Shown piece by piece: positions 1 to 64,000 of a stretch of DNA of 64,000 nucleotides (the stretch's first letter is position 1; every line of letters begins with the position of its first letter). Origin of the DNA: Drouetiella hepatica Uher 2000/2452 (GTDB lineage: Bacteria > Cyanobacteriota > Cyanobacteriia > Elainellales > Elainellaceae). The stretch covers positions 1 through 64,000 of the forward strand of contig JAHHHD010000002.1 of the NCBI GenBank assembly GCA_019359505.1, given 5' to 3'. The translations under genes and the position numbers were made by a program. Below the pieces are notes generated by a model. It ran no database searches and was not told where the DNA came from. It saw only the letters and a list, made by a program, of their open reading frames with translations.

Positions 1-256
1 ACCAGGTTATTAGTGCTATACTGACTTTCAAACTATTAAGTTATCTAGGTTCGGTTGTCTCGGAAATCCTCCGCTCCGCTCTCGCTTCGCTTCGTCCCCC
101 CTCGACCGCTTTATCAATATAGCGGAGAAATTACTGGGGTGTCAACCCTTGGGTCAAGGAATTTTCAGTAAGCCGTGAAACGGCTAGTAGGTAATGCTTC
201 TGAGCATTGGTTGCTTGTGCCTCTGGCAAGCTTGCCAGAGCAAAGCAGAGACAGGC
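1..256. other. Left-edge non-coding stretch
   Basis: No supportable gene was found here. Positions 66-105 are an odd pyrimidine-rich segment with repeated CGCT/CGCTTCG steps. Positions 221-240 form a perfect 20-bp palindrome (CTCTGGCAAGCTTGCCAGAG) just downstream of the small reverse-strand gene that ends at 257. It could act as a weak transcript-end hairpin, but no T-run follows on the reverse strand. Confidence 0.5.
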
Positions 257-634
257 TTACCGCGTTAGGAACATCTTTAGGCGCAGCAAAGTTACGGTCT
301 GTCCCAGATTGAGCTGCAGAGCAGAGACTCCAGCTAAACGAGACTGAATCCATCCCTCGCCCCAGTGCCATTCTTGATAGCCATCGACACCTTTGCTCAT
401 TAGTATTTGCAGTTCGTTGGAGCTAACTGTTTTTACCTGATGCTGAATTGGCACAGGACCAAGCCAGCTTGTAAAGAGGGTTCCTGAATCGAGCCGCTCT
501 GGCATTCCTGGGGAGAATGTTTGGGGGAAAAGCCATTGCTGAAATTGGCTGGGGCAGAGCAGACTGTCAGAGATTTTTTGTTCTGAGGCAGCGATTTCAA
601 TACGAAGGTTACTTTGTTGGAAGGTGCCAAGCAT
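257..634 (-). CDS. Conserved small hypothetical protein
   Basis: This 125-residue protein has no motif I can name. It looks like a real soluble globular protein: composition is balanced, there is no low complexity, it is rich in Trp and Gln (a WHWGEGW stretch near residue 87), and it has no signal peptide or membrane segment. The ATG at 632-634 gives an ordinary start. It is divergent from the MoaD-like gene, with about 120 bp between them. I think it belongs to the many lineage-specific cyanobacterial hypothetical proteins, but that is an impression only. No function is proposed. Confidence 0.6.
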   Translation of the reverse strand: MLGTFQQSNLRIEIAASEQKISDSLLCPSQFQQWLFPQTFSPGMPERLDSGTLFTSWLGPVPIQHQVKTVSSNELQILMSKGVDGYQEWHWGEGWIQSRLAGVSALQLNLGQTVTLLRLKMFLTR

Positions 635-756
635 AGTTAATTTCAGGATAGGTCGTGGATTTTGAGTTTTGTACTTTAGTGACTTAGCGGTAAAGGCGGT
701 AGGCTAATCTGTGTTTACAGGCTAACAAAGAGTTGCAGCGTAACGGAGGAGAGTCA

Positions 757-1014
757 ATGAGCGATCAAATTAAAGTGATGGTGAAACTTTTTGCAGCTTA
801 TCAGGAGGCGTGTGGGGTACCAGCATTGATTCTGCATTTGCCCTCTGGGGCAGCTGTAGGACAGGTACGCGATCGCCTAATTGAGCAATATCCTGAGTTA
901 GAGCAATGGCGTGACGTGACTCGGTTTGGCTTGAATCTTCAGTTTGTAGAACCTGGCGCTGTTTTACAAGATGGGGATGAAGTCGTCTTGATCCCTCCTG
1001 TTAGCGGAGGTTAG
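757..1014 (+). CDS. MoaD/ThiS family sulfur-carrier protein
   Basis: This is a small ubiquitin-fold protein of about 85 residues ending in the Gly-Gly tail (SGG-stop) that is adenylated and thiocarboxylated in MoaD/ThiS-type sulfur carriers. The ATG at 757 is preferred over an earlier frame-open start at 733 because GGAGGA lies just upstream. The family supplies sulfur for molybdopterin, thiamine or amino acid synthesis. In cyanobacteria, relatives sit near threonine synthase, but that gene is not in view. The last codons and the stop lie inside a 14-bp tandem duplication (1003-1030). It is convergent with the nuclease gene that follows. The exact pathway is uncertain. Confidence 0.85.
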   Translation: MSDQIKVMVKLFAAYQEACGVPALILHLPSGAAVGQVRDRLIEQYPELEQWRDVTRFGLNLQFVEPGAVLQDGDEVVLIPPVSGG

Positions 1015-1030
1015 GGAGCGGAGGTTAGGA
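1003..1030. repeat. 14-bp tandem duplication spanning two convergent stop codons
   Basis: The unit AGCGGAGGTTAGG(G/A) occurs twice in tandem (1003-1016, 1017-1030). The first copy encodes the functional Gly-Gly tail and stop of the MoaD-like gene. The second copy supplies the TAA stop (reverse strand, 1025-1027) of the convergent nuclease gene. Confidence 0.9.
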
Positions 1031-2755
1031 AAATGACTCAATATCGAGCTGGGTGAACTGCACAAGCCAATCTTTCACTCGGTAGGTTGCTCGACAGTCG
1101 TCTTCGTTGTAGCGAAGGATTGCCTCTAGATAAGTGTGATCACCTGTGGTTAGCCATTGGTCGTACCAGCAGATGGACTGAGCGCCATTCGCTTCTGAGT
1201 CTCGCCAGTTGAAGCCAAGCCAGCGGGCAATCGATTTGAGGGCATAGCTTTCGATCGGCAAAATGGCGACTCGTGTCACTCGTTCATGCAAATCGACAAA
1301 TCGGCTCAGCAATGACTCAACTAAATCGCTGGGCGTGCCATAGTATTCACCTAGCCGCTTAACGGTCTGAGCTTCGTAGAGACAGAAGTGAAAGATGGGG
1401 GCATGGGGATAGCGCCAGACTAACTCCAGAAATTGGTTCCAGACTTTGCCTTCATCATCCTGACACTTAGCTAGGAAGGGGTGAAAGATTTCGGTTTGAG
1501 TTAGTCGATCGACCACCAAAACTCCGTGCAGGTAGACCAAATTTTGCTCTGGCGCTGCCTCAATGTCGAAGTAGAGTTCTACGTTTGCAGTGGGTAGCTC
1601 TGCTTCGGATAGCAGGGGGGATGTGGGCGAAACCGGAAACTCTACATGGGCGATCGCCCGATTCTGAAGCGCAGCCTGGGCTTGTTTGACTAAACGCTGA
1701 GCAACCTGTGCCCCAAATCCGGGTAGGGGTTCAAGCTGCTTGGGAGGGGCGATCGCAATATCTTCCAGGGTTTTAAGCTGAAGGGCTTTGAGATGGACAT
1801 AGCGACTAGGCGTTATGCCAGGGAGAAGGGAGAGGTGGCGATCGCTCTGAGCCAGGGCATAGCAACGGCTAAACCAATGACAAAGATCACAGCGGCTGTG
1901 GGAAATAAAGACCTCAGGTTCTTGCTGCTGAAGCAAAGTTTCCATGCAGCTTTGCAAAATTTCTTCCATACGGGGCAGCACATCCACGAGGCTAACCCCA
2001 TAGGTGCCGCGCTGTCGCAGGATCAGCCAGCCTGTTTCTGCCCACATGCCTTGGACGGCAGCTAGCACATAGGCATGAAAAGCAACCGCGACCTGATAGT
2101 CCAGCTTTGGGCGTTTGCCGAGACGAATATCGATGGGAGCGTAGATCCAATCGCCCCAGATGGAATACCCTGGCTGTTTAACCAGGAGATCGGGGCAGCT
2201 GACTAAGTGAATGCCATTCTCTAAGGTAATTTGAAGAACGGCATTGGCAATGCGATCGACTCCTTGCTGCATGAGTGCTGTTGTAGCGGCAGCTCCCGCT
2301 ACCCAATCTCGCTTTGGGTAACTTGGTTCGTGGAAGGAGGCTTGAGAGAGAACCTCTCGCTGGTGCAAATAGCTATCTTGGCGCAGTTTTTGCAAGTAGT
2401 CGGGCGCAGAAGCGCGGTGTTGGCGATCGCCGTATCGGTCTAAAAATACTCGACGAGGACAACGCTGATAGTTAAATAAAACTTCGTCAGTCAGCCAAAT
2501 TTCCGTTGAATTTGCGACTGTGTCTGCCTCCAACCCGTCAACTGCCACTGAATCGATAGGCGGCAGGGCGGCAGAAGCTTGAGCAGTCAACAAAACCACG
2601 GAGGCAGGTGATTTATCCTCAGCCTCCGTTAGATCAGGTGAATAAGGGTTAACCGACAGAATCCTCCACGGGGAAGTGCTCTTGAAGATGATTAAATAAA
2701 AGTTGAGAGATAAGTGGAAGTTGGTAAATAGCTGGAAGGCACAGTGCCGCAACAA
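1025..2755 (-). CDS. TM0106-type RecB-like Fe-S nuclease with RNase H-like domain
   Basis: This is a putative nuclease of up to 576 residues. The N-terminal half resembles the TM0106/RecB-Cas4 group: a CPRR motif after the WLTDEVLFNYQR stretch and a later CDLCHWFSRC cluster provide four cysteines suited to a 4Fe-4S cluster. The C-terminal half is a DEDD-type RNase H-like fold (YFDIEAAPEQ near residue 387 and a final YNEDDCRATY motif). The family is thought to process nucleic acids, but its substrate is undefined. The start is uncertain: the frame opens with TTG at 2755, and the first roughly 80 residues look unconserved. No ATG precedes the conserved core. The stop codon comes from the tandem duplication at 1003-1030. 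Confidence 0.8.
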   Translation of the reverse strand: MLRHCAFQLFTNFHLSLNFYLIIFKSTSPWRILSVNPYSPDLTEAEDKSPASVVLLTAQASAALPPIDSVAVDGLEADTVANSTEIWLTDEVLFNYQRCPRRVFLDRYGDRQHRASAPDYLQKLRQDSYLHQREVLSQASFHEPSYPKRDWVAGAAATTALMQQGVDRIANAVLQITLENGIHLVSCPDLLVKQPGYSIWGDWIYAPIDIRLGKRPKLDYQVAVAFHAYVLAAVQGMWAETGWLILRQRGTYGVSLVDVLPRMEEILQSCMETLLQQQEPEVFISHSRCDLCHWFSRCYALAQSDRHLSLLPGITPSRYVHLKALQLKTLEDIAIAPPKQLEPLPGFGAQVAQRLVKQAQAALQNRAIAHVEFPVSPTSPLLSEAELPTANVELYFDIEAAPEQNLVYLHGVLVVDRLTQTEIFHPFLAKCQDDEGKVWNQFLELVWRYPHAPIFHFCLYEAQTVKRLGEYYGTPSDLVESLLSRFVDLHERVTRVAILPIESYALKSIARWLGFNWRDSEANGAQSICWYDQWLTTGDHTYLEAILRYNEDDCRATYRVKDWLVQFTQLDIESFS

Positions 2756-2973
2756 TCGGCTGAGGCGATCGGTGCTCTAGAAAATCTGTATCTGCCCACT
2801 TTGCCATACTGCGTTACATACCCAAAAGGGATTCAGTTTTTTTGCAGTTGATATCCTACCTATGACTTTAGCTTGATTCTTTAAATCTTGCTAAAGCCAT
2901 TTTAGTAGAGCCACAGAGATTTCAGCTATGGAAATCGGTTATGGAAACAGGCAGCGACGTTAGGAAGTGAGGT

Positions 2974-5532
2974 TTAAGGGGAAGTTTTGAGATGAGCCAG
3001 TTCTTCTGATGCTTGAGTTTCACCGTTGAGAAGAGGCAGATAAGCAACCACCCATTCCGCCACCTTTTCTTTTTTGTCTAAGTTGAGTAGGCGATCGCCA
3101 CTACCCGTTCTAGTTTGTACCGGGATCTGTTCTGGAAGCAGTCGAGCCATGCGATCGACATCCGTTAGCACTCTTACCTCCATACCAGGGGCAGCTAGCG
3201 CGATTCCCGCCAGACGATCGGTTTTGATCGAAAACTGAACTGCCTGAACTCCAATTTCGCCTCGATTGCCGGGTTTAATATTGCTGATGGGCATACGCTT
3301 AGCATTGCTTTGGGCAGAAATGAGCAGCAAATCATCGGATGCAGTCAGTGCCAGACAGCCTACTAGCTCTTCTTGCTTTGGCAAGCGCAGAGCCAAATTA
3401 CCTTGAGCCGATCGCCCCATCACAGGCACCTGCTCATCATTGATGGTAAACCGCAAAATGCGCCCGCCAGAAGTTGCCAAAACAAGCTGCTCTCCTACTT
3501 CTGCTAGTGTCACATAGCGAAGCTCGTCGTCGTCTTTGAGTTTGAGTGCCGCCAACCCTCGCCCGGTGAGATTTGTAAATTCTGAGAGCGGCATTCGCTT
3601 CAGCCGTCCCTGACGCGTCAGCATAATCAAATCGAGCGTTTCTAGATCATTTGGGAAAAGAACAAACTGGGTAACGATCGTTTCAGGATCGCCCTGAGCA
3701 GTGGCAGGTAGCAGAGTTACTAGCGGCGTACCTTTAGACTGCCGAGTCGTAGGCGGAATATCGCTGACTTTTACCGTGTACGCTCTGCCGCTACGGGTCA
3801 GCACCAGCAATTCCTGGTTGGCAGTCGCCATTTCCACAAGGGTGGTGAAGTCCTCGTTTTGCACTAGGGTTTGAACGGGCGGCAACTCTTGCTTAGCCAT
3901 CTGACGCTGAAAGACCTTGGGTGACAACCGACGCACATAGCCGCGATGGGTGAACTCCAAGACAATTTCTTGAGTCTCTGCTTCTCCTTCAGCAACCACT
4001 TCGGCAAGTTGGGCAAGTTCGATCGCCTGCTCTTCGGCAGTCAGCAAGCGAGTTCGGCGGGGATCGGCGTACTTGCGCTTGAGGGTGCGCAGGTCTTTCT
4101 TCAGCGACTTCAGCAGCTCCTTGCGGTTGTCCAAAAGCCGCTGAAGTTCCTGCATTCGCTGAGTCAGGTCGTCATATTCAGTTTGTAGGTTTTGTCGCTC
4201 TAGTCCCGTGAGACGGCGCAGCGGCATCGCCAAAATCGCGTCAGCTTGACGATCGCTAAATTCAAACCGCTCTTTCATCGTAGCTTTGGCGGTGCTGCCG
4301 TCGGGAGCGTGGCGCAAGATATCAATCACGTCATCTAGCCGATCGAGCGATCGCAGTAAGCCCTCCAGCACATGCGCCCGCTCTCCTGATTTATCCAGCT
4401 CAAAGCGATATTGCCGGGTCAGCGTCGTTTCCCGGAAGCTAAGAAACTCCTGAAGCATCTCCCGCAGAGGCAACTGACGCGGCTGTCCATCGACAATTGC
4501 CAGCATGATGACACCAAAATTAGACTGTAGCTGCGTTAGCTTATAAAGCCGCTCTAGAATCACGGCAGGCTGAACATCTCGCTTCAGCTCAATGACGACC
4601 CGCATTCCGTCGCGATCGCTCTCGTCTCGCAGATCGGCAATACCTTCAATCCTGCCCTGGTTGACCAATTCAGCAATTTTTTCAATCCAGGTTGCCTTGT
4701 TGACCTGAAAAGGCAGCTCTGTGACGATAATGGCTAACCGCTGCCGCCCTCGCCCCACAGGAACTTCCTCTAGTCGAACCACGCCACGCACCGAAATGCT
4801 TCCGCGCCCGGTGCTATAGGCTTCTTCGATGCCAGACCTGCCCGTAATTTCGCCGCCTGTGGGAAAATCGGGCGCAGGAATGAGCTTAAACAGCTCTTTG
4901 TCAGGGAGGTCAGGGCGATCGATCAGAGCAATTAAGCCATCAATTACCTCGCCTAAGTTGTGGGGCGGAATATTGGTTGCCATCCCCACCGCAATGCCCG
5001 AACAGCCGTTGAGGAGCAGGAAAGGCAGCTGAGCAGGTAAAACGATCGGCTCTTGCTGGGAGTTGTCGAAGTTGCCGATGAAGTCTACCGTAGCTTCACC
5101 AATTTCAGCTAGCAGTCCCTCATTGCCGACAGGCGAAAGGCGAGTTTCGGTATAGCGCATCGCGGCTGGAGGGTCGTCATCCACCGAGCCAAAGTTGCCA
5201 TGTCCCTCCAGCATGGGATAGCGGCTGGAAAAGTCTTGCACCATGCGCACCAGCGCGTCATAGACCGACTGATCGCCGTGGGGATGATATTTGCCTAGTA
5301 CATCCCCCACCACACGAGCGCACTTTCGATAGGGGCGATCGGGAGTCAAGCCCAGCTCGTGCATGGCGTACAGAACTCGCCGATGCACAGGTTTCAATCC
5401 ATCTCGCACATCAGGCAGCGCCCGCCCCACAATGACACTCATGGCATACTCAAGGTATGAGCGCTGGACTTCCGTATGCAAGGCAGTTGGGATGATTTGT
5501 CCTGCCGTAAGGATGCTCAACTGTTCAGCCAT
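2974..5532 (-). CDS. gyrA: DNA gyrase/topoisomerase IV subunit A (GyrA-like)
   Basis: This is the DNA-cleaving subunit of a type IIA topoisomerase, which partners with a GyrB/ParE ATPase. From the ATG at 5532 (AAGGA ten bases upstream; an upstream TTG at 5550 is less likely) the protein is about 852 residues. The breakage-reunion domain is intact: KPVHRR, the GKYHPHGD motif and the active-site tyrosine in AAMRYTETR (about residue 127). A coiled-coil segment follows and then a C-terminal beta-pinwheel of repeated blades. The QRRGGRG-type GyrA box that permits negative supercoiling is not visible; the equivalent stretch reads [13 protein letters not shown]. Cyanobacteria often carry two GyrA paralogues, and this one could be ParC-like. 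The symbol is therefore provisional. Confidence 0.9.
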
Positions 5533-5716
5533 GCGGTTTATGTCCTTCAAATTTGCGGGTCACGATTGTAGGAAAGTTTAAGAATTCTCGGTCAGGCGGA
5601 GGGATTTCAGCAAATGGCACATAACTTTCACTTTAATTTCACAGTAGTATCAAACTGCGACGACAAAGATCATTCATGCTGAAATTAGACTGGATTAGGC
5701 AGATAGGAAAAGCGAT

Positions 5717-6115
5717 ATGAAGACCGTTCTAATTGTGGAAGATGATTTGATCAATGCGCGCGTCTTTTCCAAAATTTTGACCAAACGAGGTGGGCTAGAA
5801 GTTAAGCACACTGAAAATGTGGAAGAAGTGATGGAAATTGCTCAGGCTCGAACTGCCGACATTATTTTGATGGATGTTTCCCTCTCTCACAGCATGTACC
5901 AGGGCAAGCCTGTGGATGGCATCAAAATTACTCAAATGTTGAAAGCCGATCCGCAAACGGCTGATCTGCCCATTATCTTGGTAACGGCTCATGCGATGGA
6001 AGGCGATCGCGAACACTTTTTGAAACAAAGCGGCGCAGACGACTATATTTCCAAGCCTGTTGTCGATCACCAGCAGTTTGTGGATCAGATTGTGGCATTG
6101 CTTCCCAAAGACTGA
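5717..6115 (+). CDS. Stand-alone CheY-like response regulator
   Basis: This is a single receiver domain of 132 residues with no output domain. The acidic pair is E8-D9/D10 (VEDD), the phospho-acceptor is D53 in LMDVS, the conserved Thr is near T90 (LVTAH) and the conserved Lys is in ISKP (about K113). A good Shine-Dalgarno (AGGA) precedes the ATG. It probably relays phosphate between a histidine kinase and a partner in trans, as DivK/CheY-type proteins do. No kinase is nearby, so the partner is unknown. Its stop codon lies in a 16-bp tandem duplication, and a stem-loop terminator follows at 6161-6190. Confidence 0.92.
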   Translation: MKTVLIVEDDLINARVFSKILTKRGGLEVKHTENVEEVMEIAQARTADIILMDVSLSHSMYQGKPVDGIKITQMLKADPQTADLPIILVTAHAMEGDREHFLKQSGADDYISKPVVDHQQFVDQIVALLPKD

Positions 6116-6142
6116 ACTTCCTAAAGACTGAACTTCCTAAAG
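6108..6142. repeat. 16-bp tandem duplication containing a stop codon
   Basis: The unit AAAGACTGAACTTCCT is present twice in direct tandem, followed by the start of a third (AAAGA). The first copy encodes the last residues and TGA stop of the response regulator, so the second copy repeats the stop-codon context downstream. Confidence 0.9.
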
Positions 6143-6160
6143 ATAAAGTATTTTTGTACT

Positions 6161-6190
6161 ATTCTGCCAGTCTCAGTTTTGGCAGAATTT
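6161..6190 (+). terminator. Stem-loop terminator after the response regulator
   Basis: ATTCTGCCA (6161-6169) pairs with TGGCAGAAT (6180-6188), followed by TTCGTTC. The position about 45 bp after the response-regulator stop suits a transcript end; the T-run is weak. Confidence 0.6.
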
Positions 6191-6194
6191 CGTT

Positions 6195-6242
6195 CAAAAA
6201 AGCACCTGACAAAGTAGCGTTAGCGCTCTTTTATCAGGTGCT
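6195..6242 (-). terminator. Rho-independent-type terminator for the lysozyme gene
   Basis: AGCACCTGA and TCAGGTGCT form the outer stem, with an inner AGCGTTAGCGCT stem. Read on the reverse strand, the hairpin is followed by a run of six T. It lies about 100 bp after the end of the lysozyme gene. Confidence 0.65.
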
Positions 6243-6304
6243 GGCTCAACCAAGGAGGAATCAAAGCTTCAGGCAGAGTGGGCTACAACCCCTTTTGATC
6301 CACT

Positions 6305-6332
6305 AAATTGCGGTTCACAAATTGCGGTTCAC
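6305..6332. repeat. 14-bp direct tandem duplication
   Basis: AAATTGCGGTTCAC is repeated exactly twice, ending 12 bp from the reverse-strand stop codon of the lysozyme gene (6344-6346). Confidence 0.9.
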
Positions 6333-6343
6333 AAAGACGCAGA

Positions 6344-8107
6344 CTACAGAAAGGCAGTGTAATCTTGCCCCAAGAACAGCGCCTTCTCTGCGCTACGGCG
6401 GCGCGTCAGTCCCGGCAGCTCTACTCCGTCCCCTTTGTTCCATCGGGCAAATTCGTTGGCTGCACCCTGATAATCGCCCTGGTTTAGCTTACGGAGCAGC
6501 GTAGAGCTGTTCAATGCCCCTTCACCCACGTTGTAGGTAAACGAGACTAGAGCCGAGAATTGATCGCTGTTTAAGGACACTTTCACAGCACTTTTCACAG
6601 CCCGCTCAAATCTATCCAAGTCTTGCTTAAGGTAGCTTTCAGCTTGCGCTTCAGTAATGCGCATTCCGGCTCTAATTCCAGAGGTAGTGCCATAGCCGAT
6701 CGTCCAAACGCCCACGGGGTCAAGATAGGAGTCTAAACGCAGCCCCTCAAAAGATTTAAGCACGTTCAAACCTTTGGAGTTAATGCTGCCATCAGAGCTG
6801 CCGCTGCCTCCTGTCGGACGCGGAGTGGGATTGCTGGTGGTACCCCCAGACTGGATGCCGCCGCTGTTATTGTTGGTGTTGTTATTATTGCTGCCGCTAC
6901 TACCGCTACTACCGCCATTGCTGCTGCCGTTGCCAAAATTGGCAATGCTGCTATTGCCATCTACCTGCACCAAGTTAGATTGAGCCGCCACGTAGCCTCG
7001 TTTACCATCAGACGTACTCACCTGATACCAGTCTGGAACGCTTGTATCGTCTGAGGATTTCACTTTGCCAAGGATTTTGAGATTTGTACCAGAGTTCAAG
7101 GCTGCGATCGGCGAATTATTCACCGTTGAAGCTTTTGACCGAAGATTGAGCGTTGATGTCACCACTTTGGCGGTGGGCTGAACTTCCTTAAGGGAAACAT
7201 CGATCGCCGAATCACCCGTCCGCTCATAGTATTGAACATAGAAATCAAATGAGCCACCCGCATTTTCAGGGACGCTCAACAACTGCGTCCAAGCTCCGCT
7301 GCTGTTGCCGCGCCAGTCGCCATTGAGGCTCGTCACGACTTTTCCCGTCTGGCGATTGCGAAAGAAAAACCGCGTTCCGTCATTAGAATCGCTCTTGACC
7401 TCGTAGAACTTGCCCGCCTTGAGCGAAACCTGCGTCGAGGTTTGAAGGGCATAGTTGTCGCTGTTAATGCCCGATCCGGGGCTACCCGACCCATAGTTGA
7501 GTTTTAACCGCGCCAAAGTCTTGCCGCTCTTACCTCGTCCACCTAAATCTTTTTTCAGATCCGGGCGGCTAAAGTTGTAGCTGTTGTAGTCGTCTACATT
7601 GCCAGCAGTGCGGTTAATAAAGCTACCGTTCCATCGGCTGGAAGACCCGCCAAATAGGTTGCCAAATAAATCGCTCAAGAGACCACGAGACTGACTAGAA
7701 GAGCTTTTTAGGTACTGATAGCCTCCAGACTGCGAGGTGCTAGATAGGCTAACGGGTTGAGTGGATAGAGTCAGTTGATAGGTAGCAGGGCGATCGCCTC
7801 CCCCGTTCACCTTGAGGAAATAAGTTCCTTTATTAACGCTATTGAGCTTGAGAGAGTTCTTACCCTGACTGAGCTGAGAGCGTCCCAGAGTCTCCCCTGA
7901 GTCAATTCGGGCATTGCGATTGCGATCCTGCACCAGCTCAGCAGAGGCATTCCCTGTCAGCCGCAAATTAAAGCTGCTTTTCTGCTTGATCCGGACGCTG
8001 TACACCTGGGTAGCAGCGTCACCAAATTCGTTCTTGAAGCCTTTTCCTTGGGGGTTGAGGGCGATCGCCTCTGCCCGCTTCAGGCTATTATCAGTGGTTC
8101 TTGACAT
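6344..8107 (-). CDS. Mosaic GH24 (T4-type) lysozyme with PPC-like and SH3 domains
   Basis: This 587-residue multidomain protein is predicted to cut peptidoglycan. Residues about 20-115 resemble a bacterial pre-peptidase (PPC) beta-sandwich with a DRNRNARID-like calcium-type loop. Residues about 155-310 form a second beta-rich, Gly/Ser-rich region of unknown type. Residues about 315-385 are an SH3b domain (LNLRSKAS, WYQV, GYVAA). A Ser/Gly/Asn low-complexity linker follows, and residues 446-587 are a GH24 muramidase. Its catalytic set matches T4 lysozyme spacing: E454 (FEGLR), D463 (LDPVG) and T469. I see no Sec signal peptide or membrane segment, which is odd for a wall hydrolase. It could be released by another route or act after lysis. 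Confidence 0.85.
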   Translation of the reverse strand: MSRTTDNSLKRAEAIALNPQGKGFKNEFGDAATQVYSVRIKQKSSFNLRLTGNASAELVQDRNRNARIDSGETLGRSQLSQGKNSLKLNSVNKGTYFLKVNGGGDRPATYQLTLSTQPVSLSSTSQSGGYQYLKSSSSQSRGLLSDLFGNLFGGSSSRWNGSFINRTAGNVDDYNSYNFSRPDLKKDLGGRGKSGKTLARLKLNYGSGSPGSGINSDNYALQTSTQVSLKAGKFYEVKSDSNDGTRFFFRNRQTGKVVTSLNGDWRGNSSGAWTQLLSVPENAGGSFDFYVQYYERTGDSAIDVSLKEVQPTAKVVTSTLNLRSKASTVNNSPIAALNSGTNLKILGKVKSSDDTSVPDWYQVSTSDGKRGYVAAQSNLVQVDGNSSIANFGNGSSNGGSSGSSGSNNNNTNNNSGGIQSGGTTSNPTPRPTGGSGSSDGSINSKGLNVLKSFEGLRLDSYLDPVGVWTIGYGTTSGIRAGMRITEAQAESYLKQDLDRFERAVKSAVKVSLNSDQFSALVSFTYNVGEGALNSSTLLRKLNQGDYQGAANEFARWNKGDGVELPGLTRRRSAEKALFLGQDYTAFL

Positions 8108-8604
8108 AGCTTTTCCCGTAACATCTGATACCTAATACCGTCACGATGCGTTATGAGGCGTTGCTGGTTTTATGTATGAATTTTTTTTGAAAGGGGCGCG
8201 GAGCGTCCCTTTCAAAAAAAATTCATACCCAGATTCAGCAATGCCCGTTATGAAACTTGGGGTCAGTTATGAATCTGAACCCGTAGAGATCTGAGCTAAT
8301 AAAAATCTGAGTTAGATCATCCGCGCTTAGTTTGCCTAGACGCAGAGAGAAGTAGACAAGTGCCCATGTGGGGAATCTTTTTAGATGATTTTCTGAGCAG
8401 TTTGTCCTAATGAAACCGTCACAGTTTTTGAAACAAGCAACCTGAAGAGGTTGGCGATCGTTAGGCTAGGTAGCGTCATTCCGTGCCAAGCGTGACATCT
8501 AGTACCTAGCCAATACCGTCTAATCCGGTTGGAAACAAAGCCTTTGCGAATTTATGATGGAGATAGCAAGCTGAGCTAAAAGCAACGGAACACGCCACAC
8601 CTGT
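8108..8604. other. Intergenic region carrying a MITE-like insertion
   Basis: No gene was found in this 497-bp stretch between the divergent lysozyme and hydrolase genes. It holds the inverted-repeat element at 8157-8245 with its target duplication. The remainder (8254-8604) shows nothing I can name, and promoters for both flanking genes are presumably here. Confidence 0.7.
8149..8253. mobile_element. MITE-like inverted-repeat element with 8-bp target-site duplication
   Basis: The element (8157-8245, 89 bp) is almost all inverted repeat. The left arm GGCGTTGCTG...GTATGAATTTTTTTTGAAAGGG matches the reverse complement of the right arm, which ends in CAGCAATGCC. It is flanked on both sides by the identical octamer CGTTATGA (8149-8156 and 8246-8253), the signature of transposase-mediated insertion. 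It encodes nothing, so it must have been moved in trans. Confidence 0.85.
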
Positions 8605-9573
8605 ATGGTCAATACCATCAACATTCTAGGATTCCCTCATGCTTACGAGCTGTCATCTCCTCCTAGCTCTTCCCCGGTTCTAGTGTTTTTACATGGATGG
8701 CTGCTGAGCCGTGCCTACTGGCAGCCTGTGATTCAGAGGCTTTCCGCAGACTATTCATGCTTAAGCTATGACATGCGAGGCTTTGGGGAATCTCAAATCA
8801 GCCGCGTTAAAGAAGCTGCCCCGGAGGCGATCGCCCCTCAGCCCTCGCTCGCTAGGCGCTCCAGGGTTTCAGCTACAGAAGTCGCGGCTACAGAAGTCGC
8901 GGCAGAAACACCTGTGGCGGTTATTAGTACTCCCAGCAGCTACACACTTGCAGCCTATGCCCAAGATCTAGCCGTGCTGCTTAAAGAGCTAAAGATTGCA
9001 AAGGCGTGGTTGGTGGGTCACTCTCTGGGGGGCAGCATTGCGCTATGGACAGCAGATCAGTTACCCGAAACGATCGCTGGCGTAATTTGCGTTAATGTCG
9101 GCGGTGGCATTTACATCAAAGAAGAATTTGAGAAATTTCGCGTTGCCGGACAGCAGATCATTAATCTGCGCCGACAGTGGCTTGCCTACATTCCGCTATT
9201 AGATGTCATTTTGTCTCGCATGAATGTGGCTCAGCCAGTCGCTCGCCGTTGGGGGAGACAGCGCTTGCTGGATCTATTGAACGCCCAATCTGAAGCAGCG
9301 ATCGGCACATTGTTAGACTCCACGACTGAAACTGAAGTTCACTACCTGCCCCAAATTGTGTCTCGGCTGCATCAACCTACCTACTTCATAGCAGGTGCTA
9401 ACGACAAAATTATGGAACCCCAGTACGTGAGCCATCTCGCCAGCTTTCATCCATCCTTTGCCTGTTGCGGCAACAACGTCGTTGAAATTCCCAACTGTGG
9501 GCATTTGGCAATGGTGGAGCAATCTGAAGCCGTTGTAAATGAAATTCGGACAATTTTGGCAAAATCGTCCTAG
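8605..9573 (+). CDS. Alpha/beta hydrolase fold protein
   Basis: This is a 322-residue cytosolic hydrolase with a complete catalytic triad: nucleophile S140 in GHSLGG, an acid near D267 (GANDKIM) and H300 (NCGHLAMVE). The oxyanion-hole HGW lies at 30-32. The substrate is unknown; esterase, lipase-like or haloperoxidase-type activity are all possible. Residues about 68-110 are an Ala/Pro-rich insertion before the core resumes. This insertion includes a 15-bp in-frame tandem repeat (8872-8901, ATEVA twice), unlike a compact family member. Its stop overlaps the end of the convergent M48 peptidase gene by four bases. Confidence 0.85.
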   Translation: MVNTINILGFPHAYELSSPPSSSPVLVFLHGWLLSRAYWQPVIQRLSADYSCLSYDMRGFGESQISRVKEAAPEAIAPQPSLARRSRVSATEVAATEVAAETPVAVISTPSSYTLAAYAQDLAVLLKELKIAKAWLVGHSLGGSIALWTADQLPETIAGVICVNVGGGIYIKEEFEKFRVAGQQIINLRRQWLAYIPLLDVILSRMNVAQPVARRWGRQRLLDLLNAQSEAAIGTLLDSTTETEVHYLPQIVSRLHQPTYFIAGANDKIMEPQYVSHLASFHPSFACCGNNVVEIPNCGHLAMVEQSEAVVNEIRTILAKSS

Positions 9574-10418
9574 CGAATTGAGCTAATTTTTGAGCGATAG
9601 GCGGCTGTATCTAGCCCGGTACCGCTGTTAGCTGTCGCCGGATCAATTTCCTGATTAAGGGCTTCAATGCGATCGCCTGTCGCCGGATGAGTGCTAAGAA
9701 ATGTCGGCACAGAGCGCTGACTTTGCAGCTTTTCCATGAAAGCCACCATGGCGCTAGGGGCATAACCCACTCTTTCCAGGTTGACTAAGCCCTTCTGATC
9801 AGCTTCAAACTCTGCCTGACGGCTGTTCGGACGGTTGATTGCCAGCTCTACGCCAATATTGACTGCTGTATTGCGATCGAGTCCTGCCGCGCTAGCCAAA
9901 CCTGCCTCCAGAGCCTTTTGCCGCATTTGCTCAACGGCATGACGCGCCGCAATGTGCCCAATTTCATGCCCAATGACGCTAGCAAGCTGGGCTTCATTGT
10001 CTGCGGTTTTCATCAAGCCCTTCGTTACGTATACATAGCCACCCATCGTCGCAAAAGCATTAACGGCATCCATGTCTACGACTTGGAACACGTAGGGAAT
10101 GTTGGGGCGATCGCTTTGAGGCACTAGCTTTTGCCCAATTTGATTAACGTACTCCGTGACGGCGCGATCGGAGTACAGCTTTAGCTCACTCCTGGTCAAC
10201 TGCTGATTAATCCGCGACCCCAGCGAAACTTCTTGGGAATCCGACATATTGGAAAGCTGAATGAGCTGAATTCCGCGAAACAGCAGCTCTATGATGGGGA
10301 TCGCTGGAGCAGGTCTGGGCGTACCCATAATTAAACCTAGGGTGATCGTCATTGAGATCATCCCATAGAGCCAGCGCCGACGCAGTTGAGCAGAAAAGTT
10401 AGCCAAGAAATCTATCAT
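9570..10418 (-). CDS. M48 family zinc metallopeptidase (BepA/LoiP-like)
   Basis: This is an envelope-located Zn peptidase. The N-terminal stretch of about 30 residues contains a hydrophobic segment ending at APA, which fits a signal peptide. The catalytic HEIGH motif is near residues 151-155, and the third zinc ligand is the Glu of EFEAD near 203. The C-terminal STHPATGDRI motif is typical of M48 quality-control proteases. These act on misfolded outer-membrane or periplasmic proteins, so a housekeeping role in envelope protein turnover is likely. The ATG at 10418 was chosen; a GTG at 10433 in the same frame is an alternative. It is convergent with the hydrolase gene. Confidence 0.9.
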   Translation of the reverse strand: MIDFLANFSAQLRRRWLYGMISMTITLGLIMGTPRPAPAIPIIELLFRGIQLIQLSNMSDSQEVSLGSRINQQLTRSELKLYSDRAVTEYVNQIGQKLVPQSDRPNIPYVFQVVDMDAVNAFATMGGYVYVTKGLMKTADNEAQLASVIGHEIGHIAARHAVEQMRQKALEAGLASAAGLDRNTAVNIGVELAINRPNSRQAEFEADQKGLVNLERVGYAPSAMVAFMEKLQSQRSVPTFLSTHPATGDRIEALNQEIDPATANSGTGLDTAAYRSKISSIR

Positions 10419-10433
10419 AAAATCCAGGATCAC

Positions 10434-10798
10434 AACCAGAGCGATTACGCAGAAAAAGACTCAAGGTAGAGAGATTCAGTAGATAGAGACGGCGATCGCC
10501 ATCCTTTTGTTTCTGTACTGGATCATAATATTTTTGATTTTGTATTGATATTGTGCCCCGCTGACACTTGCCTACTACCACCCTAACGCTGGTATTCCTG
10601 TAGGGATGGCAACCACTAAGCGCTCCCCTAAAAATGTCCCAAGCAAACTGGCGGCAGCTATAAATCTCCGAGACAACTTTGCTCTGTAAGGCAACTTTGC
10701 TGCTAAAGTTCAAATTGAATTGATGCATATTAAATTGCATCTTGTGATGAGAGTTTCGCGAAAGCCTTATATCGTTTCACTAGCGGGAACGTTGCTGC
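10434..10798. other. Intergenic region between divergent genes
   Basis: This 365-bp region lies between the M48 peptidase and DUF4330 genes. An open frame exists on the reverse strand but overlaps the peptidase start, has no motif and is rich in Cys/Arg/Ser; it is not accepted as a gene. Nothing else is recognised. Confidence 0.5.
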
Positions 10799-11344
10799 AT
10801 GTCTATTTTAGATTCTAAAGGTCGCTTGTTCGGCAAAGTCAGCCTCCTGGACGTTGGGGCGGCACTGGTCATTTTACTCGTCGTGGGCGGACTATTTTTA
10901 TTGCCCGGTAGCTCTGGCTCCTCTATCGTGCAGACGGGTGCCACTCAGCCGATCGAAGTTGATGTGATTGTGCGGGGACTAACGGTAGCCGAACCTCAAG
11001 TGATGCTGAAAGCGCTGGCAGATGAAAAGAAAACCAACATCATCATCCGCAATCAGCCCTATGGAGAAGTCAAAATTCTCAACGTCAAGTCGCTACCGCG
11101 CACCGTGGCTGTGCCTCAACCTGATGGTTCCGTGAAGCCGCTACCTGACCCACGCCCAGAGCTAAATTACACGTTGGATATGGTCGTGACGCTGGGCGGC
11201 GATGCGCAAATTGTGAACGATGGGCCTGTGCTCGGCAACAACAAAATCAAAATTGGCACACCGATGGAGCTAGAGGGACAGACCTATCGTTTCAATGCGC
11301 CCGTAATTGGGGTACGTATTTTAGAGAAAAGCAAGGCAAGCTAG
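10799..11344 (+). CDS. DUF4330 family membrane-anchored protein
   Basis: This 181-residue protein has one N-terminal transmembrane helix (about residues 16-36, LLDVGAALVILLVVGGLFLL), followed by a beta-rich soluble part. The layout and the opening MSILDSKGRLFGKVSLLDVGA pattern match the DUF4330 family, which is widespread in cyanobacteria. Its function is unknown. The topology suggests a periplasm- or lumen-facing domain tethered to the membrane. A palindromic element begins directly after the stop. Confidence 0.8.
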   Translation: MSILDSKGRLFGKVSLLDVGAALVILLVVGGLFLLPGSSGSSIVQTGATQPIEVDVIVRGLTVAEPQVMLKALADEKKTNIIIRNQPYGEVKILNVKSLPRTVAVPQPDGSVKPLPDPRPELNYTLDMVVTLGGDAQIVNDGPVLGNNKIKIGTPMELEGQTYRFNAPVIGVRILEKSKAS

Positions 11345-11347
11345 CTT

Positions 11348-11444
11348 CAGTAGATCACAAGTCCTCCTAATTTTTTCTAAAAGCTGGATTTCAAAGGCGC
11401 TCTGCGCCTTTGAAATCCAGCTTTTAGGGTTTTGTGATCTACTG
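11348..11444. repeat. Palindromic interspersed element, family B, copy 1
   Basis: This is a nested palindrome. Outer arms CAGTAGATCACAA / TTGTGATCTACTG (11348-11360, 11432-11444) enclose an inner near-perfect stem, CTAAAAGCTGGATTTCAAAG... with its complement (11377-11428). AGCTT flanks both sides (11343-11347, 11445-11449), a possible short target duplication. A second copy of the inner part lies at 43361-43450. The inner hairpin may also terminate the DUF4330 transcript. Confidence 0.8.
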
Positions 11445-11523
11445 AGCTTCAACAAATTTAACGACACCTCCAGGCAGATCGGCATAGCCTGAAAGAACGG
11501 ATCTTGTCTGAGGAGCCAGAAGC

Positions 11524-14070
11524 ATGGAAAGGATCGATCGCATCCAGTGGCTACAGCAAAATACTCCGTTCGGCTCTGTGTCTGAGCAGGGGATAGAAGC
11601 GATCGCCTCAGCCCTGCAAGTCAAAATCCTGCAAGAGAACCGCCGCTTAGCCCTGGAAGACACGTCTCCAGCCGCGCTGTATATTCTCAAATCCGGACGG
11701 CTAGAGGCTTATCGCACCAGCGCCGACAGTCTCGCCCATGCCAGCAGTTTGCTACCCGGCTCCGTGCTACATCTGAAAGAGCTGCTGCTCGATCGACCCG
11801 CAGAGCAAACAGTCATCACTCTATGCGACTGCGAAATTTGGGAAATTCCACGGCAGGAATTTGTAGCGATCGCCCAGCAATATCCCGAAATCAGCCGCAG
11901 CTTTTCGCAGCAGTTGGCAGCAGAACTGGAGCAAGCAACCACACAGCTTGCCTTTGAACAAGAGCGGCAGACCGCACTGCGTCCCTATCTTATGCCCAAA
12001 GTGAGGCAGGGTGTGGTGGGAGCAAGTCGCTATGCCGTGCGATTGCGGCAAGAGGTTCGTAAAGCTTCTGGCAATCGCCAGCCTGTGCTGATCTTTGGCG
12101 AACCGGGGCTAGGCAAAGACAATATTGCTGCCCTAATTCACTTCGGCTCCAGTGACCGCAAGCAGCCCTTGATCAAAGTCAACTGCGACACGCTACAACC
12201 TAACGGAGTCGAGCTGTTTGGGCGATCGGGCGGCAAGCCAGGGCTATTGGAGTGGCTGGGCACAGGGACGCTGATGCTCAACAATGCCCAGGACTTGCCC
12301 AAAGATCTAGAAAGCAAAATTCAGCAGGTGTTAGCCACCGGAGAGTATTTGCCTGTGAGTCGAGAAGGGGCGGAAGCGCTAGAAGTGAAGCGATCGCAAG
12401 CCCGCATCCTAATGACTGCCGAGCGCAATCTGCCAACCGCCTTGGACGACAAAAAGCTGGGAACTCAGGTGATCAAAGTGCCGCCCCTGCGCGTCATCAA
12501 AGCCGATATTGCAGCACAAGTCACCTACTACATCAGCCTTTTCTGTCGCGGTAAAGGATTGCCTCAGCCTAAAGTTGCGCCAGAGGCTCTGCGCCGTTTG
12601 CAAGGCTACGATTTTCCCGGCAACCTGGCGGAGCTGGAAAGCCTGGTAGGACGAGCCATCATTCAATCAAACGGTGCGCCCGTCCTAACTGAAGAGGTGT
12701 TTTGGTCTACGAGCACCAAGGGTAGAAGGTTTCGGCTGAATTTGCTCAATGCCTATCCCAATTTACGGCAGTTTTTGAGGAGTCCCTGGTGGCCCGATCG
12801 CATTAACTATGGGTTTACATCCTGGTTTTTTGCGATCGTCCTTGCCGTTTTGTTTCTAGGTCCTCAAAGCCGCGATGCCAATATTGCCCTGAATTTTTTC
12901 TGGGCATGGTGGTGGCTGCTGGTGCTGGTGGCATTTCCGTTTGTCGGGCGGCTCTGGTGTTCCGTTTGTCCCTTTATGATTTACGGCGAACTGACTCAAA
13001 AGCTCTCGCTGAAGCTATTTCCGCGCAAGCTGCTCCCCTGGCCTCGTCAGCAGGCAGAACAGTGGGGCGGCTGGTTCTTGTACGGGCTATTCGCTTTAAT
13101 TTTACTCTGGGAAGAACTCTGGAATTTGGAAAATACTGCCTATCTGTCTGCCTGTCTACTGCTGCTGATTACTGCTGGAGCCATGATCTTCTCGGCATTG
13201 TTCGAGCGCCGCTTCTGGTGTCGCTATCTTTGTCCGATCGGCGGTATGAACGGTATGTTTGGCAAGCTAGCCATGGTTGAGCTGCGTGCCCAGCAAGGCA
13301 TTTGCGCCGCATCTTGCACCACCTATCAATGCTATAAGGGCGGTCCTCAAAAAGGCGAAGGTTTAGAAACGGGCGGCTGTCCGGTCTATTCTCATCCGGC
13401 ACAGCTCCAAGACAACCGCGACTGCGTACTGTGCATGACTTGCCTCAAAGCCTGTCCCCATCGATCGGTTGAGCTAAACCTGCGCCCACCGGGAATTGAA
13501 CTCTGGACAACCCACACACCCACCCCTCATGAGGTTGCCCTCCTGTTTCTGCTGCTGGGAGCGGTTTTTCTGCACCACTTGCCTCAAATTGCCGATTGGC
13601 TCAGTCGCGCCATCGGTCTGCCGATCGACCTAAAGCAGTTTGGCATCCACGTCAGCCTGTCGATCGTCATGCTAATAGCACCAGGAGCGATCGCTCTTCT
13701 CTGCCACCAGCTCATTCGTCTCTTCAATCCGCGTAACGTTAAATCTTTCAATTTTGTCAGGCTTGCCTATGGCTACTTGCCGCTGGTGCTGGGGGCAAAC
13801 ATAGCGCACTACCTGCATCTGGGTTTGAGTGAAATGGGGCGCGTAGCTCCTGTTACCCTGGCAACGATCGGTCTTAGCGGAATCTCGGCTCCGGTCATTG
13901 TGGCTGATCCGGCGGTCATTGCCTTTCTTCAGGGCACAGTGATGATAGCAACAGCACTGCTCAGCATCATCTTGACCCAAAAAATTGCCCATCAGTCGTG
14001 GCAATCGCTAGTATCACAGCACATGACAACTCTGGGCTTTACGATGCTACTGTGGCAAGTCATTCTCTAA
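11524..14070 (+). CDS. Cyclic-nucleotide-binding / degenerate AAA+ / membrane polyferredoxin fusion
   Basis: This 848-residue protein joins three modules. Residues about 10-135 are a CRP/CNB-like sensor. Residues about 165-400 resemble the sigma54-activator AAA+ domain, but Walker A reads GEPGLGKD (192-199, Asp for Thr/Ser). The Walker B acidic pair is replaced by Asn-Asn (TLMLNN, about 249-254), and no GAFTGA loop is present. Residues about 420-650 form a NapH/NosR-type membrane ferredoxin: CSVCP (C479, C482), CRYLCP (C566, C570) and a full CxxCxxCxxxCP cluster (C634, C637, C640, C644) between transmembrane helices. More helices follow to the C-terminus. Cyanobacteria lack sigma54, so promoter activation is unlikely. 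I infer a ligand-sensing membrane electron-transfer protein. Its partners are unknown. Confidence 0.85.
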   Translation: MERIDRIQWLQQNTPFGSVSEQGIEAIASALQVKILQENRRLALEDTSPAALYILKSGRLEAYRTSADSLAHASSLLPGSVLHLKELLLDRPAEQTVITLCDCEIWEIPRQEFVAIAQQYPEISRSFSQQLAAELEQATTQLAFEQERQTALRPYLMPKVRQGVVGASRYAVRLRQEVRKASGNRQPVLIFGEPGLGKDNIAALIHFGSSDRKQPLIKVNCDTLQPNGVELFGRSGGKPGLLEWLGTGTLMLNNAQDLPKDLESKIQQVLATGEYLPVSREGAEALEVKRSQARILMTAERNLPTALDDKKLGTQVIKVPPLRVIKADIAAQVTYYISLFCRGKGLPQPKVAPEALRRLQGYDFPGNLAELESLVGRAIIQSNGAPVLTEEVFWSTSTKGRRFRLNLLNAYPNLRQFLRSPWWPDRINYGFTSWFFAIVLAVLFLGPQSRDANIALNFFWAWWWLLVLVAFPFVGRLWCSVCPFMIYGELTQKLSLKLFPRKLLPWPRQQAEQWGGWFLYGLFALILLWEELWNLENTAYLSACLLLLITAGAMIFSALFERRFWCRYLCPIGGMNGMFGKLAMVELRAQQGICAASCTTYQCYKGGPQKGEGLETGGCPVYSHPAQLQDNRDCVLCMTCLKACPHRSVELNLRPPGIELWTTHTPTPHEVALLFLLLGAVFLHHLPQIADWLSRAIGLPIDLKQFGIHVSLSIVMLIAPGAIALLCHQLIRLFNPRNVKSFNFVRLAYGYLPLVLGANIAHYLHLGLSEMGRVAPVTLATIGLSGISAPVIVADPAVIAFLQGTVMIATALLSIILTQKIAHQSWQSLVSQHMTTLGFTMLLWQVIL

Positions 14071-14073
14071 AGG

Positions 14074-14286
14074 CTAATCAACGATTCTCAGTAAGCCCAT
14101 CTGGAGGCGATCGAGAATTTGTCTTACCTGAACAGAGTCTTGAGGCAAAATCGGGTGATCGGTCAGGGCAACCTGTAGTAGGCAAGTGCGATCGGCGGTC
14201 GTGATCTTGCCAGAAGATAGAATGCGTCGGGCAGCTTGCTCTAAAGTTGTCGGACGCGACGGATTAAGCATCATTGCTGAATTCAC
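14074..14286 (-). CDS. Small conserved hypothetical protein
   Basis: This 70-residue protein has a helix-rich, charged composition and no cysteine cluster or membrane segment. The GTG start at 14286 is supported by GAGG eight bases upstream; an in-frame ATG at 14274 lacks such a site. It is convergent with the polyferredoxin fusion gene, three bases apart. The family is not named, and similar short proteins are common in cyanobacterial genomes. The function is unknown. Confidence 0.6.
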   Translation of the reverse strand: MNSAMMLNPSRPTTLEQAARRILSSGKITTADRTCLLQVALTDHPILPQDSVQVRQILDRLQMGLLRIVD

Positions 14287-14592
14287 TGTCTACACCTCAT
14301 TGATCTGCACCTCGTCTTAATAAGTTGTGAAAGTCCATACTTTTGTCAAGAGCCTAATGGAAGATCTTTAGGCTCAACTCATCTAAGAATGCACTATTCG
14401 CGAGAGAAAATTAAGGGGGCAAAACCCCTCATCATAAAGGGCTTCTAATTTGAACAGCGGTAGCGATCGATTATCCGGAAGATTTGCGGCTAAATAGGGC
14501 GGTGTTTCAAGCGTGTTTTGGGTTCTTCGCAAGAATCAAAAACACATTTGAGCATCAGCTTGAATGGCTCAATGAATGATTTTGCAGATGGG
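14287..14592. other. Intergenic stretch
   Basis: No gene is supported here. The stretch separates the small hypothetical gene from the family A palindromic element and has only minor AT-rich or inverted segments. Open frames that run into 14700-14850 are shadows of the pentapeptide gene and the repeat. Confidence 0.5.
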
Positions 14593-14685
14593 ATATGGCA
14601 ACCGCCAAGGCGGTTAGAGCGGGAACGTTTGTGGTGGGGCACTCCGCGCTCCACCACAAATGTCTTAAGCCAACTGGAGCCATAT
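14593..14685. repeat. Palindromic interspersed element, family A, copy 1
   Basis: The ends ATATGGC / GCCATAT are inverted. Then comes an AACCGCCAAGGCGGTT palindrome and a large central stem (ACGTTTGTGGTGGGGC... paired with ...CTCCACCACAAATGT). The same architecture recurs at 34692-34769, 41587-41681 and 57813-57890. The right end directly abuts the stop codon of the pentapeptide-repeat gene. Confidence 0.85.
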
Positions 14686-15618
14686 CTAGCTAAGAGAGTT
14701 TCCAGTCCATTGGCACTTATCCCAACGAGTGTTGGTGACGTTAGCTTTGCTAAAGTCTGTGCTTTGAAGGACAGCTCTGCTGAAGTCGGCATTGGTGAGG
14801 TTAGCACCCCGAAAATTGGTGCCCCACTTGGTTGATAGGAAATTGGCAATGAGCCAGGTGACAGTATGTTTGCGATCGCCCTTCAAAGTTCGCCAACCAA
14901 TGTAACCCGCCAGAGGCAGCACGATCGATGCCACGGTGATCGCAGAATTAATGCTGCTGCTGGGTGAAAAGGTTTCTGTCAACACAATGACTAAAGCAAA
15001 TGACCCAACGAAAGCTAGAGCTAGCAGCAATGCCACGGTAATTCTAAACGCCATGACAGCCGCAACCATTAAAGCACTCATGGCGGCTGTGGCAGAGGTG
15101 ACGATCGCGTTGACTACCACTAATATGGCGATATTGCCTGCTATGGGTATAGCCGCCGAACTGGCTAAAGCAGCTAATGTCGCAACCAGAAATGCGAGTC
15201 CAAAGATGCTAAATCCGATCGCCATGCTGCGGGTCAGCGCCACAAAGGTAAATCCAATAATAATAATCGGCGTGATCCAAGCAAAATTGGCTTGTTCGGT
15301 CTGGTGAAAAGCAAAGAATCTTACCTCAGCAAATGCGCCAACCCATCCTGCTGCTGAGCCTAGAAAAACTGCAAATAGAAACAAAAGGCTTAAAAGAATA
15401 GTGGCTTGCCGCTTCTGTAAGCCTGCAGTTACGTTGACAAACTGAGTCTCCTCAAGGATGGCATTTGTAAAATCGGCTCCTCGAATATCAGACCCACTAA
15501 AGTCTGCGCCTGAGAGATTTTCTCCTCTGAAGCATTTTCCTCTCAGATTTTGCCGCTGGAAGTTGCGCTCTCCTAATTCATATAGCCAAATGACTTCATC
15601 TTTGCGAGTATTCTTCAT
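14686..15618 (-). CDS. Pentapeptide-repeat membrane protein
   Basis: This 310-residue protein has A(D/N)LxX-type pentapeptides at both ends: residues about 18-60 (NLRGKCFRGENLSGADFSG) and about 265-295 (NFRGANLTNADFSRA). Between them are six or more hydrophobic helices rich in Ala/Ile/Val. Such right-handed beta-helix caps on membrane proteins are common in cyanobacteria and have no assigned function. The C-terminus stops abruptly after NSLS. The TAG stop is immediately followed by the family A palindromic element, so a short C-terminal truncation by insertion is possible. The ATG at 15616-15618 is the start. Confidence 0.85.
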   Translation of the reverse strand: MKNTRKDEVIWLYELGERNFQRQNLRGKCFRGENLSGADFSGSDIRGADFTNAILEETQFVNVTAGLQKRQATILLSLLFLFAVFLGSAAGWVGAFAEVRFFAFHQTEQANFAWITPIIIIGFTFVALTRSMAIGFSIFGLAFLVATLAALASSAAIPIAGNIAILVVVNAIVTSATAAMSALMVAAVMAFRITVALLLALAFVGSFALVIVLTETFSPSSSINSAITVASIVLPLAGYIGWRTLKGDRKHTVTWLIANFLSTKWGTNFRGANLTNADFSRAVLQSTDFSKANVTNTRWDKCQWTGNSLS

Positions 15619-15931
15619 AGCACCTACCCCATCAAAATGTTTGCCTTAAGAATCGTTTTTAGGCACCCAATGCGCGGTAGCTACCCTGTGCTGCTGATTA
15701 CTGCTTCAAAGACTGCTGCTTTGGATAAAGCTCAAGAAATAATCAGCCTAAACTTATGCAGCGTCGAAATAGAAGGAATTTCCAAAAGAAATGGTCTACT
15801 CTTCATAGGCTACTGCAATTTTTTTACTTTTTCCACTCACATTACACGATAAGGTGGAGGATTAAGGGTCTGTTATCGATGAAGTCAGTATTGCTAGATT
15901 AAGCACTTCTAGATGAAGCGGAGTGGATGAC
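15619..15931. other. Intergenic region upstream of cobS
   Basis: This divergent spacer of about 310 bp was checked for a cobalamin riboswitch because cobS follows. No B12-box-like sequence was found. A 71-residue open frame exists but has no motif and poor context. Confidence 0.5.
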
Positions 15932-16681
15932 ATGGAAGTGCTAGCGAGGCTAATGGCAGCGATCGTTTTCTATACCTGTCTCCCTATCCCTGCTAAGTGG
16001 GTAGGAGACTTCCGGATTGTCGCTCGATTTGCACCCAGTATAGGTTTGTTCATTGGCGGCTTGCTGGGTCTAATGGACTGCGGTCTACAGGCTATTCAAA
16101 TGCCCGTTCTAACCCGTAGCGTCGTCATTGTGTTGGCTTGGGTCGGCATTACGGGGGGGTTACATCTAGATGGCGCAATGGATACAGCCGATGGACTGGC
16201 AGTGACCGATCCAAAACGCCGCTTGGAGGTGATGTCTGATAGCGCGACTGGAGCCTTTGGCGCAATGACAGCGATCGCCCTGCTACTACTAAAAACCGCT
16301 GCTCTCACAGACTTGTCTACCCAGCGATGGCTATTGCTGATGCTGGTGGCAGGCTGGGGGCGCTGGGGACAGCAGGTGGCGATCGCCCGCTATCCCTACC
16401 TAAAGCCCACAGGTAAAGGGGCATTTCATCAGTCGGCTATTCGTTCCTTTCAAGAGACGTTGCCTAGCTTAGGAATGTTGCTGGGGCTGAGCGCGATTCC
16501 TGCTCTAGTTCATCCAAGCAATATTGATCTGAGTTTGCTGCTAATTTTGGGAGGAGGGGCGATCGCTCTCTTCATTCCCGCCTGGTTTCATCGAAAGCTG
16601 GGGGGGCATACTGGAGATACCTATGGAGCAGTGGTCGAATGGACAGAGGCATGGCTCTTGGTCTTGCTAACGCTGGCTTAA
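15932..16681 (+). CDS. cobS: Adenosylcobinamide-GDP ribazoletransferase
   Basis: This protein joins adenosylcobinamide-GDP to alpha-ribazole in the last stage of coenzyme B12 nucleotide-loop assembly. It is an integral membrane protein of about 249 residues with several hydrophobic helices. The signature [15 protein letters not shown] (metal and phosphate binding, about residues 75-90) and the C-terminal [15 protein letters not shown] motif are intact. The ATG at 15932 is favoured by GGAG eight bases upstream; a GTG at 15923 is also open. Cyanobacteria normally make pseudocobalamin, so the lower-ligand base may be adenine. No other cob gene is adjacent. Confidence 0.92.
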
Positions 16682-16766
16682 CCCTGCCGCTCCCGTTCTA
16701 GAATCGCTCTAGAACAACCGCTCCCCTGCTATCCTGAAGGGATGTTCACATAACTTAACAGGTGAT

Positions 16767-17630
16767 ATGAAGTGCATCATTAATCGTCGGGCAGAGTTTT
16801 CGGCGAGCCATCGCTACTGGCTGCCGGAGCTAAGTGAAGCGGAGAATACCGAGAAGTTTGGGCCTTGTGTCCGATCGCCCGGACATGGGCACAACTATGT
16901 GCTGTATGTGTCGATGGAGGGAGATCTGGATGAATACGGTATGGTCTTAAACCTGTCTGATGTGAAGCAGGTGATTAAGCGAGAGGTGACAAGTCAGCTT
17001 GATTTTTCCTATCTCAATCAGGCGTGGGAGGAGTTTAAACAGACTTTGCCGACGACCGAAAATATTGCGCGGGTGATCTGGACAAGGCTGGCTCCACATT
17101 TACCGATCACCCGTATCCAACTTTTTGAACATCCTGAACTTTGGGCAGACTATGAGGGAAATGACATGGAAGCGTATCTGACTATCAGCACTCACTTCAG
17201 CGCAGCTCACCGTTTGGCGTTGCCAACTTTAACGCTGGAGCAAAATTCTGAAATTTACGGCAAGTGCGCGCGGGTGAATGGGCATGGGCATAACTATCAC
17301 CTAGAGGTGACGATTAAGGGTGAGATGGATGCGCGGACGGGGATGATTGCGGATTTGGTAGCGTTTCAGAAGGCGGTTGAGGATTATGTGGTTGAGCCGT
17401 TTGACCACACGTTTCTGAATAAAGATATTCCTTACTTTGAGCAGGTGGTGCCGACAGCAGAGAATATTGCGATTCATATTCGGGATTTGCTTCAGGAGCC
17501 GATTCGGGCGATCGGTGCGACGCTTCACAAAATTAAGCTGATTGAAAGCCCAAATAATTCTTGTGAGGTTTACGGAGTTAGCGACGAGTTGCTGGTGCCT
17601 CGGCAGATACAGGAAGCGGCGATCGCATAG
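16767..17630 (+). CDS. Tandem-domain 6-pyruvoyl/6-carboxytetrahydropterin synthase (PTPS/QueD) homologue
   Basis: Two PTPS/QueD domains are fused in one 287-residue chain. The second (about 134-280) has the full set: zinc His residues H148, H173 and H175, catalytic C167 (KCARVNGHGHNY) and the D213-H214 pair (FDHTFLN). The first (about 1-130) keeps H15, C34, H40 and H42, but the Asp-His pair reads D79-F80 (LDFSYLN), so a catalytic His is lost. The family makes pterins from dihydroneopterin triphosphate, for queuosine or for cyanobacterial pterin glycosides. Which product is made here is not evident. The degenerate half may be structural or regulatory. Confidence 0.88.
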   Translation: MKCIINRRAEFSASHRYWLPELSEAENTEKFGPCVRSPGHGHNYVLYVSMEGDLDEYGMVLNLSDVKQVIKREVTSQLDFSYLNQAWEEFKQTLPTTENIARVIWTRLAPHLPITRIQLFEHPELWADYEGNDMEAYLTISTHFSAAHRLALPTLTLEQNSEIYGKCARVNGHGHNYHLEVTIKGEMDARTGMIADLVAFQKAVEDYVVEPFDHTFLNKDIPYFEQVVPTAENIAIHIRDLLQEPIRAIGATLHKIKLIESPNNSCEVYGVSDELLVPRQIQEAAIA

Positions 17631-17653
17631 CTAGCAGCCAACAGCCAACAGCC

Positions 17654-17670
17654 TTGGGGGTCTCCCCCAA
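17654..17670. terminator. Short G/C hairpin after the PTPS gene
   Basis: TTGGGGG-TCT-CCCCCAA, followed by AACCCCCGATGG. This C/G-rich motif is a familiar cyanobacterial intergenic repeat. Termination is possible but no T-run follows. Confidence 0.4.
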
Positions 17671-17785
17671 ACCCCCGATGGAGGACGGGCGCGTCCCCCA
17701 TACCCCCTCCGCACGAGTTAGTGGATGTGCAGCAGAAAGCGCTTCGCATTGATAGGCGGTAAGGAGTTCATGGATTGAGTAAAAA

Positions 17786-18409
17786 CTAGAACAAATCGAG
17801 CTGCTCTAGACGCAGGAAGTCTCGATTGACTTCTTGCCAAAGGGATTTGTTGTGGGGATCGGTGCGTAGGGCTTTTTTGAGGTAAATTCTGGCTTTTTCA
17901 CCCTGCTGGGTCTGAATCAAGTATCGGGCAAATCGCTGATAGGTGATGGCTTGCCACTGGCGTACTTCTGGGTCTTCTGGTAGTCGCTGTGAGAGTCCTT
18001 CTACTAGGGCGATCGCTCTGGGGAACCGCTGCTCTTTTAGCATCTGCTGAAGCTGGATGTAGGCATCTCGCTTGAGCTTGCGATCGGTAGGCGATAGCTC
18101 TGGAGAGTTTTGTAGGGGAGGCGATTTGGGCTTGACTGATACTTTAACTTGCGGCGGCTGGGAGGGTGACGATCGTTGAGTGAGATTGACGGTGGGCGAG
18201 TCTACTCCATCTGCTGGCGGCTGGATAATGCTAATGAGCTGTCGGTAAGCATCTGTGAGCTGAATAAATTTTTCTTTTGCTTGCTGCTGGTTTTCTGGAT
18301 TGGAGTCTGGATGGTAGATTCTTGCCAAACGACGATAGGAGGCTTTGATGTCTTCGTAGGAAGCCCCCATTCTCAATCCCAAAACTCGATAACAGTCTAC
18401 AATCTCCAT
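17786..18409 (-). CDS. J-domain (DnaJ-like) protein with C-terminal TPR-like region
   Basis: The N-terminal J domain (about residues 4-65) has the HPD motif (IYHPDSNPENQ) that stimulates Hsp70 ATPase activity. A Pro/Ser-rich linker follows. The C-terminal 100 residues are helical with a TPR-like pattern (ARIYLKKALRTDPHN). There is no Gly/Phe or zinc-finger region, so it is a type III J protein. The start is placed at ATG 18409 (MEIVDCYRVLG). An upstream in-frame start at 18448 lies inside the 24-bp palindrome that terminates clpP and is rejected. It is probably a specialised DnaK co-chaperone. Confidence 0.88.
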   Translation of the reverse strand: MEIVDCYRVLGLRMGASYEDIKASYRRLARIYHPDSNPENQQQAKEKFIQLTDAYRQLISIIQPPADGVDSPTVNLTQRSSPSQPPQVKVSVKPKSPPLQNSPELSPTDRKLKRDAYIQLQQMLKEQRFPRAIALVEGLSQRLPEDPEVRQWQAITYQRFARYLIQTQQGEKARIYLKKALRTDPHNKSLWQEVNRDFLRLEQLDLF

Positions 18410-18422
18410 CAATATGAATAAT

Positions 18423-18446
18423 GGCAGAATTATCGATAATTCTGCC
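18423..18446 (-). terminator. Perfect 24-bp palindrome ending the clp operon
   Basis: GGCAGAATTATCGATAATTCTGCC reads the same on both strands. It lies between the clpP stop (18506) and the J-protein start (18409), both on the reverse strand. The AT-rich segment that follows favours transcript termination; a protein-binding operator is an alternative. Confidence 0.6.
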
Positions 18447-18505
18447 ACTCGCGATAAATAAAAATTGGGCGATCGGACTCAGGTGTCTACTTTAGGTGGT
18501 TGGAC

Positions 18506-19105
18506 TTAAGTAGTCTGATAGACAACGCGATCGATCAATCCGTATGCCATGGCATCTTCGGCAGACATGAAGTTGTCGCGATCGGTGTCTTTGGCAATCT
18601 GCTCAACGGATTTTCCGGTGTGGTGCGCCATTAGCTCGTTTAGCTCTTGGCGAACACGCAGAATTTGCTTGGCTTCAATATCAATATCGGTTGCCTGTCT
18701 ACGGCCACCTGTACCGCCTAGAGGCTGGTGAATCATGATCCGCGAGTGGGGCAAAGCCAGACGCTTGCCTTTGCTGCCAGCGGTTAACAAGAATGCACCC
18801 ATAGAAGCCGCTAAGCCCACGCAGATGGTGACCACTTCTGATTTGATATGCTGCATGGTGTCATAGATTGCCATGCCAGCCGTTACCGAGCCACCTGGAG
18901 AGTTGATGTACAGGTAAATGGGCTTGTTTTGATCGTCTGAATCGAGATAGAGCATATAGGCAACGATCGCATTAGCAATGCCATCATCAACTTCTTCAGA
19001 AAGGAAGATAATCCGCTCTCGGAACAGGCGCTCATAGATATTGATCCACTGCTCGTAGGAGCTGCCTGGAAGACGGTATGGAACGCTGGGAACTCCGATA
19101 GGCAT
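18506..19105 (-). CDS. clpP: ATP-dependent Clp protease proteolytic subunit (catalytic)
   Basis: This is the active serine-protease subunit of the Clp core. The catalytic triad aligns with E. coli ClpP: S101 (GLAASMGAF), H126 (RIMIHQPLG) and D175 (DTDRD). The length of 199 residues is typical. It is the third gene of a reverse-strand operon, after a ClpR and a ClpR-like subunit, with 28 bp to the middle gene. By analogy with the Synechococcus ClpP3/R core it should co-assemble with the inactive paralogues upstream and be fed by ClpC. The family core degrades regulated and damaged proteins. Confidence 0.95.
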
Positions 19106-19133
19106 AGGTTTAGAGGGATAGAGGTAGAAGAAT

Positions 19134-19802
19134 TTAGGTTAAAACTGCTGCAGGGATATTCAGATCCTTGGGGCTTTCAAGGACGCGATCGATTAATCCG
19201 TACTCTTTTGCTTGATGGGGCGTCATGTACAGGGTGCGATTTGTATCCAGCGTGATTTTCTCAACCGTTTGCCCTGTCGTTTGAGCAAGAATCTCCAGCA
19301 TCAGCGCTTTCTTGGACATCACCTCTTTCGCCGTAATGTCAATATCGGTCGCCTGTCCTTGACCGCCAATTCGAGGATGATCTAGGACGATCGTGGAATG
19401 AGGTAGACTCACGCGATTGCCCGCCGTACCTGCTGCCAGCAGCATTGCCGCCATGCCCACTGCCTGACCTAGACAGATCGTCATCACAGGTGATTTGATA
19501 TGCCGCATGGTGTCGTAGATTGCCATGCCCGCCATAATCGACATGTTGCCAGCCGTAATATTCGCCATCCCGGCATCCACCGGATCACCCAGTGAATTAA
19601 TGTAAAGGCGAATCGGCTTGGTCTGATCTTCTGAATCGAGGTAGAGCAGCGCGGAAATAATTGAATTCGCCAAGCCGTCTGTCAGGGGCTGATTCAAGAA
19701 TATAATCCGCTCCTGGCTCAGGCGTGTGAAAATATTCACCCACTGCCAGTTTTGGCTACCCGGAATGTTGTATGGAACCCGTAAAACATCATCGACAGAC
19801 AT
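19134..19802 (-). CDS. Inactive ClpP paralogue (ClpR-like) with all three catalytic residues replaced
   Basis: This has a ClpP fold of 222 residues, but the triad is gone: Ser becomes Gly116 (GQAVGMAAM), His becomes Asp141 (TIVLDHP) and Asp becomes Asn188 (DTNRT). An insertion of about ten residues ([10 protein letters not shown], about 80-89) sits in the stretch equivalent to the substrate-facing helix after the oxyanion region. It lies between clpR and clpP in one operon (57 and 28 bp gaps), so co-assembly into a mixed heptameric ring is likely. It cannot be a peptidase on sequence grounds. A structural or adaptor-docking role is inferred. Confidence 0.88.
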
Positions 19803-19859
19803 AGGTCTAGAAAATAGAGGATGTGAACAACCCCTGCTTAAAAGTAAAGAGTAGAGGCT

Positions 19860-20543
19860 TTAAACGATTGCAGGGAGTGGCTTAGGCAAGTCTTTGATGC
19901 TTTCCAGCACGCGATCGATCAGCCCATACTCTTTTGCCACCTGGGGAGTCATATAGAGAGTGCGATCGGTATCTTTGGCAATCTTCTCGGCAGGTTGTCC
20001 AGTGCTTTTAGCCAAAATGTCCAGCATTGCCGCCTTGTTTTCTAGCACTTCTTTTGCCCGAATTTGAATATCGGTTGCCTGACCCCGTGCGCCTGTGCGA
20101 GGCTGGTTTAAGACGATCGTGGCATGGGGAAGACTGGCTCGGAAGCCTTTTGCACCCGCCGCCAAAATCATGGCTGCTGTACCCATCGCCTGACCTAAAC
20201 AAATCGTGTGGACAGGAGGCTTGATGTAATTGATGGTGTCACAGACAGCAAATGCCTCAGTTTCATAACCGATCGCATCTCCGGTATACCAAGAAGTACC
20301 CACCGAATTAATGTAGAAAAAGATCGGTTTATCGGGATCTTCAAATTGCAGATACAGCAGTTGAGCGATAATCAGCTTTGTGACATCAACACCTAACTGA
20401 CGCTTGAAGTCATCCGATGAAACTAATGGTAGCCCTAGGTAAATAATGCGCTCCTTCAACAGCAGTGAAGGCAGGTCAGGCGGCGGAGTGCGATAAGAAG
20501 CATCTCCATAGTATTGAGACTGAACAGCTTTAATAGAACCCAT
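19860..20543 (-). CDS. clpR: ClpR, non-catalytic Clp core subunit
   Basis: This 227-residue ClpP homologue opens with the pattern of cyanobacterial ClpR (YYGDASYRTPPPDLPSLLLKERIIYLG). The nucleophile Ser is Gly121 (GQAMGTAAM) and the catalytic His position is Asn146 (TIVLNQP), while the Asp of DTDR is kept. A short extra segment (SSDDFKRQLGVDV, about 42-54) interrupts the usual N-terminal helix. It is the first gene of the clpR / clpR-like / clpP operon. In Synechococcus, ClpR joins ClpP3 to form the mixed core that works with ClpC. That role is likely here. Confidence 0.92.
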   Translation of the reverse strand: MGSIKAVQSQYYGDASYRTPPPDLPSLLLKERIIYLGLPLVSSDDFKRQLGVDVTKLIIAQLLYLQFEDPDKPIFFYINSVGTSWYTGDAIGYETEAFAVCDTINYIKPPVHTICLGQAMGTAAMILAAGAKGFRASLPHATIVLNQPRTGARGQATDIQIRAKEVLENKAAMLDILAKSTGQPAEKIAKDTDRTLYMTPQVAKEYGLIDRVLESIKDLPKPLPAIV

Positions 20544-20961
20544 AGCGTGCTGTTACCTGAAAAAGGAGCATTGTTTTTACCATAGTAACGTAAAGCCATG
20601 GGCAACCATTGCCGCCTACAGAAGAGATACAGCTAGGGATATCCGAACCTTCAGACCTTCGGCTAGTCGCAAAATCTCTCCGTAAAGCTAGGATGGCAAA
20701 ATGAAGCTACATCTGGTAATAGTGTCTTATCTCAGCAGATGATCTGAAGATGATTCAGTCAGTCGGTCATCTCAAGCCGATGAGAGAATTTTCTGAAAAA
20801 GCGCTGCAAAAAACCAACTTTTTATCCAAAGCATTCATCTAAACGTCTCGATTTAAGACGCGCCGTGAACATTCTTCTGACCCCATGCTTTACCTAAAGC
20901 AGCTCTTCTCAATCTCATAATCTTTAACATCTCATAATCTTTAACGTTGGAGCTTTTTGCC
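20544..20961. other. Divergent intergenic region with a 17-bp tandem repeat
   Basis: This region of about 418 bp between clpR and the VWA gene has no supportable gene. It ends with a perfect two-unit 17-bp repeat (20912-20945) just upstream of the VWA start. The clpR promoter must lie at its left end, but no box is clear enough to call. Confidence 0.6.
20912..20945. repeat. 17-bp direct tandem repeat upstream of the VWA gene
   Basis: ATCTCATAATCTTTAAC occurs twice without mismatch, ending 16 bp before the ATG at 20962. It shares the 17-bp unit length with arrays at 30861-30928 and 37134-37180, but not their sequence. Confidence 0.9.
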
Positions 20962-22212
20962 ATGAGAGTCGGTTTGCAAGCTGCGTTGGGGGATGTCAAT
21001 TTAGATGCCACTCAAGCCAGCAGCCAGAGACAGCTAGCCGTCTCGCTATCGGCAATTGCCGATGGGAGCGATCGCACTGCTCCCCTCAATCTTTGCCTGA
21101 TTCTGGATCACAGCGGCTCGATGAACGGGCGCGCCCTGGAAACAGTGAAACAGGCGGCGCAACATATTGTAGACAGCCTTTCACCGGGCGATCGCCTCTC
21201 AATCGTAGTCTTCGATCACCATGCCAAAGTGCTGGTGCCCAATCAGCTCATCGACAATCCGGCAGACATCAAGCGAGACATTCAGCGCCTCCAGGCTAGC
21301 GGTGGTACGGCGATCGATGAAGGGATGCGTCTTGGCATTGAGGAACTGGCAAAGGGCAAGAAAGACAGCATCTCTCAAGCCTTTTTGCTAACGGATGGCG
21401 AAAACGAGCATGGCGATAATTCCCGCTGCCTAAAGCTGGCAGGTCTAGCGGCTAACTACAGCATTACTCTCAACGCGCTGGGATTTGGCGATCGCTGGAA
21501 CCAGGACATCCTGGAGAAAATTGCCGATGCCGGGGGCGGCTCTCTTTCCTACATTCAACAGCCCGAAGCTGCCGTTAGTGCCTTTAGCCGTCTGTTCACC
21601 CGCATTCAGTCGGTGGGGCTGACTAATGCTCACCTGATGCTTTCCCTCACGCCCCAGGCGAGTCTGGCGGAGCTAAAGCCGATCGCCCAAGTCGTTCCAG
21701 ACACCATTGAGCTGACTGCTCTTCCAGAAAATGGGCAATATGTCGTGCGGCTAGGCGATCTGATGACAGATAGCCCCAGAGTCGTGCTAGCAAACCTCTA
21801 TATTCGGCAGTTGCCAGAGGGCATCCATCCGATCGCCCAAGTTCAGGTGCGCTACGACAATCCAATGACAGGTCAGACAGGTCTACTCTCTGAAAGCATT
21901 CCAATTGAGGTGACCTCTCTGCGGCTCTATCAGCCTGCTCCCAATGCCGAGGTGCAGCAGCATATCCTAGCGCTGGCAAAGTATCGTCAAACTCAAATTG
22001 CTGAAACGAAGCTACAGCAGGGCGATCGCGCTGGAGCAGCCACTATGCTGCAATCTGCTGCTAAAACTGCCCTGCAAATGGGCGATAAAAACGCAGCTAC
22101 CGTGCTGCAAGACAACGCCACTCGCTTGCAATCTGGCGAGGACTTGTCTGATGCTGACCGCAAGAAAACGCGGATTGCCTCCAAAACCGTCCTTCAACAG
22201 GGGAAGGAATAG
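20962..22212 (+). CDS. VWA-domain protein
   Basis: This protein of about 416 residues has a von Willebrand A domain at about 40-215. The MIDAS metal site is complete: DHSGS at residue 49 on, the Thr of GGTAID and the Asp of LLTDGENEHG. The C-terminal half is beta-rich and then helical. There is no signal peptide, so it is probably a cytosolic scaffold or regulator. VWA proteins often work with MoxR-type AAA+ ATPases, and one lies about 4 kb downstream, although not adjacent. The ATG at 20962 (MRVGLQA) is preferred to the TTG at 20947. A remnant of a second VWA gene lies directly after it on the opposite strand. Confidence 0.88.
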   Translation: MRVGLQAALGDVNLDATQASSQRQLAVSLSAIADGSDRTAPLNLCLILDHSGSMNGRALETVKQAAQHIVDSLSPGDRLSIVVFDHHAKVLVPNQLIDNPADIKRDIQRLQASGGTAIDEGMRLGIEELAKGKKDSISQAFLLTDGENEHGDNSRCLKLAGLAANYSITLNALGFGDRWNQDILEKIADAGGGSLSYIQQPEAAVSAFSRLFTRIQSVGLTNAHLMLSLTPQASLAELKPIAQVVPDTIELTALPENGQYVVRLGDLMTDSPRVVLANLYIRQLPEGIHPIAQVQVRYDNPMTGQTGLLSESIPIEVTSLRLYQPAPNAEVQQHILALAKYRQTQIAETKLQQGDRAGAATMLQSAAKTALQMGDKNAATVLQDNATRLQSGEDLSDADRKKTRIASKTVLQQGKE

Positions 22213-22378
22213 CACGCTGAGAAGATAAGCCTCTGGCAATCATATCCTCGCCAATCTGAATGAAGCCAATCCCCAATTCTGCGTCAGCCTCCAGCCTGTG
22301 GGTAGCGGCTTTAATCGCCTTTGCCATAATCCCGTCTGGGTCAAAGGTTTCACAGGTTTGAATCAGATTCAGGCACGG
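22213..22378 (-). pseudogene. Remnant of a second VWA-domain gene
   Basis: On the reverse strand, one frame reads LIQTCETFDPDGIM and then AIKAATHRLEADAELGIGFIQIGED. Both halves look like separate conserved stretches of the cyanobacterial cytosolic VWA family: the early CETFDPDGI(T/V)VY block and the later LAISFIQIG block. They are joined with the MIDAS region between them deleted, and there is no usable start or C-terminus. I infer a decayed gene with an internal deletion, next to the intact VWA gene. Family matching is from memory. Confidence 0.5.
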
Positions 22379-22398
22379 CTGTTTGAGCAGCCGTGCCT
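22371..22398. terminator. Stem-loop between VWA gene and downstream reverse gene
   Basis: AGGCACGGCT-GTTTGAGC-AGCCGTGCCT is a perfect 10-bp stem with an 8-base loop between convergent genes. There is no T-run on either strand, so it may be a transcript-stabilising or pause hairpin. Confidence 0.5.
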
Positions 22399-22444
22399 AA
22401 ATCTGGTGACGCTGATTTTAGCTATGAAACAATGCCCTGAATTT

Positions 22445-22750
22445 CTAAGAGGCTTGAGTAATGCCCAGTAGCGACTGGTGAAGCGATCGCCACTCCTCAA
22501 AACACAAGCCCTTCGCCTCAAAGCGCTCTCGCAAAAAACCAGATAACGCCTGACAAGCCATCCGCCAGTTAACAGCATCTTGGGCGACTTTTAGAGCTTC
22601 CGTTACAGACTTACAGGGAATAAAATCTCTGATTCTTTCTCGGCAGGGAGAAAAGCAAACAATCTGAAAGCCACCTTCTGCAAAAGAAATTTCAATCAAC
22701 CAACCCTGATAAAAGTCCGACAAGATTTGGGCGTTTGCGTGGTCATTCAC
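22445..22750 (-). CDS. Conserved hypothetical protein
   Basis: This protein of about 101 residues starts at a GTG at 22750. The sequence is compact and well mixed, with no membrane segment and no named motif. The opening pattern (ILSDFYQGWLIEISFAEGGFQIVCFSP...SEALKVAQDAV-like) resembles small soluble proteins repeatedly seen in cyanobacterial genomes. It is convergent with the VWA gene remnant. The function is unknown. Confidence 0.6.
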   Translation of the reverse strand: MNDHANAQILSDFYQGWLIEISFAEGGFQIVCFSPCRERIRDFIPCKSVTEALKVAQDAVNWRMACQALSGFLRERFEAKGLCFEEWRSLHQSLLGITQAS

Positions 22751-22984
22751 GGGTCAAAACTCACTCTCTAAACACAGCAGCTTTATAGATAAGACAGCAA
22801 ATTAGTAAGACGGCGAATAATGTATCGCTACAGACATTTTTGTTTCTTTAATCTAGCTAAACCCACATAAGTCGAGTAGAGCCACTCAGCGGAACTGTAT
22901 CCGCTATCACTGCAAAGACCTTAAGCGCTTTTCTACCTTGACAGCGCTGACTACACTAGAGCTGGACTATAGATTTCTTCTTCC

Positions 22985-23827
22985 ATGAATCTTCTGGTGA
23001 GTAACGATGACGGCATTTTTGCCCTGGGTGTGCAGACATTGGCAAATACCTTGGCGATCGCCGGACATCAGGTAACGGTTGTGTGCCCCGATCGAGAACG
23101 GTCTGCCACAGGTCACGGATTGACGCTCCATGATCCAATTCGGGCAGAAGTCGTAGAATCTGCATTTCACGCATCCATCAAAGCCTGGGCTTGTTCAGGC
23201 ACGCCCTCTGATTGCGTCAAGCTGGCATTAGGAACCTTACTAGACAACCCACCCGATATGGTGCTTTCTGGGATTAATCATGGGGCGAACTTGGGCACAG
23301 ATGTGCTGTATTCGGGCACAGTATCGGCGGCAATGGAAGGCGTACTTGAGGGAATTCCCTCTATCGCCTTCAGCCTTGCCAGCTATTCTTCTCAAGGCTT
23401 TCAGCCTGCTGCAGACTTCGCCAATAAGCTAGCCACTCACCTGCACAGGCATCCTCTACCGCAGATTAGCTTGCTTAGCGTCAATATTCCAGCCGTGCCA
23501 CAACAAGACATTGCCGGAGTTGCCATGACTCGCCAAGGCATTCGCCGATATTTTGATGTTTTTGAGAAACGTCTTGATCCGCGAGGCAAGACTTACTACT
23601 GGCTATCGGGCGAAGTCATCGAAGATACAGATGAGGCTGAGCCAGCCTCACCAGAAATGGCGAGCCTAAAAGCGGCAGGAATTGAGCTAGAGTGGTTTCG
23701 GAAAGCACCCACAGATGTGCAGGCAATTCGACAGAATTACATCACAATTACGCCACTGCAATACAATTTGACCTGTGCATCCGGTTTAGTTTCTCTACAG
23801 GGCTGGCAGGATAGCTTTTCTCAATAA
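22985..23827 (+). CDS. surE: 5'/3'-nucleotidase SurE
   Basis: This is a metal-dependent phosphatase acting on nucleoside monophosphates. The invariant NDDG motif (residues 7-10), the [25 protein letters not shown] block and the CSGTPSDCV stretch are all present. At 280 residues it has the longer C-terminal arm used for dimer or tetramer swapping. It stands alone between a hypothetical gene and a long spacer. SurE is linked to stationary-phase survival in other bacteria, and here a role in nucleotide salvage is the safe reading. Confidence 0.95.
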
Positions 23828-24270
23828 ATCTTCTGTGTAGATCCTGAAACTTCTAGCCCATCCCGGTAAGAAAAGGTAATTCTCGACCTGATAATCAAAC
23901 GTCTGAAATGGAGCTTACCACCTCAGTCTATCTTTGAAGATTTAGGGTAAGTTTGTGGGTAAAGAGGTGAAGTTCTCAGAAGTGAAGAGCTGAAAGATGA
24001 GTCACTTGCCTTGAGTCGGGGTCTTGAGTCGGGTCACAAGCGATCGCGCTAAGCATGTCACTTAACACCTACCCTTGAAATTACCGAAACTTAGGAGATA
24101 GTTTGGTAAAAGTTTGGGCACAATGGACAAAGGATGCCTCAGGCAAAGTTTATCCCCAGAAGTGACAGATGGTACAGAGTGGCAAAGGGTATAAAGCAGT
24201 GGACAGCATACCAGGCTACAAACACAGGATGCTTTGACCGAGACTTGGGGGAATCTGGCGAAAAACGCTT
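23828..24270. other. Intergenic region of 443 bp
   Basis: There is no supportable gene between surE and the metallo-hydrolase. A short near-tandem repeat (CTTGAGTCGGGG / CTTGAGTCGGGT around 24010-24040) is the only structure seen. Confidence 0.5.
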
Positions 24271-25143
24271 ATGTCTAACCTAAAAATGTCTGACATGCAA
24301 GATCAATTTACAGTTCATTTTTGGGGCGTTAGGGGAAGTATCGCCTGTCCGGGGTCAAATACAGTACGCTATGGCGGCAACACCTCCTGCGTTGAGATGC
24401 GCGTCGGCGGACATCGGCTCACGTTTGACGGCGGCACAGGGCTACGGGTGCTAGGACAAAAGCTGTTAGCCGAAATGCCGATCGAAGCCCATATGTTTTT
24501 TACGCACTCCCATTGGGATCACATCCAGGGTTTTCCGTTCTTTGTCCCGGCTTTTGTCAAGATTAACCGCTTTCATATTTATGGAGCGATCGCCCCTAAC
24601 GGCTCCACCATCGAGCAACGCCTGAATGACCAGATGCTGCATCCCAATTTTCCAGTGCCACTGCAAATTATGGGAGCTGATCTCAAGTTTTACGATTTAG
24701 AAGTAGGCGAAGCGGTGCAGTTGGGCGATGTTTTGGTAGAGAATGCCTTGCTGAATCATCCTGGGGAAGCGATCGGCTATCGGGTGAGCTGGAATGGACA
24801 TGCGGCGGCCTATGTGACAGATACCGAGCATTTTCCCGATCGCCTGGATGAAAATGTGCTGTGGCTGGCGCGGGATGCCGATATTTTGATCTACGATGCT
24901 ACCTATACCGATGCCGAGTATCATGACCCGCGATCGAGCAAGGTGGGCTGGGGGCACTCGACCTGGCAAGAAGCGGTGAAAGTTGCAAAAGCTGCCAACG
25001 TCAAAAAGCTGGTGATCTTCCATCACGATCCGCTGCACGATGATAACTTTATGGATCAGCTCAAAGAGGATACCGCCCGCGAATTCTCTAACAGCATTGT
25101 GGCTTGGGAAGGGATGGAGCTGGATTTGCAGTCGCTCATTTAA
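24271..25143 (+). CDS. Metallo-beta-lactamase-fold hydrolase (phosphodiesterase-like)
   Basis: This 290-residue cytosolic protein has the metal-binding HxHxDH motif at H79-H84 (THSHWDHIQGF), a further His in LLNHPGEAIGY, an Asp in YVTDTEH and a late FHHDP. The HFWGVRGSIACPG opening and the GGNTSC block mark the group often annotated as MBL-fold proteins related to cyclic-nucleotide phosphodiesterases. The substrate is unknown. Several ATG codons (24271, 24286, 24295) could start translation; the first is used. A degenerate 14-bp tandem array begins exactly at its stop codon. Confidence 0.88.
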   Translation: MSNLKMSDMQDQFTVHFWGVRGSIACPGSNTVRYGGNTSCVEMRVGGHRLTFDGGTGLRVLGQKLLAEMPIEAHMFFTHSHWDHIQGFPFFVPAFVKINRFHIYGAIAPNGSTIEQRLNDQMLHPNFPVPLQIMGADLKFYDLEVGEAVQLGDVLVENALLNHPGEAIGYRVSWNGHAAAYVTDTEHFPDRLDENVLWLARDADILIYDATYTDAEYHDPRSSKVGWGHSTWQEAVKVAKAANVKKLVIFHHDPLHDDNFMDQLKEDTAREFSNSIVAWEGMELDLQSLI

Positions 25144-25210
25144 TTGGTCTAATGTAATCGGTCTGAAGCGATTAGCCTAAAGTAATCAGCCTAAAGTAAT
25201 CAGCCTAAAA
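25141..25210. repeat. Degenerate 14-bp tandem array starting at a stop codon
   Basis: There are five consecutive 14-bp units from the TAA stop onward: TAATTGGTCTAATG, TAATCGGTCTGAAG, CGATTAGCCTAAAG, TAATCAGCCTAAAG and TAATCAGCCTAAAA. The first unit contains the stop codon itself, and the last units are the most alike. Confidence 0.88.
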
Positions 25211-25266
25211 TTTTGCTCGGAAAGTTTGGTTCGGCTCAGAGCTGGAAATGTGTCAGAATGTAAAGC

Positions 25267-26226
25267 GTGTGGATTGCCGACTCTCTCGATACGATTAAAA
25301 CTCCAACCTCCGTTGCCCTGGGAAATTTTGATGGCGTACATCAGGGGCATCGACAGGTCATTCAGCCAATTTTCTCGATGGCTCTAGGAAGCGATCGGTT
25401 AGGCAAAACCGCGATCGCCCAATCCTCTGCCTCACCCTTGGCGACCGTGGTTAGCTTTTACCCTCACCCACAAGAATTTTTCACCGGGACGCGCCGTCTG
25501 CTGCTGACCCCCCTGGCTGAAAAGATTCATTATTTGAAGGCGATCGGCGTAGAGCAGCTTGTTCTGCTGCCTTTTGACCAAGAGCTTGCCAGCCACAGCC
25601 CGAAAGAATTTGTCGAGAAAATCCTCATTCAGCGGCTTCAGGTTAGGCAGATTAGCATCGGTCAAGATTTTAGGTTTGGGCAAAAGCGGGCTGGCACTGC
25701 CGCAGATTTGGAGGCGATCGCCACCTCTTACCAAATTCCAGTCAGGATTGCGCCCTTGCAGACCTGCGAGGGGGAGCGGATCAGCAGCTCGGCAATTCGG
25801 CACAATCTAGAGCAAGGCAATGTGCAAGAGGCTAATGTGCTGTTGGGGCGACCGTTTACGCTCCTAGGTCAGGTGGCGCAGGGACAGCAGTTAGGAAGAA
25901 CGATCGGCTTTCCCACAGCAAATCTGGAGGTTCCAGTAGAAAAGTTTTTGCCCCGGCAGGGCGTGTATAGCGTTTGGGTGCAGATTGGCGGCTTCGAGGG
26001 CGCTGCGCAACCTGGCGTGATGAACATTGGCAACCGTCCGACCGTGAACGGCATACAGCAGACGATCGAAGTGCATCTACTGGACTGGGCGGGCGATTTG
26101 TATGGGCAGACCTTGGCAGTCAGCCTGGAGAGCTTTCTGCGATCGGAACAAAAGTTTGCTTCGCTGGAGGAATTGAAGACGCAAATTGCTCAAGATAGCG
26201 AGGTGGCGCGATCGCGGCTGCGGTAG
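25267..26226 (+). CDS. ribF: Bifunctional riboflavin kinase / FAD synthetase
   Basis: This protein converts riboflavin to FMN and then FAD. The N-terminal nucleotidyltransferase domain has the LGNFDGVHQGH motif, and a later ISSSAIR stretch is the second adenylyl-transfer motif. The C-terminal flavokinase domain shows GRTIGFPTANLE and a GVYSVWV core with the downstream NIGNRPT signature. The length of 319 residues is typical. Translation starts at a GTG (25267); no ATG fits. The upstream spacer is the 14-bp tandem array. A MoxR ATPase follows at 80 bp on the same strand. Confidence 0.94.
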   Translation: MWIADSLDTIKTPTSVALGNFDGVHQGHRQVIQPIFSMALGSDRLGKTAIAQSSASPLATVVSFYPHPQEFFTGTRRLLLTPLAEKIHYLKAIGVEQLVLLPFDQELASHSPKEFVEKILIQRLQVRQISIGQDFRFGQKRAGTAADLEAIATSYQIPVRIAPLQTCEGERISSSAIRHNLEQGNVQEANVLLGRPFTLLGQVAQGQQLGRTIGFPTANLEVPVEKFLPRQGVYSVWVQIGGFEGAAQPGVMNIGNRPTVNGIQQTIEVHLLDWAGDLYGQTLAVSLESFLRSEQKFASLEELKTQIAQDSEVARSRLR

Positions 26227-26305
26227 ATTCGCTAGGCTAAGGGCATACTAGGGGTATCGCTGCGTTTCAAAAACAGCCAGATATAATTCAGTCGCCCCAG
26301 GTGCC

Positions 26306-27211
26306 ATGAAAGAAAGCATTGAATTGCTGATCGAAAATTTAGGACGGACGATCGTCGGCAAGCAGGAGGCGATTCGCCTGATGCTGGTGGCGCTGTTTTC
26401 GGGGGGGCACGTCCTGCTAGAAGATGTGCCGGGAGTTGGCAAAACCCTGCTGGCAAAGTCGCTAGCGCGATCGATCGACGGACAGTTTCAGAGAATTCAA
26501 TGTACGCCTGACCTGCTGCCAGCCGATGTGACGGGCACCAATATCTGGAATCCGCGCCAGGGCGAATTTGAGTTTTTGCCAGGGCCAGTGTTTGCTAACG
26601 TGCTGCTCACAGACGAGATTAACCGAGCCACGCCGCGCACCCAGTCAGCGTTATTGGAGGTGATGGAGGAACACCAGGTCACGATCGATGGAAAAACGCG
26701 ATCGGTTCCCAATCCCTTCTTTGTAATTGCCACCCAAAATCCTGTGGAATATCAGGGCACCTTCCCCCTGCCCGAAGCGCAAATGGATCGGTTTGCCCTG
26801 TCCTTAAGTTTGGGCTATCCCAGCGAGGCAGAGGAACTGCAAATGTTGGAGCGATTGGGCACTGCCAACGCTGAAGTGCTTCAGCCTTGCATCTCGGTCT
26901 TTGCAGTCCAGGAGTTGCGCCGTTTATGTAGCCAAGTCAAAGTGGAAACCCACCTCCGGCAATACATGCTGGACTTGGTGCGGGCAACCCGTCAGGATGA
27001 AGATATTTTGCTGGGAGTCAGCCCCAGAGGCACGGTGGCGCTACACCGGGCAACACAAGCCTTTGCTTTTCTGGAAGGGCGAGATTACGCGATTCCAGAT
27101 GACGTGAAATTTCTTGCCCCCTATGTCTTATGCCACCGGATAATTCCTACAGGCGGACGCAAAACTAAGCTGATTATGGAGAGATTGCTGCGATCGATCG
27201 CCATTCCCTAA
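26306..27211 (+). CDS. MoxR-family AAA+ ATPase
   Basis: This 301-residue cytosolic AAA+ protein has Walker A EDVPGVGKT (39-47), Walker B LLTDEINRA and a sensor-1 ATQNP; the arginine-finger-type helices and C-terminal lid are intact. MoxR proteins act as chaperones that insert metals or activate complexes, usually with VWA-domain partners and DUF58 proteins. No DUF58 gene follows. The nearest VWA gene is the one at 20962-22212, and pairing with it is only an inference. A bidirectional hairpin terminates it. Confidence 0.92.
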   Translation: MKESIELLIENLGRTIVGKQEAIRLMLVALFSGGHVLLEDVPGVGKTLLAKSLARSIDGQFQRIQCTPDLLPADVTGTNIWNPRQGEFEFLPGPVFANVLLTDEINRATPRTQSALLEVMEEHQVTIDGKTRSVPNPFFVIATQNPVEYQGTFPLPEAQMDRFALSLSLGYPSEAEELQMLERLGTANAEVLQPCISVFAVQELRRLCSQVKVETHLRQYMLDLVRATRQDEDILLGVSPRGTVALHRATQAFAFLEGRDYAIPDDVKFLAPYVLCHRIIPTGGRKTKLIMERLLRSIAIP

Positions 27212-27223
27212 CTCACCGCTGGG

Positions 27224-27264
27224 ACTTTTTTGAAAGGGTCGCAGAGCAACCCCTTCAAAAAAGC
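27224..27264. terminator. Bidirectional terminator between moxR and opcA
   Basis: ACTTTTTTGAAAGGG pairs with CCCCTTCAAAAAAGC across an 11-base loop. Runs of T/A flank the stem in both directions, so it can end both convergent transcripts. The arm sequence TTTTTTGAAAGGG is shared with the MITE at 8157-8245. Confidence 0.8.
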
Positions 27265-27276
27265 CTGATGCCAAAT

Positions 27277-28614
27277 TTACCGATGCTGTAACTTAAGCAA
27301 CGCAGCAACAACCGCCAAGCTTTCCTCATACAACGAGTCACGACCCCAGCGCTGAAGCTGCTGAGCTAGCAAGAATTCGGCTTTTTGGTCGTTGACAGCC
27401 GTTACTTGCTCAGTTCGTGCCCCCTGAGCGCTGCCTCCTGCCTCCATTCGCATACAGCCTGTCGATTCTGAACAGAGAATCGTGCAGCAGTCGGCATGCA
27501 GATTGGTGGATGCCAGACGAATGCCAATCAGGTCGCCCAAGATTTCTCCCGTGTCAGCGATCGGGATAGCCGCTAGCTCTGCTTCAATTACGCGCCCATC
27601 TTGCCCAGTAAATTGAATATGCTTCAAATCATAGTCACCGCCTGTCTCCACAAAGGAGGTAGGTTCCCAGTTGAGGCGGCTCGCCAACCAGCCCACATAC
27701 ATTAGCGCTTGGGCATCGTTGCCTTTCTCGTAATCCACCGTGACGCGATCGACCTCCATAATGGCCGCCCGTCGCTCTGGTGGATCAAAGCCAGAAGCCG
27801 TTAACTCTTGCCAGAGTGCCAGTCGATGCCAGTTGAGATCGGCCACATAGTTATCGGTTTCGATCAGCTCTTGAATCTTTACCAGCTCTGATTCGGGATC
27901 GCTAAAGTAGGAGCTGTCCAGAATCAGGCAGTTACAGCTTTCCACCAGCTTTTTGAACAGCTCTTGCTCTGGGTTGGGGGTAGCCTTCCACCAAACGAAC
28001 TTGGGCAATCCTGGAATTAGCAGCGAAGCTACCGTATTACCAACGCGGTTCAGGGCGCTCTTAGTGCCCCGCAGCGTAATGTACTCGCAGCAGATCAAGC
28101 TGCCATTAGAGGTGGTCTTCTGAATTGGGCAATAGGCTGAAACTTCTGCGGTTACGCCCTCATCTTCGCCCAGAATCGGGCAGAGAGTAATGATGCGACA
28201 GGGGTTTTGGACAGCGATCGCATCGCTGAGGTTATAGCCTCTGGCATTCATGTTGGAAATTTTGAGGCGATCGGCAGGCTGCTTTGCCACTTCCTCCCGC
28301 AACCGCGCCAAGGTGTCGGGATCGATCCGACCCGTCATCAGCAGACCGAACGTTTTTTGAGCCTCCATCACGGCTTGCTTAGTCGAGGGGCCATGAATAC
28401 CATCGATCGGCCCCGTATAGAATCCCAGAATGGCCAGCAGCTGCTGAAATTCTTCTGGCTCGTAGACCACCATGCTAAAAGTTGTGGCTCGAACCGCAGC
28501 CGGAGCGCCTTTGTCGCCATTTTGGCTGTGCCAAATCTGACTTAGCTCCGTCTCAATTTCGCTCAGAGAGATATCTTTAGGCTTTTGTAAGGTAACAAGA
28601 GGTGTCGTTGTCAT
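27277..28614 (-). CDS. opcA: Glucose-6-phosphate dehydrogenase assembly protein OpcA
   Basis: OpcA is the cyanobacterial allosteric partner that promotes oligomerisation and activity of G6PDH, a dark-metabolism control point redox-tuned by thioredoxin. This 445-residue protein has a peptidoglycan-binding-domain-like helical segment near residues 57-105 (LGFYTGPIDGIHGPST) and then the OpcA domain. Several cysteines (for example CNC, CC and C in the C-terminal third) are candidates for redox control. It lies directly downstream of zwf on the same strand, about 100 bp apart, separated by a 13-bp tandem array. Confidence 0.94.
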   Translation of the reverse strand: MTTTPLVTLQKPKDISLSEIETELSQIWHSQNGDKGAPAAVRATTFSMVVYEPEEFQQLLAILGFYTGPIDGIHGPSTKQAVMEAQKTFGLLMTGRIDPDTLARLREEVAKQPADRLKISNMNARGYNLSDAIAVQNPCRIITLCPILGEDEGVTAEVSAYCPIQKTTSNGSLICCEYITLRGTKSALNRVGNTVASLLIPGLPKFVWWKATPNPEQELFKKLVESCNCLILDSSYFSDPESELVKIQELIETDNYVADLNWHRLALWQELTASGFDPPERRAAIMEVDRVTVDYEKGNDAQALMYVGWLASRLNWEPTSFVETGGDYDLKHIQFTGQDGRVIEAELAAIPIADTGEILGDLIGIRLASTNLHADCCTILCSESTGCMRMEAGGSAQGARTEQVTAVNDQKAEFLLAQQLQRWGRDSLYEESLAVVAALLKLQHR

Positions 28615-28671
28615 GGGTCTGGGAGTTTTAGATTATTTGATCAGGAAGAGTCAGAAAATCGGTGAAACCTG

Positions 28672-28721
28672 AAGCCCAAGCCTAAAGCCCAAGCCTAAAG
28701 CCCAACCCTAAACCAAGCCTA
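28672..28721. repeat. 13-bp tandem array between zwf and opcA
   Basis: AAGCCCAAGCCTA is repeated (28672-28684, 28685-28697), followed by two degenerate units (AAGCCCAACCCTA, AACCAAGCCTA). The last unit contains the reverse-strand TAG stop codon of zwf at 28719-28721. Confidence 0.88.
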
Positions 28722-30248
28722 GAGCCTGCGCCACCGCCGCCCATCTCGATTGAGCAACAGCTCAGCTTCGATCGGGCCCCAAGTGCCTGCTTCATAGAGC
28801 GGAATTGATTCAGGGTCGGCAGGGGCATCCCAAACGCTCAGCAATGGCGTGAGAATCCGCCAAGAAGCCTCAACTTCGTCGCCGCGTGTGAAGAGAGTCT
28901 GGTCACCCAACATGCAGTCCACCAGCAGACGGGCATAGGCATCGGTGTTGGCTTGCCCAAAGGCAGTGTCATAGCGGAATTCCATATCAACCGATCGCGT
29001 CCTCAGAGACGTGCCCGGAGTCTTGACATCAAAGCGCATCGAAATCCCTTCATCTGGCTGAATGCGGAGCGCTAGGACGTTAGGATTAGCTTGCTTAGAG
29101 GCAGACTGAAACATCAAAAACGGGACTTCCCGGAACTGAATAGCGATCTCTGAAACCTTTTTGGGCATCCGCTTTCCCGTGCGTAAAAAGAAAGGCACCC
29201 CTTTCCAGCGCCAGTTATCGATGCTCAGCTTCAGCGCAGCATAGGTAGGCGTAGTCGATTCGGCGCTGGCTCCCTCCTCTTGCCGATAGCCAGGAACGTT
29301 TTTGTTGTCGCGCCATCCGGCAGTGTATTGCCCACGAATCGCCGAGAGATCAAGCCGCTCAATGTCATACAGGTGGGTAGCTTGCAGCACCTTCACCTTC
29401 TCATTTCGGATGCTGTCGGCATCCAGCGAGTTGGGTGGCTCCATAGCCGTCAGGCTGAACAACTGCATCAGGTGGTTTTGCACCATGTCGCGCAGAGCCC
29501 CTGCCGTCTCGTAGTAGCCTGCCCGCCCTTCCAGACCAACCGTTTCCGATACCGTGATTTGAATATGATCGACAAACTGGCGGTTCCACAGCGGCTCAAA
29601 AATGGCGTTAGCAAACCGAAACACCATCAGATTCTGTACGGTTTCTTTGCCCAGATAGTGGTCAATCCGGTAAACCTGCCGCTCCGAGCAAACCTGCGTC
29701 ACCACCTTGTTGAGAGATTGAGCAGAGTTGAGATCCTTGCCAAACGGCTTCTCAATCACTAGGCGCTGTTTATCCGGATCGATCAGCATATTTGCCGCTC
29801 CGAGCTGCAAAATCGCTTCCGGGAAAAAGCGCGGAGCCACCGCCAGGTAAAAGACTCGATTGCCGCGTGTGCCCCGCTCTTCATCTAGTCTCTTCAAGAG
29901 ATCCTTGAGCTTTTGGTAGCTTTCGGGGCTGTCCATATCGCCAGAGCAATAATACAAACCCCGCGCGAAGTCATCCCAAACTTCTGGCTTACCCAGACCG
30001 CCGCCAAATTGCTCGACTCCTTCGCGCATATGTTCGCGGAAAAAGTCATCGCTCCATTCCCGCCGAGCCACGCCCACAATAGTAATTTCGGGAGGCAGAC
30101 GACGCTCCAGCTTCATTTGATAGAGCGCCGGAATCAGCTTGCGCTGAGTTAGATCGCCCGATGCGCCAAAGATTACAAGAATTTGAGGCTCAGGAACACG
30201 GTCTTGTTGGAGACCTACGCGAAGGGGGTTTTCGATCAAAGAAATCAT
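28719..30248 (-). CDS. zwf: Glucose-6-phosphate 1-dehydrogenase
   Basis: This enzyme oxidises glucose 6-phosphate to 6-phosphogluconolactone with NADP+, the entry to the oxidative pentose phosphate pathway. It is 509 residues long, with an N-terminal nucleotide-binding [10 protein letters not shown] motif (about 29-38), the active-site RIDHYLGKE and EKPFGKDL. The C-terminal substrate domain is complete. It forms a unit with opcA. In several cyanobacteria tal and fbp precede zwf, but here the upstream 660 bp are empty, so the wider operon is not conserved. Confidence 0.96.
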
Positions 30249-30914
30249 AGAAATCCGGGGTTAGGGTTAGGGGAAATCTGGATTACAAAATCTAGCGTTC
30301 AGTGCAGGTGTGGCGTATCAAAACCGACCCATGAGAAACAGTAGGCTATCGGCTTTGATAGTAACAGGGAACTGTCTGAAGAGTGTTGTATCAGGTCTTA
30401 CTAAGTGATTGAGAGCGATCGCCACAACAGAGAACTACCACAGAGAATAAGGGTCTACCAGCCTGAACTGATCAGCTTGACCAGCGGTTTTCTTCCCGCC
30501 AGGAAATTTTTGAGCCTCGTCTAGTTTTGCTGAATTCGCTTTTCATATCTTGATCCACTCTCTAATATTAGGAAGGCATTCTCAAGAAGCGGCTTAACTT
30601 TAGACGAACTATAGAAAGGGGAAGTGGGGAGTCAAAAGTAGCAGAAGAAGAAACACACCAAAGGTGATGAATACACGAATGGGTAAAGTAATTTGTGTCA
30701 CGCGAGATATTACGCTAGAAATCTTCCTTTAAAGCTCAATGCCAAAGTGATAGGCATTGTCCCTGTTTTTGAGAGACTGGCGATCGCCTAGTACATTGCC
30801 TTGACTGCCAAAGCCTTGATTGCTAAAGCCTTAATTGCCAAACCGTTCGTCAATTTTCCCAATAGGTCTAATCCTGCAATAAGTCTAATCCTGCAATAAG
30901 TCTAATCCTGCGAT
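30249..30914. other. Long divergent intergenic region with two tandem-repeat arrays
   Basis: This 666-bp region has no supportable gene. Near its right end lie a 15-bp x3 array (30801-30845) and a 17-bp array (30861-30928) that runs into the next start codon. The zwf promoter should be at the left end. A 21-codon frame at 30667-30732 was seen but has no support. Confidence 0.65.
30801..30845. repeat. 15-bp degenerate tandem array
   Basis: TTGACTGCCAAAGCC, TTGATTGCTAAAGCC and TTAATTGCCAAACCG: three units with drift. Confidence 0.85.
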
Positions 30915-30928
30915 ATGTCTAACCCTGT
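30861..30928. repeat. 17-bp tandem array overlapping a start codon
   Basis: AATAGGTCTAATCCTGC, then AATAAGTCTAATCCTGC twice, and a fourth divergent unit GATATGTCTAACCCTGT in which the ATG (30915) starts the next gene. Confidence 0.9.
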
Positions 30929-32558
30929 TACTAACCTGCGAAAATCTCTCCAGCCGCTCGATCGCACGGCAATTTTACTCATTTTGCTGTTGAGCCTCCT
31001 GATTGGTGGACTTGTGCTGAAGGGCGATCGCACGGCTCCGAGAGTGCGGGAGTTTAGCTGGCAGAATCGGCAGGTGGGGGCGGAAGATGCGGCATTTGTC
31101 CTCACCTTCAGTCGCCCTATGGATCAGCCCAGCGTTGAGCAAAACCTGCGCATTGACCCTCCTGTTCCCGGAAAATTTAGCTGGGCGGGGCGACGCATGG
31201 CATACACGTTAGACGCGCCAGCGCCCTATGGCAAAACCTTTAAGCTAGAGCTTCAGGGGGCACGCGATCGTTTCAGCAAAACTGAGGATGCCCGGAGCCA
31301 GATGCAGCCATTTGTGGGAGAGTTCAGCACTCGCGATCGCGCCTTTGTGTATCTGGGTGTAGAGGGCAGTGAGACAGGGCGGCTGGTTCTGCAAAATCTG
31401 ACCTCCCAGAAGCAGGAAGTTTTAACGCCTGAAAATTTGGTGGTGATGGATTTCAAGCCTTACCCGGAGGGCGATCGGATTCTGTTTTCAGCGATCGAGC
31501 GTACGACTCAAGCGGGTCTACTGGATCAACAGCTCTACACCGTGACCACAGGTATTCAGATCCGGCCGACCGCCAGCACACCGGGTGGCATTGCACCTAG
31601 CGCTGTTCAACGCACCTCCCAGCCAGCCAAAATAGTAGAACTTCTCTTAGATAACAAAGAATTTCAAAATCTTAAGTTCGATCTATCTCCCGATGGGCAG
31701 AGCATTCTCGTACAGCGCGTCAATCGGCAAGATCCTGGACAGTTTGGCATTTGGCTTTTGCAGTCCGGAGCGCCACCTAAGCCTATAAAAACAGAACCAG
31801 GCGGCGATTTCATGATCACGCCAGACAGCAAGGCTTTAGCCATGTCTCAGGGGCAGGGAATGGCAATTTTGCCTCTGGCTGACTTGACTCAGGCCAACCC
31901 GACTCAAGCTAATCCAACTCAAGCTAGCTCAGCTCAAGCTGACTCAACTCAAACAGCCGAAACCTCTAAAGCGATGGATTTTTTGCCCAAATTTGGCGTA
32001 GTGCTGACCTTTGCCAGCGATGGCTCAGCTGCCGCCATGGTGAAATTTAATACCGATCCGGCAAATCCGACGCGATCGCTCTTTTTGGTCAACAATCAGG
32101 GCACTGACAAAGAGCTATTGAAAACCGACGGGGCAATTCTTAGCGCTCAATTCGATCCTGCTAAGAAAAATCTTTACTGCCTAATGACTCGCCGCATTCC
32201 TGGCGATGTCTATCAAGAGCAGCCCTACCTGACGGCAATTCATCTACCGACTGCCAATGACCCAAAAGCCAGTAATCCCAAAGCCAGTGACCCCGAAGTA
32301 ATTGACCTGTTGAAGCTGCCCCTTCAGCGCGATGTGCAGATGAGTCTTTCTCCAGACGGGCTAGGCATTTTGTTTGATCAAGCCACGGATGCCGCCAGCT
32401 CTCAGCAAGCGGGAGCAGTGAGAGGCAGTGAAGGGAAGGCGATCGCCACCAGCAGGCTCTGGTTTGTCCCGGCTCTACAAGACCCGCAGGGAAGACCGCT
32501 TCCGGCCGAGCCTCAAGAGGTGGGGCTAATGGGTTTGCGACCCCAGTGGCTTCCCTAA
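30915..32558 (+). CDS. Membrane-anchored Ig-like / beta-propeller-like protein
   Basis: This 547-residue protein has one N-terminal transmembrane helix (about residues 18-36), then an SbsA/Big_5-type Ig-like domain (FVLTFSRPMDQPSV...). Repeated PD40/TolB-like beta-propeller motifs follow (FDLSPDGQSILV, MSLSPDGLGILFD). It is likely exposed to the periplasm and may scaffold envelope proteins, but no specific function is known. Two hypervariable inserts are in-frame 15-bp tandem repeats: TQANP-type units at 31887-31961 and DPKAS-type units at 32256-32300. The start codon lies in the last unit of a 17-bp tandem array. Confidence 0.8.
   Translation: MSNPVTNLRKSLQPLDRTAILLILLLSLLIGGLVLKGDRTAPRVREFSWQNRQVGAEDAAFVLTFSRPMDQPSVEQNLRIDPPVPGKFSWAGRRMAYTLDAPAPYGKTFKLELQGARDRFSKTEDARSQMQPFVGEFSTRDRAFVYLGVEGSETGRLVLQNLTSQKQEVLTPENLVVMDFKPYPEGDRILFSAIERTTQAGLLDQQLYTVTTGIQIRPTASTPGGIAPSAVQRTSQPAKIVELLLDNKEFQNLKFDLSPDGQSILVQRVNRQDPGQFGIWLLQSGAPPKPIKTEPGGDFMITPDSKALAMSQGQGMAILPLADLTQANPTQANPTQASSAQADSTQTAETSKAMDFLPKFGVVLTFASDGSAAAMVKFNTDPANPTRSLFLVNNQGTDKELLKTDGAILSAQFDPAKKNLYCLMTRRIPGDVYQEQPYLTAIHLPTANDPKASNPKASDPEVIDLLKLPLQRDVQMSLSPDGLGILFDQATDAASSQQAGAVRGSEGKAIATSRLWFVPALQDPQGRPLPAEPQEVGLMGLRPQWLP
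31887..31961 (+). repeat. In-frame 15-bp tandem repeat (TQANP units)
   Basis: Five successive 15-bp units encode TQANP, TQANP, TQASS, AQADS and TQTAE inside the propeller-like protein. Confidence 0.85.
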
Positions 32559-32673
32559 GTGGCTTCTTGAAATGGATTCTTGTTTTTTCAAAGAGCGTTT
32601 GCCTGCAAGTCTCGGTATGATGTCAAGACTAGCTTTGTTAAGATTCCAGCTATTCTCGTTGAGAACACCGTTC

Positions 32674-33582
32674 ATGAAAAGATTTCGCCGCTTTTTAATT
32701 CTGCCGATTTTGGCGATCGTGACTGCATCGATCCTAATTGCCTGTGCTGGAGGCGTTACCCCGACCGCCAAAGCGCCTATCAAAGTTGGCTCTAAGGACT
32801 TCACCGAGCAGTTCATTCTGGGCGAAATGTATTCGCTAGTGCTAGAGAAGGCAGGTTTCACAGTAGAGCGCAAGCTCAACCTGGGCGGAACCCCGGTAGC
32901 GCAGGCAGCGCTCACCAGCGGCGAGATTGACCTCTATCCTGAGTACACGGGCACGGGGCTGTTGACTGTGCTGAAGCTTCCTGTGAGCAGCGATTCCAAA
33001 CAGGTTTTTGAAACCGTTGCCGCTGAGTACAAAAAGCAGTTCAATTTGACCTGGCTTGATCCCGCCCCCATGAACAATACTCAGGCTTTGGCAATGACCG
33101 CAGCAGGAGCCAAAAAGTACGGCATCACGAGCATTTCAGAGATGGCGGCAAAAGCAGATCAACTCACCATGATTGGTGCGCCAGAATTCGAGGTACGAGA
33201 AGACGGCTTGCCTGGAATTAAAAAGAAATATGGCGACTTTAAGCTCAAGGCTTACAAAGCAGTAGATTCTGGCTTGCGCTACAAAGGATTGACAGATAAC
33301 GAAGCTGATGTTGCCGTTGCCTACGGCACAGATGGAGAGATCAACGCCTTCAAGCTCGTGGTTTTAGAAGATGACAAAAACCTATTTCCACCCTACCAAG
33401 TTGCCCCTGTTGTCCGGCAGCAGACTCTAGATGCAAACCCAGAGCTGGCGAAAGCGCTAAATGCTCTTGCGCCCCAATTGACCAACGAAATCATGCAGCA
33501 GCTCAACTATGAAGTCAGCGGCAAGCAGCGAGAGCCTGCCGAAGTTGCCAAAGAGTTCTTAACTAAAGCCGGAATGATTTAG
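32674..33582 (+). CDS. Osmoprotectant (glycine betaine/choline) ABC transporter substrate-binding lipoprotein
   Basis: This is an OsmF/OpuC-type solute receptor. The ATG at 32674 gives MKRFRRF, a hydrophobic signal segment and a lipobox LIAC with Cys24, so it is a lipoprotein. An earlier in-frame ATG (32572) would add 34 residues and spoil the signal peptide. The mature part matches the family: VGSKDFTEQFILGEM, GEIDLYPEYTGTG and a C-terminal ALNALAPQLT. It binds quaternary amines such as glycine betaine. The ATPase gene follows at 26 bp, but no permease gene is present. Confidence 0.9.
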   Translation: MKRFRRFLILPILAIVTASILIACAGGVTPTAKAPIKVGSKDFTEQFILGEMYSLVLEKAGFTVERKLNLGGTPVAQAALTSGEIDLYPEYTGTGLLTVLKLPVSSDSKQVFETVAAEYKKQFNLTWLDPAPMNNTQALAMTAAGAKKYGITSISEMAAKADQLTMIGAPEFEVREDGLPGIKKKYGDFKLKAYKAVDSGLRYKGLTDNEADVAVAYGTDGEINAFKLVVLEDDKNLFPPYQVAPVVRQQTLDANPELAKALNALAPQLTNEIMQQLNYEVSGKQREPAEVAKEFLTKAGMI

Positions 33583-33607
33583 CTAATTCTTTTACCCCCA
33601 TCCTTAC

Positions 33608-34570
33608 GTGAGCGCTATCCAGTTTGACCAAGTTTCTCTCCAGTTTCCCGGTGCGGCTCGTCCTGCGGTAGATCAGTGTAGCTGTGAGATCAGCACGGGC
33701 AGATTGGTTGTCATTCTGGGGCCTTCGGGCTGTGGCAAAACGACGCTGCTAAAGATGGTGAACCGACTGTATGAACCGACATCTGGCAAGATTTACCTGA
33801 ATGGACAGGATATCCGTCAGGTCAAAGTAACCCAGCTCCGGCAGCAAATTGGCTATGTGATTCAACAGTCGGGTTTGTTTCCTCACATGACGGTGGCACA
33901 GAATGTTGCCGTGGTGCCCAAGCTGCTGGGCTGGTCGCGTTCTAGAATTCAAGCGCGAATCGATGAATTGCTGACCTTGGTGCAGCTGCCGCCGCAGGAA
34001 TACCGCGATCGCTACCCCGCACAGATGTCGGGTGGACAGCAGCAGCGCGTGGGCTTGGCGCGGGCTTTGGCAGGCGACCCGGCAGTTATGCTGATGGATG
34101 AACCCTTTGGGGCGATCGATGCCATTACCCGCGCCACTCTCCAGGATGAGGTGCTGCGGCTTCAGTGTCAGCTCCAGAAAACCATTTTGTTTGTCTCCCA
34201 TGATGTGGAGGAGGCTTTGAGGCTAGGCGATCGCCTCCTAATCATGGAAAAAGGGCAGATTGTTCAATACGATACGCCTTTTAACGTGTTGACTCGACCT
34301 GCCAACGAATTTGTCTACCACCTGATGGGTGCAGATGACAGAGTGCGTCAGCTCGGTCTGCTGCGCGTTGAAACCGCCATGCAGCGATCGCCGGGGGCTA
34401 GCCTAAATGGGGAACCGACCGTTGAGCAGCGGGATAGCTTGCGCAACGCGCTCTCGCTGATTTTGAAAACGGGCGCTAAAAAGCTGACCGTCCTAGACCA
34501 AGGTTCACCCGTCGGCATCCTGACTTTAGAGCATATCCGAGATTCAGCAACGCCCAATTCAGTTCCCTAA
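33608..34570 (+). CDS. Osmoprotectant ABC transporter ATP-binding protein (OpuCA/OsmV-like)
   Basis: This 320-residue ATPase starts at a GTG. Walker A is GPSGCGKTT, the signature is MSGGQQQR, Walker B is VMLMDEPFGAID and the switch His is FVSHDVEEA. The C-terminal tail of about 80 residues ends in a single CBS-like motif (KLTVLDQGSPVGILTLEHI), as in OpuCA-type ATPases. It should energise uptake with the SBP upstream. The expected membrane subunit is missing; the gene is followed by fragments of family A palindromic elements and then a convergent carbonic anhydrase gene. Confidence 0.92.
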   Translation: MSAIQFDQVSLQFPGAARPAVDQCSCEISTGRLVVILGPSGCGKTTLLKMVNRLYEPTSGKIYLNGQDIRQVKVTQLRQQIGYVIQQSGLFPHMTVAQNVAVVPKLLGWSRSRIQARIDELLTLVQLPPQEYRDRYPAQMSGGQQQRVGLARALAGDPAVMLMDEPFGAIDAITRATLQDEVLRLQCQLQKTILFVSHDVEEALRLGDRLLIMEKGQIVQYDTPFNVLTRPANEFVYHLMGADDRVRQLGLLRVETAMQRSPGASLNGEPTVEQRDSLRNALSLILKTGAKKLTVLDQGSPVGILTLEHIRDSATPNSVP

Positions 34571-34573
34571 TTT

Positions 34574-34602
34574 GTAGCTGTTGCCAGTTTGCTTAGGAAC
34601 AT
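34574..34602. repeat. Partial family A element end
   Basis: GTAGCTGTTGCCAGTTTGCTTAGGAACAT matches the end sequence of the family A copies (compare 57815-57840). It is cut off and separated by about 90 bp from the main copy at 34692-34769. Confidence 0.7.
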
Positions 34603-34631
34603 GGATTTAACAAGATGTAATTCTTGGGGTA

Positions 34632-34652
34632 CGGGCTTAGCAATGCTAAGCC
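34632..34652. terminator. Stem-loop after the osmoprotectant genes
   Basis: GGGCTTAGCA-A-TGCTAAGCCC is a perfect 10-bp stem with a minimal loop, between the split parts of a family A element. A terminator for the SBP-ATPase transcript is possible, without a T-run. Confidence 0.45.
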
Positions 34653-34691
34653 CATAGTCAGATCGATCGTACAGGCTATTTAACCCACGAT

Positions 34692-34769
34692 CCTTAGGAC
34701 ATTTATGGTGAGGCACTTCGCGCCTCACCATAAATGTCCCCGTCCTAATCGCCTTGGCGATTGCTATAG
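34692..34769. repeat. Palindromic interspersed element, family A, copy 2 (reverse orientation)
   Basis: CCTTAGGACATTTATGGTGAGGC...GCCTCACCATAAATGTCC followed by CCGTCCTAATCGCCTTGGCGATTGCTATAG. It has the same parts as copy 1 in reverse order. Confidence 0.85.
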
Positions 34770-34836
34770 CCAGATTTAGAAGTGCCGTTAATCTCTCGGT
34801 AAGTGTATGAGCGCATACGAGCGTATTATCTTCTGC

Positions 34837-35502
34837 CTATCTTAGAATAAGTGGGTCGGGAACCGGGAACGATCGCTGCTCTAGAAGTGAAAACTTGTGA
34901 TGGGCTGCGTCAAAGGCATAGACACTGCCCGTTTCAATCTCATACATCCAGGCATGGAGATTAAGCGTACCTGCATGGAGACGAGAACGTACGACGGGAT
35001 GAGTTTCTAGGTTTTCAATCTGCGACAAGATGTTTTGTTCGATCGCGATCTTCAATAGACGCTCTGGGGTCTCATTGGGATAGTTGTCGATAAGCAGGCG
35101 GCGAGTGGCTTCAGCATGTGTCCGCAGCCAGGTGTACACCATGGGCATTGTTTCCACAAGACTGCCGACCTGGAGCAGTCCGCGCATTGCGCCACAATGG
35201 GAATGTCCACAAACGATGATTTCTTTGACTCCTAGTGCCTGAACTGCATATTCAATAGCAGCGGCTTCTGTAATGCTGGAAGACCCATAGGTTGAGACAA
35301 TATTGCCCACATTACGAATCACGAATAGGCGACCAGGCGGAGATTGCGTAATCAAGAACGGGTCAATTCTAGAATCTGAACAGGTAATAAATAAAACGTC
35401 TGGAGATTGACTTTGCGAGAGTTGTTCAAACAGTTCTTGATGAGCCGCAAAATAATTTTCATGAAATTGATTCACGCCTTGAATAATGCGAGTCAACGGC
35501 AT
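34837..35502 (-). CDS. Beta-type carbonic anhydrase
   Basis: This enzyme interconverts CO2 and bicarbonate. The zinc ligands are C41 with D43 of CSDSR, H100 and C103 of CGHSHCG. At 221 residues it lacks the C-terminal extension of about 50 residues seen in carboxysomal CcaA/IcfA of some cyanobacteria, so carboxysome targeting is not certain. There is no signal peptide. It is next to an InrS-like metal regulator, but no shared operon is evident, as the spacer is about 200 bp. Confidence 0.93.
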   Translation of the reverse strand: MPLTRIIQGVNQFHENYFAAHQELFEQLSQSQSPDVLFITCSDSRIDPFLITQSPPGRLFVIRNVGNIVSTYGSSSITEAAAIEYAVQALGVKEIIVCGHSHCGAMRGLLQVGSLVETMPMVYTWLRTHAEATRRLLIDNYPNETPERLLKIAIEQNILSQIENLETHPVVRSRLHAGTLNLHAWMYEIETGSVYAFDAAHHKFSLLEQRSFPVPDPLILR

Positions 35503-35703
35503 AAGAGATTACCTAAGACGTGAGTAGGTCATGAGATTCTGAATGATGGCTATACGAAAGCCAGCAGCTACAAGGCTTGCTTCACAGCATAGACAATCAA
35601 ATTCATAGAGGTTAGGCAAATATTGCCAAGCATTCCCATTCTTCTGCCTAGATACACCACCCCGATCGCTTTTTCCCCTGATCCTGCAAAACATGCTGAG
35701 TTT

Positions 35704-36114
35704 TTAAGGCAAAAACCGATCGAGTGCTGTCTTCAGTTCCTCAATTTCTGCCTCAATATTGCCTTCTTTTGCGGCTCGTGCCACGCATTCAGTCAGATGC
35801 TCATCCAGAATGACGCGAGAGACACGATCGATCGCTCCTCTGACTGCCGCAATTTGTACCAGCACATCAGGGCAAGGACGGCTTTCCTGCACCATAGTCT
35901 TAATGCCACGGATATGCCCCTCGATCCGCGATAGGCGATTGACAATCCGTCGCAGCGACTCATCGCTGTGGACATGGACATGGATCGCCTCGCCCTCATG
36001 GCTATGCTCCTCATGATCCTGATCCCCTTGCCCATGATCCCTATGACTGCGATCCCCAGGCTTATCTTCACGAAGCGGATCCAACGGCTGTGCGGACAAT
36101 TCAGAAGTTGCCAT
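35704..36114 (-). CDS. CsoR/RcnR-family metal-sensing repressor, InrS-like
   Basis: This 136-residue all-helical DNA-binding repressor has a core (about 51-136) with the Cys-His-Cys metal set of the family at C81 (SRPCPDV), H106 and C110 (LDEHLTEC). Its sequence pattern is close to InrS, the Synechocystis nickel sensor that controls the NrsD exporter. The N-terminal 50 residues are unusually long and hold eight His (DHGQGDQDHEEHSHEGEAIH-type), which may add weak Ni/Co binding. No exporter gene is adjacent, so the target operon must be elsewhere. Copper sensing cannot be excluded. Confidence 0.88.
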   Translation of the reverse strand: MATSELSAQPLDPLREDKPGDRSHRDHGQGDQDHEEHSHEGEAIHVHVHSDESLRRIVNRLSRIEGHIRGIKTMVQESRPCPDVLVQIAAVRGAIDRVSRVILDEHLTECVARAAKEGNIEAEIEELKTALDRFLP

Positions 36115-36199
36115 TCAAGATTAGGTGCCAGGGCGTAAAAAATCAGCAACAGACAACATCCTGGACGGTTGCTATGCCCTCAATTCTAGCCTCTGCTTC

Positions 36200-36979
36200 T
36201 CAATGAAGAATCTGCGACAAGAACTTCTTCGTCCGATCCTCTTTAGGATTGCCAAAAAATTCATCTGGGGTGCCTTCTTCCACCAGCAATCCATCTGCCA
36301 TGAGCACCACGCGATCGGCAACTTCACGAGCAAACCCGACCTCATGGGTGACACAAACCATCGTCATGCCAGAATCTGCCAGAGTCCGCATCACATCTAG
36401 CACTTCTCGCACCATCTCAGGATCAAGTGCTGAAGTCGGTTCATCGAACAGCATAATTTTGGGCTGCATCGCCAAGGCACGGGCGATCGCCACCCGCTGC
36501 TGCTGCCCCCCCGACAATTGACCCGGAAATTTCTGCGCCTGACTAAGAATGCCGACCCGTTCTAGAAGCTGCATGGCAACCTCTTCAGCCTTTGCCTTGG
36601 GCCATCGCCGCACCCAAATGGGGGATAGGGTCACGTTTTGCAGCACCGTGAGATGGGGAAACAGGTTGAACTGTTGAAACACCATGCCCACTTCTCGGCG
36701 AATGGTATCAATGTTTTTCAGATCATGGGAAATTTTGATGCCATCGACCGTAATGCTTCCCTTCTGGTAGCTTTCCAGGGCATTAAAGGTACGGATAAAC
36801 GTCGATTTTCCAGAGCCAGAAGGCCCCATGACGACCACGACCTCGCCCTTGGCAACGGTCATGCTTACTCCCCGCAGAACGTGAAAGTTGTTGTCGTACC
36901 ACTTCTCAACATTCTCAGCAACGATCATGGTCTCTGTGCCTGTGGAGCTAGTCATTAGTTCAGTTTGAGGTTGGGTCAT
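36200..36979 (-). CDS. bgtA: Amino acid ABC transporter ATP-binding protein (BgtA/AapP-like)
   Basis: This is the energy-coupling subunit of a polar amino acid importer. Walker A is [10 protein letters not shown], the signature is LSGGQQQR, Walker B is [12 protein letters not shown] and the switch is VTHE. The ATG at 36979 is preceded by AGGAG; the TTG at 37000 is rejected. It follows two permease genes and an SBP in the order SBP, permease, permease, ATPase. This equals the natF-natG-natH-bgtA order described in Anabaena. The gene name is by analogy. In Anabaena the ATPase is shared with a basic amino acid system. Confidence 0.9.
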
Positions 36980-37133
36980 GGAGTCTCCTGAATCAGTCAA
37001 ATATTCAAGCTTGCAAAAGTCTAGAAGATTGAGTTGCGCTTTTCAGTAGCTTACTGGTTGCGCCTAACTTATACGGTATAGGAATTGGCGATATGAAGGT
37101 GGCAACACGAAAGGGGCGATCGCCTTTGCAATA

Positions 37134-37180
37134 CATTTCGCAAGATAAGGCATTTCGCAAGATAAGGCATTTCGCAAGAC
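37134..37180. repeat. 17-bp tandem array next to a stop codon
   Basis: CATTTCGCAAGATAAGG is repeated twice perfectly, with a third partial unit (CATTTCGCAAGAC), ending one base before the reverse-strand TAA stop (37182-37184) of the second permease gene. Confidence 0.9.
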
Positions 37181-37181
37181 A

Positions 37182-38396
37182 TTAATGCGTCGTATTAAGC
37201 TGCTTCTCTAAGCGACGGCTACCCAGCGACATGGCATAACACAGCACCCAGTAGATCGCTCCAATAAACAGATATACCTCAGCATAGCGCCCAATAAACG
37301 ATGGGTTAGCCAAAATCGAGCGGCTAATGCCCAGCATCTCAAATGCACCCAAAAGCCCTACGAGGGTCGTATCCTGCACCAGACTGATAAACTGACCGAC
37401 AATTGTGGGAATCGAAACTTTTAGCGCTTGGGGCAGGACAATCAGAATAGTCGCCAGGACAGAGTTTAAGCCCAGAGCATTTGCTGCCTCTGCCTGTCCA
37501 CGAGGCACTGATTGCAGCCCCCCCCGGACATTTTCTGCCAGATAGGCCGCGCTAAAGAGCGTCAAGCTGATAATCGCCAAAAGCAGCTGATTGAGTCGAA
37601 TACCTCCTGGCAAAAACAGTGGCACCATGTAGGCTCCCACAAACAGCAGCGTGATTAAAGGAACGCCGCGAATTACCTCAATAAAAGCGATCGCAATCCA
37701 CCGCAAGACAGGCAGCTTGCTCTGCCTGCCCAATGCCAGCAAAATTCCCAGAGGGAAGCAAAGCAGAATGCTGGTCACCGACATAAACATCGTTAGCATC
37801 AAGCCGCCCCAGTCATTGGTTCGCACCCCCGGCAGACCAATACCACCCGCAATCAGCCACCACACCACCAAAAGAGATAATCCCCAGCCTAGAGACAGCC
37901 ATTGCCCCAGCTGTGGCATGCGCTGACCGACCAATCGACCTATCCAAGCACTCGCCAATACTAGCCCCAAAAGAGCCAAAAGCAAGATCCGGTAAGGAAT
38001 CGGCGCAGGAATCAGAACAGCGATCGCAGCAGCCACCCCAAACCCGATCAAAATATTGCGGTCAAACAGCTTAGCCAAATTGCGCGACAGAATGCCCCAA
38101 GATAGCCCTGAGAGCGTTGCTAAGATGCCGACGATTGCCCAAATGCGCCAATACTGAGCAACCGGATAGCGTCCAACAAAAAACAGCGGCAGGTTGGCTG
38201 GAATAACCGCCCATTGAGCCGTTGTGGTTGCCCAAGTCAGAAATCCCAGGGAGGTTCTGACTAACAGCAGCCCTAGGACAACCGTGAGCAGTGCGCTAAA
38301 CCAATTGCTAAACAGGTTTTTGCGAAGCCAGGCGATCGCGCCCACCTGAGCAGCAGGAGGACGCGTGGAGGAGAGAGACGGAGGAGCAGTAGTCAT
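37182..38396 (-). CDS. natH: Amino acid ABC transporter permease (NatH/AapM-like)
   Basis: This 404-residue integral membrane protein has about eight predicted helices. The binding-protein-dependent permease signature lies in the C-terminal half (EVIRGVPLITLLF and the EAA loop SVPRGQAEAANALGLNS). It has an N-terminal extension of extra helices, typical of AapM-type subunits of the HAAT-like polar amino acid family. It lies 56 bp after the first permease and about 200 bp before the ATPase gene. The symbol is by gene-order analogy. Confidence 0.9.
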   Translation of the reverse strand: MTTAPPSLSSTRPPAAQVGAIAWLRKNLFSNWFSALLTVVLGLLLVRTSLGFLTWATTTAQWAVIPANLPLFFVGRYPVAQYWRIWAIVGILATLSGLSWGILSRNLAKLFDRNILIGFGVAAAIAVLIPAPIPYRILLLALLGLVLASAWIGRLVGQRMPQLGQWLSLGWGLSLLVVWWLIAGGIGLPGVRTNDWGGLMLTMFMSVTSILLCFPLGILLALGRQSKLPVLRWIAIAFIEVIRGVPLITLLFVGAYMVPLFLPGGIRLNQLLLAIISLTLFSAAYLAENVRGGLQSVPRGQAEAANALGLNSVLATILIVLPQALKVSIPTIVGQFISLVQDTTLVGLLGAFEMLGISRSILANPSFIGRYAEVYLFIGAIYWVLCYAMSLGSRRLEKQLNTTH

Positions 38397-38452
38397 GGGA
38401 AGGGAGTGAAATTGCTGAGGTATGGAGGTAACAAAGGCTAGAAACTGATCAT

Positions 38453-39625
38453 CTATCGCTCTGTGAACTGCACGGTTTTATTCAGCAAGTTCATGATCAC
38501 GGAAATAATCAAACTGATGGTCAGATAAATTGCCATGATTAGCAGAATCACCTCAACTGCTCGACCCGTCTGATTAAGGCTGGTCTGGGAGGTAGCAAAA
38601 ATATCGGGATAGCCGATCGCCAGCGCCAAGCTAGAGTTTTTCGCCAAGTTCATATACTGGCTGCTGAGGGAGGGAATAATCACCCGCATTGCCTGAGGAA
38701 ACACCACCAGCCGCATGGAGGAAGCAGGCTGTAGCCCTAAAGCCTTAGCCGCCTCCCATTGCCCCTTAGACACTGACTGAATGCCTGCTCGGACAATCTC
38801 TGCAATGAATGCTCCCGTGTAGAAAGCCAAACCTGCCAGCATCGATCCATATTCCAAAGACATGCGCAGACCGCCTTCAACATTGCCAGAAGCCGCAATT
38901 CTAGGAAACTGCCAGCCCAAGCCAAATAGGAAAAGCAGCAGCCCCACAATGCCCAAACTCAACAGAGCAACAAACTCACGCTGTCCGGATGCGCCCTGCT
39001 CCTCCATGATTTTGATCCGCCGTCGCCAGATGAAAAAAGCGGCGATCGCCCCAATCAATAGCGCTGCCGCAGAAATCCAGGCGATCGGCGAACCGTTCGA
39101 CCAAGGAATCACAATCCCCTTTTTACTGACCAAAATAGAACCCGGCAGCTCTGCCACAGTGCCCTTGTCCGAGAAGCCGAAGAAAACCGCAAAGTACCAA
39201 ACATAGAGCTGAAGTAGCAGCGGCGTGTTGCGAACAATTTCCACATAGGCAAGGTTCAACTTTCGCAGCAGCCAGTTGTCAGAGAAACTGGCGATTCCAG
39301 CTACGACTCCAATGATCGTCGTGGCAATGAAACCAACCAGGATGAGCCGCAGAGTGTTGACCAAACTAACGACAAAAGCCCAATAGTAGGGAGAGTTAGT
39401 CTCGTAGGGAATGACGGTTTCCCCAATATTGAAGCCTGCCCCTTGCTGCAAGAAGGAAAAATTAAACTGCCGCCCCTGCTGCTCTAGATTGCGGAACATA
39501 TTGCCGCTAAAAAAGCTGAAGATAGCCATTAGAATCAGCACTACGATCGCCTGTACAGCAATCCGTACATAGCGATCATCTCGCCAAAAAGGAATCTTCT
39601 CACTGCCGTCGTTAGATAAGGTCAT
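38453..39625 (-). CDS. natG: Amino acid ABC transporter permease (NatG/AapQ-like)
   Basis: This 390-residue AapQ-type subunit has an N-terminal helix, a periplasmic segment and then the permease core. It carries EIVRNTPLLLQLYVWYF and an EAA loop (SVSKGQWEAAKALGLQPASSM). It should pair with the second permease to form the channel for neutral/acidic amino acids. It is separated from the upstream SBP gene by a strong stem-loop. Confidence 0.9.
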   Translation of the reverse strand: MTLSNDGSEKIPFWRDDRYVRIAVQAIVVLILMAIFSFFSGNMFRNLEQQGRQFNFSFLQQGAGFNIGETVIPYETNSPYYWAFVVSLVNTLRLILVGFIATTIIGVVAGIASFSDNWLLRKLNLAYVEIVRNTPLLLQLYVWYFAVFFGFSDKGTVAELPGSILVSKKGIVIPWSNGSPIAWISAAALLIGAIAAFFIWRRRIKIMEEQGASGQREFVALLSLGIVGLLLFLFGLGWQFPRIAASGNVEGGLRMSLEYGSMLAGLAFYTGAFIAEIVRAGIQSVSKGQWEAAKALGLQPASSMRLVVFPQAMRVIIPSLSSQYMNLAKNSSLALAIGYPDIFATSQTSLNQTGRAVEVILLIMAIYLTISLIISVIMNLLNKTVQFTER

Positions 39626-39723
39626 ACTGCGTGGCTTTGCAAAGTGAAGAACGCTGATTCTTGCTGATTTTTAAAATATAGGGACTTTCTTAAAAATAAA
39701 GACTTTAAGAAATATTGCTAAGG

Positions 39724-39761
39724 AGAGCCTTCTACAGCGTCTGGACGCTGTAGAAGGCTCT
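39724..39761 (-). terminator. Intercistronic stem-loop between SBP and permease genes
   Basis: AGAGCCTTCTACAGCGTC and GACGCTGTAGAAGGCTCT form a near-perfect 18-bp stem, 8 bp after the SBP stop. No T-run follows. Such hairpins raise SBP mRNA stability relative to permease mRNA; partial termination is also possible. Confidence 0.75.
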
Positions 39762-39768
39762 TAACCCT

Positions 39769-40875
39769 TTAACGGAAAGGCGGAGAGTACATTAACCCTC
39801 CATCTGTCCAGAGCTTGTTCAAACCGCGATCGATCTTCAGCTGAGAACCCGCACCGATGTTGCGCTCATAGATCTCGCCGTAGTTGCCCCCTGCCTTGAT
39901 GGCATTGACCATAAAGTCAGGTGCCAGACCAAGCTGCTTGCCCAAGTCGCCATCTGTTCCCAGGAAGCGCTTGATATCTGGGCTTTTATCTTGGATCTTC
40001 TGCTCGACATTGGCTTGGGTAATGCCAAACTCCTCGGCTTGAATGAGTCCATAGGTCACCCAGCGCACCACGTCAAACCACTGAGAGTCGTTATTGACGG
40101 TGACAGGACCTAGAGGCTCCTTCGACAACACATCCTCTAGCAGAATGTTGTCATCTGGATTAGGCAGGGCAGTCCGCTTAGCTGCCAGCTGAGAGCGATC
40201 GGAAGTAATCGCCTCACAGCGTCCTTCCTGGTATGCCGCGAAGCCAGCGTTGGAGTCCTGGAATTTGACTTCGTTGATCTTAATTCCTGCCTCTGTGGCG
40301 CGGGTTGCCAGATTGAGTTCAGTTGTAGTACCTGTCTCAACACAGACGGCTTTGCCATCTAGCCCTCTAAAGTCAGTAATGCCGCTAGCTTTAGAAGTCA
40401 TCACCCCTTGACCATCAAAAAAAGTGGTGGGAGCAAACTCTAAACCATTGCCCCCCGCAGCATCGCGGCTGGCTGTCCAGGTGGTGTTACGAGACAGCAA
40501 ATCTACTTCGCCGCTCGCTACTGCCGGAAAGCGAGCAGTCGAGTCTAGGTTGCGAAACTCAACTTTCTCAGGATCGCCAAATAAAGCGGCAGCAATTGCT
40601 CTGCACACATCCACATCCAGTCCGGTGTATTTACCGCTGGAATCCACGAAACTAAATCCTGGGATGGTACCTTCGACGCCACAAATCAGTGAGCCCCGCG
40701 ACAAGATGGTGCCCAGGCGACCAGGCGACCCGGTAACGGCAGGAGAGGCAGACCCGGCAGCAGGAGAGGCGGACCCGGCAGGAGAGGCAGTCGTTGTTGT
40801 CGTTGGCGCAGCACAGGCTGTTAAAGCTGCCACTGAAAGCGAAACAGCTAGCAGTGTAGAATTCCACTTACGCAT
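39769..40875 (-). CDS. natF: Amino acid ABC transporter substrate-binding lipoprotein (NatF/AapJ-like)
   Basis: This 368-residue receptor has a signal peptide ending in a lipobox LTAC (Cys about 21). A Thr/Ala/Ser/Pro-rich linker (about 23-50) with short repeats such as GSASPA follows. The mature domain is an AapJ-type SBP_bac_3: GVEGTIPGFSFVDSSGKYTGLDVDVCRA, a VETGTTTE loop and a C-terminal GGNYGEIYERN. It binds polar amino acids for the permeases and ATPase downstream. The linker duplications (40738-40788) resemble the other in-frame repeats of this window. Confidence 0.92.
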   Translation of the reverse strand: MRKWNSTLLAVSLSVAALTACAAPTTTTTASPAGSASPAAGSASPAVTGSPGRLGTILSRGSLICGVEGTIPGFSFVDSSGKYTGLDVDVCRAIAAALFGDPEKVEFRNLDSTARFPAVASGEVDLLSRNTTWTASRDAAGGNGLEFAPTTFFDGQGVMTSKASGITDFRGLDGKAVCVETGTTTELNLATRATEAGIKINEVKFQDSNAGFAAYQEGRCEAITSDRSQLAAKRTALPNPDDNILLEDVLSKEPLGPVTVNNDSQWFDVVRWVTYGLIQAEEFGITQANVEQKIQDKSPDIKRFLGTDGDLGKQLGLAPDFMVNAIKAGGNYGEIYERNIGAGSQLKIDRGLNKLWTDGGLMYSPPFR

Positions 40876-41211
40876 GTTCTTGTACTTAGCTCCTTACAAC
40901 TGGAAAAGAAAACTTATTAACTACAGAAGATTATCTACAGAAATTGACTATCTCTAGAATCTGACCAGCACCTGGTGAGAGAATTTCCCCACAGTTCAAG
41001 TGCTAACTTAGCTGATATCCTACTGTCTCTCTAGCCAATAGCGATAGCTTGCGTTGAAAAATGCAACTTATGGCGGTTGCCCGATCGCATATTTTCACTC
41101 CTGGTCTGAACTCCTGCTAGATAGCTAGCGATACTCAACTGATTAGTCTCTAAGCATTCCTTGCTATGGAGACTGATTTTGTATCCAAATTCACATCTCT
41201 TATAGAAATCT
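40876..41211. other. Divergent promoter region of natF and a small membrane gene
   Basis: No gene was found in this 336-bp region. It was checked for an NtcA site (GTA-N8-TAC), since nitrogen control would fit. Only a mis-spaced GTA-N10-TAC at about 40882-40897 was seen, inside the leader, so none is called. Confidence 0.5.
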
Positions 41212-41571
41212 ATGAACAATCCCGATCGCCTCAAAGAAGAAAATCTGAAACGCCTCCAGATGTTTATCTATTTGGTTCCGGTCGTGGGATTTTTTCCGGC
41301 TCTCTGGACACTCTATCGTGGCAAAGGCGATCGGGAGCTGCTCAATGCCAGTCGCTTGACTGTGACCCTGGCAGGAGGCTGGCTGCTAGGCTATCTGCTG
41401 CTAGGAGCCGGAGCCACAGCTTTCGACGGCATCAGCCTTCAGCTCTTGATTATGGCAAGCCTGCTGACCTCTGGCTACTTCGTGGTCAATATTGTGCTGA
41501 TGGTACGGCTCTGGCAGCACAAGGCTTTGCGCCTACCGGGATTGAGTCAATGGGGCGATCGCCTTCCTTGA
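41212..41571 (+). CDS. Conserved small membrane protein
   Basis: This 119-residue protein has three hydrophobic segments (about 18-33, 48-68, 76-98). It opens with a charged MNNPDRLKEENLKRLQ helix, a pattern common among DUF4870-like small membrane proteins of cyanobacteria. The function is unknown. It is followed by a family A palindromic element. A longer frame overlapping it on the same strand is a shadow. Confidence 0.7.
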   Translation: MNNPDRLKEENLKRLQMFIYLVPVVGFFPALWTLYRGKGDRELLNASRLTVTLAGGWLLGYLLLGAGATAFDGISLQLLIMASLLTSGYFVVNIVLMVRLWQHKALRLPGLSQWGDRLP

Positions 41572-41586
41572 AATCTTTCCTGCAAA

Positions 41587-41681
41587 CATAGCAACCGCCA
41601 AGGCGGTTAGGACGGGAACATTTAGGGTGGGGCGCTTCGCGCCCCACCCTAAATGTTCTAAGTAAACTGGCGACAGCCATG
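41587..41681. repeat. Palindromic interspersed element, family A, copy 3
   Basis: CATAGCAACCGCCAAGGCGGTTAGGACGGG..., a central stem AACATTTAGGGTGGGGCGC-TTC-GCGCCCCACCCTAAATGTT (41616-41657) and the end CTGGCGACAGCCATG. This is the most intact copy, with a nearly perfect stem. Confidence 0.88.
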
Positions 41682-41790
41682 TAGGGAAGTTTAAGTTTGT
41701 GAGTTTCAAGTTCTAATTTGCCAATTCCAGACTAGACTTGAATCTCGTTTGCTCTTATGCTCTCCCTACCCCTAGCGTGCGAGGAAGTCC

Positions 41791-43260
41791 GTGACCCTGA
41801 ACGTCTTTAATTCTTCTCCTTCTCCTACACCACCGCCAGAGCAGGTACAGCACCGTCGCTGGCTATGGCTAACGCTAGGAATAGTAGGAGTTGCCGCAAT
41901 ATCGGCTACAGCCGGGGCGCTACTGGCAGTATCTATGTCTAGTCAGCCATTAGCGCAGCGGCATTTGACATCAGAGGAAGCCAAAGTCTTCAACCAGGGA
42001 GAAATTTCTAGCGGCGATTTGCAACTGCCTGTTCTGACTCGGCCAGTCAATATTTTGATTTTGGGCACAAAGGTGCTGTCCTCAGATGTTGCCAATCCAC
42101 CCAGTAGCTCCAAGAACCTCGGCTATGAACCCACGATTAACTCTCTGGAGGGGTTGTCGGACACGCTGCTGCTGCTGCGGTTTGACCCCGCTAATCAGAA
42201 GCTAATCGCCCTGTCCATCCCGCGAGATACGCGCACTTTGGTCGCAGGAAGGCTAACCAAAATCAACGAAGCCAACGCAGTAGGGGGACCTGCCTCAGCC
42301 GCTAAAGCAGTCAGTGATCTATTAGGGGGAGTTGGCATCGATCGCTATGTTCGCATCAACGTGTTAGGCGTCGGCAAACTGGTAGATGCTCTGGGGGGCG
42401 TAACGACCTATGTGCCGCAAGATATGCGCTACCAGGATGATACCCAGCATCTCTACATCAATTTGAAGAAAGGTGAACAGCATCTTAATGGCGACCAGGC
42501 GCTTCAGCTCTTACGGTTTCGCCATGATCAGTATGGCGACATTGGCAGAATTCAGCGCCAGCAAATGTTGATGCGATCGCTGATGGAACAAACGCTAAAA
42601 CCTGCAACGGTTGCTAAGCTGCCTCAAATTCTTGCCGTCATCCAGTCCAATATTGATACAAATCTCAGCATCGAGGAACTAATTGCTCTAACGGGATTTG
42701 CTGCCAAAACCGATCGCGCTAAAGTTCAAATGCTCATGGTGCCTGGAGACTTTAGCTCCAGCGACCAGTCTGAAACAAGTTACTGGTTGCCTAGTGAGGA
42801 CAAGATTACTGCTCTGGTGAGCCACTATTTCGACATTCCTGCACCAGATTATGCTGGCGATAGCTTGTCCGCACCTCTGGTCAGAATCGCCTTGCAAGAT
42901 AGCACTGGACAGACTGAGCTAGCGCAAGCAACGCTGAAATCCCTAGGAGAGGACGGTTACAGCAACACATTTGTGGATAATCCCTGGAGTCAACCGTTAG
43001 CCAAAACTCGAATTATTGTGCAACAGGGCAATGCATCGGCAGGTGAAGCCATTCACAAAGTTTTAGGGTTTGGAGAAGTTCTTACCGAAAGTACAGGCAA
43101 CTTAGAGTCAGATATCACAATTCGCTTGGGGCAAGATGCGCTGCCTGTTTTGGGTTCTGAAACCTCAGCTCCTGCAGTGGAAAATCCTGAAGCCACAGAA
43201 TCCGCTTCTCCTGCAAATGCCTTGCCTAGTCCTTCACCTCTACCAATGAATGTTCAGTAG
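41791..43260 (+). CDS. LytR-CpsA-Psr (LCP) family protein
   Basis: LCP proteins transfer undecaprenyl-linked glycopolymers onto peptidoglycan or envelope acceptors. This 489-residue protein starts at GTG 41791 with GAGGA just upstream. It has one transmembrane helix (about 29-50) and then the LCP domain: SDTLLLLRFDPANQKLIALSIPRDTR with the phosphate-binding Arg residues, and RFRHDQYGDIGRIQRQQ. A C-terminal LytR_C-like domain (about 355-445) and a Pro/Ser/Glu tail follow. Family C and B repeat elements begin three bases after the stop. Confidence 0.93.
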   Translation: MTLNVFNSSPSPTPPPEQVQHRRWLWLTLGIVGVAAISATAGALLAVSMSSQPLAQRHLTSEEAKVFNQGEISSGDLQLPVLTRPVNILILGTKVLSSDVANPPSSSKNLGYEPTINSLEGLSDTLLLLRFDPANQKLIALSIPRDTRTLVAGRLTKINEANAVGGPASAAKAVSDLLGGVGIDRYVRINVLGVGKLVDALGGVTTYVPQDMRYQDDTQHLYINLKKGEQHLNGDQALQLLRFRHDQYGDIGRIQRQQMLMRSLMEQTLKPATVAKLPQILAVIQSNIDTNLSIEELIALTGFAAKTDRAKVQMLMVPGDFSSSDQSETSYWLPSEDKITALVSHYFDIPAPDYAGDSLSAPLVRIALQDSTGQTELAQATLKSLGEDGYSNTFVDNPWSQPLAKTRIIVQQGNASAGEAIHKVLGFGEVLTESTGNLESDITIRLGQDALPVLGSETSAPAVENPEATESASPANALPSPSPLPMNVQ

Positions 43261-43263
43261 ATT

Positions 43264-43359
43264 ACGCGATGTGCGACTCTTTTCCTAAGGTTCTTGATCT
43301 GCGTGGGGCAGGCAAGATACCCGTCCTACAAGATTTTCAGCCCAAGTTGCACATCGCGT
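43264..43359. repeat. Interspersed element, family C, copy 1
   Basis: The terminal inverted repeats are ACGCGATGTGC...GCACATCGCGT. The core contains TTCTTGATCTGCGTGGGGCAGGCAAGATACCCGTCCTACAAG (43300-43341 region). It starts three bases after the LCP stop. A second copy lies at 56919-57031 in the opposite orientation. Confidence 0.85.
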
Positions 43360-43360
43360 T

Positions 43361-43450
43361 AGATCACAAAGTCATCCTAGGTTTTTCCAAAAGCTGGATT
43401 TCAGAGGCGCAGAGCGCCTTTGAAATCCAGCTTTTAGGGTTTTGTGGCTC
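43361..43450. repeat. Palindromic interspersed element, family B, copy 2
   Basis: AGATCACAAAGTCATCCTAG, then a stem AAAAGCTGGATTTCAGAGGCGC with its complement GCGCCTTTGAAATCCAGCTTTT, then AGGGTTTTGTGGCTC. Order and sequence match copy 1 at 11348-11444, but the outer arm on the right is decayed. Confidence 0.85.
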
Positions 43451-43474
43451 ACAACCTGTTGTTGATTACAGCTA

Positions 43475-44305
43475 TCAACTACCGTTCAGAAAATTTGGTG
43501 AATTAGCAGGGCGAGGTACACCTGCATCAGGCAAGCCCCAATTGATCACCTGCTGTCGCAAAGCTCCTTCAGTTTGCCAGCGATCGATCGCCCGATTGAT
43601 CCCTCGACGCAGCTCGTCATACTGCACGCCTCTAGGCAGCGCCACTGCCAGCGGCTCAGCGCTAATTAGATTAGGCAGGAGAGCATAGCGCGGGTCTTCC
43701 TGTACCCAGCCCGTTAAAACGCTAGCATCGGCAGCAAAGACAGTCGCCTGACCAGAATCTAAAGCATCTTTTGCTGCCTGGTAAGACACAACGCCCATCA
43801 GTACAGCATTGGGGAAAAGCGATCGCACCTTTGCTATGGTATCTGAGCCATTTAGAACGGCGATCGTCTGATTCTGCAGATCTTTGAAGTTTTGAATGCT
43901 AGGGTGGGTCAGAAATGCCGTGCCGTCTAGATAATAGGGAGTGCTGAAGCTAACAAGGCGCGATCGAGACATGGTGGTGGCAAGTTGGGCGATCGTCACA
44001 TCAACTTCTCCATCCAGCACCGCAGACAGTCTTTCTGAGTTGGCTAAGGGCTTCAACACCAAGGCTTCCGAGTCCCCCAGTAGCTCTTGAGCTAGATAAC
44101 GAGCAAGGTCAATTTCAAAGCCCTTGAACTCTCCCTGTGCATCTCTAAAAGCCAAAGGTCGCAGGTTATCTTTCACCCCCACGACCAAATGACCTCGTTC
44201 AATTATTTCCTGGAGTTCTGCCGCTGAGGCAGTCTGGGCAAATATCCCAGCGTTAGCTACCAAAATCAGAGCTGTTAACAGCTTCAGAAGTAGTTTACGG
44301 CGCAA
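43475..44305 (-). CDS. Orphan periplasmic amino-acid-type substrate-binding protein
   Basis: This is an SBP_bac_3-type receptor with GHLVVGVKDNLRPLAFRDAQGEFKGFEIDLARYLA, an AVLNGSDTIAKV ligand loop and a full two-lobe length. I place the start at the TTG at 44305, which follows TGGAGG and gives a clean signal peptide (RRKLLLKLLTALILVANAGIFAQTASA). The frame opens further upstream to 44404, but that would overlap rplT by 53 bp and bury the signal peptide. No permease or ATPase is adjacent, so it either serves another transporter or acts as a sensor. Confidence 0.85.
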   Translation of the reverse strand: MRRKLLLKLLTALILVANAGIFAQTASAAELQEIIERGHLVVGVKDNLRPLAFRDAQGEFKGFEIDLARYLAQELLGDSEALVLKPLANSERLSAVLDGEVDVTIAQLATTMSRSRLVSFSTPYYLDGTAFLTHPSIQNFKDLQNQTIAVLNGSDTIAKVRSLFPNAVLMGVVSYQAAKDALDSGQATVFAADASVLTGWVQEDPRYALLPNLISAEPLAVALPRGVQYDELRRGINRAIDRWQTEGALRQQVINWGLPDAGVPRPANSPNFLNGS

Positions 44306-44351
44306 CTCTGATAGCCTCCAAATTGCTAGAGATACTTGCCCTCTAAAGCTA

Positions 44352-44705
44352 TCAGCTAGGGTTTGCTGCAATCTCGACCACTTTCTGAAAGCCAGTCGGA
44401 TCAAGAACCGCCATCTGCGCCAGCATCTTACGGTTGATCTGGATGTCTGCTTTTTTCAGACCCCCCATCAGCTTGCTGTAGCTAATGCCGTGCTGACGAG
44501 CCGCAGCGTTGATGCGAGTAATCCACAAACGACGAAAATCGCGCTTGCGTTTGCGGCGATCGCGGTAAGAGTTTCGCAGGGCTTTCATCACCTGCTGGTT
44601 TGCTGTGCGGAAGAGCTTGGAGTGAGAACCCCGGAAGCCTTTAGCAAGCTTAAGAATTTTTTTGCGGCGTTTTCGAGCAACATTACCGCGCTTTACACGT
44701 GTCAT
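44352..44705 (-). CDS. rplT: 50S ribosomal protein L20
   Basis: This is a 117-residue basic ribosomal protein needed for early 23S rRNA folding in the large subunit. The N-terminal [26 protein letters not shown] pattern and the C-terminal globular [12 protein letters not shown] region are characteristic. It follows rpmI on the same strand with a 165-bp spacer. infC, which precedes these genes in many bacteria, is not adjacent. Confidence 0.98.
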
Positions 44706-44870
44706 AGTGAGACTTCCTTATGGCGTATATGCCGTATGGGTTATGTGAATGCGTTTGTCGTGTTCTTCAGGTATCAGGTGGCGGAGAAAACCCGATCCCT
44801 TGAATATGGTGTTCTGTGGAGCTAGACCAGAAAGGAATCCTTAAGAATCTGAACTGACGAGTTCCAATGT

Positions 44871-45068
44871 TTAGAGGTAAGGGAGCATGAGCTGTACGTT
44901 TTCAGCATCGCGCTCATTCACGACAGCCATCCCGGATAGGGTGCGCTTGCGCTTTGCAGTTTTGTGCTGCAAGAGGTGATTCTTGAACGCCTTACGACGC
45001 ATCAGCTTACCTGTACCACTTTTCTGAAACCGCTTAGCGGCTGCTTTGCGAGTCTTAAGCTTTGGCAT
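44871..45068 (-). CDS. rpmI: 50S ribosomal protein L35
   Basis: This 65-residue, highly basic protein has the family pattern [12 protein letters not shown]...[14 protein letters not shown]. It is a structural protein of the large ribosomal subunit. It lies upstream of rplT in the usual rpmI-rplT pair. In enteric bacteria L20 represses this pair through leader RNA; the 280 bp upstream here show no structure clear enough to claim that. Confidence 0.98.
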
Positions 45069-45348
45069 GAGCTTGAGGTAGTTTCTATTTTTGATTTAGC
45101 ACAGTCTAAGATTTTAACCCTTAAAGGAGATACACTGCAACTCCAATTCGGGAACAAATTCAGGGAATGGGTGAACCGCGATTGCGATCCCCAACAGATT
45201 TAGTCGAAATGACCCACAAAATAACCTAGTCTCTATCTAAACGTTGATCCCAAAGTGGTTTATTCCTATTTACACTTGAGTCCGGATCGTTTACAGTCCG
45301 AGTCAGGGTCTGAATTTAACACTAGATATTCCCTGGAAACACGAATTT

Positions 45349-46062
45349 ATGCCTGATGATTGGCTAACTCCTAGCCACTTTGTTATTTTTGGGCTACTGC
45401 TAGGGTTTGCGATCGCCCACAGCGGTCTGGCAGCTTTAAGACCTTGGGGAGAGCAGAAAATTGGTGCCCGCCTGTATCGAGTCCTCTTTGCAGGGGTGAG
45501 TCTGCCCTTCGCGATCGTTCTGGTGGCTTATTTCATCAATCACCGCTACGACGGACTGCGATTCTGGAATGTTCAGGGCGTGAGAGGCGTTGAGTCCTTT
45601 GTCTGGCTGCTTTCGGCGGTTTCGTTCCTCTTTCTCTATCCAGCTACTTTTAATCTACTAGAGGTGGCAGCCATTCAGAAGCCGCAGGTTCACATCTACG
45701 AAACGGGGATCATTCGGATTACGAGACATCCTCAGATGGTGGGTCAGGTGATCTGGTGCATTGCCCATTTGCTTTGGGTGGGAACCAGCTTCACGCTTGT
45801 AACCTCATTGGGGCTGATTTTGCATCACCTGTTTGCCGTTTGGCATGGCGATCGCCGTTTATCTGCCCGCTATGGAGAATCCTTTGATTCCTTGAGATCC
45901 CGAACTTCCGTAATTCCATTTTTGGCGGTTGTGCAAGGTCGTCAAACGCTGAAGTGGCAAGAGTTTCTGCGTCCTGCGTATTTGGGAGTGACAGCATTTG
46001 TGCTGTTATTTTGGTGGGCACACCCACTATTCATTCGTGCAGCTGGCAATATAGCCTGGTAG
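45349..46062 (+). CDS. NnrU family membrane protein (15-cis-zeta-carotene isomerase-like)
   Basis: This 237-residue integral membrane protein has about six helices. The NnrU/Z-ISO family pattern is present: SHFVIFGLLLGFAIAHSGLAALRP and ETGIIRITRHPQMVGQVIWCIAHLLW, with His residues that can bind heme b in Z-ISO. In plants Z-ISO converts 9,15,9'-tri-cis to 9,9'-di-cis zeta-carotene, and cyanobacterial homologues probably do likewise. Carotenoid synthesis is thus likely, but a nitrogen-oxide role as in NnrU cannot be excluded on sequence alone. Confidence 0.8.
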   Translation: MPDDWLTPSHFVIFGLLLGFAIAHSGLAALRPWGEQKIGARLYRVLFAGVSLPFAIVLVAYFINHRYDGLRFWNVQGVRGVESFVWLLSAVSFLFLYPATFNLLEVAAIQKPQVHIYETGIIRITRHPQMVGQVIWCIAHLLWVGTSFTLVTSLGLILHHLFAVWHGDRRLSARYGESFDSLRSRTSVIPFLAVVQGRQTLKWQEFLRPAYLGVTAFVLLFWWAHPLFIRAAGNIAW

Positions 46063-46183
46063 CATGATCCCAAGCCTTTTTAAAGATCCCTTTAGAAACT
46101 GAGTTTTAGACACCAAGTTCAGACCCAAAATTTAGTTCCAGTTAATTCATTTTAAAAAACTAGCAAATTAACAAGAGGTATCA

Positions 46184-46543
46184 ATGGCGCTATCGGTCTG
46201 CCAAGCAACATTCAAACAAGAAGTTTTAGAATCTTCTATTCCTGTTCTGGTCAGTTTCTGGGCACCTTGGTGTGGGCTATGCCGATTGCTTGACCCGATC
46301 TTGCTGGAAACTCAGGAAAAGTGGAAAGGGCAACTTCAGCTTGTCAGCATCAATGCCGATGAAAACCTGAAGCTAGTTAGCACCTACAAATTGAATACGC
46401 TACCCATGGTGATGCTGTTTGATGAGGGCAAAGTCCTATGCCGGATGGAAAAGTTCTACAGTCGTGAAGACTTTCGCACCACTTCAGCAGAGCTTGAGGC
46501 TGTGCTAGAAAGGATTATCAAGCAGTACAGCTTGTCTAGCTAG
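46184..46543 (+). CDS. Thioredoxin-like protein with WCGLC active site
   Basis: This is a 119-residue thioredoxin fold. The redox motif is WAPWCGLC (C30, C33), with Leu for the usual Pro between the cysteines. The cis-Pro lies in TLPMV. This variant resembles the divergent TrxC-type thioredoxins of cyanobacteria, whose targets are poorly defined, and the changed Pro should alter redox potential. It is cytosolic, with no signal peptide. It follows the Z-ISO-like gene by 120 bp on the same strand. Confidence 0.88.
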   Translation: MALSVCQATFKQEVLESSIPVLVSFWAPWCGLCRLLDPILLETQEKWKGQLQLVSINADENLKLVSTYKLNTLPMVMLFDEGKVLCRMEKFYSREDFRTTSAELEAVLERIIKQYSLSS

Positions 46544-46605
46544 CTTGTATTAACTGAATATCCCAGATTGTAATCTCCTAGATTAAACAGGGTGTAAGGG
46601 GAAAT

Positions 46606-47769
46606 ATGGTTGAATCTCGTCGCGCTTCTGCTCACGCTTCCACTGTTCAGGTTCGTGTCGTGACGACTCCAGCAGATGCTGAGCGATTCTTGGACGTTCC
46701 GGCTGTAGTGTATGCGGGCGATCGAAACTGGGTGCCCCCCCTCCGCAGCAGCATTGCCAAACAGCTAGCGCCAGAAAGTCCGTTTTTTCAGTACGGCAGA
46801 TTGCAGCGGTTCATTGCGATCGCACCTGATACTGAGCGGGCGATCGGGCGAATTGTAGCTGCCGTGAACGATCGTCTGGTTGAGCGACAGGGGCAGAATG
46901 TCGGCATATTTGGCTATTTTGAATGCGTCAATGACTTCGGCGTGGCGCAGGCACTCTGGCAAGCTGCCTGTGAGTGGCTACGGCAGCAGGGCATGACCTC
47001 AGTGCGAGGGCCAATTGATCTCTCAACCCACAACAATTGCCTCTTTTTGGTAGATGGCTTTGACTCACCGCCCATGGTGATGATGCCCTACAACCCACCC
47101 TACTATCCGCAGTTCATTGAGCAGGATGGCTGGACGAAAGCAAAAGATGCATACTCCTATGGTTTGCCCTTGGGGCCAGGGCTACCCAGCGAGTTTGAGA
47201 AAGGCTACCGGATTGCTTGCAAATCAGGCGTGACGTTTCGCCCGATTCACCTGGAGGGAGAAGCCTTTGAGCAGGATGTGACGAAGATGTATCACCTGTT
47301 TAACACTCTGTTTGCCAACAACTATAGCGCTACGCCTCGCACCCTAGAAGAGTTCATGGAAGAGGCAAAAGACCTGAGAACTTTGGTTGATCCAGATGTG
47401 TTTCCGATCGCCGAATATAAGGGCGAAATGGTGGGTTTCTTCATGAGCTTGCCCGACTACAACATTCCACTGAAGCAAGTGGGTGGCAAGCTAAACTGGC
47501 TGGGCATTCTAAAATTCCTTTGGTTCCGTCGTCAGATTGACCAAGGGCGAGTGCTGGTCATTTGTGCGCTGCCAGAGTTGCGTCGCAAAATGGTGCCCTT
47601 GGCACTGGTCTATCTGGGGATGCAAGGCTGTATTAAGAAAGGGAAGCCCTATAAGCGATCGGAGCTGGGGTATGTGTATGAAGACAATATGCCTTCTCGC
47701 AAAGTGGTGGAAGCTGCAGGAGGCAAAATCTGTAAAACCTACCGCATCTATGAAAAGTCTTTAGTCTAA
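46606..47769 (+). CDS. GNAT-like N-acetyltransferase superfamily protein
   Basis: This 387-residue cytosolic protein has an N-terminal GNAT-like half (FLDVPAVVYAGDRNWVPPL, RFIAIA...GRIVAAVNDR, FGYFECVNDFGVAQAL) and a second GNAT-like half. It belongs to a widespread uncharacterised group (YghO-like) with no proven substrate; N-acyl amino acid or lipid metabolism is only a guess. AAGGGGAAAT precedes the ATG. A convergent hairpin separates it from sir. Confidence 0.75.
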   Translation: MVESRRASAHASTVQVRVVTTPADAERFLDVPAVVYAGDRNWVPPLRSSIAKQLAPESPFFQYGRLQRFIAIAPDTERAIGRIVAAVNDRLVERQGQNVGIFGYFECVNDFGVAQALWQAACEWLRQQGMTSVRGPIDLSTHNNCLFLVDGFDSPPMVMMPYNPPYYPQFIEQDGWTKAKDAYSYGLPLGPGLPSEFEKGYRIACKSGVTFRPIHLEGEAFEQDVTKMYHLFNTLFANNYSATPRTLEEFMEEAKDLRTLVDPDVFPIAEYKGEMVGFFMSLPDYNIPLKQVGGKLNWLGILKFLWFRRQIDQGRVLVICALPELRRKMVPLALVYLGMQGCIKKGKPYKRSELGYVYEDNMPSRKVVEAAGGKICKTYRIYEKSLV

Positions 47770-47792
47770 TGCTGCGTTTGCAACCGAACAAA

Positions 47793-47824
47793 CAGATGCG
47801 TTAGGTGGGAACTTAACGCATCTG
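47793..47824. terminator. Bidirectional hairpin between the GNAT-like gene and sir
   Basis: CAGATGCGTTA and TAACGCATCTG pair over a 10-base loop, between convergent genes. Confidence 0.7.
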
Positions 47825-47835
47825 CTTATTGGTAA

Positions 47836-49761
47836 CTACTTCAGGCTTTGCAAGTACGCTTCGACCGCCTCATTAACAATATCCGTCATTGGCTTGCCCT
47901 GCTCAACGGCTGCTGCCTTGAGCCGATCGTATACGCCATCCCGGATGCCCACCCGATAGCGAGGCTTGCCGCTGATTAGCGCCTTCAGTCCAGTATTTCC
48001 CGACTCATAGGTGGCAGCAAACTCCCGCAAGGTTTCAAACCCGACGCGATCGCAGAAGTTGCCAAAGCTCTCGCCCTGCTTGCGATGCTTCTTGAAGTAG
48101 ACAAACAGCGGCTCCAGCGTGACTTCTAAATCAGCGATCGCCATGTTATCAACATAAGCCTGAGACAGCCGAGTCTGGTTAGGGGCAGCCCCTAGCCAAA
48201 TCTGATAGGCTTCAGGAGACTGACCCACAAAGCCCAGCTCTGCTAGATAAGGACGGGCACAGCCATTGGGGCAACCCGTCATCCGGGTAATGAAGCTCTC
48301 TTGAGGCAGACCTACTTTGTCTAGCAAAACCCGAATGCGATCGAGAATGCTGGGCATGACTCGCTCTGACTCAGTAACGGCTAAACCGCAGGTAGGCAGT
48401 GCCGGACAAGCCATGGCATTCCGCACTAGGGGATCGACCTGCTCCGGGCGTTTGATGCCAGCGCGATCGAGAATACCCTGAATCTCTTCCTGGTTTGCTG
48501 GGTCAATCTCGTAAAGCACTAAGCTCTGGCTAGGGGTAAGCCGAATGGGCAACTGAAACTTCTCTTCAATCTCTCGCAGCGCCGTCTTAAGCTGCCAAGC
48601 ATCCTCGTCCTTCACCCGACCGTTTTCGATCGAGATCCCCAAAAACAGCTTGCCGTCGCCCTGTTCATGCCAGCCCAAATAATCTTTATATTCAAACTCT
48701 GGCGTGGGCTTGAGGGGATGCATAGGCTTACCCAAGTAGCTCTCCACCTTTTCGCGGAACTGGTCTACACCCCAGTCGTGCAGCAAGTACTTGAGACGGG
48801 CATGACGGCGGTTAAAGCGATCGCCATAGTCTCGCTGAGTCGCCACGATCGCTTTAACCGCATCGTATACGTCTTCCTTGTCCACATAGCCGATCGGGTC
48901 AGCGAGACGGGGGAACGTCTCTTCTTTGTTGTGGGTGCGCGCCAGACCGCCTCCGGCATAGATATTGAATCCTTCCAGCTCGCCCTGGCTGTTGGTAATC
49001 ACCACTAGGCTCAGATCTTGGGAAAACAAATCTACCGAGTTGTCACCCGGAACAGTGACACAAGCCTTAAACTTGCGCGGCATATAGTGAACGCCGTAAA
49101 TCGGCTCGGCGGTGTCGTGAACGATCGTGCCGTTGCCGTTGCGGTGCAGGGCAGCAATCACGTCAGGATGCGGCTCGGCAGTAATTGCCTTCTCGCCATC
49201 TAGCCAAATCTCGTAGTAGGCATCGGTTTGGGGAGTGAGCAAATCGGCAAAGCGATCGGCATACTCACGCGCCAGCACGTACTCAGGGCGATTTTTGTAG
49301 GGAGCCGCTGGAGCCATGACGTTGCGGCTAACATCACCGCAGGCTCCCAGAGTCGATCCTAGGTTACGAACGATGCTAGAAATCACCGTTTTCAGGTTTT
49401 GCTTGGGCACTCCATGAAGCTGAAATCCTTGGCGAGTCGTGGCTCTCAGGGTATGGTTGCCATACTCATCCGCCAATTTATCTAGCGCCAGGTAAAGCTG
49501 AGCCGGAATGTAGCCCCCCGGATTGCGGGTGCGCAGCATGAAGCTAAAATCTTTTTCCTGACCTTTAACGCGGTTGTCGCGGTTGTCCTGCTGATATGAA
49601 CCATGAAACTTGAGGATTTGGATGCCGTCTTCGCTGAAGTGTGTAGTGTCTTGAAGCAATTCAGTCGCGACAGGTTCACGCAGGGCATGACTGCGTTCTT
49701 TGATGCCTTCGACCTTGGAAACTTTGTCAGCCTTGAGGACTTCAGCAGGAGTAATAACCAT
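47836..49761 (-). CDS. sir: Ferredoxin-sulfite reductase
   Basis: This enzyme reduces sulfite to sulfide with electrons from ferredoxin, using a coupled siroheme and 4Fe-4S centre. The four cluster cysteines are visible in [11 protein letters not shown] (two) and [10 protein letters not shown] (two). Two ferredoxin-like repeats and substrate Arg/Lys residues are intact over 641 residues. The last roughly 45 residues ([36 protein letters not shown] pattern, quoted in parts) resemble a ribbon-helix-helix DNA-binding fold. I recall related tails in other cyanobacterial Sir proteins. It is in the usual sulfate assimilation pathway. Confidence 0.95.
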
Positions 49762-49899
49762 TTTCTATTAGCTAAGCAAATCTTGTTATTAACGGTATTC
49801 CGATTGGAATTACGGTGAATTCCAAACACACCTCTAATTTTAGCATTACACCCTTTTATTAGAATGGGCAGCAATATTAGGAAAAGTTTGAGTTTGCCG

Positions 49900-50901
49900 C
49901 TAGCTTAATGTCGCACCACCCAAGATCTCTCCTACTTGCAGCCGAGCGCCATTGGCAAAATCCCAGCCCGACTGCGATCGCTTTCCCGCCAGCTGCGCTT
50001 CTTTCAGCAGTAGTGCGCCGTCGCCTGTCTGAATTACTGCCCCCTGTCCCTTCAGCAAGCCAATTACCGCTCCAGGTGCCTCAGATTGTTCAGGGAGATC
50101 AGGCTCAAGCAGATCAGGCTCAAGCAGATCAGGCTTAATAGGGTCAGGCTCAACGGGCGCTGTAGCCGTCACCTTTAGCAACTGATCTCGGAGTGTGGTC
50201 ACACAGTGGGGATAAAACCCTCGAATTTGGTTGTGGAGAGCGATCGCGGGTTTTGCCCAATCCAGTTGATAGTCGGCTTTTTGGATCAGCGGCGCATAGG
50301 TTGCTTCATCATTATCCTGCGGTACGGGCTGAAGAATGCCCTCTTGCAAACCCAGCAGCGTATCCACCAGCAAATCTGCGGCAGAAACAGACAGAGCTTT
50401 TGCCAGATCCAGCGCATGGTCTAAGGGAGCGATCGGGGTGACAGATTTCAGCAGCATGGCTCCTGTATCCATTCCGGCATCCATCAGCATGGTAGTAATG
50501 CCCGTCTCCAGTTCGCCATGGTAGAGACTCCACTGAATCGGCGCGGCTCCTCGGTATTTAGGCAATAGGGAACCATGGGCATTGATGCAGCCTAAGCGCG
50601 GCATATCCAAGATTTCTTGTGAAAGAATTTGCCCATAGGCGACCACCACAAAGGCATCTGCTTTAGCCGTCCGGAGTTGGGCTAACACCTCCTCGTCTTT
50701 TTTGATGCGACGCGGCTGCCAGACTGGAAGCTGGTAGCTGAGAGCGACGCTCTTTACCGGAGAGGGAATCAGGTCATTACCGCGCCCACGCCGCTTGTCG
50801 GGCTGTGTCACTACAGCCACTACCTCAAACGCCTCATGTTGAATCAGCCGCTCCAGGCTAGGAACCGCGAATTGAGGCGTACCCAAGAAAACAATTTTCA
50901 T
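49900..50901 (-). CDS. fmt: Methionyl-tRNA formyltransferase
   Basis: This enzyme formylates initiator Met-tRNA using 10-formyltetrahydrofolate. The start is the ATG at 50901 ([16 protein letters not shown]); a longer frame to 50940 adds an unconserved leader. The catalytic [19 protein letters not shown] motif and FGTP-type N-terminus are present. The C-terminal tRNA-binding domain carries an in-frame 15-bp tandem repeat of four units (50097-50156), which inserts an acidic Pro-rich loop ([17 protein letters not shown]). The insertion is within a linker and is probably tolerated. Confidence 0.95.
50097..50156 (-). repeat. In-frame 15-bp tandem repeat in fmt
   Basis: GATCAGGCTCAAGCA occurs twice, then GATCAGGCTTAATAG and GGTCAGGCTCAACGG. 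The unit is a multiple of three, so the reading frame is kept. Confidence 0.88.
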
Positions 50902-50965
50902 TTGCAATTTCGCAGAGATTCTATCCGCCAACGCTACCAAGCGCCAATGCTACTGAGCACCGACC

Positions 50966-51919
50966 CTACCGACGGGGTTCAATCACAACTTCAACGCGGC
51001 GGTTGCGCTGGCGGCTCACCTCAGTTGCGTCATCCACGAGAGGCTTGCTGTGCCCATATCCGGCAACCGTCCAGTAATAATCCTCGCCCAGCTTGCTTGA
51101 GAGATATTGCTCAACGACAGTTGCTTGCGCAAACGTACGGGCACGATCGCCCCCTTCAGAGCCTTGATTGTCGCTATGAGCTGCCACGCGGATGGTGGCA
51201 CCGGGATAGCGCTGTAAATCCGTCAAGATAGTGTCTAGGATAGCTTGTGAATTGGGCTGGAGGGTCGTCTGGTCGCCGACGCGATCGAATAAAGCGTCTG
51301 TGGGGAGCGTCACCATCAGCGTATCTCTGCTCGAAACTCTGGTCGTGGCGGGTGGAATGCCCGTTTGCCCTGCTCCTCCGGCAGCTCCTCCAGCGGGCGG
51401 CACCATGGGTACGGCAAATCCAGTCGGGTCAAGCTGTTGCTGAAGCGATCGAATGCGTTCTTCAAGAACTAACGCCTGTTTTGCCCGCTCATCTTCTGCA
51501 ATTTGATCTTCTGCAATTTGAGGGCGAGCGCGCAAGTTTGCCAATTCCTCCTGCATCTGAGTTAGCTCGGTTTGAAGCCGCTGCTTGTCTACTTCAGAAC
51601 GGGAAGGAGTAGAGGGAATTGGGCTGGCAGTCGAAGGGGCGATCGCGCTGGGCGGCGTTAGACCTAGCGTTGTGGGTATTTGCTGTAGCTCTGACCACAG
51701 CGCACGCGAGCCTTGCATCACTTTCTCGACCAGGGGAGGCTCCTGAGTTTTGGGTGCCGGGTAGAATTGGGCGATGGCTACCCCCAACAAAGCCGCAAAA
51801 CTGCCGCCGACTCCCAGCAGCAAAAGCCTGAAAATGAAGACCAAAAATCCCCAACCTGCTGAAGACCGAGGCGGTTTTTGCTGAGAGACTGAGGGTTGGG
51901 GCGTTAAGGATGGGGTCAT
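50966..51919 (-). CDS. OmpA-family peptidoglycan-binding envelope protein
   Basis: From the ATG at 51919 (GGAGG eight bases upstream; an earlier ATG at 51946 has no such site) this is a protein of about 317 residues. One transmembrane helix (about 22-52) is followed by a coiled-coil segment (QRLQTELTQMQEELANLRARP...) and a C-terminal OmpA domain (about 200-317). The latter has the TLQPNSQAIL, RVAAHSDNQG and RNRRVEVVI motifs that bind the peptidoglycan diaminopimelate. It resembles stator/MotB-like tethers. The specific role is unknown. Confidence 0.85.
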   Translation of the reverse strand: MTPSLTPQPSVSQQKPPRSSAGWGFLVFIFRLLLLGVGGSFAALLGVAIAQFYPAPKTQEPPLVEKVMQGSRALWSELQQIPTTLGLTPPSAIAPSTASPIPSTPSRSEVDKQRLQTELTQMQEELANLRARPQIAEDQIAEDERAKQALVLEERIRSLQQQLDPTGFAVPMVPPAGGAAGGAGQTGIPPATTRVSSRDTLMVTLPTDALFDRVGDQTTLQPNSQAILDTILTDLQRYPGATIRVAAHSDNQGSEGGDRARTFAQATVVEQYLSSKLGEDYYWTVAGYGHSKPLVDDATEVSRQRNRRVEVVIEPRR

Positions 51920-52292
51920 ATAGCTTACCTCCAGATGCCATGCCATGATAGCTTGCCACAGATTTGAAATACGCCCTTAACTACCTTAATTAAGATTAGC
52001 GAAGTTGGTTGAAATGAGTGGGGCGATCGCTCAATTCTGTGATACACCATTAGGTCATATCTACCGCTTAGCTCTGCTGCGTTCTCAAAAATTAAATTTA
52101 GCCAGCCATTAAATTTAGCTCTGTCGAGCGTCTATGCCCATAGCCATCGATACAGGGGTGCAGCGATCGGCTACGTGAAAAGATTCTAGCAACTGTCTCC
52201 GCCTTTGTTTGAACAGCATTTGAACAGTTTCTCGAAGTTTGTGTGGGGTGGGTCGTGCTTCAGATTTGTCCTCCCATTTTTATCCCCTTGCC
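51920..52292. other. Divergent intergenic region
   Basis: No gene is supported over 373 bp. A short direct repeat ATTAAATTTAGC occurs at 52093 and 52110, with a 17-bp period. Promoters of the flanking genes presumably lie here. Confidence 0.5.
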
Positions 52293-53015
52293 ATGATTTC
52301 TCAGCCTCTTCAACTTGATCCATTGGGTAGTCCTCATCCCGTTCCTTGGAAGTGGGTGATGTCAATGCTGTCGGAGCGATCGACATTCCCCAAAGTGCGT
52401 CATTATCGCAGCCAGTCGCTGCTGTCACCTGACGGTCGGTATGCAGCCTATAGCCGCATTCAAATAAAGCTGGCTAGGGACTTCACCCAAAGCCGCATTA
52501 GCAGCACCCTTTTCCTAGAGAATTTGCAGACGGGCAGCTTGCAGAACATCGCGGCTTCGTCTCCGTTTGCCGATAATCCGTTTGCTGAGGATTCATTGAG
52601 TGCAGATGGTGTAGAGCCAGTAGAGGTCGATCGGTCAGGAATCATTGCCATCCTGATCCCGGTTGCCTGGTCAGAAACGGGCGATCGTCTTCTGGCTCGT
52701 GAGTTTGAGTCTTTTTTAGGCAGCGATATTGCCTCAGATTTTGGCGTGGTTTGGGAGCAGCGATCGAATCGGGCACACACGATTATGCCGAACAAGATTC
52801 AGTATACCAACGCCATTTTGCTGGGCTGGAGCCAGTGCTATCCCGATCGCGTTCTGTTTCGGGCGGGGATGATGGGCGATCGGGATTGGTCGCTTTACGC
52901 CGTCGATACCACAGGGCAGACGATCGCAGTGACAGACGATCGCCCTGTAACCTTTGGGCGAATGGTTAACAGCGTCTGGGCAGGACCAGAGACTGGCAAA
53001 CGTTGTCGTGATTAG
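52293..53015 (+). CDS. Conserved hypothetical protein with TolB-like repeat
   Basis: This 240-residue soluble protein starts at ATG 52293 (MISQPLQLDPLGSPHPVPW), after rejecting an unconserved 18-residue leader. A beta-propeller-like motif (SLLSPDGRYAAYSRIQ) and a second one (WSETGDRLLAREFESF) are seen; the rest is not assigned. Similar proteins occur widely in cyanobacteria. Its stop overlaps the end of the convergent ATPase gene by four bases. The function is unknown. Confidence 0.7.
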   Translation: MISQPLQLDPLGSPHPVPWKWVMSMLSERSTFPKVRHYRSQSLLSPDGRYAAYSRIQIKLARDFTQSRISSTLFLENLQTGSLQNIAASSPFADNPFAEDSLSADGVEPVEVDRSGIIAILIPVAWSETGDRLLAREFESFLGSDIASDFGVVWEQRSNRAHTIMPNKIQYTNAILLGWSQCYPDRVLFRAGMMGDRDWSLYAVDTTGQTIAVTDDRPVTFGRMVNSVWAGPETGKRCRD

Positions 53016-54316
53016 GGTCGTAGCTCTGCCTGCAAGAAATCAATAAACTGTCTGGCAGTGCGTCCCGATCGCCCGTTGTGGCGCGTTGCCCATTGCAGCG
53101 CCCGCTGGTCTAGCTCTTCAGGCGCAAGGGCGATTGCGCTCTGCTGAGCCAAGTGCCGCACGATATCGAGGTAGGTTGTCTGGTCGGCTGGCTCAAAGGT
53201 CAGGGTCAAGCCAAAGCGATCGCTAAAGGACAGCTTCTCCTGAATCGTGTCCCAGGCGTGAATTTCGTCAGCGTCTCTTGGCGCAGGACGATCGCCAAAA
53301 AACTCGCGGATCAGGTGGCGACGGTTAGAGGTAGCATAGACGACAACGTTCTGCGGACGCGCCGTTAGGTTGCCCTCTAAAACAACCTTGAGGGCTTTGA
53401 AGGCATCCTCATCTTCCTCAAAAGACAAATCATCCACAAACAGAATAAATTTCTGGGGTACGGTACGGAGGCGATCGGCAATAGTAGGCAAATCCTGTAG
53501 GTCGGTTTTAGTAACTTCAATCAGCCGCAAACCGCGATCGCCATACTCCCCCAATAAACTTTTGACCAAAGAAGATTTGCCCGTGCCGCGACTGCCATAC
53601 AGCAACACATGCAGCGCTGGAGCGCCCGCCAGCAGAGCCTCCGTATTTTTGGTCAAAGCCGCTTTCTGCCATTCGTATCCTGTAAGGTTTTGCAGCTGAA
53701 TGGGGTCAGGGTAGGCAATGCCCACAAGCTCTGACTGCCAGCGAAAGGCGCGGAAGGCGGCAAATATGCCCGTACCGACTTGACGATAATGGGCAGCTAA
53801 AGGCTCCAGTAGCGTTGCCCAATCGTCTGAGGCGGCAAACTTTGCGCTCAGGTTCGTATCTAGGACAGCGGTAGACGGACGCGGCAAATCCCAAGCTATA
53901 GGAGCATCAGGTAGCTCAGCCGCCCTTTGCACCCAGTGACTCATCTGCCAATGGCAGCTGTAGAGAGCTTGGAGCGATCGCAAATCTTGTCGTGCTGCTG
54001 CCAGTAATGCCTCTGGAAGAGCGCCACATTCAGCCTGCTGTACCTGCCGACTAAAAGGGTTATCCGCTTCCAGCACCTTAGAAATCAGATACGCCTGCCA
54101 GGTTATGTTGCTTGAAGCCATCAGATTAAACCAATGTCCATAGGCACATAAACAGAGAACTGCCCGGTCATTAGATTCTGCCGAATGGGGTTCTAATAAA
54201 GCTTGCAGCAAATTTAGAAAGGCTTTGCCTACGTCATTTTCTAGAACAGATTGGTAAAGCAAAAGTGAGGCTGTTTGACGTCGTAGTGTCTGGACATCGG
54301 AAATGGGGATTGTCAT
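53012..54316 (-). CDS. DUF815 family AAA+ ATPase
   Basis: This is an ATPase of about 434 residues. The N-terminal 200 residues are helical and lineage-specific. Then comes the AAA core with Walker A GSRGTGKSS, Walker B FILFVDDLSF and sensor-1 VVYATSNRRH, as in the DUF815 family; its cellular role is unknown. The ATG at 54316 is used. A longer frame to 54415 overlaps the divergent deacetylase leader and adds unconserved sequence. Confidence 0.85.
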   Translation of the reverse strand: MTIPISDVQTLRRQTASLLLYQSVLENDVGKAFLNLLQALLEPHSAESNDRAVLCLCAYGHWFNLMASSNITWQAYLISKVLEADNPFSRQVQQAECGALPEALLAAARQDLRSLQALYSCHWQMSHWVQRAAELPDAPIAWDLPRPSTAVLDTNLSAKFAASDDWATLLEPLAAHYRQVGTGIFAAFRAFRWQSELVGIAYPDPIQLQNLTGYEWQKAALTKNTEALLAGAPALHVLLYGSRGTGKSSLVKSLLGEYGDRGLRLIEVTKTDLQDLPTIADRLRTVPQKFILFVDDLSFEEDEDAFKALKVVLEGNLTARPQNVVVYATSNRRHLIREFFGDRPAPRDADEIHAWDTIQEKLSFSDRFGLTLTFEPADQTTYLDIVRHLAQQSAIALAPEELDQRALQWATRHNGRSGRTARQFIDFLQAELRP

Positions 54317-54428
54317 TGGCTTAATACTCTTCTGCGTTTTCTCTAGCTTGCGATAATATTCAAGCTGACCGTGACACCATAACTTGAAGCGCAACGGTCT
54401 ATGGAGTGTTGACAAACGTGAGGCATAT

Positions 54429-55340
54429 ATGCTGCCTATGCACAGACATCAGAGAAGAAGAAAATTATCTCTGACCGTAGCGATCGTTCTATTTATTAGC
54501 AGTTTTCTGCTTCTGATGCTGCTGTTTTCCTACTGGGTCACGCCCAGAATTCCTATTATTGGATTTCATGGCATTATCGATTTAACACATCCTGCTTTGG
54601 GAGCCATTCTGAATCCAACGGCTCAACGCATGACCTATCCAATGCAGGATTTAGAGAAGCTTCTAGAGTATTTAGTCCGCAGTCATTATTGGTTTCTTTC
54701 GGCTCAGGAAATGCAGGATTTTTTTATAGAAAAGTCGCAGTCTATTCCCGCAGATCACAAGAGTCAAAAACCTGTCATGGTGACTTTTGATGATAGTTAT
54801 AAAACGGTATATACCAACGTTATTCCAATTCTTGAGAGATTAGAAAAACAGTACGGGCACAAGGCGAAAATGGTGCTGTTCATTAACCCAGGAACGCTGG
54901 CTAAACCCAATCACCCTTCTACCCTTTATCTAAGCTGCAAAGATTTGCAGTCAGGATATGAAAAAGGCTATTACGATATTCAATCCCATGGACAAAACCA
55001 CAAGAATCTGACAAAGATTAGCGATCGCGAACTGTTAGAAGAATTAGTGCAGGCTCAGACTCAGTTGCGTAGCTGCATGGCAGGATTGGCGCCTGAAAAA
55101 GCGATCGCAGCTCATCTGGCTTATCCCTATGGCAGCATGAACAATCATGTAGCATCAGTAGCCTCTAAGTACTATCATTCAGGCTATCTTTATAACAGTA
55201 GAATCCTAAGATTTTGTTGGTTAAAAGATCACTATCGCATTTCTCGGCTGACTACAAATCGGAATAAATCAGTCGATCGCCTCATTCAAGTAGTAGATCA
55301 AGCCATGGAAATTAAACGTGATCAACCCTGCTCTAGATAA
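54429..55340 (+). CDS. Membrane-anchored polysaccharide deacetylase (NodB-like)
   Basis: This protein of about 303 residues starts at ATG 54429, supported by GAGG eight bases upstream. An N-terminal transmembrane helix (about 14-35) anchors a NodB/PgaB-like deacetylase. VTFDDSYKT holds the general base and metal Asp, SHGQNH provides the metal His residues, and LAYPYGSMN is the third motif. It should remove N- or O-acetyl groups from envelope or extracellular polysaccharide. Next to it is a DUF5009-type acyltransferase gene in the same direction. Base composition here looks more AT-rich than flanking genes by eye. Confidence 0.85.
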   Translation: MLPMHRHQRRRKLSLTVAIVLFISSFLLLMLLFSYWVTPRIPIIGFHGIIDLTHPALGAILNPTAQRMTYPMQDLEKLLEYLVRSHYWFLSAQEMQDFFIEKSQSIPADHKSQKPVMVTFDDSYKTVYTNVIPILERLEKQYGHKAKMVLFINPGTLAKPNHPSTLYLSCKDLQSGYEKGYYDIQSHGQNHKNLTKISDRELLEELVQAQTQLRSCMAGLAPEKAIAAHLAYPYGSMNNHVASVASKYYHSGYLYNSRILRFCWLKDHYRISRLTTNRNKSVDRLIQVVDQAMEIKRDQPCSR

Positions 55341-55440
55341 GTTGAATGCCTATGATATTTTTTATTGTAGAGGCTTTGGCTTCACAACAAAAAATCATTA
55401 CTTGAACATTGCTCCTCAAATATCATAGGAAAAGTTTGCT

Positions 55441-55467
55441 ATGGGACTGAAAGAGGAAATTCTGTGA
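55441..55467 (+). CDS. Eight-codon upstream reading frame overlapping the next start
   Basis: ATG at 55441, eight codons and TGA at 55465-55467, which overlaps the GTG start (55464) as GTGA. AAAGAGGA lies inside it and would serve as Shine-Dalgarno for the GTG. It could couple translation. Whether it is translated is not shown. Confidence 0.35.
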   Translation: MGLKEEIL

Positions 55468-56918
55468 CCCTAAAAAATACAAACGCTTTGCCTCGCGCGA
55501 ACGCATTAGATGCTCTTAGAGGATTGGCAATTCTGGCAATGGTATTTTCAGCAACCATTCGCTACGAAATTTTGCCCACCTGGATGTATCACGCCCAAGT
55601 GCCACCTCCCAATCATGTCTTCAATAAAACTTTGCCGGGTTTAACCTGGGTTGATCTGGTATTTCCGGTCTTCCTGTTTGCTATGGGAGCAGCTATTCCC
55701 CTAGCGCTGTCCCGACGAATAGCTGAAGGTTGGTCAATGCCAAAAATTATTCTACAAATTTTCAGGCGAGGGACAATTTTAGGAGCATTCGCCATCATCT
55801 TACAGCACCTTCGTCCTTCTGTAATGGATGCAGAACCTACTCGCGAAACCTGGATTTTGGCAATGATAGGGTTTGCCTTGCTGTGTTTAATGCTCGGTCG
55901 TTTACCTGCTTCCTGGAAGCTGAGTCGATATCAAGGACTGATCACATTAACAGGTTGGGCAGCTTGCTTTGTTCTGCTGTCGCAGCTCGACTATGACGGT
56001 GAGAGATTCTCGCTCGATCGCAGTGATCCGATTCTGATATCGCTAGCAAACATGGCGGTTTTTGGCTCTCTTCTTTGGCTATTCACCCGCTCAAATTGGA
56101 TGTTGCGACTGGGTTGCTTGGTAATCTTATTGGCGTTGCAATTTGCATCAGGCTCAGAAGGTTGGGTGCAAAACCTCTGGAGATTTTCCCCAGCTCCCTG
56201 GATTTTTAAATTCTATTATCTCAAGTATTTGTTTATCGTAATTCCCGGAACGATCGCCGGAGATTTAATTCTCCAAAAGGCGCAGAACGAAACGGCTCTA
56301 ACTGAAGCCTTTGAGCCTGATCATCCTCAATCCGCTCCAACAGCCTGGAGTCGATCGCAGCTCATTTTAATCATAGGTTCGCTGCTGCTGCTGTGCATTA
56401 CGTTGCTGGTGGGATTACAGGCAAGATGGACATTAGAAACGACCCTGATCAGCGGCGTTATGGCAGCAGCTATTAGCCTATTGTTTACAAAAACAGAGCA
56501 TGAGACTGAGCAGATCATTAAGCAGTTCTATCAGTGGGGGGTCTATTGGTTGGCATTAGGACTATGTTTTGAACCCTTTCAGGCGGGTATCAAGAAAGAC
56601 CCCTCTACCTATAGCTATTATTTTGTGACAATCGCGATCGCCTTTTTCCTCTTGATAATATCTACCATTTTGATTGAGCGTTTTAATCAAAAGCGGTTTC
56701 TCAAACTGCTCATTGAAAATGGTCAAAATCCGATGATTGCCTATGTTGCCTTTGCAAATTTACTCTGGCCGATTCTGCAACTTTTAGGGCTTGAAGATTG
56801 GATTATCGCCCAAACTGGAACGCCGATCTTGGGCGTTTTGAAAGGAGTTGCTTACACAGGGGCGATCGCCCTTTTCACCAGTTTCTGTACGCGCCAGAAG
56901 TTCTTCTGGAAAACATAG
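55464..56918 (+). CDS. DUF5009 / heparan-alpha-glucosaminide N-acetyltransferase-like membrane protein
   Basis: This 484-residue protein starts at GTG and has about ten transmembrane helices. The opening ALDALRGLAILAMVF...WVDLVFPVFLFAMGAAIPLAL matches the HGSNAT/NagX family, which moves acetyl groups across a membrane onto sugars. A His in the first loop (HAQVPPPNH) is a candidate catalytic residue. Following the deacetylase gene by 120 bp, it suggests a pair that adds and removes acetyl groups on an exported glycan; this is inference. A family C element begins directly after the stop. Confidence 0.82.
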   Translation: MTLKNTNALPRANALDALRGLAILAMVFSATIRYEILPTWMYHAQVPPPNHVFNKTLPGLTWVDLVFPVFLFAMGAAIPLALSRRIAEGWSMPKIILQIFRRGTILGAFAIILQHLRPSVMDAEPTRETWILAMIGFALLCLMLGRLPASWKLSRYQGLITLTGWAACFVLLSQLDYDGERFSLDRSDPILISLANMAVFGSLLWLFTRSNWMLRLGCLVILLALQFASGSEGWVQNLWRFSPAPWIFKFYYLKYLFIVIPGTIAGDLILQKAQNETALTEAFEPDHPQSAPTAWSRSQLILIIGSLLLLCITLLVGLQARWTLETTLISGVMAAAISLLFTKTEHETEQIIKQFYQWGVYWLALGLCFEPFQAGIKKDPSTYSYYFVTIAIAFFLLIISTILIERFNQKRFLKLLIENGQNPMIAYVAFANLLWPILQLLGLEDWIIAQTGTPILGVLKGVAYTGAIALFTSFCTRQKFFWKT

Positions 56919-57031
56919 TGTTTGGTCTGAAAGTCTTGTAGGATGAGCATCTTGCCCGTCCGAATCTGGGTAGGCATCTTGACCTGCCCCACGTAGATCA
57001 AGAGCTTTGGAAAAAGAGGCGCACATCGCGT
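56919..57031. repeat. Interspersed element, family C, copy 2 (inverted)
   Basis: The reverse complement contains ACGCGATGTGCGCCTCTTTTTCC, then CTCTTGATCTACGTGGGGCAGG, as in copy 1 at 43264-43359. It has an extra CAAGATG-type duplication and lacks the second terminal arm. It begins at the base after the acyltransferase stop. Confidence 0.8.
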
Positions 57032-57043
57032 GACTCATTAAAA

Positions 57044-57073
57044 AAAGTGCAGAATCCTAGGATTCTGCACTTT
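57044..57073. terminator. Bidirectional palindromic terminator
   Basis: AAAGTGCAGAATC-CTAG-GATTCTGCACTTT is a perfect palindrome with flanking A and T runs, between convergent genes. Confidence 0.85.
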
Positions 57074-57122
57074 GACTTTTGGAGGAGAGCTGGAAAATGA
57101 AATTCAATGAAAAATATAGGGT

Positions 57123-57512
57123 CTAGCAGTAGACAGTGACATCCTCACCACAGCTATCTGCCAAATAGCAGAGGGCGCGGAAGCGCAGTGCCACAACCTC
57201 GTCGTAGAGGGGGTTGAGCTTGCAAAGAGGTGGAATATGAAGAATTGTGTAGCCAAAAAGCTTAATATCGCGCTCGAAGGGACATTGCGAAGGAATTCGC
57301 TTGCATAGGAATCTAGCGAATTCAGCATCTTGGACTTTAATGTTATCCAAGCGCTGCCGGATAGGCTTTAGAAGATCAAACGATCGCGATGGCATTGGAG
57401 GAGCGGCATGAGCAGCTGCGTCGGCATCGTTGCCAGCATCAGGTGGGTTAATCCACCCCCAGCTCACAAAAGCGCTATCTGCCGTTTCATGTTTTTCAAA
57501 TGCAGGCATCAT
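57123..57512 (-). CDS. Stand-alone Mo-dependent nitrogenase C-terminal-domain protein
   Basis: This 129-residue protein carries the Mo-nitro_C domain at its C-terminal end (about 45-129): LLKPIRQRLDNIKVQDAEFARFLCKRIP, CPFERDI, and CKLNPLYDEVVALRFRALCYL. The N-terminal 40 residues are variable. GAGG lies just before the double ATG. No nif gene is in view, and such short proteins also occur in non-fixing cyanobacteria, so a role in nitrogenase is not implied. The function is unknown. Confidence 0.85.
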   Translation of the reverse strand: MMPAFEKHETADSAFVSWGWINPPDAGNDADAAAHAAPPMPSRSFDLLKPIRQRLDNIKVQDAEFARFLCKRIPSQCPFERDIKLFGYTILHIPPLCKLNPLYDEVVALRFRALCYLADSCGEDVTVYC

Positions 57513-57699
57513 CTTTTCCTCTACTCCGGGATACGGTACATAGGAAGCAAAAACTATTGGAATTCCTAGATTATCTACAAGCTAGGAGACGCAATTACCG
57601 AAAATAAAGTTCGCAAGCTTCCTCAAGTTTGGGTCGCGTTTGCAGACATTAGGTACGCTGACTTTGTAATCTTGCCCAATGCCGCGATCGCTTTTAGCC

Positions 57700-57806
57700 T
57701 GTAGGATTACTCAAATTTCGCCAGAGAAACGTCAGTCATCTCAGAGGATCTACGGGTTTGAACTCCACTCAAAAAACTGCCGTTCCCTAAGGGAACGGCA
57801 GTTTTT
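57700..57806 (+). ncRNA. Candidate small RNA ending in a strong terminator
   Basis: The forward strand of this gap ends in an ideal Rho-independent terminator (57772-57806), yet no forward-strand protein gene precedes it. The flanking genes are both reverse-strand. This suggests a short untranslated RNA of roughly 50-110 nt. No known family (Yfr1, Yfr2, 6S, tmRNA) was recognised, and the 5' end is a guess. Confidence 0.25.
57772..57806 (+). terminator. Strong intrinsic terminator
   Basis: AACTGCCGTTCCC-TAA-GGGAACGGCAGTT, preceded by A and followed by a T-run (TTTTT). It is symmetrical, so it may also act on the reverse strand. Confidence 0.85.
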
Positions 57807-57812
57807 ATCAAC

Positions 57813-57890
57813 CATAGCTATCACCAGTTTGCTTAGGACACTTTTGGTGCATAAATGTCCCTGTCCCAACCGCCAAGGCAGTTGCTATAT
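57813..57890. repeat. Palindromic interspersed element, family A, copy 4 (reverse, stem-deleted)
   Basis: CATAGCTATCACCAGTTTGCTTAGGACA...AAATGTCCCTGTCCCAACCGCCAAGGCAGTTGCTATAT. The ends match the other copies, but most of the central stem is missing. Confidence 0.8.
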
Positions 57891-57899
57891 GAGGTGAGT

Positions 57900-59678
57900 C
57901 TAAGAGGCAACAGAAGCCACTTTAGCCCCCGATCGCTGCCGTCGGGTAACATTGGCTGGCTGCTCGATCGGAGTTTGCAGCAAAAAGACCAAAGTTGGAT
58001 TGCTTTGCAGCTCGCGTCGCAGCAGACGGCGCATTTCAGCCTCAACATCAGCGCGAAGCTTTACCCAGTTCACGTCAATTACGCCATTGCTCAGCGTTTG
58101 AGAGATTTCCGACCAGCGATCGCTCACCATGTGCTTGATGGTCTGATCAACCGTCTTTTCTAGCTTAGCTTTGTCGATAGCAGCCGCAACGCCACGCAGG
58201 TGAATCTCTGGAGTAGCGACCAGTTCACCCGTCCAGCCCACCGAAGCGGCGATCGTCACAATACCTTCCTCAGCTAACTGCTGCCGTTCTTTGAGAACGC
58301 GATCGATCACAACTCCTGAACGAGAAGAATCTACTAGCTCAATACCAGAAGGTACCTTGCCAGTCACAGCTATGCTTTCTGGAGTCAGCTCCACCACGTC
58401 GCCATTGTTGATGATCACCATGTTTTCGGCAGGAATGCCCATACTCTGAGCCGTCTCAGAATGCTTCACCAGCATTCGATGCTCGCCATGCACAGGCAGG
58501 AAAAACTTAGGACGGGTCAAACTCAGCATCAGCTTCTGGTCTTCTTGAGCACCATGACCCGAAACGTGAATACCTTTGTCGCGTCCGTAGACAACTTTGG
58601 CTCCCAAAATCATCAGCTTATCAATGGTATTGACGACAGCGATCGTGTTTCCAGGAATCGGGTTTGCCGAGAAGACAACCGTGTCGCCCTCCCGAATTTT
58701 CACTTGACGATGCTCCTGATTGGCGATCCGGGTCATGGCTGCCATTGGCTCACCTTGCGATCCGGTCGTCAAGATTAACACCTTGCTGTCAGGCATTTTG
58801 TTAACCACATTCAGCGGCACAAACAGATCGTCCTCACATTTGATGTAGCCCAAGTTACGAGCATGGGCAATCAAGTTGAGCATCGAGCGACCGATGACCG
58901 ATACGGCGCGTTTGTGCTTCTTGGCGAGTTCCAAAATCATATTGATGCGGTGAACTGAAGACGCGAACGTCGTCACCAGTAGCCGACCCTCAGCCTGAGA
59001 AAAAACGCGATCGAGATTAGGAAAAACCGATCGCTCCGATGGAGTAAAACCTGGCACTTCAGAATTGGTTGAGTCGCTAATTAGGCAAAGCACACCTTTC
59101 TCACCATGCTCAGCCAAGCGTTGAAAGTCAAAATGTTCGCCATCTACTGGAGTGTGGTCAAACTTAAAGTCACCGGTGTGAATCACCACTCCAACAGGAG
59201 TATGAATAGCAACCGTGAAGCTGTCCGCCATGGAATGAGTGTTGCGCATATACTCCACCAGGAAGGAGGAGCCAATTCTTACCATGTCGCGGGGGCGAAC
59301 CGTGCGTAGCTCAGTGCGATCGGAAACACCTGCTTCCTCCAGCTTGTCTTGCAGCAGCGCCATTGCCAACCGAGGCCCGTAAATGACGGGAATATCAAAT
59401 TGCTTTAGGTGAAAGGCAATGCCGCCAATATGGTCTTCATGACCATGGGTAACAATCATGCCCTTGATTTTGTGGCGATTTTCTCGCAGATAGGTTATGT
59501 CGGGTAGAACTATATTCACCCCATGCATACCGTCTGTTGGAAATGCAAGACCTGCATCTAAAAGAACAATTTCGTCGTTGTATTCAAATACGCAGGTATT
59601 TTTGCCAATCTCGTGCAGACCGCCCAAGGGAATAACTTTCAGAGCGTTAGAAGAACCGTTTTGATTCATATGTGTCAT
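57900..59678 (-). CDS. rnj: Ribonuclease J
   Basis: RNase J is a metallo-beta-lactamase/beta-CASP nuclease with 5'-3' exo- and endo-activity that replaces part of RNase E function. The metal motif THGHEDHIGG, the beta-CASP motif LTTGSQGEPM, HVSGHGAQED and the late FFLPVHGEHRML are intact. The protein is about 592 residues from the ATG at 59678; the TTG at 59744 opens the frame further, and the ATG at 59669 is also possible. It lies downstream of dapA and asd on the same strand. A family A element adjoins its 3' end. Confidence 0.95.
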   Translation of the reverse strand: MTHMNQNGSSNALKVIPLGGLHEIGKNTCVFEYNDEIVLLDAGLAFPTDGMHGVNIVLPDITYLRENRHKIKGMIVTHGHEDHIGGIAFHLKQFDIPVIYGPRLAMALLQDKLEEAGVSDRTELRTVRPRDMVRIGSSFLVEYMRNTHSMADSFTVAIHTPVGVVIHTGDFKFDHTPVDGEHFDFQRLAEHGEKGVLCLISDSTNSEVPGFTPSERSVFPNLDRVFSQAEGRLLVTTFASSVHRINMILELAKKHKRAVSVIGRSMLNLIAHARNLGYIKCEDDLFVPLNVVNKMPDSKVLILTTGSQGEPMAAMTRIANQEHRQVKIREGDTVVFSANPIPGNTIAVVNTIDKLMILGAKVVYGRDKGIHVSGHGAQEDQKLMLSLTRPKFFLPVHGEHRMLVKHSETAQSMGIPAENMVIINNGDVVELTPESIAVTGKVPSGIELVDSSRSGVVIDRVLKERQQLAEEGIVTIAASVGWTGELVATPEIHLRGVAAAIDKAKLEKTVDQTIKHMVSDRWSEISQTLSNGVIDVNWVKLRADVEAEMRRLLRRELQSNPTLVFLLQTPIEQPANVTRRQRSGAKVASVAS

Positions 59679-59964
59679 TGTTTCAGCAATAGGTGTAGAA
59701 ACTTTATTTTTGAGGCTAATAGGATGAGAAGTGGAGTGCAGCAATAGATTAAAAAGAATTTAGTGAATGGTACAAAAGACGATGCTGGGCAGACAAAACT
59801 TCGGTGAGGTTTTACAAAAACTCAGCCTTGTCGGTCTAAGGCACAGCATGGGAAAACAAAGCTATTTAGTTGTCTAGAAACTTGTAATTGTGCGTTAGGC
59901 GATCGCCGCATTCGTAGCAGTACTTGCTAAAAGCGCTCGACGAGAAAGGCGCCAATCGGTCAGC

Positions 59965-60858
59965 CTAGGCTGCCTCTAGTAATCCCAAATTTGCCATGAC
60001 AGCTTCAAGATCTGGGACAAGGCTACCTAAATCGTCTTCAAGTGGCAATCGAGTCAAGCCCACTTGCCAACCTTGCAGTCTCAAAGCCGCCTTCAGAGGG
60101 ATAGGATTGGCCGTAGCAAACAAAACCTTAAACAAAGGGAAAAGCTGAAGGTGAATTTGCGTTGCACTCTGCACTTTCCCCTGCTCAAAAGCCTGGATCA
60201 TCTGCTGCAAATGCTGACCTACCAGATGGCTCGCTACGCTAACCACCCCGCAAGCCCCCACGGCAAGCATTGGCAACGTCAACGAGTCATCTCCAGAGTA
60301 AATATCAAATTCAGGAGGAGTTAAGCACTTAACCTGACTAACCTGATCTAAATTACCGCTAGCCTCTTTAATCGCAACAATATTTGGAATCTCCGCTAAA
60401 CGGGCTACCGTTTCAGGCAGTAGATTCTGACCTGTGCGCCCCGGAATGTTATAAAGCATTAGAGGCATTTCAGGAGCTGCCTCGGCGATCGCCCGGAAAT
60501 GCTTGTACAGACCCGCTTGGGGAGGTCTATTGTAATAAGGAACGACTTGAAGCGTTCCATCCAATTGTAGCTTATTTGCTTTCTGAGTGGCGGCAATTGC
60601 TTCGTCAGTTGAATTGGATCCGGCTCCGGCAATTACCTTGGCTTTTCCGGCGATCGCCCCCTGCACCACCTGAAACAGGTGATATTCCTCATCCCAACTC
60701 AGCGTCGGCGATTCACCCGTTGTGCCGCACACCACCAAAGTATCAGTGCCATGCTCCACTAAATGAACCGCCAGCTTTTCGGCAACATCGTAGTTGACGC
60801 TACCATCCTGATTAAACGGCGTGACCAAAGCGGTCGAAACACGTCCAAAACTCGTCAC
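59965..60858 (-). CDS. dapA: 4-hydroxy-tetrahydrodipicolinate synthase
   Basis: This enzyme condenses pyruvate with aspartate semialdehyde, the first step of the lysine/diaminopimelate branch. The length of 297 residues is typical. The Schiff-base lysine is K164 in VAIKEASGN, Tyr136 (LYNIPGRTG) completes the active site, and GTTGES binds the substrate carboxylate. It starts at GTG 60858. It follows asd, whose product is its substrate, with rnj downstream. The asd-dapA-rnj order is common in cyanobacteria. Confidence 0.96.
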
Positions 60859-60984
60859 ACTCTACTCACTCCTCACTTGCACTGATGGTCGCTGTCCTAA
60901 AGACTCACGTCAAAAATCTTTACCCTGCACATCCGGTCATAATTTCCTGGCTGCAATTCTTTAGCTGCATCCCTCCGGCTAAAA

Positions 60985-62031
60985 CTAGGTAGACGCAACA
61001 GCCGACTGGGTTGGGTAGATTAAGCTCTGATTAGCTAGCAGTTCAGCAATTTGAACCGCGTTGAGCGCAGCACCCTTGCGAATTTGATCGCCACTCAGCC
61101 AAAGTTCTAAGCCATTGGGATTGGAAATGTCTTGACGGATACGACCAACCAGCACGTCGTCTTTGCCAGTTGCGTCGATCGGCATCGGAAAGTAGTTGGC
61201 TCCCCAATCTTCAACTACCTGAACTCCGGGTGCATGATTGAGAATCTCTCTCGCCTGAACCGCGCTAAACGGCTGATCAAACTCTAGGTTAATAGCTTCC
61301 GAATGGGCGCGCAAGACGGGAACCCGAATACAGGTGGGCGTAATTCGCAGACCAGGAACTCCAAAAATCTTGCGCGTTTCGTTCACCATTTTCATTTCTT
61401 CCTCACAATACCCCAAATCGTTGAGTTTGGTGTTGTGGGGAAAAAGATTGAATGCCAGAGGATAGGGGAAGATCTCAGTCTTGGGCTGCTGACCTTGCAG
61501 AATGGCAAGTGCCTGAACCTTAACTTCCTCCATTGCCCGCGCCCCTGCACCGCTTGCTGATTGGTAGGTGGCAGCCACAATTCGGCGAATCGGCTGAGCC
61601 TGATGGAGTGGATAGATAGCAACCGCCATCAGAATGGTCGTGCAGTTGGGGTTAGCAATAATGCCCTGATGGGCGATCGCTGCCTCTGGGTTAACTTCAG
61701 GAATCACCAGCGGCACCTGTTCATCCATCCGAAAAGCGCTGGAGTTGTCAATGACAACTGCGCCCGCCTCAACTGCCTTAGGCGCCCAGATCTTAGAAAT
61801 AGAGCCACCCGCCGAAGCCAAGACCAGATCAACATTTTCGAAGGCGCGATTGTCCAAAGCTTCGACGATTAGGTCTTCGCCTGAAAATTTTAGCCGCTGT
61901 CCGGCTGAGCGAGGAGAAGCCAAAAGCTTTAGGTTTGCGATTGGAAAGCGGCGCTGCTCTAGGATGCTGAGTAGTTCAGTACCCACAGCGCCCGTCGCTC
62001 CCAGAATAGCAACTCGGTAAGGTCGGGGCAA
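60985..62031 (-). CDS. asd: Aspartate-semialdehyde dehydrogenase
   Basis: This enzyme reduces aspartyl phosphate to aspartate semialdehyde with NADPH, feeding lysine, threonine and methionine synthesis. It has an N-terminal GATGAVGTELL nucleotide motif, the catalytic C130 in NPNCTT and a QSASGAGARAME segment over 348 residues. The start is a TTG at 62031 with GGAGG eight bases upstream, since no better ATG is available. It is divergent from tig across 370 bp and is followed by dapA. Confidence 0.95.
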   Translation of the reverse strand: MPRPYRVAILGATGAVGTELLSILEQRRFPIANLKLLASPRSAGQRLKFSGEDLIVEALDNRAFENVDLVLASAGGSISKIWAPKAVEAGAVVIDNSSAFRMDEQVPLVIPEVNPEAAIAHQGIIANPNCTTILMAVAIYPLHQAQPIRRIVAATYQSASGAGARAMEEVKVQALAILQGQQPKTEIFPYPLAFNLFPHNTKLNDLGYCEEEMKMVNETRKIFGVPGLRITPTCIRVPVLRAHSEAINLEFDQPFSAVQAREILNHAPGVQVVEDWGANYFPMPIDATGKDDVLVGRIRQDISNPNGLELWLSGDQIRKGAALNAVQIAELLANQSLIYPTQSAVAST

Positions 62032-62402
62032 GTTAATTTCCTCCAGTCAGTCTCATATCAATATCTACTATTCTCTTGTTGCTGCTTAACTTATTGCTGC
62101 TTGAACTTGCCAGTAGCTTTGAGCCTAGCTTGGCATGGAGCGATCGCCGCTAGCTCACAAAGCCTTGGATGCCTACAAGCCTATCTTATACCATGCTCTA
62201 CTCTCCTTCACGTTCCGAAACATAGGGCGCTGAACCCTCAGAGGTGAGAAGTTAATGAGATTTACTGCGGTCTAGCTTTCGTTAGAGGCAGAATCGGCTA
62301 ACATAACTAATTGCGGCAAAGCTGAGTTTTCTCCATGTCTATTCAGCGGTCTACCCGGATAGTTTGCTTAGCAGTCTAATACAACCTGCGACGAGAATTG
62401 CG
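62032..62402. other. Divergent promoter region of asd and tig
   Basis: No gene was found in 371 bp. A degenerate duplication TTGTTGCTGCTTAAC / TTATTGCTGCTTGAAC is present near 62075-62107. Nothing else is recognised. Confidence 0.5.
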
Positions 62403-64000
62403 ATGAAAGTTACCCAGGAAAAATTACCCGCTAGCCAAATTGGTCTAGAAATTGAGATCCCCTCTGAGATGTCGAAGCAAGCCTACGAAAAAGCCCTCAA
62501 GGAGCTGACTCGATTTGCCGATATTCCTGGGTTTCGGAAGGGCAAAGTCCCCCGTCAGGTGTTGATTCAACGGTTTGGCTCTCTGCGAATTAAGGCAACA
62601 GCTGTAGAAGACCTGATTCAGGATGGGATTAAGCAAGCGCTAGACCAGGAAAAAATTGAGGCGATCGGCACTCCTCAGCTGCGTTCTTCGTTTGACGAGT
62701 TAGTTGTCCAGTTTGAACCTGGATCGGCACTGACTTTCTTGGCGGCAGTTGATGTGGCTCCCAATGCAACGCTGAGCCAGTACAAAGGGCTGGAAGCTAA
62801 AGCTGAAGAAGTGAAATATGACCCAGAGCAGGTAGATAAGGTGCTGGAAGGTTATCGGAAGCGATCGTCTACTTTAGTGCCTGTGGAACGTCCAGCTGAG
62901 GAAAACGATATGGCAACGGTGGATTTTGCCGGACGCTTGGCAGAGACAGCTGAAGGCGAGACAGAACCCGCCGAAATTCCGGGGGGCAGCGCCCAAGATT
63001 TTGAAATCGAACTGGTGGAAGGCGGCTTCATTCCAGGCTTCATTGAGGGCATCATTGGCATGGCTCTGGGTGAAACCAAGGATATTGCCGTCACATTTCC
63101 CGACCCTTATGCCCAGGAAGATTTGGCAGGTAAGCCCGCAGTTTTCACGATTACGCTGAAAGACTTGAAAGCGCGTGAGCTGCCTGAGCTAGATGACGAC
63201 TTTGCCCAAGATGTCAGCGAATTTGAGACTTTGGCAGAACTGCGAGAATCTTTGGAGAAGCGCTATCAGGACGAAGCAGCAGCTAAGACTAAGAGCAATA
63301 AACAAGAGGCTCTGCTAAATGAGCTGGTCAAATACCTGGAGGTTGATCTGCCGGAAACGCTGGTTAAACAAGAGGTAGATTACTCCATTACCCAGACCGC
63401 CATGCGCCTGAGTCAGCAGGGGCTAGATATTCGCAAAACCTTCACCGATCAGATTGTGTCGATGTTGCGCGAACAGGCAAGACCCGAAGCCATTCTGCGC
63501 CTTCAGCGGACATTGGCTCTAGGAGAGGTTGTCAAACAGGAATCTATTCAAGTTACCCCTGAGGAGGTGACGGCGAAAGTCAGTGAAGTCATGGCTGAAA
63601 TGGCGAGTCAGCCAGAAGCCGATCGCCAGGATATTGATGTCGATCGCCTTCGTCAAGCGATTGAAGATGATCTGTTACGAGACAAGATTCTCGACTGGCT
63701 TGAAGCAGAGGCAAACATCGAGCTTGTGCCTGAAGGCAGCCTGAAGCCTGCGGCTGATGAAACGGTAGATGAGCTAGCGATCGACGAAGTTTTGGAGATC
63801 GATGCAGCAGAAGCAACCCTTGATGTGAGTGCTGAGGCAATTGTAGAGGTTCCTGCAGAAGCGATCGAGACAGTTGAAGCTGAGGCTGAGGCTAAGGCTG
63901 GAGCTGAGGCTGAAGTTGAGCCTCAATCTACAGCAGTTGAGTCAACTGAGCCTCTAGAAAATCCCCCTTCTGGAAAACCGAAAGGTAAGTCAGCAAAGTC
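62403..64000 (+). CDS. tig: Trigger factor (3' end outside the window)
   Basis: This is a ribosome-bound chaperone and prolyl isomerase that shields nascent chains. The open frame runs from ATG 62403 to the window edge without a stop, at least 532 codons. Domains: ribosome-binding with GFRKGKVP (43-50), FKBP-type PPIase (about 165-250) and the helical C-terminal cradle to about 450. Beyond this is an unusual acidic, Ala/Glu-rich tail (about 455-520, EAEAEAKAGAEAEVE-type), longer than in E. coli (432 residues). In many cyanobacteria clpP and clpX follow; they would lie beyond this window. Confidence 0.95.
   Translation, partial: MKVTQEKLPASQIGLEIEIPSEMSKQAYEKALKELTRFADIPGFRKGKVPRQVLIQRFGSLRIKATAVEDLIQDGIKQALDQEKIEAIGTPQLRSSFDELVVQFEPGSALTFLAAVDVAPNATLSQYKGLEAKAEEVKYDPEQVDKVLEGYRKRSSTLVPVERPAEENDMATVDFAGRLAETAEGETEPAEIPGGSAQDFEIELVEGGFIPGFIEGIIGMALGETKDIAVTFPDPYAQEDLAGKPAVFTITLKDLKARELPELDDDFAQDVSEFETLAELRESLEKRYQDEAAAKTKSNKQEALLNELVKYLEVDLPETLVKQEVDYSITQTAMRLSQQGLDIRKTFTDQIVSMLREQARPEAILRLQRTLALGEVVKQESIQVTPEEVTAKVSEVMAEMASQPEADRQDIDVDRLRQAIEDDLLRDKILDWLEAEANIELVPEGSLKPAADETVDELAIDEVLEIDAAEATLDVSAEAIVEVPAEAIETVEAEAEAKAGAEAEVEPQSTAVESTEPLENPPSGKPKGKSAK

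Follow-up and report, generated by a model that had tools for sequence, protein, structure and literature searches.

NapH-type proteins combine membrane helices that bear C-rich motifs with a ferredoxin segment, and in CRP and PKA the Glu and Arg of the phosphate-binding cassette hold the cyclic phosphate. The polyferredoxin of the FTR1 ferrous-iron system goes by the name FtrD (see the accessible part of PMC11966278). The window analyzed here, a 64,000-nucleotide stretch of the Drouetiella hepatica Uher 2000/2452 genome, encodes a protein in which a cyclic nucleotide-binding (CNB) domain, a sigma54-type AAA+ domain, and a membrane polyferredoxin lie in a single chain, as a sequence-only reading had proposed and as Pfam and NCBIfam matches confirm. 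The features of the gene, in window coordinates, are as follows.

11524..14070, + strand: whole ORF, ATG start, 848 amino acids plus stop (full-length orthologues)
11632..11883, + strand: CNB-fold domain with degenerate phosphate-binding cassette, residues 37 to 120 (PF00027 cNMP_binding, E = 1e-11)
11887..12012, + strand: predicted long helix linking CNB and AAA+ domains, residues 122 to 163 (AF2 secondary structure; pLDDT <50 over 147 to 165)
12016..12459, + strand: AAA+ core of sigma54-activator type, residues 165 to 312 (PF00158 Sigma54_activat, E = 2.7e-16; Foldseek)
12097..12123, + strand: degenerate Walker A, GEPGLGKDN, residues 192 to 200 (alignment)
12271..12285, + strand: degenerate Walker B, LMLNN, residues 250 to 254 (both residues Asn in 120 of 124 group A proteins)
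12499..12693, + strand: AAA+ lid, residues 326 to 390 (PF25601 AAA_lid_14, E = 1.3e-8)
12787..13200, + strand: predicted transmembrane helices 1 to 4 of the NapH-like unit, residues 422 to 559 (AF2 helices, hydropathy peaks, loop charge count)
12958..12969, + strand: first CxxCP motif, C479 and C482 (188 of 188 relatives)
13219..13233, + strand: second motif, CxxxCP, C566 and C570 (188 of 188 relatives)
13303..13458, + strand: ferredoxin-type segment with eight Cys (594, 598, 603, 619, 634, 637, 640, and 644) and room for two [4Fe-4S] clusters (188 of 188 relatives; poorly modeled)
13504..14067, + strand: C-terminal tail with about five predicted membrane helices, residues 661 to 848 (AF2; BLASTP match to the stand-alone Deinococcus protein L171:9965-11320)

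The domain order is plain from the sequence matches, which include Fer4_5 (Pfam, E = 2.6e-11), and because orthologues that are 52 to 70% identical align with the protein from end to end, the ORF is not an assembly fusion. The membrane tail of about 190 residues has no Pfam match of its own. This tail, the AAA+ lid, and the absence of arginine fingers had been missed in the sequence-only reading.

The explanation that we prefer, with a probability of roughly 0.5, is that the protein is a membrane electron-transfer unit that faces the cytosol and is capped by an ATPase-dead AAA+/CNB-like platform. The membrane half would be a NapH/FtrD-like polyferredoxin with its clusters toward the cytosol, and its most likely job would be electron transfer between the quinone pool and a redox partner in the cytosol (or associated with the membrane). 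The cytosolic half would descend from the AAA+ domain of a sigma54 activator, would neither hydrolyze ATP nor contact sigma54, and would now most likely act as an oligomerization and conformational platform. Of the three groups described below, group B would have kept the ability to hold a nucleotide, which group A may have lost. The CNB-like domain may be an optional sensor or docking domain, with a partner other than a classical cyclic nucleotide. Cluster loading, the link to quinone, oligomerization, and gating are what we infer in this model.

Matches at an E value of 0.001 or better were found in 150 of 292 genomes sampled across the phylum, with at most three candidates scored per genome. 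By a hand count of the match listing, 73 of the 292 genomes have a strong match (E <1e-50), all of them in the window's class, and one of these matches (G284) is a fragment. Outside the class, every match listed is to a single domain (e.g., a genuine activator with GAYTGA in L050). The best 80 named loci are all cyanobacterial, a set that may miss more distant holders; A2 took in 46 of these loci and A3 took in 74. Based on the best match to three reference proteins, we sorted 184 proteins into group A (126 proteins, including that of the window), group B (32 proteins), and group C (26 proteins). Identity to the window protein is about 36 to 39% for group B and 40 to 48%, over the part covered, for group C, which comes from one picocyanobacterial family. 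In a tree of the membrane half rooted with Deinococcus, groups B and C are each monophyletic (support of 1.0), and group A is unresolved (support of 0.098). The window's genome has a single copy of the gene and no group B gene. Two proteins, L224:2346-5708 and L225:2143-5505 (1121 amino acids), have the order CNB-AAA-AAA-polyferredoxin, which is an internal duplication of the AAA+ domain; the 182-row alignment used below is the set of 184 minus these two.

This is a widespread cyanobacterial protein, apparently without a described function. Literature searches aimed at the family, mostly outside subscription journals, found no paper on it, and the accessible part of PMC7042703 contains nothing on it. 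Public records name group B members "cyclic nucleotide-binding domain-containing protein" or "nitrogen assimilation regulatory protein." A role in core photosynthesis is disfavored because the group C protein finds no match in 40 of the 75 near-complete picocyanobacterial genomes that were sampled. Synechocystis slr2059, which we took to be a candidate relative, was rejected as a family member and regarded as a small ferredoxin, on the basis of its description rather than its sequence. In the accessible parts of PMC4284462, PMC8887894, and PMC4307280, slr2059 is ferredoxin Fed9/Fx9, with mutated cluster cysteines numbered 84 to 125.

The AAA+ core has an activator-type lid, as supported by PF00158, PF25601, and Foldseek, and its predicted fold is closest to the structures of NtrC1, NtrX, FlrC, and PspF (top Foldseek matches; full AF2 model with a mean pLDDT of 75 and a pTM of 0.50). 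The presence of Asp instead of Thr/Ser in Walker A had been taken as one sign that this domain is dead. Asp does follow the Lys of the window's GEPGLGKDN, in which GxxGxGK is intact, but it is not the damage, because the true activators PspF, NtrX, and L050 carry Glu at that position. The other two losses that had been noticed hold up: both acidic residues of Walker B are Asn, and GAFTGA is found in 0 of the 182 aligned members. The arginine-finger motif FRxDLxxR is likewise absent from all 182, and none of the 124 proteins of group A, the 32 of group B, or the 26 of group C has the Walker B Glu. With Asn-Asn in Walker B and with GAFTGA and the arginine fingers gone, the domain is not a normal sigma54 activator ATPase, as had been proposed. 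There is no DNA-binding domain among the Pfam matches of the protein. The related statement that cyanobacteria have no sigma54 is borne out in the window's genome, which has no match to the sigma54 DNA-binding domain PF04552; among 194 genomes of the class, four have short matches (33 to 41 of 160 model positions), and the only one above the cutoff covers 38 positions in a 94-amino-acid frame.

The three groups differ in what they retain of Walker A. The pattern GxxxxGK is retained in only 36 of 124 group A proteins, the window protein among them; Glu replaces the last Gly of the P-loop in 81 of these 124 and in 25 of the 26 proteins of group C. Gly192, Glu193, Gly195, Leu196, Lys198, and Asp199 are each found in all 124 of the group A proteins. 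Group B has [AG]xxxxGK[ST] in 30 of 32 proteins (first residue Ala in 19 and Gly in 12), and its Walker B has Asp at the first acidic position in 14 of 32 and Asn at the second in 28 of 32. Intact Walker motifs elsewhere had been named as evidence that would speak against a dead site, and half of this was found: Walker A is intact in group B, but the Walker B Glu is absent there, as are GAFTGA and the arginine fingers. Since Walker A is kept and the Walker B Glu is not, we predict that the group B AAA+ domain may bind ATP but should not hydrolyze it. That of group A, judged by its motifs, probably neither binds nor hydrolyzes ATP.

The CNB fold is supported by PF00027 and by PDB sequence matches. 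When the window protein is aligned with the PKA-type CNB domain 5j3u, the cassette Glu and Arg positions are Leu84 and Ala93. Group A has Leu at position 84 in 112 of 124 proteins and Ala or Thr at position 93 in 103 of 124, while group B has Tyr at position 84 in 29 of 32 and Tyr or His at position 93 in 31 of 32; no protein among the 124 of group A or the 32 of group B has the phosphate-binding Glu or Arg there. Since both residues are absent, a classical cyclic nucleotide is an unlikely ligand. Using a profile built from groups A and B, we found the CNB domain in 122 of 126 group A, 31 of 32 group B, and 0 of 26 group C proteins, which leaves 31 of 184 relatives without it (4, 1, and 26, respectively). 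The domain is optional. The "cyclic-nucleotide-type sensor" of the sequence-only reading thus stands as a fold and is weak as a cyclic nucleotide sensor, and ligand-gated electron transfer is possible. The CNB part of one group B protein (L031:4816-7437, − strand) matches a family 2B encapsulin model (E = 7.6e-6, 25 bits, cutoff of 400), and this match probably comes through the CNB domain alone.

An explanation in which the AAA+ and CNB domains are decaying relics of a neutral fusion would fit the degenerate motifs and the patchy occurrence of the CNB domain, but it does not fit the selection on these domains. For the window protein compared with L071, L072, and L074, dN/dS is 0.07 to 0.10 in the AAA+ core, 0.01 to 0.05 in the lid, 0.07 to 0.09 in the CNB domain, and 0.005 to 0.016 in the Fe-S segment, and is looser in the tail (0.14 in the only pair for which it was computable). 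Across these comparisons, dS is near saturation in several cells, and three cells (membrane helices and tail) and one cell (linker) were not computable. In addition, the degenerate motifs are almost invariant in group A, which together with the low dN/dS indicates that the degenerate AAA+ site is, by these measures, kept under purifying selection and is not decaying. We therefore disfavor the neutral fusion, which we consider extremely improbable. What the motif losses and their retention suggest instead is that a gene-activator motor without its running parts probably now serves as a scaffold or switch.

The redox half is NapH-like, as had been claimed, and every cluster cysteine is conserved. 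The set of 184 proteins was picked by three cysteine patterns, which biases its cysteine and Fe-S figures, and so the cysteine count was repeated on 188 proteins picked by BLAST alone: all 12 Cys of the redox half are present in 188 of 188, and His624 is kept in 187 of 188. The first cluster motif is irregularly spaced. In group A, the Fe-S segment is the most conserved part of the protein, with a mean majority-residue share of 0.94, compared with 0.73 for the AAA+ domain and 0.60 for the CNB domain, in rows that were picked by cysteine motifs. With helices set by hand from the model, the loops contain 22 Lys and Arg in 170 residues on the side assumed to be cytosolic versus 4 in 59 residues on the other side. 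As modest evidence, this charge difference fits a predicted topology in which the N terminus and the clusters are cytosolic. The model of the membrane half has a pTM of 0.79 and a pLDDT of <50 over most of the ferredoxin segment; with this segment so poorly modeled, Foldseek found no similar fold at an E value of 0.001 or better, and the best VIA-align Z score was 5.0. A bis-His heme in the tail (H684 and H762) is not supported, and these candidate ligands are not conserved in group C, in which position 762 is Arg in 22 of 26 proteins.

Weaker relatives occur on haloarchaeal plasmids. Outside the window, the same genome encodes two other Fer4_5 membrane proteins, L236:982-2706 and L235:274-2124 (574 and 616 amino acids), which are not family members, are alike by eye, and of which one lies behind an ORF resembling WD40 repeats. 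A Sulfurovum plasmid has a row of genes (L239:5216-11294) for two Fer4_5 proteins, a 2-hydroxyacyl-CoA dehydratase-family protein, an activase, and a TauE/SafE-family exporter.

The redox half stands without a cap in Deinococcus, and the AAA+ domain is in tandem in L224 and L225, which indicates that the cap is modular. This bears on the possibility that the protein is a redox sensor rather than a conduit, i.e., that the clusters sense the quinone or ferredoxin pool and alter the cap, which then signals to a partner in a form of one-component membrane signaling. The cap is of regulator ancestry, is predicted to lie on the same side as the clusters, and is kept under selection, and group B genes are near response genes in some loci, all of which speaks for a sensor. 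However, the protein has no output domain (none that binds DNA among its Pfam matches) and no known partner gene, and its redox half both occurs without a cap and is better conserved than the cap. A sensor is possible, although we consider it rather unlikely, and the electron-transfer unit remains the reading that we prefer.

Gene neighborhoods were compared over 8-kb and about 4-kb flanks for group A, using ORFs only. No conserved operon or neighbor of group A was found, whether in the 80 named loci and the window or among the group A loci of an earlier set, so the neighborhood names neither the donor nor the acceptor of electrons. DUF4330 occurs in 7 of 81 group A neighborhoods. In the window, the Pfam matches of the six flanking genes are DUF4330, alpha/beta hydrolase, M48 peptidase, pentapeptide repeat, CobS, and PTPS, and no NtcA box (GTAN8TAC) was found in about 400 bases around the start of the gene. 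A hairpin of ~92 to 106 bp lies between the DUF4330 gene and the family gene (11345 to 11450), and another lies at 43360 to 43446. This repeat is found at about 35 genomic positions (66 matches, which in many cases are the two strands of one copy), has a predicted RNA folding energy of −63 kcal/mol, and is MITE-like or terminator-like.

Group B, unlike group A, has a conserved neighbor. In 23 of its 32 loci, a cysteine synthase gene on the same strand lies within 6 kb, and in 16 of these 23 the distance is at most 40 bases; the count for group A is 2 of 81 (Fisher P = 1e-14, with related genomes that are not independent). The 32 loci, from about 42 group B loci found, were counted after the duplicate L228 was dropped. 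Near group B genes we also found rhodanese (7 of 32), PetC (5 of 32), PsbA (5 of 32), DUF2892 (4 of 32), CydA (3 of 32), and FeoB (3 of 32), each of which is near 0 or 1 of 81 group A genes, as well as DsrE-like (2 of 32) and TauE-like (2 of 32) genes; all markers except cysteine synthase were picked after the loci had been read, and their P values are indicative only. ArsR is no different between the groups (4 of 32 versus 8 of 81), and none of the eleven markers is present at 14 of the 32 loci of group B. In the accessible text of PMC5295598, psbA1, petC, and genes for DUF2892 and rhodanese form a likely cotranscribed set induced under microoxic conditions in Acaryochloris, with a similar set in Synechocystis, and psbA and petC are raised by polysulfide in Synechococcus PCC 7002 (available portion of PMC12466478). 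For group B, the neighborhood points to a role under microoxic or sulfidic conditions.

One possible explanation for these neighbors is that the protein, at least in group B, is a sulfur-linked reductase or supply unit that provides electrons for making or recycling sulfide, which cysteine synthase then fixes, or for sulfide tolerance. The position of cysteine synthase and the rhodanese, DsrE-like, and TauE-like genes are consistent with this, but the markers other than cysteine synthase were chosen with the group B loci in view, and cysteine synthase is near so few group A genes that the sulfur-linked explanation does not account for the window's gene. We consider it quite unlikely.

Another possibility is metal handling, in which the protein would be a reductase or would help in uptake, by analogy with the FtrD polyferredoxin of the FTR1 system. 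Distant proteobacterial relatives, in Azospirillum and Rhizobium, adjoin FTR1 genes, and in addition to FeoB near some group B genes, group C genes are near a FUR-family regulator (L041, L045, L070, and L151) or an ABC-3 type metal permease gene (L043, L044, and L151), calls that are based on Pfam runs on one example of each. Most group C loci have neither, however, and these metal-gene neighbors occur in only some of the picocyanobacterial genomes; the FtrD-like protein is 24% identical, and Pfam found no FTR1 among the window's six flanking genes. Metal handling is thus very unlikely as the function of the family.

A more specific form of the electron-transfer model is a membrane redox switch of a new class, in which a ring of ATPase-dead AAA+ domains, derived from sigma54 activators and no longer engaged in transcription, on the cytosolic face of the polyferredoxin would gate electron flow between plastoquinone and a cytosolic carrier, group A being the general form and group B an ATP-binding form for microoxic or sulfidic conditions. 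Taken with all of its parts, this version is doubtful. If the preferred electron-transfer model is correct, the family would clearly exemplify how the motor of a transcription activator can be put to use as a structural component of an electron-transfer protein, with the group B paralogue pointing to a role in adaptation to low oxygen or sulfide.

Among known systems, NapH/MauN, the quinol dehydrogenase ferredoxin subunit, shares with the protein membrane helices, C-rich motifs, and a ferredoxin segment. The protein matches the NapH/MauN model at residues 473 to 651 (NCBIfam, E = 3.8e-14), but at 52.8 to 54.8 bits it is far below the curated cutoff of 213.05, and it differs in the spacing of the first cluster motif, in the added membrane tail, in the fused CNB and AAA+ domains, and in the lack of any Nap gene among the six flanking genes scanned. 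Like FtrD, it has a Fer4_5 membrane unit with paired C-rich motifs. The 24% identity to the FtrD-like protein holds only over the matched stretch, however, and the Azospirillum protein lacks most of the first ferredoxin motif. FtrD-type genes adjoin FTR1 and an iron transporter (with a cupredoxin gene as well in Rhizobium), none of which was seen at the window gene. The 4Fe-4S protein of Deinococcus ficus plasmid pDFI1 (WP_027463891.1) is 30% identical over nearly the whole redox half, including the tail, and has Cys at all 12 aligned positions, but it has no CNB and no AAA+ domain. The sigma54 activators NtrC, PspF, and NtrX share the AAA+ core and lid, whereas the family protein lacks GAFTGA, arginine fingers, and a DNA-binding domain, has Asn-Asn in Walker B, and is encoded in a genome without sigma54. 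The CNB domains of CRP and PKA resemble that of the family in a sequence match to the fold and differ in the phosphate-binding Glu and Arg, which groups A and B lack. The component parts are of known kinds, while their combination, its spread in cyanobacteria, and the retention of a dead AAA+ site are new.
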